From a virus: DNA of 27,133 bases. The stretch covers positions 1-27,133 of IMG/VR virus record IMGVR_UViG_3300042924_000756; one strand, given 5' to 3'. The notes under the pieces were generated by a model. That model was not told where the DNA came from, made no database searches, and was given only the letters and a program-made list of their open reading frames with translations. The number at the start of each line of letters is the position of its first letter. Position 1 is the first letter of the stretch. Below are positions 1 through 27,133 of the stretch, in pieces. Both the position numbers and the translations under genes were made by a program.

Positions 1-247
1 AATCCGTTTTTTCAGAATATCCTAAAGCTTCATATACTTGATTAGCAAGAGTTGGATTAGATTCAAATAGTTCTTCTACTCCTGGTTTAATATTTTTAGA
101 TTGAGTAGGAGAACCTAACTTAGTTTCATAAAATGGTTGAGGTACCTCACCTTTATAAGTATTCCATAGATAGTGTGCAACAGCATCACCCTGAATAGCG
201 GCAAGGTCTTTATACTCCTTATAGTTTACATTTGGACAAAATTTCAT
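1..247 (-). CDS. N-terminus of a large virion protein (3' end off window)
   Basis: Only the first 82 codons are present; the frame is still open at the left edge. The ATG at 247-245 lies 15 nt after the stop of the 2046-aa gene, and the A/T-rich leader has no Shine-Dalgarno sequence. The protein begins MKFCPNVNYKEYKDL, followed by an Ala-rich helix containing HYLWNTYKGEVP. I associate this pattern (a 'CPN' start, then a 'W...GE.P' helix) with the first residues of giant crAss-like virion proteins, including the RNA polymerase-bearing polyprotein. In crAss-like phages that polymerase is encoded near the end of this gene run and is carried in the virion. The catalytic region would lie outside the window, so the RNA polymerase assignment is inference from position and the N-terminal pattern only. 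That the gene is real is well supported by spacing, strand and codon use. Confidence 0.75.
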   Translation of the reverse strand, partial: MKFCPNVNYKEYKDLAAIQGDAVAHYLWNTYKGEVPQPFYETKLGSPTQSKNIKPGVEELFESNPTLANQVYEALGYSEKTD

Positions 248-262
248 CGTAGTATTTATTAT

Positions 263-3200
263 TTATAAACCACATTCACGTTTAACCTTTTCCCCTAAAT
301 CTTCAATATCATATGGGTTAGGCATATCATTTATCATATCTCCCATAGTTTCTGCTTCTGCTTGAGCAAGATACGTAGGGTCCATGAATTTACTAAAATC
401 ACCAGGTAAATTTAATGCATTTCCTGTAGCATTAGTAGTAGGTTTAGATGTATTATTTTCCACAGCAGGTGTTGCTACTGGTTTAGTAACAGCAGGTATT
501 ATAGTAGTATCTGTAGCAAATAAATCAGCATCTAAATCATCAAGAGCATCTATTCCAACAATAGAGTCACTACTTGTAGGTTGTGCTACTATTGTAGTAG
601 TTGGTTGAACAGTAGCTGGAACTTGAGGAGCAGGTTGCCCTAAAGCAGCTAGTTGCTCATTAACTAACTTATCAATGTTGGAATTGATTTCATTAATTAT
701 ATCTTCTAATTCAAACTCCTCTAATTCATTTCTTACTTTTTGTTTAAATTCTTCTATAGTGTTAGATGTAAGATTGTATGGTACAGGAGGGAAAGAGCTA
801 AAACCATTAATAATTTTGCCAAGAGTAGATGTATATTGTAGTTCATAATCCTCTTCTGCAGGGCCCTCTAATTCATCTCCTTGATACTCAATTTCGTTTG
901 AAAAAGGTTCTGCATATCTATTTAAAATTGCTAAAGCTTTTCTTTCTGCTTCAGCTCTAGCATCTGTAGAAACAGGAGCTGGTGTTGTAACAGCAGCATT
1001 AAAAGGCTCTACTATTGTAGTAACAGCTTTAGCTTGTAAGTCTTCTTCTACTTCTACTGGTTTTTCAACAGTGCTAATGTTGTTTAAGTTCAAACCTAAG
1101 TTATAGTATACTGAGCCGTATTCGTTAACTACTGGAGTATCAGTACCTAGAATTGCTCGAGACCCCATACCATCCTCTCTATCATTTATAAGTTCTGTTT
1201 CTGAACTTAAGTATGCTCCATAACTATAATACTCAACTCCGGTAATTGGAGATACAAATGGAGCATTAGATGCAAGTCTTTCTTTAGATACTTGCATTTT
1301 CTTTTTGCTAAGCATTGACTTAAATTCTTCAGCAATAACTTCTCCGGATATTTTGTATGCTGCAGGATCTTTAGATACTGTTTTTAAATCAATACCTTTT
1401 TCATTTTCTTCAGCAACTACAAAAGAGAATGATGGTATTTGCCCATTTAGTGCTCTTACTAATTCAGCACGGCTTAGTGATATGTAACTATTAGCAGTAG
1501 GACTGAAGAAAGTAAATACGATATTACCTGATCTAGTCAAGTAAGCCATACTAAACTCTCTGTCATTCTTAACCATTTGAATAGCTCCATCCTCTTCAAC
1601 AGACCCAACCATATCATCTGGTAATGCTGCTACTGGAATAACATTAAATCCGATCAAATCAAACACTTTAATATGATCTGCAGCATCTTCACTTTGAAGC
1701 AATGAAATAGTGGTGTTAACTACTTGCTCATTAACATCTCTAGTTGACAATGGTATTGGAACTGGAGTACCGTCAGGGTTAAGTACAATTGCTATGATTT
1801 GACCAGGAGTAAACTCCCCACTTAATCCCTCTACAGAAGTAAGATCATACCCTTCTTGCATAGCAAGTACGGGCTGTATCTTATTTCCTTCTAAACGAGT
1901 TTGACCGACATAAGCTAAAGCTACAGTTTGTTCTCCCTCTATAGCAGAAAGAGGATAGAAGAATACATCTCCACTAACCATTCTACTATTAGCTATATTC
2001 TTACTTCCAAATAATTTAGTAGCATTAGCAATAGGAGTTAATCCTTGTTGTGCTAAATTGAATATGTCTTGTCTTGACTTACCAATATTAACTGCATTAT
2101 CAGGATTGTAAGCTTGTAGCATACCTACACGAACTCTTTCTCCAGTAGTTGGGTCAATAGTTATTACAAAAATTGGAACGTCAGTCCAATCAGTAAATTC
2201 AAAGTCTGTGTCTGTACGTACTTCAAACTCTACTTGGAAAGTTTGTTCAAATTCAGGACTAGTTAATACGTCTGGGTAAACTTCAATCTCTACCCCATTA
2301 ACTGTCTGCTTAATTTTATTAGCAGATGATGGGGCACCAGTTGGACTAACAAGTCGTTTAGTGTTTTCTCCAGATCCTATAGTTTCAAATTCTATCGGAG
2401 CTAATTGAACATCTAAGCTTCCTTGTATTACAACCGTTGGAGTTGAGTTAGCTGTTTGTTGAGCTGGTAAGTCTTGACTTTGTTGAGCAGGACTTGGGGT
2501 AACAGAAGCTCTAGCTATTTCAGCGTTCTTTTTACTGATTGCTTCAGCCTCTTCTTTATTTATACCTTCTGCCTGCGTAATTTCGATTCCTTCTGCAGGA
2601 GCGAAATCTGTTCTTGTAGCGTCTTGTTCTTCAGCCTCTGTCTGAGTTCCTTCGGCAGTCTGACTTTCGTCACTGCGTCCTTCAAGCTTTTCTGCATTTA
2701 CGTTATCTATTAAGTTATTACGTTTAGCTATCTTTTCTCTTACAATAGCTAGTTTTCTTTGAGTATCGGTCAAGCCGGCATAAAATTCCGGACCAGGAGA
2801 AAAGTCTGGCATTCTCATTAAACTAGTATAGCTTTCTATTTGAGCTACTAATTCAGATTCTTCATTTTTTAAAGCTTCGAGCTCAGCATTTACTGACTCA
2901 GTTATTTGTTCAGCTTCTACTTCTAAAGGAGCCTGTTCAATCTCTACTGGAATTTGACCTTGAGTTAAGTCTGCTTTTTCAGCTTTAGCTGCAGCTTTTC
3001 TTTCTTTCAAGATACCAATACGATAAGTCATAGCTTTTTGATAAGCTTGCTTTATCTTTTTAATATCTTTGACCATTTGTTCTTTATCAAATTCTTTTTT
3101 AGTAAATCCTGCCTCCTTAGCAATTTGCCATTCAACTTCTAATATTTCATTAGCTTCAGCAATTTCAGATCTTAATACTTCAATTTGAGCTCTTAAGTCT

Positions 3201-6200
3201 GCATCACTTAAACCGGAGACTTTTTGTGTTGAATTTATTACCCCATCTACCACAGCAGAAGGAGTACTGTCAACTTTCTTTCCTTCAGTTTTTTCAAACT
3301 CTAAAATCTTAACACTATCTTGTAAAGCAGCTTCTGCTTTTATTGCATTTTGCTCTTTGGCCTCTTCTAAAGTTTGAGTTTGATTTTCTCTTAATGAGTT
3401 ATCTTGTAAATAAATTATATACGAAAGAGCATCAACAACAGCATTTTCAAATTCAGATTGTTCGTTATATGCAGGATCGGCCGGATCGATTCTTTTAAAT
3501 GTTACGTAATTACCAGTAGCTACATCTAATAATCGTACTCCAACAATATTACCATTTTCATCTTCTAAGATAGCATTGATACTATCATCTTCAAAGTTCT
3601 GATACTTTCTACCATTAATAGTAAAAGTAGCATTATCTTTAGATACAGTTACTTCCCCAAAAGTTCTAGCTTCGACATCTGTTAACTCTGTAATAAAATC
3701 TGCAGTCTCTCCTTCTGGAGTAGCAACTGGCATGCCCGTTACAGATATAGTCTTAGCTTTAGTTTCTTCTCTCTTTCTAAGAGCTCGTCTGTATGCTAGC
3801 TTCTCTATATCTGATAAGTTTTCTTCATTAATAGCCCCGAAAGATTCTTCAGACATATTAGAGTATTCTTCTACAAGCTTATTTTCTTTTTCTAAAAGCT
3901 GTTTACGTTTCTCACGAGCAGCAGCTTTCTTTTCTGGGTCGGCTTGCTCAGGGAAATATTGCTCTAAGTCTTCACTAGTCTCAGCATTCTCAATAATAGT
4001 ATCAGCTTCTTTATTAGCATTCTCTTTATCTTCAGCTTGCTGAGCTTTAAATTGCTCAAGTATAAAGTTTTCAAGCTCTGCATTTGAAGATGTTAAAAGA
4101 CCAGTATATGAAATTAGACTACTTCTTCTAGCAATGTTAGACCTTAAGTCTGAAAATATTTTATTGAAAAGCATAGCATCTGCAGGGTTAGTTGCAACTA
4201 ATGCTTTATCTATCTCTTCAATTTGCTTATAAAGTTTATTATCTGGAAGAATATTTAACTTACTAGGATTTAGTCTAATTGTACCTTTTGAAGTATCAAT
4301 TTCTAAATCCCCAGTTTTGATAGCAAAAAGAATATCCGGAGTGATAAGACTAGTGATCTTACGTAGTGATGGGATATCCTCTCCAGCTTGCATTAGCTTA
4401 TCATAAGTTTCATCTATAGTAGCATCTAAAGTATCAATATCTGAGAAATTCCTTGCAACTAAATCAGCTGCCTCTCTTCTCAGTTGAACTCCCATTTGTC
4501 TAGCTAACTTAGTTTCAGTAGAGCCATTCATATTGAGTAGTCTAGAAATTAAATCATTAGATGGGGTATACCCTTGAAGTATATCCTCTACCTGCTCGAG
4601 TCTTTTAGAGTTTAATTTAGCTTTGTTTATTACATCATCAATTAACTCTGTTTGAGTCTTGCCAGTCTGCTCTTTAATTGTACGAGTTTCATCATAACCA
4701 AAGCTCTTAATAAATTCAGCTTCTGGTAAACCTTTAGCATCTTCTAATCTTTCATAGAAATAGTCCATTGCTCCGAGTTCACGGTAACGACGAGTTTCAC
4801 GATTAATAATTCTATTTCTATAAATTTCAGCAGAGGTTAAATCATTCTTTCCTAAAGCTTCTTTCATTTTAGCTACATCATCTAGATTAGCTTTACTATC
4901 TGCCATGTTAGAGATAAGATTCCCCATCACATCAGAGTTAAGCAAGTTGATTACCTTAGTAGTATTTTCAGCTTTAGCTTTTGCTAACTTTTTTTCAGCA
5001 CCAAACATTCTGCTTAGAGTGCCTGATCCTCCTCCGACGATAGCTCCAATAAGTACACTTTCAAGACCTTCTTTTGTACCAAAGGTTTTAGATAAGCCAC
5101 TAGTTATTGATTCAGCAAAATCATCACTTACCTGATACCTAATTGCAAATTCAGATCCTGCAAACTGCCCTGCTTCTTGGGCAGACTCGTAAGCCATATT
5201 CTTTGCAATAGGCTGCAGCATTTTATAAGACTTATTAAAGAATTTAGCTGTAGCTGCATCTGGAATATCTTCTATCCATTTTGGAGCTCCTTTGGTTCCT
5301 ACGTTCTTTATTCTATTAAAGCTTGGAGCTACTTTATTTTGTATTCCAAATATAGCTTTACCAAACATCATAAGGTTAGTTGGGACAAGAACAGCCATGT
5401 TAATACCAAAAGCTGTGTTACCAGCAGAATTACCATCAGCAGTAATCTGGTCCATAACTTCTAACGGCATTTCCATTCCTGGATTTTCTTCCTCCCACTT
5501 AGCTACTTGTTCTTCAATGTATCTTTTCTTTGTCTCACGAGCTTCAACAGATGCTTCAGCCAGTGACATTTGTGTACCTATAGTAGCATGCTGAGCTGCA
5601 GTTTTAATTTTAGCTCCACGAGAATAATTTTGTAATACTTTTCCAATATCAGCAGCTTTATCTCCATTGTTAATACCTTTAGCTACTTTATACATAGCAT
5701 TACGAGATGGGGAAATTAAACTTCCAACATCATCAACTTTAGTCATAACTTGACCAAGTTTCCCGATATTTCCCATCCTTCCTATTAAAGCTGCTTCCCC
5801 GGTACCAACAAACATAGAAGCAATAGAGCCGAGTGTATAACCAGCACCATTAGCTACTTTATCAGCCCAGAAGTTAGCTGTCCCTAAATTAGAAAGTACA
5901 GAGCCGTATTGCTCTTCTTGAGTGTAGTAATTTGGGAGTTCTGTTTGGGCCCATTCGTTAATAGAATCTATTCCTCTACCAACAGGGTTATCATAGAAGC
6001 TTCCATTCCCAAACATCATATTTCCTAATCCAGCTATTACTCCCACAGTGTTTTCTGCAAAAGCACCACCTGCGGTAATCAAAGCTTTAGTTAATCCGTT
6101 AACCCATTTTTCTCCAGTACCTTGATTCTGAGCTCGAGTTTCATTCCAATCTGCAAAAGGATCTAATGGTACACCATAATCAGTGTAATTTTGAATTGGT

Positions 6201-6403
6201 TCTGGATAAGCATTAGTTAAATCAATAGCTTGCCTTCTATCACTTAAAGGGTTTCTAGTAGGACCTCCAGAAAAATCCATTTCTTGGGATTTTAATCCGG
6301 TTAAAGCCTCCAATGTACTAAAGTTAGCATTAGATGTAGTATCCTTAGTACTTATTTCTGTTTCAGGAAGTCCTGTTAGTTTGCTTAATATAGATTCTGA
6401 CAT
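263..6403 (-). CDS. Giant virion protein, 2046 aa (probable cargo/ejection protein)
   Basis: This is the longest gene in the window: ATG at 6403, TAA at 263. About the first 470 residues hold four hydrophobic, Gly/Ala-rich stretches (roughly residues 106-131, 185-210, 328-354 and 449-465) separated by soluble segments. The middle is highly charged and helical, with coiled-coil-like Glu/Lys runs near 830-880 and 1060-1150. A more beta-like region follows around 1380-1800, and low-complexity Pro/Thr/Val/Gln linkers fill about 1880-2010. It lies next to other large proteins after the tail genes, the position of the packaged 'cargo' proteins of crAss-like phages. I looked for the DxDGD-type polymerase motif and did not find it, so this does not look like the catalytic RNA polymerase chain. 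Role inferred: packaged in the virion and ejected, with the N-terminal hydrophobic segments suited to membrane contact. No enzymatic domain was recognised. Confidence 0.8.
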   Translation of the reverse strand: MSESILSKLTGLPETEISTKDTTSNANFSTLEALTGLKSQEMDFSGGPTRNPLSDRRQAIDLTNAYPEPIQNYTDYGVPLDPFADWNETRAQNQGTGEKWVNGLTKALITAGGAFAENTVGVIAGLGNMMFGNGSFYDNPVGRGIDSINEWAQTELPNYYTQEEQYGSVLSNLGTANFWADKVANGAGYTLGSIASMFVGTGEAALIGRMGNIGKLGQVMTKVDDVGSLISPSRNAMYKVAKGINNGDKAADIGKVLQNYSRGAKIKTAAQHATIGTQMSLAEASVEARETKKRYIEEQVAKWEEENPGMEMPLEVMDQITADGNSAGNTAFGINMAVLVPTNLMMFGKAIFGIQNKVAPSFNRIKNVGTKGAPKWIEDIPDAATAKFFNKSYKMLQPIAKNMAYESAQEAGQFAGSEFAIRYQVSDDFAESITSGLSKTFGTKEGLESVLIGAIVGGGSGTLSRMFGAEKKLAKAKAENTTKVINLLNSDVMGNLISNMADSKANLDDVAKMKEALGKNDLTSAEIYRNRIINRETRRYRELGAMDYFYERLEDAKGLPEAEFIKSFGYDETRTIKEQTGKTQTELIDDVINKAKLNSKRLEQVEDILQGYTPSNDLISRLLNMNGSTETKLARQMGVQLRREAADLVARNFSDIDTLDATIDETYDKLMQAGEDIPSLRKITSLITPDILFAIKTGDLEIDTSKGTIRLNPSKLNILPDNKLYKQIEEIDKALVATNPADAMLFNKIFSDLRSNIARRSSLISYTGLLTSSNAELENFILEQFKAQQAEDKENANKEADTIIENAETSEDLEQYFPEQADPEKKAAAREKRKQLLEKENKLVEEYSNMSEESFGAINEENLSDIEKLAYRRALRKREETKAKTISVTGMPVATPEGETADFITELTDVEARTFGEVTVSKDNATFTINGRKYQNFEDDSINAILEDENGNIVGVRLLDVATGNYVTFKRIDPADPAYNEQSEFENAVVDALSYIIYLQDNSLRENQTQTLEEAKEQNAIKAEAALQDSVKILEFEKTEGKKVDSTPSAVVDGVINSTQKVSGLSDADLRAQIEVLRSEIAEANEILEVEWQIAKEAGFTKKEFDKEQMVKDIKKIKQAYQKAMTYRIGILKERKAAAKAEKADLTQGQIPVEIEQAPLEVEAEQITESVNAELEALKNEESELVAQIESYTSLMRMPDFSPGPEFYAGLTDTQRKLAIVREKIAKRNNLIDNVNAEKLEGRSDESQTAEGTQTEAEEQDATRTDFAPAEGIEITQAEGINKEEAEAISKKNAEIARASVTPSPAQQSQDLPAQQTANSTPTVVIQGSLDVQLAPIEFETIGSGENTKRLVSPTGAPSSANKIKQTVNGVEIEVYPDVLTSPEFEQTFQVEFEVRTDTDFEFTDWTDVPIFVITIDPTTGERVRVGMLQAYNPDNAVNIGKSRQDIFNLAQQGLTPIANATKLFGSKNIANSRMVSGDVFFYPLSAIEGEQTVALAYVGQTRLEGNKIQPVLAMQEGYDLTSVEGLSGEFTPGQIIAIVLNPDGTPVPIPLSTRDVNEQVVNTTISLLQSEDAADHIKVFDLIGFNVIPVAALPDDMVGSVEEDGAIQMVKNDREFSMAYLTRSGNIVFTFFSPTANSYISLSRAELVRALNGQIPSFSFVVAEENEKGIDLKTVSKDPAAYKISGEVIAEEFKSMLSKKKMQVSKERLASNAPFVSPITGVEYYSYGAYLSSETELINDREDGMGSRAILGTDTPVVNEYGSVYYNLGLNLNNISTVEKPVEVEEDLQAKAVTTIVEPFNAAVTTPAPVSTDARAEAERKALAILNRYAEPFSNEIEYQGDELEGPAEEDYELQYTSTLGKIINGFSSFPPVPYNLTSNTIEEFKQKVRNELEEFELEDIINEINSNIDKLVNEQLAALGQPAPQVPATVQPTTTIVAQPTSSDSIVGIDALDDLDADLFATDTTIIPAVTKPVATPAVENNTSKPTTNATGNALNLPGDFSKFMDPTYLAQAEAETMGDMINDMPNPYDIEDLGEKVKRECGL

Positions 6404-6410
6404 AATTTAC

Positions 6411-8690
6411 TTATGGGTTAAAGAATGGGATGCCGGTCCCTTTTTGTTTACCTACTAATAAAGCCTGTATAGTTGGGTTATCCATGTTTTCAAATTCAGC
6501 TTTATTTACTTCAATTAAATTACCTTTACTGTCTACTTTATATCCTTTTCCTTCTGAATTTTCAATTTTAATTAAAGGATTATCATCACCATTACTTCTT
6601 ACTGTTACTCTTAAGTTTTGATTAGGATTAAAGTTGTTATACAAATCAAAACTCATTTCATCACCTTTATTTCTAGTATTGTATTTATCAACAGTAGTAG
6701 CAAATTTCATTAGATTAGATTCCATATAATTCTGTAATTGAGGACTAGTTACACGTTTAGAATCTAACATAACAGTTTTTGTATTGCCATCCCCATCAAC
6801 TAATTGTAATTCCCATCCACCATTTTCTCCATATTCTGGAGCAAACCCGTATTTATTAACTTTGTAACCAGTCAGATCAGATCCTTTTGTATTAATTCCA
6901 GCATCGTCTCCTGAAATATTTACAACTTCCATATCAGAAGGTATAACCATATTTTTAAAATACCCTTCTGCAGCTTTTGTTGCTAAACGAGATTCTTCAG
7001 GAGTCATTCCTGGTAAAGCTCCGTAGTGTACTAAAGTAGAAGTTTTAATCTCTTTAAACTTATCACTAACATCTGATCTAGTTGCAAGTTTTTCAAATTT
7101 ATTTAAAAGCTGCTGTGAACTCACTTTAGTTTCATCATCAATATCAATGATGTCTTCAGAATTAGTAGAGTATCTATTAATATAATTTTCAAATGAGGTT
7201 TTAAATTTATCTTGAAAAGCTAATTGAAATTTAACTCCCTCATTAGAAAATGGATTAGTAAGTACTTCTTTTAATTTATTCAAAGTTTCTCCACTAGTTG
7301 TAGTTCCAAAAGTTTCTTTAATTGTTTGAACAACTGATGGGTCAATAGCTTCAATTTCTTTAATACTGACTGATTTATCAATAGCAAGATCAATTTGCTG
7401 TTGTATTCTTAATGCTTCTGCTTTTAATCGTTTTCCTCTATCTTGTCTTTCTCTTTTTACATCTGCACTAATTCCTTCTTCTTCAGCATCTCTGTAAGCA
7501 GCCATTGAAGCTTCAAACATTTTAGTCATATTCCCACGTTGCTCTTCAACAGTAGCCCCGTCTCTAATATCAGCGGTAACATTAGTATATCCAGTCATTT
7601 GTGGGTTATTCATCTCCCAATCTTTTTGAGCTTTATATCCAGCTAACCACTTTTGATCATAATCAATCATTCTTGACTGACTTACATTTTGATATGAAGC
7701 AGCTTCAAGCACAAACTCTTCCATAGGCCTGAACATATCATTAGCAAGTCTTTGTCTTACGTATTGATATCCAGCTTGTTCGTCTTGACTTGCACTGTTT
7801 ATAGTTTCTAGTTCAGAACGTAGCTTAGCTACAGTATTTAAATACTGCTTTTTAGTTGAAGTGTTTAATCGACCGGATTCTATCTCTTTAGTAAGTTGAT
7901 CGATAGTACTTGATATTCTTTGACTTTGAGATTGTAAAGCTTCCGGAATACGTCCTTGAGAGTACAAGTTATAAGCTTGCATATCAGACATTTGCCCTAT
8001 ATAAGCTTTAACATCTGGCTCATCCATTACCATATTAATAGCTTGTTGGACAACTTTTGGATCAATTCCTTTACTACTTCCTTCTACCGTAACTTTATAC
8101 ATGCCATCTGGCCCTTGAGCTACGTTCATATTCTTATTTGAATATTCTTCAGGCTTAATTATCTCAATAGCTTTTTTAATCCTATCAAATACTTTAGGGT
8201 CTTTTATAATACCAGGAGCAGCAAACATTGACCCTTCTTTAACTCGGCCGGTTTCCGGATCCATCTCAAATCCTTTATACCCTCTCGTCATATAATTTTT
8301 ATACAACTGAGCATACTCTGCATTAATATCACCTTTTTCGTAAGCTTTACTTACTTCTTGCAAAGCACCCTGGTACCTCTTATAGTTTTCTTCAATTGGA
8401 GCATAATCTTTAGCAAATTGCTTAGCTGTACGGTGAATCTGAAATCCAAGATTCTCGTAGTCACCTCTTTCTGCAAGTTGAGCCAATGCATTCTCAGTCT
8501 GACGTTGTAGCTCTCTTTTACGAGTAACGTCATTCTCAAATGCAGATGCTGCCTGCATTTGTTCTACAGCCATAGTTAACTGATCATTTGCTTGAAAGTT
8601 AGATAGGAATCTTTCTCGTAAAGTCTCAGATATTTTAACTGATTGAGGGTCAACATAAGTTGACACATATTCTCCAAATCTATAAGGCAT
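6411..8690 (-). CDS. Helical virion protein, 759 aa (probable cargo protein)
   Basis: ATG at 8690 and TAA at 6411, only 7 nt before the next gene. The first ~480 residues are almost all predicted helix, rich in Gln, Glu, Lys, Ala and Arg, with no hydrophobic membrane stretch. The N-terminal MPYRFGEYVSTYVDP is followed by long amphipathic helices. From about 500 onward the protein turns more beta-like, with short strands and Asn/Asp/Gly turns near the C-terminus. I recognise no enzymatic motif. Its place between two other large proteins, all downstream of the tail genes, fits the set of internal virion proteins that crAss-like phages carry in the tail barrel or capsid for delivery. That role is inferred from position and composition. 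A scaffold-like or tail-chaperone role cannot be excluded from sequence alone. Confidence 0.8.
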   Translation of the reverse strand: MPYRFGEYVSTYVDPQSVKISETLRERFLSNFQANDQLTMAVEQMQAASAFENDVTRKRELQRQTENALAQLAERGDYENLGFQIHRTAKQFAKDYAPIEENYKRYQGALQEVSKAYEKGDINAEYAQLYKNYMTRGYKGFEMDPETGRVKEGSMFAAPGIIKDPKVFDRIKKAIEIIKPEEYSNKNMNVAQGPDGMYKVTVEGSSKGIDPKVVQQAINMVMDEPDVKAYIGQMSDMQAYNLYSQGRIPEALQSQSQRISSTIDQLTKEIESGRLNTSTKKQYLNTVAKLRSELETINSASQDEQAGYQYVRQRLANDMFRPMEEFVLEAASYQNVSQSRMIDYDQKWLAGYKAQKDWEMNNPQMTGYTNVTADIRDGATVEEQRGNMTKMFEASMAAYRDAEEEGISADVKRERQDRGKRLKAEALRIQQQIDLAIDKSVSIKEIEAIDPSVVQTIKETFGTTTSGETLNKLKEVLTNPFSNEGVKFQLAFQDKFKTSFENYINRYSTNSEDIIDIDDETKVSSQQLLNKFEKLATRSDVSDKFKEIKTSTLVHYGALPGMTPEESRLATKAAEGYFKNMVIPSDMEVVNISGDDAGINTKGSDLTGYKVNKYGFAPEYGENGGWELQLVDGDGNTKTVMLDSKRVTSPQLQNYMESNLMKFATTVDKYNTRNKGDEMSFDLYNNFNPNQNLRVTVRSNGDDNPLIKIENSEGKGYKVDSKGNLIEVNKAEFENMDNPTIQALLVGKQKGTGIPFFNP

Positions 8691-8701
8691 ATCTTAAATC
8701 T

Positions 8702-8956
8702 TTAAACTTTTGTTTTATTATATTTCAACTGTCCAAGTCTAGACACATACTTTTTAACTCCACCTTTTTGTTTTTCTTCTTTAGGTTTAGGCTGTGGAGC
8801 TACAATATTGACAGGATATTTCTCAGCTGCAATATTAAGTATTTCATCTTCAGTTAGACCATAGTAAGGTGAAGTTTTTTTCTTTCTGTCTTTTAGTGCT
8901 TTTTCTACAAAGTTGAATCGATCATAACTTCCAGTTTCATCTACAGCTCTTGAGCT
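8702..8956 (-). CDS. Open frame without a usable start; probable small gene broken by 1 nt
   Basis: The minus-strand frame is open from 8956 (just after an in-frame TAA) to the TAA at 8704-8702 and contains no ATG, GTG, TTG or CTG start before its last few codons. The translation looks like real protein: an acidic/aromatic start (GSYDRFNFVEKALKDRKKK), a helix (LTEDEILNIAAEKYP), a Pro/Lys linker and a basic tail with KGGVKKYVSRLGQL. Directly after the TAG of the 813-aa gene is an ATG (8940-8938), but it reads in another frame and stops after 11 codons. One extra A in the AAA following this ATG would give a clean 79-aa gene starting MKTGSYDRF. Otherwise the frame is -1 relative to the 813-aa gene and could be a C-terminal extension made by frameshifting, but I see no slippery heptamer. 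Product function unknown. Confidence 0.5.
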   Translation of the reverse strand, partial: SSRAVDETGSYDRFNFVEKALKDRKKKTSPYYGLTEDEILNIAAEKYPVNIVAPQPKPKEEKQKGGVKKYVSRLGQLKYNKTKV

Positions 8957-11382
8957 TTATATTGTAACCGATCTCTATAAATACCAGTAGCTCCTCTAAC
9001 TCCAGCTTCTAGAGCCCCAAGTGTCTCTTCTCTCTTGTATTGCTTTTCCCCAATTTCAACTTGTTTGTTAAATTGAGCAATATCAGCTCTCATAGCATCA
9101 GACTTAAGTCCAGCTTCAACATTAAATTGAGAGGCCTGTTGACCCAATCTAGCTTCTTCTGCAGCTAACCCTAAATTAGCTTTTTGTTCTTGGTCAGCTA
9201 TTTGAAGCATCTGATCATTAAGCTTAGAGTTAGTTGCCATCATAGCAGCAATTCCTCCAGGACCAGCATTTTGATTTTGTATGGCTGTTTTAATACCTTG
9301 AGTAAGTTGAGTGGCTGAAGCTCTTTCTTGATTCATGTTAACTCTTGGAAGAACAGCTCCTTTAACACTTGCAGGCCCCGGTCCAACAGCAATAGGAGCA
9401 GCTGGTTTGTAAGGATTAAGCAAGGCATATCCTGCAGGTACCATTTGTAGAGCCCCGAATAACAAACCTTTATCCATACCTTCATTTATCTCACCTTTAG
9501 GCATAGCTACACAATTACCATTTCTATCACGGTATTGCCCAGGAGGACAAGCTTGATATTTTTCTGGAAGTTCAGGGGCAGGTGGTATAGCAGGAGTTTC
9601 ATTTTTAACATCCTCTACTTTAACATCTTCTTTTTTAGGCTCATCTTTAAGTTTAGCATTTTCCATAGCTAATCTAACTGCTTCGTGGAAAATGCCGGGG
9701 TCATTATCTGTAGCTTCTTTTCTAATTATTTTTACAAGGTCAGCTCCAGTTTTACCTGCTGCTCTAAGTTTTACTTGTTCTGCAAAAGGGTCTGTAGAAG
9801 CTGCATATGTTTCAATATACTTAGCTACTTCAGCAGCAGTGTCTTCATCATTTAAAGCTGTATTAACTTCATTTTTCCAAGTCTCATAGTTTTCTGGAGC
9901 CCAAATAGGATTCTTTTTAGCATTTTCAAACTGTGGAAGAAGTTTTGGATCTTTAGCTCCAATTAATTTATCTTTAGTTTCAGTAGCTCCTTCTTTAATT
10001 ACAGTAGCAGTTTTATTTTCCCCAGCAGTTTGATATTTACGAACACCTCCGTAAGCAGCTATTTGTTTTGGATTACGGCCGGCTATCTTTTCTTGCTTTT
10101 CAGCTAGAGCTTGAATTTGTTCTTGACTAGCACCAGACTTAACCATACCTTCGTGAATCTTAGCAAAGGACTTGCCTCCGAGTTTTAAATACTCAGAAAA
10201 GAAATATTCTTTAGACTGTACTTTTCCACCCTTTTTCATTAGTACTGTATCTTTAGTTTCGTTGTTCTCTACCTCTGTAAGTGGACCTTCCATTATCCCA
10301 CCTTCATCGTGAGTGTTACCTATGTACTTAACTTCACCGTTAGGTCCAATTGGAATTTCGTATCCTCCAGGAAGCTGTTTAGCTCCTCCTAATTGAGCAT
10401 AAAAAGAAGGGGTAGATTGCATGTCCATATTAGTAGAGCTTGCATATCCAAATCCGGTTTGTGGTCCGGCCAATCTAGATCTTAAAAATGCTGAATTATA
10501 ATCTCCTGCAATTCTGGTTTTTTCTTCTTTTAATCTTTCAGCTTCTTTTTTAGCTTCTTTATTTTCTTTACCTGCTTTAATAGCCCCAACACCTGCTCCA
10601 ATACCTGCTCCTATGATTCCTCCAATTACATTCCCAACTCCGGGGAGAATAGATCCAGCAGCAGCACCGATACTAAAACCAGTACCTGCAGATTTAAGCA
10701 TGCTTCCTCCTACATTACCTCGAGATTCTTTTTTAGTGAAAGTATAAGGATTATCATCGTCAGCTCTATTCTCTATAACAGTACCAGCAATATTAGCTCC
10801 TATTCCAATTCCAGCACTTGCTAAACCTGACATTTGAGGAACAGTAGAAGCAGCAGTGGATGCAACAGTAGATGTGGTAGAAGCAGCTTTACCAGCACCG
10901 GCAGCAGAAGCATCAAATACTTGTGCTGTAGGAGTAGGCCCAACTGTGCTGCTTAATATTGAACTTCCAGAATCAGCAACTGGTGCCACTCCAGGGGCAG
11001 CACCGAATGGCTGAGAGGCAGCAAGAGAAGCTTGGCCAGCATCTACTGGTTTAGGTACCATAAATTTCCCTAGTATCCCCTTTGATGCATCAGACTGAGC
11101 AGCTTTTACTAGTGACCCAGCTCCTTTAGTTATTGCTTGGTTTTGAGTTTGTTTTTTTCTTTCTACAGAAGCTTCTTGAGCTTTTTTAGAGGCTATCTCA
11201 ATTTCTTCTGTTTCTGTTAACACTCTCCCTAAACTAGCTTCAGCTACAGCCCTATCTTCTTCACTAAGTACAGGAGTAGCACTCAACCCGATAGCATTAT
11301 ACCCTAAAGAGTAATCAGTTGTACTTTTAGGACCTGCAAATTGGTATTTATTAATTTTCTTTTTTAAGGGTTTCTTTTTCAT
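8941..11382 (-). CDS. Large virion protein with glycine-zipper segment, 813 aa
   Basis: The ATG at 11382 overlaps the stop of the upstream tail gene (TAATG), implying coupled translation; the gene ends with the only TAG stop in the window. Layout: a very basic N-terminus (MKKKPLKKKINKYQFAG); an Ala/Ser/Thr-rich low-complexity region (about 100-200); a Gly/Ile/Ala-rich hydrophobic stretch at about 233-271 with repeated GxxxG spacing; a Lys/Glu helix; and a compact module at about 335-455 with HDEGGI, EYFFSEYLKLGGKSFAKIH and GGVRKYQTAG. After an Asp/Glu/Lys region comes a Cys pair (CPPGQYRDRNGNC, near 614-626) and a Gln/Ala helical C-terminus. The module at 335-455 is one I recall from large structural proteins of Bacteroidota phages. 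Glycine zippers can insert into membranes, so a cargo protein helping DNA cross the envelope is plausible but inferred. Confidence 0.82.
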   Translation of the reverse strand: MKKKPLKKKINKYQFAGPKSTTDYSLGYNAIGLSATPVLSEEDRAVAEASLGRVLTETEEIEIASKKAQEASVERKKQTQNQAITKGAGSLVKAAQSDASKGILGKFMVPKPVDAGQASLAASQPFGAAPGVAPVADSGSSILSSTVGPTPTAQVFDASAAGAGKAASTTSTVASTAASTVPQMSGLASAGIGIGANIAGTVIENRADDDNPYTFTKKESRGNVGGSMLKSAGTGFSIGAAAGSILPGVGNVIGGIIGAGIGAGVGAIKAGKENKEAKKEAERLKEEKTRIAGDYNSAFLRSRLAGPQTGFGYASSTNMDMQSTPSFYAQLGGAKQLPGGYEIPIGPNGEVKYIGNTHDEGGIMEGPLTEVENNETKDTVLMKKGGKVQSKEYFFSEYLKLGGKSFAKIHEGMVKSGASQEQIQALAEKQEKIAGRNPKQIAAYGGVRKYQTAGENKTATVIKEGATETKDKLIGAKDPKLLPQFENAKKNPIWAPENYETWKNEVNTALNDEDTAAEVAKYIETYAASTDPFAEQVKLRAAGKTGADLVKIIRKEATDNDPGIFHEAVRLAMENAKLKDEPKKEDVKVEDVKNETPAIPPAPELPEKYQACPPGQYRDRNGNCVAMPKGEINEGMDKGLLFGALQMVPAGYALLNPYKPAAPIAVGPGPASVKGAVLPRVNMNQERASATQLTQGIKTAIQNQNAGPGGIAAMMATNSKLNDQMLQIADQEQKANLGLAAEEARLGQQASQFNVEAGLKSDAMRADIAQFNKQVEIGEKQYKREETLGALEAGVRGATGIYRDRLQYKAQEL

Positions 11383-14300
11383 TATCTAAAGGATTGTCTG
11401 TATGCAACAGAGGCTGAATACAAATTTATTAAAGTTTTGCTTTCGTTGTTAGCAATTAATCTAACTCCTATAAATTTATCTACAAACTTTCTTTTTTCAT
11501 ACCAAGGTTTGTTAGGGTTTATATAAGCTGTATTTATAACACCTTCTGTCACAAACATTGAAATAGTTTGTGACGTTACTGTAGAACCTAAGTAATCATC
11601 ACCTTGAACATTAACCTGTCCATTTACTAGACTTGTACTTACAACAGTATTAGATAAATCTCTAAAGTCGTTAAATGACCACTCGTTATCAGTTTTTCTT
11701 ATATTCTTTAAGTATACTAATTCTGTTTCCCCACTTATTTGTGTAGTATTGTAAATGTAGAAGCTAGTAAATCCAGGGTTAAATTGTTGTTTAACTTGCT
11801 GAATACTTCTAGGAGTTTTAGTAAATACATCTGTAAAGAATTTGACAGATTGTGCTATTTTATCTTGAATTTTACTATTCATTATACCTTGTTGAGATCT
11901 TACAATTTCACCAGTCATAATAAAATCAATTTCAAAATTGGCCAGTTTATCATAAATAAGGCCTGGATTTTCCATATCATCGTGGCTATACATTTTACTT
12001 GGAAAGCTTGGATCGAAGCTGTACAAAGTTGTAGAGTTATATGCATATAAAGGAGGCAAGTAAGTATGTCTACTAGCCCATACTTTGAATGTAGTAGAAA
12101 AACTTAAGGTCCAACCTGATTTAACAAAGTATGTAGGATCTGCAAAATTTAACTTTTTATTTTGCTTTTTATTAATGAATACATTTTCAACTGGATCGTA
12201 TACAATTGTACCATTATTAAACAAGGTAATAAAAGTTTGAGTTGGGGCTATCTCTTTTTTAGTGATAAGTATTCTAGAAAACCCAGGATCGTAAGAAGTA
12301 ATAAATCCATAGTCCCCAGTTGGGGCATCTATATTAATGTCTGTAAAATTGTATCCAAAAGCTTCTAAAGTAAATGGTATATTTTCGTCACACCAAGTAT
12401 CTAAACCATTCTCACTTAACTCGGCAACTTGGCCGGCAATTAAGAAAATCTTTCTTGCCTTGTAAGCTACAAATACATATCCTTCTTTGGTAAGTAAAGA
12501 GCTAAACAAGTTGTAATTTCCTACATACCCTTCTTGAGTTTGAATAAACTCGTCAGGTTCTTGAGCAAATAGATCCCCGGTACCAATGTAAGCTTGGGTA
12601 GCGTCTCCGAGTTCTAAGTTTTGTTTACCTTTAGTTCTAAATAAGCTACGTTCAGTGTGAATATAAAGCAGGTTGTCAAGTTTAAAGATATTAGTAATCT
12701 GCCCTTTATTTTGAGCAAAGTCTTTGTAATCCAATGCTAAAAAATAGCTGTAAGTATCATTGAAATTCCCATCTTGAACTACAGATCTAATTACCCTATT
12801 AGGGAATAGATTAGTTGACTTATCTCTTTTTGAGAATGGGATAGTAACTCTAATATCTTGTACTAAAGAATACTGATCTTCATACAAGATATTATCCATC
12901 TTAGTTAAGTCTGCTAACGGACTTCTGTATACTACATCGGCCGCTGTAAACTTATCAAAGTATAAACTATTACTAACAGGTACTCCTTTTTCAGTATCTC
13001 CAGCATGTCTAAAATTTATGTTATCGTCAGACTCTACAAAGTATTGGATAACTGTAGATACTGGGTCAACATCTCCTTTTACCCAGTTATTTTCATTTGC
13101 AATAGTATGCAATCTTTGGTCTAAATTACCAACTCCCCATAATACTCTGATTCCATAAGTATTTCCAGCTGTTATGTTTACAGGAATATCCCCATATAAA
13201 AATCTACCCCAATCAGCATTAGCATTGCCCGGATGGGAAGCATTAGTACCTTTAACAAAATACTTCATTGCAAAACTTTGAGATGTAACTCGATATCCGT
13301 ATCTACAAATAAAAGTATCTCCCCCAAATATTGCATTTGTGGTTACTCCGGTATAATATGAATCTATATCAGCTTTTTGAAATGGATTTTCTCCTTGACC
13401 TGTTTCATAATCTATTTTAGAATCTATTGGGTGGTAATATCCAGTAAATACTAATTGCTGAGCATCAAAAGGTTCAAACACATCTGTCTTTGCAGAACAT
13501 AGATTTAGTAAGTAAAAGTTAGGTCTTCCTATACTAGCCTCTGATTTTTGAATAGTAGTTCTGTTCGGTAAAAGTGTTACAAATTCGTCTACCACATAAG
13601 CTTCCCCACCTTTATTCAACCAAGCATCTGAATAAAATCCTCTTAGCACTGGTAAACCTGAAGCTAGACTTAAAGCTATTGAAGATTCTCCACTGTTATT
13701 AACTAAATAAGTAGCTCCTTTAAATGCCGTACTAGATACATTTTTAAGGAAAGATAATCCTTGTAAGTAAGTAGCACCGTCAGGTTCAATCATAAAGACG
13801 GAACGAAGACCTGATAATATTTGATCTTGGTTTGATTGTGTCCAATATCCACTTGAAGAACCGGTACCAACATCTATACCGGCTTGCCCAGGACGTGAAT
13901 ACTTGGCTGCAATAACAACTCTTCCATCTAAATTTTTTGGGCCAGGTACATCAAAGAGTGAGTCATTTGGATTATATTCATAATCTATAGTATTCCCTAA
14001 ATCAGGATGCACCCATGCATAATCATCATCTCCATAAGCTGCACGAAATGTTTTAAATCTATAGTCTACTCCTGTAATTCCTCCAATTCCTCCTCCTTCA
14101 ATTCCAATTACAGTCGGAATTGCATTTTTATACCCACCTCTCCAATATTGCATAGTCATAACATATTGGATGTCGACGTGAGTAGTAGTAGCTACAGTAT
14201 GCTTTTTTCTAAGCAAGTTAAAATCATGCATTTGAATTACTGGGTGCCCTAAATAAGTACCAGAAGTAGCTGCATTTTCGGTAATTAAAGAACGAGAGTG

Positions 14301-16361
14301 AGTAAACCCACTCATATACCACATCATGTGTTTAGAGTCTTTTATTGCATTTTCTCTTTGATTAGCTATACTACCTGCTAATATTGGGACTGCAGGAAAG
14401 CTAGCACTCTGCCCAATAATAGTTTTATTAGGTTGAGTTCTTTTAGCATAATAGACTTTAAATCCTTGAATTTGCTCAAGGATAAATCGTGGTATTTTGA
14501 TATCGCTAAGTCGTACAAAAAGTATTCTAACAGATTCTTCGAATGTAACATCTCCCTCGTCACCTGAATCATTACTTAGGTTAGGAGTTGAAAAATCAAA
14601 GCCGTGCTCAATAAAAGAGAAGTTAGCATTTTTATTAGACGGCATCTTATGGTGTCTTACTTTTTTATTTGTTAACGTATCTTCATATTGAGGAATACCT
14701 AATGAGTTAGTTCCCCATATTTCAAACTCTGGAGAGCTGGGATAAGTTTCATGTTGGTTCTCCCAAAAACCCGTAGATTCGTTTGTAGTTAAAAGAGAAG
14801 TATCTGCGTATTGGTATACCAACGCTTTTGGGTCAAATCTTGCAGTCTCTTCTAAACCAGGAACATTTATAACTTGCTCTTTTTCTGTATCATTAACTAT
14901 ATTACGGCCAGGAATATGATAGGCAAAAGTCTCTGAGCCATCTTTTAATACTAAAGAGATGTAAAATGCATAAACTTCTCCACGTCTGTAAGTCTTCTTT
15001 TTATATAAAAGAGAGCTATCTCGATATCCTTTAGAAGCATTTTTTTGTAAAGCAATGATATTTTCAAGGTATGGAAACATTTTACCATCCTGTTTCCAAT
15101 AATCAGTAGGGACTATAGATTGATCTTGTTCCCCATTAGAGGCATCTGGATTTATAATTTTAGCATAACCTTCATTCAAGTTATAGTGATCATAACGACG
15201 TGGGTCAAAGTTTTCTATTTTTTGTGTTCCTACACTTAGCTTAATACGATTAGCAAATCTTTGAAAACCTAAATCTTTTCGGCCGGTCAAATTGGCCATA
15301 TATAATCTATTATCAAGCTGTGTTAACGATCGACATGTTAAATACCTAACCTTATCTATAATTGTATCTTCTACTGCTGCAGATGCTACTGTTTCTATTC
15401 CACTGTAAACAATGTTAAAGTTCGTAGATATCTCCACTGGTTCTAACTTATATACAAATTGAGCTGTTCCAACTCTTTGAATAACGTATGGAACAACGTA
15501 TTTATAATCAGACGAAGATATTTCTACTTCCCAAGAAATTGATTTAGCTGTTTGAGTTTCGTTAGGGGCTCCACTGATCATTTCAAATGGAATAGTAGCC
15601 TCATCTGCAGGTACTATGTAGACAGGGTTTGATACTGTAAGTACGTTAGTTTCAGTAGAATCTTCATCTGCATAAGACAAGCCTAAGAAGTAAGTACCTG
15701 ACTCAACTCCTCCCCCACGAAGTATTTGAACATCATTGAATTGTGGTATTGGGCCAGAATGCTTAAAAATATTCAGAGTTTCAATCTTAGCTCCTGGTAA
15801 ATTGTATAAATAAAATGGAGTAGCTAATGGGTTATCAGCTAAGAATTTTTTCTGTTTGCTGACATTAAATACTCTTGGGGGATTGTAACTAGAAATATAA
15901 TTAATACCAGTATTAGGTTCTGTTGCTAAGTTATAGTAATTATCTGTAAAATAGATAATTATATCTCCTGTTGGAGATATTCTAAATTCTCCGTAAACTG
16001 TGTGATTAAGATCAAAGTTAAGATCTCCTAGTTCAGGTTGTAATAGACCGGAGTTACCTGGAGTAATAAGTAAAAATTCAAAGCTATTTACTTTAGTATC
16101 AACGTAAGTAATGTAAGATCTACTACCCTCTACTCCAAAGATGATGAAATCATCGTTTGGTAAGGCAATTTGACCTACAGGGTTAACTAAACGGTTTTGA
16201 CTTGTTATTATATTAACGGTTAGTTTAGTACCGTATTCATTACTTACAGCTAGTTTAGTAGGGTCAATAACTGCATTTAATGCATCACGGTAGGTGTCAT
16301 CTGGCTGATCAGCTCGGCCAGTATCCTTAAACATTCCTTTTAAAAACTTCAAGTTTACCAT
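11382..16361 (-). CDS. Very large tail protein, 1659 aa (crAss tail muzzle / P22 gp10-like)
   Basis: ATG at 16361, TAA at 11384-11382 sharing one base with the next ATG. The N-terminus (MVNLKFLKGMFKDTGR, then YRDALNAVIDPTKLA) is followed by almost continuous beta-structure with many aromatic residues and Asn/Gly turns, and no hydrophobic helix. Residues about 1200-1330 carry strand-turn repeats such as LLYIHTERSLFRTKGKQ and GYVFVAYKARKIFLIAG, which resemble the beta-propeller-like tail hub/stabilisation proteins of the P22 gp10 type. In crAss-like phages a protein of this size and position forms the outer end of the short tail (the 'muzzle'), sitting after the ring proteins and before the cargo proteins; the same order is seen here. 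Family assignment rests on recalled sequence pattern, length and synteny. A tail-fibre role is less likely because the typical fibre repeats are absent. Confidence 0.85.
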   Translation of the reverse strand: MVNLKFLKGMFKDTGRADQPDDTYRDALNAVIDPTKLAVSNEYGTKLTVNIITSQNRLVNPVGQIALPNDDFIIFGVEGSRSYITYVDTKVNSFEFLLITPGNSGLLQPELGDLNFDLNHTVYGEFRISPTGDIIIYFTDNYYNLATEPNTGINYISSYNPPRVFNVSKQKKFLADNPLATPFYLYNLPGAKIETLNIFKHSGPIPQFNDVQILRGGGVESGTYFLGLSYADEDSTETNVLTVSNPVYIVPADEATIPFEMISGAPNETQTAKSISWEVEISSSDYKYVVPYVIQRVGTAQFVYKLEPVEISTNFNIVYSGIETVASAAVEDTIIDKVRYLTCRSLTQLDNRLYMANLTGRKDLGFQRFANRIKLSVGTQKIENFDPRRYDHYNLNEGYAKIINPDASNGEQDQSIVPTDYWKQDGKMFPYLENIIALQKNASKGYRDSSLLYKKKTYRRGEVYAFYISLVLKDGSETFAYHIPGRNIVNDTEKEQVINVPGLEETARFDPKALVYQYADTSLLTTNESTGFWENQHETYPSSPEFEIWGTNSLGIPQYEDTLTNKKVRHHKMPSNKNANFSFIEHGFDFSTPNLSNDSGDEGDVTFEESVRILFVRLSDIKIPRFILEQIQGFKVYYAKRTQPNKTIIGQSASFPAVPILAGSIANQRENAIKDSKHMMWYMSGFTHSRSLITENAATSGTYLGHPVIQMHDFNLLRKKHTVATTTHVDIQYVMTMQYWRGGYKNAIPTVIGIEGGGIGGITGVDYRFKTFRAAYGDDDYAWVHPDLGNTIDYEYNPNDSLFDVPGPKNLDGRVVIAAKYSRPGQAGIDVGTGSSSGYWTQSNQDQILSGLRSVFMIEPDGATYLQGLSFLKNVSSTAFKGATYLVNNSGESSIALSLASGLPVLRGFYSDAWLNKGGEAYVVDEFVTLLPNRTTIQKSEASIGRPNFYLLNLCSAKTDVFEPFDAQQLVFTGYYHPIDSKIDYETGQGENPFQKADIDSYYTGVTTNAIFGGDTFICRYGYRVTSQSFAMKYFVKGTNASHPGNANADWGRFLYGDIPVNITAGNTYGIRVLWGVGNLDQRLHTIANENNWVKGDVDPVSTVIQYFVESDDNINFRHAGDTEKGVPVSNSLYFDKFTAADVVYRSPLADLTKMDNILYEDQYSLVQDIRVTIPFSKRDKSTNLFPNRVIRSVVQDGNFNDTYSYFLALDYKDFAQNKGQITNIFKLDNLLYIHTERSLFRTKGKQNLELGDATQAYIGTGDLFAQEPDEFIQTQEGYVGNYNLFSSLLTKEGYVFVAYKARKIFLIAGQVAELSENGLDTWCDENIPFTLEAFGYNFTDINIDAPTGDYGFITSYDPGFSRILITKKEIAPTQTFITLFNNGTIVYDPVENVFINKKQNKKLNFADPTYFVKSGWTLSFSTTFKVWASRHTYLPPLYAYNSTTLYSFDPSFPSKMYSHDDMENPGLIYDKLANFEIDFIMTGEIVRSQQGIMNSKIQDKIAQSVKFFTDVFTKTPRSIQQVKQQFNPGFTSFYIYNTTQISGETELVYLKNIRKTDNEWSFNDFRDLSNTVVSTSLVNGQVNVQGDDYLGSTVTSQTISMFVTEGVINTAYINPNKPWYEKRKFVDKFIGVRLIANNESKTLINLYSASVAYRQSFR

Positions 16362-16374
16362 ATACTACTTATTC

Positions 16375-17271
16375 TTAATACATTCCATTATTTCTCACTG
16401 CACTTCTATCTAACTCTTCCCTAGTTCCTAAGTTCTCAAAGAAATTAGCATGTCTATTTAAGTTAGGGATAAGTCTAACCCATTGGTTCATAAATGATTC
16501 ATATTTATCGATACTTGGGAAGTTAGCTTGGTTACGTGCTTGTGTGCAGTAAAACTTCCATTTAGCATCTGCAAAATCATATCCAATACCGTTCATTGAA
16601 GGTGTATACCCTCCAAGAAGCATTTGTTTGTACACATACCAAAATAAAGCTTCTTTGAAACTAATATCGTCTGGAACTAACGGATAACAATCGTCGTCAA
16701 GTGGAAAGGCCATATAGCTTAAACATATCTGGCCTGTTTGCATGGTAGTTTTTATGTAATCACCATCGATCACATAAGTCTCTTTAGATCTTGCAAACTT
16801 ATTGGCACATTCTTCACAATGAAGATGAGCCGGGAATGTACTGGTCCCATATTGTAATGGTGTAAGTGGGTGACCAGAGTTTAGATACATGTTCTCAATA
16901 ACAACCATTCTAGCATTCAAGTCTCGTAGTTGATTATTAAAACTTGCTGCATCTGAAGGATTAGATTGAACTAGAGTATTAAGAGTATCTATCTTTTCTA
17001 TAATCTCTGTTAACTCTGTAGTTAATGCTGGATTAACAGCATTATTAACTGCAACTTGATTAATGTAATACAAATCAGCAGGAAGTAAAGCTTTGAAGTC
17101 TTTAATATTAAGAACACACCCTTTCTGTAAAAGTTGTGGTGCTGAACCTATATGTTCAAGTGCTTCTCCGATCCATTCAATAGCATCATCTATCCAGTTA
17201 TCTCCTGGAGGTTTAAGGTCTCTCATGACCTTTCTAATGATTGCTTTACTTGATACTGTTTTGTAAATCAT
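16375..17271 (-). CDS. Tail tubular / ring protein, 298 aa
   Basis: ATG at 17271, one base after the TAA of the IHF-like gene (TAAAATG), so the two are probably co-translated. The N-terminal helical part (MIYKTVSSKAIIRKVMRD, then WIDDAIEWIGEALEHIG) leads into a strand, a coiled-coil-like insertion at about 82-125, a Cys pair in HCEECANKF (152-155), and a beta segment GQICLSYMAFPLDDDCYPLVPDD (about 180-202, quoted in part as the G-x-I-x-L-S-Y...D-x-x-x-P-L-V-P-D pattern). A final helix carries EALFWYVYKQML. The beta segment plus a following helix is the pattern of phage adaptor/tail tubular proteins (T7 gp11-like, and the crAss 'tail tubular' or ring proteins). Expected role: one of the stacked rings joining portal and tail barrel. 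Exact ring number cannot be told from sequence. Confidence 0.8.
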   Translation of the reverse strand: MIYKTVSSKAIIRKVMRDLKPPGDNWIDDAIEWIGEALEHIGSAPQLLQKGCVLNIKDFKALLPADLYYINQVAVNNAVNPALTTELTEIIEKIDTLNTLVQSNPSDAASFNNQLRDLNARMVVIENMYLNSGHPLTPLQYGTSTFPAHLHCEECANKFARSKETYVIDGDYIKTTMQTGQICLSYMAFPLDDDCYPLVPDDISFKEALFWYVYKQMLLGGYTPSMNGIGYDFADAKWKFYCTQARNQANFPSIDKYESFMNQWVRLIPNLNRHANFFENLGTREELDRSAVRNNGMY

Positions 17272-17272
17272 T

Positions 17273-17758
17273 TTATCCCTTTTTAAATCGTAAGTAAGCT
17301 AGGTCATCTGCAGTTAAAAGTTTAACAAGTCTTTCCTTATTTCCTTTTAACCCCCTAGTTGCATCAAATCTATAAGCAGATTTATTTTGTATCTTACATT
17401 TAAACTTAGTCCAGTGATACTCATAGTAATATTTATCTGTGTAGTAAATATGCCACTTAGTTCCCTGACCAGTCTCTTTAGTAAACAAAGGAACTCCTTG
17501 TTCTTGAAGCTCCTTTTTATATGCATGTGAAGCAGCCCAATCAATTCGTAGTATCCTTGGGTCTCTTTCTACTCGTCTAATTGACATAAGTCCGAGATTA
17601 TTCTGCATGTTAAATTCTTTTCCTTCTAGTAGTTCATCGATAATCATCTGATTGAACTCAATGCATAATGCTGAAAATAATTTAAACTCTGCCGGATTTT
17701 CTACTTCTGATTTGTAATGCTTATATATTTGCTTTAATGTGTGTGATTTGCTGTTCAT
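17273..17758 (-). CDS. IHF/HU-like protein of the crAss structural block, 161 aa
   Basis: ATG at 17758, TAA at 17273. Residues about 25-65 show a helix-helix-strand order with FNQMIIDELLEGKEFNM and NLGLMSIRRVERDPR. This is reminiscent of the HU/IHF fold, where a helix ends in 'L..G..V' and is followed by a 'GFG.F.V..R' strand. The remainder is basic and aromatic (KWHIYYTDKYYYEYHWTKFK at about 101-120). Crassviruses are known to carry IHF-subunit-like genes between the gp4-like connector and the tail tubular gene, the position seen here. The classical DNA-binding arm (with its conserved Pro) is not clearly recognisable, so the fold may be used structurally in the tail rings rather than for DNA bending; this is inference. 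Confident as a gene, moderately confident in the family. Confidence 0.8.
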   Translation of the reverse strand: MNSKSHTLKQIYKHYKSEVENPAEFKLFSALCIEFNQMIIDELLEGKEFNMQNNLGLMSIRRVERDPRILRIDWAASHAYKKELQEQGVPLFTKETGQGTKWHIYYTDKYYYEYHWTKFKCKIQNKSAYRFDATRGLKGNKERLVKLLTADDLAYLRFKKG

Positions 17759-17761
17759 TTT

Positions 17762-18457
17762 TTAAATCATAGGTACATCCATGCATTCTCCACTATAACA
17801 TCCTGTTCTTCCTTTCTTTTGTTTTTTACGAGCAGCAGATCCACGTTTTCTAGCAGCAGCAGAAGCATTTATTTTCTTACGTTTTTTAGGAGGAGTCATA
17901 TTTTGAGAAGTTTTACTCATATTGCTTTCCATATCCATGTCTTCATTAAATCCACCTTCCTCTTTTCTAGCACGGCCTTTAGCAGCCATTTCCTGAAACT
18001 TAGATTTACCACCAGCTTTGTAAAGTTTCTTTTTACCTCCCATCATTTTTTCATCTTTTTTAGGCATTGAAGGGTATCCAAATTCTACTTCTTTAGATTC
18101 TTCTAAAAAAGATGCTTTTTCTTTAAGCTTTTTAGCTCGTTCGGCCTGTCTAGCTGCTTTGTTCAATTTTTGGCTAGCATAAGTCTCTGGAATAGATGTG
18201 CTGCTTTTAGCCTCATCTTCCATAGCATCTTGTCCTTTTTTCCAATTCTTTTGAGCCTTAGACATGACTTTATCTGCTCTTTTATTAAGTCTAGCAGATT
18301 TTTTACCACCATCTTTATATTTATCCATTGCTTCTTCTTTTTTAATTTTAGCTTCTTGCTTAAGCATCTCTTTAGTCGGCTTTTTACCTGACCCTCGTTT
18401 TGCTCTAATATTATTCCAAAGGGAGTTTTTAACTCCCAGCTTATTTAGCTTTGCCAT
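17762..18457 (-). CDS. Lys/Arg-rich 231-aa protein with C-terminal Cys motif
   Basis: I place the start at the ATG 18457-18455 (MAKLNKLGVKNSLW). The in-frame TTG at 18508 would add 17 residues and a longer overlap with the upstream gene. With the ATG start the overlap is 17 nt. The protein is extremely basic: Lys and Arg clusters throughout (KKRKK, RKKQKKGR) with little hydrophobic core, long helices with Ala/Glu/Lys, and repeated Gly-Gly-Lys segments (KYKDGGKK, MMGGKKKLYKAGGKSK). It ends GCYSGECMDVPMI, giving two Cys residues in a short tail. This composition suits nucleic-acid binding or a disordered internal virion protein packed against DNA. No family recognised. It lies 4 nt before the IHF-like gene start, inside the connector gene cluster, so a head-tail assembly or DNA-packaging role is plausible but unproven. 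Confidence 0.75.
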   Translation of the reverse strand: MAKLNKLGVKNSLWNNIRAKRGSGKKPTKEMLKQEAKIKKEEAMDKYKDGGKKSARLNKRADKVMSKAQKNWKKGQDAMEDEAKSSTSIPETYASQKLNKAARQAERAKKLKEKASFLEESKEVEFGYPSMPKKDEKMMGGKKKLYKAGGKSKFQEMAAKGRARKEEGGFNEDMDMESNMSKTSQNMTPPKKRKKINASAAARKRGSAARKKQKKGRTGCYSGECMDVPMI

Positions 18458-18683
18458 TACTTTTCCCGAATTTAATTTCTTTATCAGGCTCCATGAAATT
18501 GCCGGCAATAGATGCAGCTTCAGCTGCTACTTCTTTTGCTCTTTTAGCTACTTCTTTCATAAGAGTTTTATCTTTAGTTAGCTCGTTGTAATCTTTAATT
18601 GTACGTAGAGCTGACTCAATCTTCCATGTACGATCTTCTTCGATCATAGATAGTCCTTTATTCTGCGTCTTCTTTTTTGCCAT
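18441..18683 (-). CDS. Short helical protein, 80 aa (or 68 aa from an internal start)
   Basis: Two starts are possible. The ATG at 18683 gives MAKKKTQNKGLSMIEE and overlaps the upstream gene by 26 nt. The ATG at 18647-18645 gives a 68-aa protein beginning MIEEDRTWKIESALRTI, lies just after the upstream stop, and has AAAGGA about 6 nt upstream, an uncommonly good Shine-Dalgarno match for this window. The core is a charged helix pair (WKIESALRTIKDYNELTKD, then Lys/Glu/Ala helix) with no membrane segment and a Lys/Gly-rich end. The 'W+.ES..RT' pattern recalls short conserved proteins that sit in structural gene clusters of marine and Bacteroidota phages, whose function is not known to me. No enzymatic motif is visible. 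Confident as a coding gene because of strand, overlap pattern and composition. Confidence 0.72.
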   Translation of the reverse strand: MAKKKTQNKGLSMIEEDRTWKIESALRTIKDYNELTKDKTLMKEVAKRAKEVAAEAASIAGNFMEPDKEIKFGKSNGKAK

Positions 18684-18906
18684 ATTTGCGTGTTTTATTA
18701 GGTTTTTCTAAAAGTCCTCTTTCTTTTCTAGCTTTTAATGCTCTTTCCACATTAAACCATATTAGAGTTAAAGCCCCTATTACCCCTAATATCCATGTAA
18801 TGGCTTCAGACATCATAGCCCAAGTCCATGCACCCCACATAAGGTTAATACCAGCCCACTCGAAATTGTTAAATAATTTATCCACTTGTATTGAATTTGT
18901 TTTCAT
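18658..18906 (-). CDS. Small membrane protein, 82 aa (holin candidate)
   Basis: The ATG at 18906-18904 (MKTNSIQVDKLF) is 2 nt after the upstream TAA and is the preferred start; an in-frame TTG three codons earlier would overlap that stop. After about 14 polar residues comes a hydrophobic, Trp-rich region: AGINLMWGAWTWAMM, a short polar break (SEA), then ITWILGVIGALTLIWF, followed by a strongly basic tail (RALKARKERG, KKEDAE end). This is one long or two closely spaced transmembrane helices with a charged cytoplasmic tail. Size and topology fit phage holins, which form membrane holes at lysis, but no endolysin gene is visible nearby, and a structural or inner-membrane role is possible. It overlaps the next gene by 26 nt. 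Functional call is inference from topology. Confidence 0.72.
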   Translation of the reverse strand: MKTNSIQVDKLFNNFEWAGINLMWGAWTWAMMSEAITWILGVIGALTLIWFNVERALKARKERGLLEKPNKTRKYGKKEDAE

Positions 18907-18908
18907 GT

Positions 18909-19172
18909 TTACCAATTTTTACAGCTCCCACAGTTCCAAACCCGGAGAGATTTGTTTATTCGTGAGTTAGGGTCGCTTGCTGTTTCTGCAGAAGTAAGTT
19001 TAGCTTTCATACCACACATCCTTTTACAGAACGAATTTCTTCTTTTACCACCTTTAGGTTGAGGGGCTTTTAAGTCTGAACCAGGATTAGCTCTTTCGTA
19101 AGACTTTCGTCCTTTTTCATTTAGCCCTCCTTTGGGATTCTTACCTGATTTTCTTTGCCATGCTTGTGCCAT
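18909..19172 (-). CDS. DUF6321-like small Cys protein, 87 aa
   Basis: ATG at 19172, TAA at 18909. The sequence starts MAQAWQRKSGKNPKGGLNEK, continues with GRKSYERANPGSDLKAP, then SFCKRMCGMKAKLTS, DPNSRINKSLRVWNCGSC. These segments match my recollection of a widely distributed phage family (DUF6321), found in cyanophages, pelagiphages and other marine or gut phages, with the shared pattern 'EGKNP.GGLN..GR', 'K...FC.RM.GMK' and a final 'R.W.C'. Four Cys (49, 53, 81, 84) in two pairs suggest a small metal-binding or redox site; this is inference. Function in the family is unknown to me. It lies between the gp4-like connector and the small membrane protein, inside the structural operon. Confidence 0.82.
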   Translation of the reverse strand: MAQAWQRKSGKNPKGGLNEKGRKSYERANPGSDLKAPQPKGGKRRNSFCKRMCGMKAKLTSAETASDPNSRINKSLRVWNCGSCKNW

Positions 19173-19183
19173 TGTGTATCTTT

Positions 19184-19888
19184 TTATTCAGTTGGTTGAT
19201 TAGAAAGTGGTGGAGGAACTGGGCCTAAATCTTGCATTCTATCGTTTGAAGTATCTGAGAAAGTTCCGGCTAATAATCTAAGCTCCCCACTCATCATACC
19301 AGCTGTAATACCTTGTACCATATCCATAGGCATAGGAAATGCACTAGCTGCAGTATAGCAGGGCTGTCCACCACAATCAATAAACTTAGCCACTTCTTCA
19401 GGGTCCTCAAAAATTCCTCTAACATTAACATACTTAGCTCCTTTATGATTTACAATGTAAAGATAATCTTCAATCATATAAGCTTTCATATTATTTTTAG
19501 TAAACTTATCTGCAGTTAGATAAGTTACTTCATAGGGTCTAATTAAAGGAATGCGACCAAGTCCAGTGATATCACCAACATAAGTAATGGCTTCCTCAAA
19601 GTTAAATCTAACTGTACGAGGAAGCTTTTTTATACTTCTATATGTAGGGCAATCAATATCAATATTACAGCACTTAGATAAATCTACTTTTTCAAGTTCT
19701 ACACATCTTAAGTCTTGCTCTAGGTGCCGAGTAACAAGTCCATTACGAGCAAAGTCTCTACGTATAAAGACTGCTCTATAATGCTTAATGTTAAATTTAA
19801 TTTGGTCTAATGATATGTACTCATCTTGAGAACTTCGACCTCCTCTAAATGCATTAAGAATATTGTATGCTATTTCGTCTAGAGTCAT
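19184..19888 (-). CDS. P22 gp4-like head-tail connector / tail stabilisation protein
   Basis: ATG at 19888, TAA at 19184; 234 aa. The N-terminus MTLDEIAYNILNAFRGGRSS, followed by SLDQIKFNIKHYRAVFIRRD, is the helical opening I associate with the crAss 'tail stabilisation' protein, related to the P22 gp4 adaptor that binds the portal. The middle is beta-rich with an RPYEVTYL segment and a strand pair around DYLYIVNHKG (about 141-150). It then has FEDPEEVAKFIDCGGQPCY, and a Met-rich helix (about 183-208) that may pack against the portal. A Pro-rich tail ends the protein. Cys residues at 62, 73, 74, 80, 172 and 177 are frequent for this window. It precedes the IHF-like and tail tubular genes in the usual crAss order, which supports the call. 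Confidence 0.85.
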   Translation of the reverse strand: MTLDEIAYNILNAFRGGRSSQDEYISLDQIKFNIKHYRAVFIRRDFARNGLVTRHLEQDLRCVELEKVDLSKCCNIDIDCPTYRSIKKLPRTVRFNFEEAITYVGDITGLGRIPLIRPYEVTYLTADKFTKNNMKAYMIEDYLYIVNHKGAKYVNVRGIFEDPEEVAKFIDCGGQPCYTAASAFPMPMDMVQGITAGMMSGELRLLAGTFSDTSNDRMQDLGPVPPPLSNQPTE

Positions 19889-19898
19889 ATAACTTTAA

Positions 19899-19964
19899 TT
19901 ATTCAGGTACTTGGTAATAGTATAACTCACCTTTAAAATTCATTGCTTTTCCTGATTTTGTCAT
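19899..19964 (-). CDS. Possible 21-aa peptide gene
   Basis: A short frame begins at the ATG 19964-19962, 2 nt after the stop of the 143-aa gene (TAATAATG), and ends at TAA 19901-19899, 10 nt before the ATG of the gp4-like gene. It fills almost all of an otherwise empty gap. The peptide is MTKSGKAMNFKGELYYYQVPE. In favour: the stop/start spacing is the same as at neighbouring real genes, and a codon-like sequence occupies the gap. Against: 21 codons can occur by chance, and no ribosome site is visible. Conservation in related phages would decide. No function can be proposed. Confidence 0.35.
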   Translation of the reverse strand: MTKSGKAMNFKGELYYYQVPE

Positions 19965-19966
19965 TA

Positions 19967-20398
19967 TTATTGAATAATTGGAATTAATTTTTCTATTTGA
20001 TCTGCTGTAATATCATCTGGTAAAATTGATTCTGGAATAAGTTTTAGTTCTAAAGTAGCCTCTTCTTGCATTTTAGCATTAACTTTATCCATCTGCTCTT
20101 TTCTTTCTTGTATTACAGTAGCATTTTCTTTTTCAAGCTCGGCTAGTTCATCAAACTTTTCACTTTTAATTAACTCTTGAGCTTTAATTGACAGCTCAAC
20201 AAATGCTTCAGAAGGTTTAGCAGCTTCATCTAATTCTTTTAAATGAGCAGAAATTACTTCTGAATTTTTAATGACTACTAGTGCATATCTAACACCTTTA
20301 GTAAATCGTGTCTCTTGCAGCGTGTGAAAGATATCCAAAAATTGTTTGTTTGTTAGAGTCATTGGTACTCCGTACTTAGTTGTTTTTAAACTGTTCAT
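19967..20398 (-). CDS. Small helical protein, 143 aa, unknown function
   Basis: ATG at 20398, TAA at 19967; a second ATG at residue 13 (MTLTNKQFLDIFHTL) is an alternative start, at 20362. The N-terminal half is mixed alpha/beta with a helix (NKQFLDIFHTLQETRFTKG) and a strand (VRYALVVIKNS). Residues about 60-115 form long charged helices rich in Glu, Lys, Ala and Gln, probably a coiled coil, and the C-terminus is acidic and Ile/Pro-rich (PESILPDDITADQIEKLIP). No Cys or membrane segment. I do not recognise a named family. It lies between the fibre-like gene and the gp4-like connector, so a small assembly factor, chaperone or structural linker is a reasonable guess from position only. Confidence 0.75.
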   Translation of the reverse strand: MNSLKTTKYGVPMTLTNKQFLDIFHTLQETRFTKGVRYALVVIKNSEVISAHLKELDEAAKPSEAFVELSIKAQELIKSEKFDELAELEKENATVIQERKEQMDKVNAKMQEEATLELKLIPESILPDDITADQIEKLIPIIQ

Positions 20399-20430
20399 AT
20401 AATTGTTATTTGGTTTGTTGCAAATTTATA

Positions 20431-21693
20431 TTATTCTGCTGTATCGTAAAGACGAATCCAGCGATCTGTTCCATTAATTTTTACACGAATTGCCCCTACC
20501 TTAGAGCTTGTTGACCCAGTAGAAGATGAAATAGAATTAGCACTTGCTGCTCCGGAAGTTCCTACAAAAGCAACAAAGGATTCGTTTGTATCAACTTGTT
20601 CAAGTAAAAGTACAGGTTTATTTCCAGAGACATTATCTTGTTCAACAGCCAGTGTAGCATCAGTTGAAGCACTAGACCCACGGTTGATACCCACAGATTT
20701 GTTTGTAGAACCTTCAACTATCATCATTGAGTTAACGAATACTAATCCAGGAGTTCCTGAACCAGGTAATCCGCCTCTAATAAATACGTTACCTCCATCA
20801 GCAGCAGCCCCTCCGTCTCCTGCAAGTAAGTATAAATCCCCTCCGTTAGAACCAGAGCTAGTTGATGTTCCACCAGCTACAACAAGATCAGAAGCAGTAG
20901 CTACTGAAGTCATTTTTATAAACTGAGCTGAGTCTCCTTTTAGAGAGATGCCGTTTTTAATGTTTAAGTCTTGATCGAAGAAAGCTGATGGAGTAGTACT
21001 TCCAATAAATACTCTACCTGAAGAATCGATAGCAATACCTTCAGAATTTCCATCTCCACTTAACCAGCCAAATCCGTAGATATTATAGCTAGCTGCATTT
21101 AAAGCTGCAGTTAAAGTTGACAGACTAGCTGCGATACTGATAGTTCCAGAGCCATTGGTTATTGTTATATTGGTACCGGCTGTTAAAGTAGCTAGTACTG
21201 GACTCAATCCTGTACGACCAATTACAAGTTGACCATTAGTTGCAGCCCCTAAACTTGCTAAAGCAGAAGAACCATTGCCTAATAAAAGACTGTTTGCTGT
21301 GAAGCTTGTTCCCCCAGTACCACCGTTAGCTACAGGTAAAGTTCCTGTAACATTAGTTGTTAAGTTTACTGAAGATAAGAAGTTAGAAGTTGTGTTGTCA
21401 CAAAGGCTTAAGTCTAAAAGATTAGGACTAAAGTTTACAGTTATATTGTTACTTGCTGTAGCAATTGTAATTAAGTTAGATAGTGACTTAATTCCTTTAA
21501 AGTTAAGTGTTGTTTTATTAGTTATACTAACGAACAAAGACTCACTAGTAGTCCCTAGTGTGTTTAATGTAGGAAATAAATCAGTAGCTAATAGTTTTCT
21601 ATTAGTAGCTGCAACACCGTTTGCTACAAGTAAATAATCATTTACTCCTAATGAAGTGTGAGCTATAGTTGAAAGTGAACTTATTGTAGGCAT
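20431..21693 (-). CDS. Fibre-like structural protein, 420 aa
   Basis: The ATG at 21693 overlaps the upstream stop (TAATG). The protein is Ser/Thr/Asn/Gly/Ala-rich, mostly short beta strands, with almost no charged helices. The LPVANGGTG motif (119-127), followed by a SLLLGNGSSAL and TLTAGTNITITNGSGTI pattern (to about 188), is the repeat commonly seen in phage tail fibres and spikes. Then come a helical break, a Gly-rich part (about 270-315, GGNVFIRGG) and a C-terminal strand ending GAIRVKINGTDRWIRLYD. Such proteins are usually elongated trimers. It could be a tail fibre or a head fibre; crAss-like phages have both, and this sequence cannot tell them apart. It is not followed by a recognisable fibre chaperone. 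Receptor binding is inferred, not shown. Confidence 0.8.
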   Translation of the reverse strand: MPTISSLSTIAHTSLGVNDYLLVANGVAATNRKLLATDLFPTLNTLGTTSESLFVSITNKTTLNFKGIKSLSNLITIATASNNITVNFSPNLLDLSLCDNTTSNFLSSVNLTTNVTGTLPVANGGTGGTSFTANSLLLGNGSSALASLGAATNGQLVIGRTGLSPVLATLTAGTNITITNGSGTISIAASLSTLTAALNAASYNIYGFGWLSGDGNSEGIAIDSSGRVFIGSTTPSAFFDQDLNIKNGISLKGDSAQFIKMTSVATASDLVVAGGTSTSSGSNGGDLYLLAGDGGAAADGGNVFIRGGLPGSGTPGLVFVNSMMIVEGSTNKSVGINRGSSASTDATLAVEQDNVSGNKPVLLLEQVDTNESFVAFVGTSGAASANSISSSTGSTSSKVGAIRVKINGTDRWIRLYDTAE

Positions 21694-22202
21694 TACAGTG
21701 TTATTTTTGTAGTATTATCTTCAAGTAAAATAAAGGCGTTATTTTCACCTTTAAGGTAAATATCTCCTTCAGGTGTAGGAGCCGGGGCCGGCCCAGTTGT
21801 TACAATGCACTCTCTGCAGAACTTTTCAGCAAAGTCTAGAAAATCTTGTAAATAAGTATTATCTCCAGAAATTGGAAGGTCAGTTATTATTGAGTCTCCA
21901 CCTTCATCCAGACCTTCAAATTGCCAATCCCAAGATTCATATTTAAACCCAGGAAAAGGTTGTCCGGTAAATATGCAGTCTAACGAGTATTTGTTAACTG
22001 TTGAAGGTTCAGTAGGAATATTATCGTATTGGGATATTAAAAAGATTATTAATTCAAGTTTGCTAAGATCGTTATTTGAACATTTAACAGCTCCTTGAAT
22101 CTTGTTATAATAAACCGTACCCTTAGAAGCTAGACAAGCTTTAAGTTGAGCTATAAAAGTAGCTATATCTTGCTGAGCAAATGTATACGGTTTATGTCCC
22201 AT
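21693..22202 (-). CDS. Uncharacterised 169-aa structural-block protein
   Basis: ATG at 22202, stop sharing one base with the fibre-like start (TAATG), so it is probably translated together with that gene. It opens with a helix (FAQQDIATFIAQLKACLAS), followed by a second helix (LSKLELIIFLISQYDN), a loop rich in Pro/Gly/aromatics (FTGQPFPGFKYESWDWQF), a helix DYLQ-type segment with FCREC near 128-131, and a Pro/Ala linker before a short acidic C-terminal strand (GENNAFILLEDNTT). The last strand has the feel of a short oligomerisation or anchoring tag next to the fibre gene. No family recognised. Coupling to the fibre gene suggests a base, linker or assembly factor for it, but this is inference. 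Confidence 0.75.
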   Translation of the reverse strand: MGHKPYTFAQQDIATFIAQLKACLASKGTVYYNKIQGAVKCSNNDLSKLELIIFLISQYDNIPTEPSTVNKYSLDCIFTGQPFPGFKYESWDWQFEGLDEGGDSIITDLPISGDNTYLQDFLDFAEKFCRECIVTTGPAPAPTPEGDIYLKGENNAFILLEDNTTKITL

Positions 22203-22213
22203 AGTTTACCTAA

Positions 22214-22675
22214 TTAGCAGCCACATCCGCAGTCTGCATCACAAAATTCTTTTGCTTTTTTATATTTGTTAACGGCATCTGTTAAATTTGCAGTTGAATA
22301 TGTGGAATGCTTGGCAGCTTCTATGAGAAGTTTGATTTTTTGAGCAGTGTGTAAATCTTCGTCGCATTTGTCACACTCACAATCACAGTTTATTACCTTA
22401 TGTAGAAAGCCGGCAATGCAGCAGTTAATTTCACAGTGCCCGATTTCTAATTTAGTAGTACTATTGTCTTCATCGACAATTTCAAAAACACCATTAAATA
22501 CTTCCCCAAAATCTTCGGAGTCTAGTTCATAGTACCCGTCTTCATCAGTAGTAATAGTATCGTTATAAGTAGTAGTAGTAATGTGATTAGTTACAGTAAT
22601 TTCATAACTATCCTCAGCATTGAATTTAAGCTTTAAGAACTTACAATCTTTTGATACTTCTGCAAAGGTTAACAT
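22214..22675 (-). CDS. Cys-rich 153-aa protein, possible metal-binding domain
   Basis: ATG at 22675, TAA at 22214. The first ~75 residues form a small beta-sandwich-like domain (ITVTNHITTTTYNDTI, VFEIVDEDNSTTKLEI). The C-terminal half holds twelve Cys in total for the protein (11, 81, 85, 86, 97, 99, 101, 104, 145, 149, 151, 153), with the cluster HCEINCC, then INCDCECDKCDEDL, a helix, and a final CDADCGCGC. Clustered CxC and CxxC pairs with a connecting helix suggest one or two zinc sites, or disulphides if the protein is exposed on the virion. I have a faint memory of similar proteins in Bacteroidota phages but no name for them. It follows a terminator-like hairpin and precedes the 169-aa gene by 11 nt. 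Confidence 0.78.
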   Translation of the reverse strand: MLTFAEVSKDCKFLKLKFNAEDSYEITVTNHITTTTYNDTITTDEDGYYELDSEDFGEVFNGVFEIVDEDNSTTKLEIGHCEINCCIAGFLHKVINCDCECDKCDEDLHTAQKIKLLIEAAKHSTYSTANLTDAVNKYKKAKEFCDADCGCGC

Positions 22676-22699
22676 CTAAGTCGGTATTTAATGTAAAGA

Positions 22700-22744
22700 T
22701 AAAAAAAAATAAATAAAAGTAGGGGAAATTACTCCCCTACTTTT
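22700..22744 (-). terminator. Intrinsic terminator after the 335-aa gene
   Basis: Ten bases past the TAA of the 335-aa gene, a perfect 12-bp inverted repeat (22715-22726 with 22733-22744, core AGTAGGGGA) encloses a 6-nt loop. On the minus strand it is followed by a T-rich run (ATTTATTTTTTTTTA), the hallmark of a rho-independent terminator. The stem itself is bracketed by AAAA and TTTT. Read-through is expected because the next gene has no other obvious promoter. Confidence 0.85.
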
Positions 22745-22753
22745 AAAGTTAGA

Positions 22754-23761
22754 TTAGAATAATCTTTCTGTGCTAGTAACACCCCAGTTTGCAGCAGATG
22801 CTCCAAGGAATACGGTGTCAGCTACTGTTGAACCAGCAGCAGTATCAATCACAAAGATTTTAATGCTGTTTAATTCACCTGCACGACCAATTCCAGTAGA
22901 ACTAGGCCAGCCGTGAGCATACTGAATTTCAACAACATCATAAGCACGACCACTTACAGCAAACTCTGGGAAGCCGATTGGGAAGTACATACGATTGAAA
23001 TTAGCATAACGACCTCTCTGAGATTTTTCATCAGAAAGTGCTTGCCAGTAGTTGCCTACACCAGCATCAAAACCGGTCATTACTGGAGCAGCTAGTGTTC
23101 CAGAACCGTCTGAGTAAGTGAAGATTACATCGAATACTACACCGGCATGACGAGCAGTAAGAACCATGTCAGTACCGTTGTCAGTAGTAGTAAACAAAGC
23201 ATTCAATGTTGGATTAGCAGCAATCTTAGCAATAACTACATCATACAAAGTAGCTTCAGTAGAAGCATGTTCTGCAGCAGTTACCTCAAGGTTCAAAAGA
23301 GTACGACCTGCAGAGAAGTTACCCAAAAGTGGGAAAACAAATCCAGCTCCAGACAAGTCAAGAGCAGCAGGTGAAAGTTGGTCAAAACCAGCATAGGCAG
23401 TAGGAGCTGTACGGATAGCAATTTTTACAGTGATATCTTTAGCAGCTGGAGTACCCACGTTAATAGCAGCTGAGTGACGAACAGATGCAGCGTAAACTGT
23501 ATGCTTAATTCTCTTAATATCTTTTACATTAATGATCGGACTAGCAATTGGATTACCAGAAGGCATAGTCTGAACAAGCTGTATTCTGTTAAGAGACATA
23601 ATATCTACAGCAGCAGCAATGTCGATAAATGCATTAGCATCCACATTCCAAACACCAATTTTAGAGCTGGCTACTGCAGCAGTTGTGTTGAATGCTTCTG
23701 CGTCGTCAAGTAGAGTAGCACTGTTGGCAAAAAACACTTGACTAAGATTAGATGGTGCCAT
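22754..23761 (-). CDS. Probable abundant structural protein, 335 aa (auxiliary capsid candidate)
   Basis: ATG at 23761, TAA at 22754. The protein is Ala/Val/Ile/Thr-rich beta structure with few charges and no Cys. Residues about 155-215 include a helix (LYDVVIAKIAANPTL) then DMVLTARHAGVVFDVIF, matching the 'LTA+xaGxxFxV' module seen in phage tail-tube/sheath and decoration proteins. The end (FPIGFPEFAVSGRAYDVVEIQY) is also strand-rich. Three signs point to high expression: its own 64-nt leader, a strong terminator, and Arg codons mainly CGT, as in the capsid gene. These suggest a major virion component such as an auxiliary/decoration capsid protein or tail barrel protein. I cannot decide between these from sequence. 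It is the fourth gene from the capsid gene on the same strand. Confidence 0.75.
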   Translation of the reverse strand: MAPSNLSQVFFANSATLLDDAEAFNTTAAVASSKIGVWNVDANAFIDIAAAVDIMSLNRIQLVQTMPSGNPIASPIINVKDIKRIKHTVYAASVRHSAAINVGTPAAKDITVKIAIRTAPTAYAGFDQLSPAALDLSGAGFVFPLLGNFSAGRTLLNLEVTAAEHASTEATLYDVVIAKIAANPTLNALFTTTDNGTDMVLTARHAGVVFDVIFTYSDGSGTLAAPVMTGFDAGVGNYWQALSDEKSQRGRYANFNRMYFPIGFPEFAVSGRAYDVVEIQYAHGWPSSTGIGRAGELNSIKIFVIDTAAGSTVADTVFLGASAANWGVTSTERLF

Positions 23762-23806
23762 TTTAATTTAATTTAGGCGTTAAACAATTATTTAAAATCT
23801 ACAAGT

Positions 23807-23823
23807 TATCAGTTTGACTGATA
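23807..23823. promoter_or_regulatory. Perfect 7-bp inverted repeat ahead of the 335-aa gene
   Basis: TATCAGT TTG ACTGATA forms a 7-bp dyad with a 3-nt loop, directly after the TGA of the 382-aa gene (23828-23826) and about 45 nt before the next ATG. There is no T-run after it on the minus strand, so it is not a standard terminator. It could be an operator, an mRNA-end stabiliser or a processing hairpin. The surrounding 64-nt gap is very A/T-rich and holds no recognisable Bacteroidota promoter. Confidence 0.4.
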
Positions 23824-23825
23824 TA

Positions 23826-24974
23826 TCATTCACTCTCTAAGTTTTCAATAGATTGTGACTGATATCTCGGGTCTTGTATGCCCTCGAGAATGCTTTTTAT
23901 CGTCATTTCAACTATTTCTTGATGTGTGTGTTCTGCTAATTCACACCCTTGACCTAAATTTAAGTTTATAGGTTTTGGTTTGCGAATATACTTTAAAATT
24001 GCATAATCAACAACAAAAGTATTATCAGAATAAAAATCAATAAAATTTTCTTCAAATGTATAGCTAGGTGTTCTATATCCGGTCTTATTAAATGGATCGT
24101 CCATACTTAGAAAAATATCATCATGTTGAAAATAAGAACACGGATAAATTTCTAATTTATTAGACTTATAAGCTCTAGTATCAATTCCATATGGACTTAG
24201 CTTTGCACTATAGACGTAAATAGCATTTCCAATACCTTGTGAGTTAACCCATGTAATTCTTAACCGGTTATTTCCTCCGTCTGGAATCCAAAAATCATTC
24301 GGGTTACTTGGGTTAGTAGTTAAATAAAGTTTATTAGGATCTGCAATTGGAGTTTGTTCTGGGCCAACATCAGATAAGATAACATTGCTAAACTCTATTA
24401 AACCAGTGAATGGTTGAATTTGGAAGTTGTAAGTAGCAAAATTAAAAAGTTGATTGTATGGAATTTCTTCCCCAAGAGGTGTATTAGTAATACTAACCCA
24501 GTTAGTCCCATCATATCTAGCAATTTCTGTAATGAAATAACCTGGAGATGGGGGAGTTAAATCTACTTCTACAAATCTAAAAGTTTTATTACTAAATACT
24601 GGAGTTATTTGATTACCACAGTCGTGCCCTACTCTTGCTCTTACAGATATAAGAAACATGTAATCATTTGGAAGAACTACCCTGTCTACATAGATAGGGG
24701 AAGTAGTGCTATGCATTACCGGATCGACATAAGGAATAAAAGTGTAGTCACTATGCTGTACTACTAAGTTCCTTAAGTCATCGATTCTTTTTTGAGACTG
24801 TTCAAACCCTCTACCAAGACGATTAGATGTAGGGTTATATCTTTGCTTAATAAATCTAAGCATAGCAGAGTTGAGCTCGTGATCGAGTTCTTCAGGAAGC
24901 AAGTTATCAACCTGAAAGGATGCAATTTTTTGCACCCCCAGGTTGACAGCTATATGCATTTCGTTAACAGTCAT
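23826..24974 (-). CDS. Head-tail structural protein, 382 aa
   Basis: ATG at 24974; the only gene here ending in TGA (23828-23826). The N-terminal region is helical: MTVNEMHIAVNLGVQKIASF, then LLPEELDHELNSAMLRFIKQRY, a conserved-looking opening for phage connector-type proteins. Next come a helix with RIDDLRNLVV and a VVLPNDYMFLISVRARV strand-turn-strand segment (about 99-115). The rest is beta-rich with Asn/Pro/Gly turns (ITNTPLGEEIPYNQLF) and a C-terminal helix (QEIVEMTIKSILEGI). I recall this type of protein beside the capsid gene in crAss-like phages, where ring or connector proteins lie, but cannot name the exact partner. Alternative: a minor capsid protein. No enzymatic motif, signal peptide or membrane segment. 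Confidence 0.75.
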   Translation of the reverse strand: MTVNEMHIAVNLGVQKIASFQVDNLLPEELDHELNSAMLRFIKQRYNPTSNRLGRGFEQSQKRIDDLRNLVVQHSDYTFIPYVDPVMHSTTSPIYVDRVVLPNDYMFLISVRARVGHDCGNQITPVFSNKTFRFVEVDLTPPSPGYFITEIARYDGTNWVSITNTPLGEEIPYNQLFNFATYNFQIQPFTGLIEFSNVILSDVGPEQTPIADPNKLYLTTNPSNPNDFWIPDGGNNRLRITWVNSQGIGNAIYVYSAKLSPYGIDTRAYKSNKLEIYPCSYFQHDDIFLSMDDPFNKTGYRTPSYTFEENFIDFYSDNTFVVDYAILKYIRKPKPINLNLGQGCELAEHTHQEIVEMTIKSILEGIQDPRYQSQSIENLESE

Positions 24975-24996
24975 TAACTACTTTAATTTTAGTGGT

Positions 24997-25809
24997 TTAA
25001 CTTACCACTTCTTTCAATCGTGCTCTCATGATATTAACTTGTCCTGAGTTCTTAGCATTTTTGAAGAAAATAACAGCATCAGTTAAATCATCTCCGATTG
25101 TCTCGTCTTGGAAAATAACTTGGTTCCCAATACGACGAAGAACTGACTTTTCTACCATCTCTTCAATTTCTGCTTGAATCTCTAAGTTTTTATCCTTAGC
25201 ATATTTCAAGAAGCGGCCCGGCTCTCTTTCTTTATAATCGTACAGGTTATTCTCGAGCTCAATTGAAGTTAATCTATCTGGATTACCACCTGTTAAAACT
25301 CTGAGAAGCATTCTCATTATTTTCTCATCAGATGAAATCTTAATAAACTCTTTATCGGCATCTTTCTTAATCTGCACTCGTTCATTCTTTTTAAGCAAGT
25401 CTCTTTGTGGATCGTAGATGTAGAATCGTTTGTTCGAGTCTGTCATCATCTCATCTTCACTAGAAGCTACATGCTTATGCTTTTGACACCATTTAAAATA
25501 GATGTAATCCATCGTATTAGCAGGTGTCCCATTTTCGTCAACTGTAACGTCAAGCTCAACTCCTTCAAAAGGAACTCTTAGACTTAAACTAGCCCAAAAG
25601 TCTTTAGTTTTTGCTGGCCATTCTTGGTGACCTGGTGGAACGTCAATAAAGTTTTTTAAGAGTTTTTCCTCTTCTTTCCCTTCTACTCCTTTGAGTGGAA
25701 GTCGATCCACAAACATTGAACCTAGTTTAACTTTAGCTCCTGCTCGGATCTCTTTTGGTAGGTGATTCATCACCTCTTTTCTACGAATAATAACAGTAGA
25801 CTTTTCCAT
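24997..25809 (-). CDS. Conserved capsid-adjacent protein, 270 aa, unknown function
   Basis: ATG at 25809, TAA at 24997, 22 nt before the next gene. The protein is soluble and charged: a basic N-terminus (MEKSTVIIRRKEVMNHLPKE), a beta-like region with LRVPFEGVELDVTVDENGTP, then a YIYFKWCQKHKHV segment. The C-terminal half is strongly charged helix (DLLKKNERVQIKKDADKEF, MRMLLRVLTGG, and EIQAEIEEMVEKSVLRRIG). Neither Cys clusters nor membrane segments occur. Genes of this size directly follow the capsid gene in crAss-like phages, but I know no function for them. Possibilities include a capsid assembly helper or a minor head protein. It is the first gene after the capsid terminator-like hairpin, with about 80 nt of A/T-rich leader, so it may have its own promoter. 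Confidence 0.72.
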   Translation of the reverse strand: MEKSTVIIRRKEVMNHLPKEIRAGAKVKLGSMFVDRLPLKGVEGKEEEKLLKNFIDVPPGHQEWPAKTKDFWASLSLRVPFEGVELDVTVDENGTPANTMDYIYFKWCQKHKHVASSEDEMMTDSNKRFYIYDPQRDLLKKNERVQIKKDADKEFIKISSDEKIMRMLLRVLTGGNPDRLTSIELENNLYDYKEREPGRFLKYAKDKNLEIQAEIEEMVEKSVLRRIGNQVIFQDETIGDDLTDAVIFFKNAKNSGQVNIMRARLKEVVS

Positions 25810-25892
25810 ATAAGTTCTTTTTTCAGTCCTTGGGAAAGAATAACCAAGTTTTTAATTAGTGACTTTACTTTTATACTTTTTATATCTTAAGT

Positions 25893-25925
25893 AAAAGGGA
25901 GGGAGATTTTACTCTCCCCCCTTTT
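25893..25925 (-). terminator. Hairpin after the capsid gene (terminator-like)
   Basis: About 22 nt past the capsid gene's TAA, AAAAGGG-A-GGGAGA (25893-25906) pairs with TCTCCCCCCTTTT (25913-25925) around a 6-nt loop; one A is bulged. On the minus strand the 3' arm ends in TTTT, but no long T-run follows, so termination is probably partial. It resembles the hairpin after the 335-aa gene in stem composition and in its AAAA/TTTT brackets, and could also protect the capsid mRNA end. Confidence 0.65.
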
Positions 25926-25946
25926 ATTGCAAACCAAACACACAAA

Positions 25947-27133
25947 TTACGATGCAACACACTGAAGATCCAAGCTTGTATCGAAACGACGAAGCAAGAT
26001 ACCAGCAGTCTTAAGCATGTGAACAGAAGCACCGTCAATATCACTTGCACGAGTGTCATTACCAGTGAATCCTTTTGGAATTACTGAACCGGCAACACAC
26101 CAACGAAGCATTTCACGACCTTTCTTGTTGATCATTTGTAGGTTGTTCTCACCATCATAAGTAGATTGGTCAACGAACACCATACGGTATGATTCAAGTG
26201 GAAGACCAGATACTGGGTGCTTAACAGAAGCTTGAGCTACAGGTCCGTGGTCAAACAAAGGAACTTTAACTACGTTAACTCTGTGACCATCTACGTGCTC
26301 ATAGCTAGTGAAGTAACCAGTAATACCCAAGTTACGACCAGAGCCAGTAATGAAGTAAGGCTGTGAAGTTTGAAGGAATGTATTGGAACCATAGTATGCT
26401 TTCAATGCACGGTCAAACTCACGAGCTCCTCCGATACCAGTGTAAAGAGTAACTTGCTTATCAGTAGCATCAGTCATTCCATAGAACAAATCACCAATAA
26501 CTTCTTCAATCTTATTCTGAGTAAGAGTTGCATAAGTATCTTTGTTGATGATCTGTTCGAAAAGACCAGGACCAGAGATAACTGGCTGACCATTTTCATC
26601 AAGCATAGTGGTTGTACCAGTAGCATCGTGGGTCTTCTGACCATACCAGTAGTACATTTCACACTCTTCTTTGAACTTAATCATATGACGATACTCTTCG
26701 TAGTCCATCCATAGCTTAGTCTTAGAACCTTCTTTCAAAGGAAGTTCAAACTGAGCTACATAATCTTTAGCATTACCAGAGAAGTGGTAAGACTTACGAA
26801 TAGTACCAATTTTAGAACGAACGAGACCAGGAGCAGTCCAGTTAGATGCATTTCCACGAGAGAAATCTACACCTACGTTAGCATACAATTGACCCCAAAG
26901 TGCTCCATCAGCCAAGTCAGCTGCAGGAATAGAAGCAACATCTGGAGAAACAATTTTCAAAGTGTACTTCCAACCAGATCCGTCAGGAACAGGTTCAGTC
27001 ATAATACGGGCCAACTTACCACTCTGAGAAACAAGAGTATAAGGGAAAATGAACCACTTATCAGGGAAGGTCAAAGCGAAAGGTGCTCCACCTGCTCCAT
27101 TACCTGAGCTAGCGATTACTGGACGAACGTTGA
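25947..27133 (-). CDS. Major capsid protein (5' end off window)
   Basis: The frame is open to the right edge, so the N-terminus lies outside; about 395 residues are visible and the stop is TAA at 25947. Recognisable crAss capsid features include FPDKWFIFPYTLVSQSGKLA near the visible start, GLPLESYRMVFVDQSTYDG, NKKGREMLRWCVAGSVIPKGF, and the C-terminal block RASDIDGASVHMLKTAGI followed by LLRRFDTSLDLQC. These match my memory of the crAss-like HK97-fold major capsid protein, the main shell subunit. The TTG at 27074 is internal, not a start. Arg codons are almost all CGT, unlike most of the window, which fits very high expression. A hairpin follows the stop. The capsid gene opens the visible structural run. 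Confidence 0.92.
   Translation of the reverse strand, partial: NVRPVIASSGNGAGGAPFALTFPDKWFIFPYTLVSQSGKLARIMTEPVPDGSGWKYTLKIVSPDVASIPAADLADGALWGQLYANVGVDFSRGNASNWTAPGLVRSKIGTIRKSYHFSGNAKDYVAQFELPLKEGSKTKLWMDYEEYRHMIKFKEECEMYYWYGQKTHDATGTTTMLDENGQPVISGPGLFEQIINKDTYATLTQNKIEEVIGDLFYGMTDATDKQVTLYTGIGGAREFDRALKAYYGSNTFLQTSQPYFITGSGRNLGITGYFTSYEHVDGHRVNVVKVPLFDHGPVAQASVKHPVSGLPLESYRMVFVDQSTYDGENNLQMINKKGREMLRWCVAGSVIPKGFTGNDTRASDIDGASVHMLKTAGILLRRFDTSLDLQCVAS

Follow-up and report, generated by a model that had tools for sequence, protein, structure and literature searches.

A stretch of viral DNA of 27,133 nt (IMG/VR record IMGVR_UViG_3300042924_000756; the whole stretch is called the window below) carries, between two putative cargo genes, a minus-strand frame that is open over 8702–8956 and has no start codon near its beginning. 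This locus raises the question of whether the frame is a small gene of its own, an extension of the preceding 813-aa protein, a fragment detached from another gene or a frame open by chance. The features concerned are the following:

263..6403, minus strand: 2046-aa gene at the position of gp47 (RNA-polymerase-associated cargo), by gene order only
6411..8690, minus strand: next gene, 759 aa, at the position of cargo protein C2 (gp46), with a conserved N-terminus (MPYRFGEYVSTYVDPQSVKISETLR)
8702..8956, minus strand: probable severed, out-of-frame C-terminal tail of the cargo gene, 84 codons plus TAA
8941..8959, minus strand: overlap of two frames, from the TAA of the tail frame to the TAG of the 813-aa frame
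8947..8948, minus strand: junction at which 13 nt present in relatives are missing (CAAGA/GCTGTAG)
8941..11382, minus strand: putative truncated cargo gene (gp45/C1-like), an ATG ORF of 813 aa ending in ...YKAQEL-TAG and devoid of the C-terminal tail of relatives
11382..16361, minus strand: preceding gene, 1659 aa, virion structural protein at the muzzle (gp44) position

A Coding Frame without a Start Codon

As the first-pass annotation had described, the frame is open for 84 codons (8705–8956), is closed by a TAA at 8704–8702 and lies between the two cargo genes. It is the −1 frame of the 813-aa ORF, whose 3' end reads ...TAT AAA GCT CAA GAG CTG TAG with the TAG at 8943–8941, and its initial residues (SSR) overlap the final codons of that ORF. 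ATG, GTG, TTG and CTG are absent until codon 71, and the earliest ATN codon is an ATA at codon 39. Since only 0.035% of mononucleotide shuffles of this stretch remain open and clear homologues of the peptide occur in related phages, over a span from about AVDETGSYDRF to GGVKKYVSRLGQLKYNKTKV, the frame goes beyond chance, and a random origin was rejected. The earlier view that it represents real coding sequence is thus confirmed.

Regarding the neighbouring genes, the 759-aa gene begins 11 nt past the TAA of the frame, a spacing that is similar in relatives, and the gene at 11382–16361 matches phrog_15100 and structural proteins of Flavobacterium, Cellulophaga and crAss phages. The first 36 residues of the 759-aa C2-like protein (YVSTYVDPQSVKISETLR, window 8583–8690, minus strand) are far better conserved than the remainder and, as far as conservation can suggest, might constitute a binding or packaging signal.

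The Frame Corresponds to a C-Terminal Tail in Related Phages

Searches with the 84-aa peptide alone gave no match in phage records or viral contigs, and neither megablast of the region nor tblastn of both cargo proteins gave a match among deposited phages, while Pfam and PHROGs held no family for either cargo protein. Relatives were reached via the conserved N-terminus of the 759-aa gene, which led to 20 viral contigs, some of them duplicates; the 15 crAss-like contigs with a readable cargo-gene 3' end were kept. A profile built with the tails of these relatives produced matches in viral contigs, by which three further relatives (L045, L058 and L059) were added, all of them continuous in a single frame, and none in prokaryote genome contigs. 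No contig of the same species was found with a gapped DNA pattern around the joint.

In all 15 readable relatives, one long ORF (750–1330 codons) is located upstream of the next gene, and the region corresponding to the start-less frame forms its in-frame C-terminal tail. This ORF ends 5–22 nt before the next gene or overlaps it by a few nucleotides. The tail itself is alignable in 10 of the 15, plus the three added later. The nearest relative, L045, is intact and shows 56% identity over the cargo protein and 48% over the tail, which ends in GGIKKYVSRLGDLKYNKVKV compared with GGVKKYVSRLGQLKYNKTKV in the window; the tail of L004 (AQERLAKALDETGSYDRFTILEQLQRESKRKNSPY...KLGGVRQYVSRLGELN) is another aligned example. 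In relatives, the tail is built from predicted short helices followed by a linker that is charged and disordered and by a basic end of the form GG-x-R/K-x-Y-x-S-R-L-G, and the joint preceding it reads A-Q/T-E-R-L-A-x-A-x-D-E-T-G-S-Y in most of them. A comparison of the peptide with the same region of crAss-like relatives, as proposed in the first-pass annotation, therefore recovered similar sequence but no separate protein, since the region is always a C-terminal tail. The more distant L019–L022 possess another C1 tail (TGDMGIYERDRLR...) without the SRLG motif and L010 has a changed tail motif, so this end of the protein is replaceable rather than universal.

These data bear directly on the proposal of a separate small gene of 79–84 aa, the start of which would have disappeared when one base of an A-run was deleted. 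The text ATGAAACTGG does stand directly after the TAG of the 813-aa ORF, and the ATGAAA at this place speaks for such a gene. However, no relative has a free-standing ORF, and the supposed clean 79-aa gene is the C-terminus of the cargo protein in every one of them. Moreover, the homology begins at about AVDETGSY, upstream of the A-run, and continues through it, which does not fit a single A missing after the TAG; what is missing is a net 13 nt, a few bases upstream, within the last codons of the 813-aa ORF. The idea of a stand-alone peptide is likewise contradicted by this homology and by the SSR overlap, and a separate gene is extremely improbable.

Several further observations were made on the C1-like and neighbouring proteins. 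The middle region of the C1-like protein is variable: L045 (788–4264) has about 250 extra residues that the window protein does not have, corresponding to about window position 10015 (minus strand), near C1 residue 457, between two well-conserved parts. A GG-x-R/K-K-Y-like motif recurs in the C1-like middle (YGGVRKYQTAG, window 10018–10060, minus strand), in the tail (GGVKKYVSRLG, window 8740–8765, minus strand) and, in a loose form, in a 248-aa ORF at 17762–18508 on the minus strand (MMGGKKKLYKAGG). This recurrence exceeds the shuffled expectation for a pattern that was picked after the fact, and relatives retain the motif at the middle and tail sites. In L018 (IMGVR_UViG_3300020044_002453), the C2 N-terminus on the plus strand is overlapped by unrelated phage-like genes on the minus strand, and this contig looks chimeric.

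The Lesion at the Joint

In a DNA alignment of the joint with twelve relatives, the window shows one clean 13-nt gap, located between CAAGA and GCTGTAG. The missing codons include R166 and A168, which are invariant in the 12-sequence alignment A7, and the shortening eliminates the near-invariant R-L-A, places the TAG immediately after and leaves the tail out of frame. The homologues are continuous across the break and the net length difference is not a multiple of three, as in a frame-disrupted gene. The missing start codon was rightly taken as a sign of an indel or frame change, given that the relatives are in frame and the window is 13 nt short. In L005, three nucleotides are absent at nearly the same place, i.e., 10 nt more are present than in the window, and this natural loss of one codon indicates that an in-frame length change is tolerated at the joint.

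When every ORF of 60 codons or more in seven relatives was compared with the window by tblastn, the C1-like gene was the sole split gene, matched in frame −2 and then in frame −1; the remaining two-frame matches were plus-strand antisense shadows across gene borders. A low-quality contig with multiple lesions was rejected, as no second split gene was found against the seven relatives.

A change in the meaning of TAG is known in some crAss-like phages, and decoding of this codon as an amino acid would be another way to extend the 813-aa protein. Among the 19 window genes checked, the sole TAG stop is that of the 813-aa ORF, and that no other of these genes ends in TAG speaks for recoding. However, readthrough would keep the 813-aa frame and yield a short unrelated end (ELxMKLEVMIDSTLxKKH) followed by TAA, and thus recoding has almost nothing to recommend it.

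The start-less frame is almost certainly the frame-severed C-terminus of the 813-aa gene, irrespective of whether a deletion or an artefact separated the two. Behind this reading stand several observations: the tail has homologues, relatives carry it in frame, the window is 13 nt short at the joint, and no other gene is split. In the proposed mechanism, the tail of a C1-like cargo protein, which in relatives is the end of one uninterrupted protein, would have been detached when a net 13 nt were deleted where a long predicted helix ends. Ribosomes would run into the TAG as soon as the shared residues end (at YKAQE). The product of the gene as assembled would be 813 aa long and would lack the C-terminal ~85 residues, while the tail DNA, having no start codon, would remain untranslated. 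An AlphaFold model of the last 255 residues of L045, which with a mean pLDDT of 69 and a pTM of 0.34 is only a guide, has one long helix that stops just beyond the R-L-A site and is followed by two short helices and by a basic, disordered end. According to this model, the break would fall where the long helix stops, so that both short helices and the basic end would be lost. The prediction of the middle domain was poor (pLDDT 44).

Programmed Frameshifting

The first-pass annotation had held that relatives with the peptide fused to the 813-aa protein would favour frameshifting. The fusion was indeed found, but the relatives encode it continuously, in one frame without any shift, and the two-frame arrangement is not conserved. 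Programmed −1 frameshifting, by which some of the 813-aa molecules would be extended with the tail, agrees with a tail frame that is open, overlapping, under constraint and in the −1 position relative to the 813-aa frame. Nevertheless, only 13 nt lie between the stops of the two frames, the last 60 nt of the 813-aa frame, and hence the shared 13 nt, contain no X_XXY_YYZ heptamer, and the product of a shift would still be devoid of the near-invariant R-L-A. Since the shared 13 nt have no slippery site and the R-L-A codons are missing, a simple deletion or artefact is preferred, and programmed frameshifting is very unlikely. Equally slight is the probability that the shortened joint is real and the tail is made by an unusual −1 shift or by start-less re-initiation at the TAG; if true, an ejected cargo protein would come in a short and a long form. 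The stretch is most likely an ordinary frame-disrupted C-terminus, neither a new gene nor a programmed frameshift.

Real Deletion or Artefact

Whether the lesion exists in the phage can be approached through the constraint on the severed tail. In the comparison with L045, in which synonymous sites are close to saturated, the tail gives a dN of 0.490 and the 170 codons immediately upstream of it one of 0.489, and under neutral drift a stop would arise in the tail after a median of 14 substitutions. The tail has thus barely drifted since the break, which means that the lesion is recent, or absent from the real genome, or that the tail is still made. The mean tail identity of the window to relatives is 0.39 vs 0.49 among relatives, and the corresponding values for the upstream part are 0.42 vs 0.43. 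The lower-than-expected identity of the window tail could hint at some relaxation; L010 has the same tail identity score as the window, though it is unbroken.

The probable explanation is that the assembled phage variant has recently undergone a real deletion. Against it stands the high cost to be expected from cutting a conserved virion protein, given that the assembled consensus carries this allele. The alternative is that the real gene is intact and that bases were lost at the joint during sequencing or assembly, possibly as a natural in-frame codon loss combined with a one-base error. This second explanation is distinctly less probable but has several arguments in its favour: no other lesion disturbs a reading frame in the 27 kb, the tail remains under full constraint, and the one-codon loss in L005 shows that an in-frame change can occur naturally at this joint. 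However, a clean 13-nt gap is atypical of a single-base consensus error, the joint is not a homopolymer run, and the composite version requires two independent events. On the favoured reading of a recent deletion, we infer that the phage genome itself carries it and that the protein actually made is the truncated one.

For annotation, 8702–11382 should be treated as one disrupted cargo gene instead of an intact gene followed by an orphan small gene. In addition, cargo proteins from a group of environmental crAss-like phages can now be described by a conserved C-terminal tail with a GG-x-R/K-x-Y-x-S-R-L-G end. Should the deletion prove real, this phage would be a natural test of the need for the tail in packaging or ejection.

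Comparison with Known Systems

The C1-like genes of environmental IMG/VR crAss-like contigs (L045, L004, L005, L006, L007, L011, L012 and others) show 31–56% identity over the cargo protein and, as in the window, have a homologous tail and the same neighbouring genes. Unlike in the window, their joint is intact and 13 nt longer (10 in L005), with the tail in frame, and most of these genes are longer owing to the variable middle region.

Among characterized phages, position and weak profile similarity point to crAss001 gp45 (cargo protein C1) as the equivalent of the 813-aa gene. When gene order was set against MH675552 and PMC10172136, the window and crAss001 presented the common order gp44 muzzle(-like), gp45 (C1), gp46 (C2) and gp47, a large RNAP-associated protein. 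The window protein is similar in length to gp45 (842 aa) and shares with it a lysine-rich N-terminus and a glycine-rich hydrophobic segment. A PDB sequence search with the window cargo protein gave no match, nor did the hhalign comparison of the C2-like protein; for the C1-like protein, hhalign (77%) aligned window residues 712–801 with gp45 692–770 in a weak, local and collinear match. The gp45 of crAss001 binds the portal and tail barrel and should exit N-terminus first (PMC10172136), and its C-terminus would accordingly sit in the capsid. Beyond the matched segment, gp45 likewise extends to a basic GG-rich C-terminus, which contains no SRLG motif and, unlike that of the window, is in frame.
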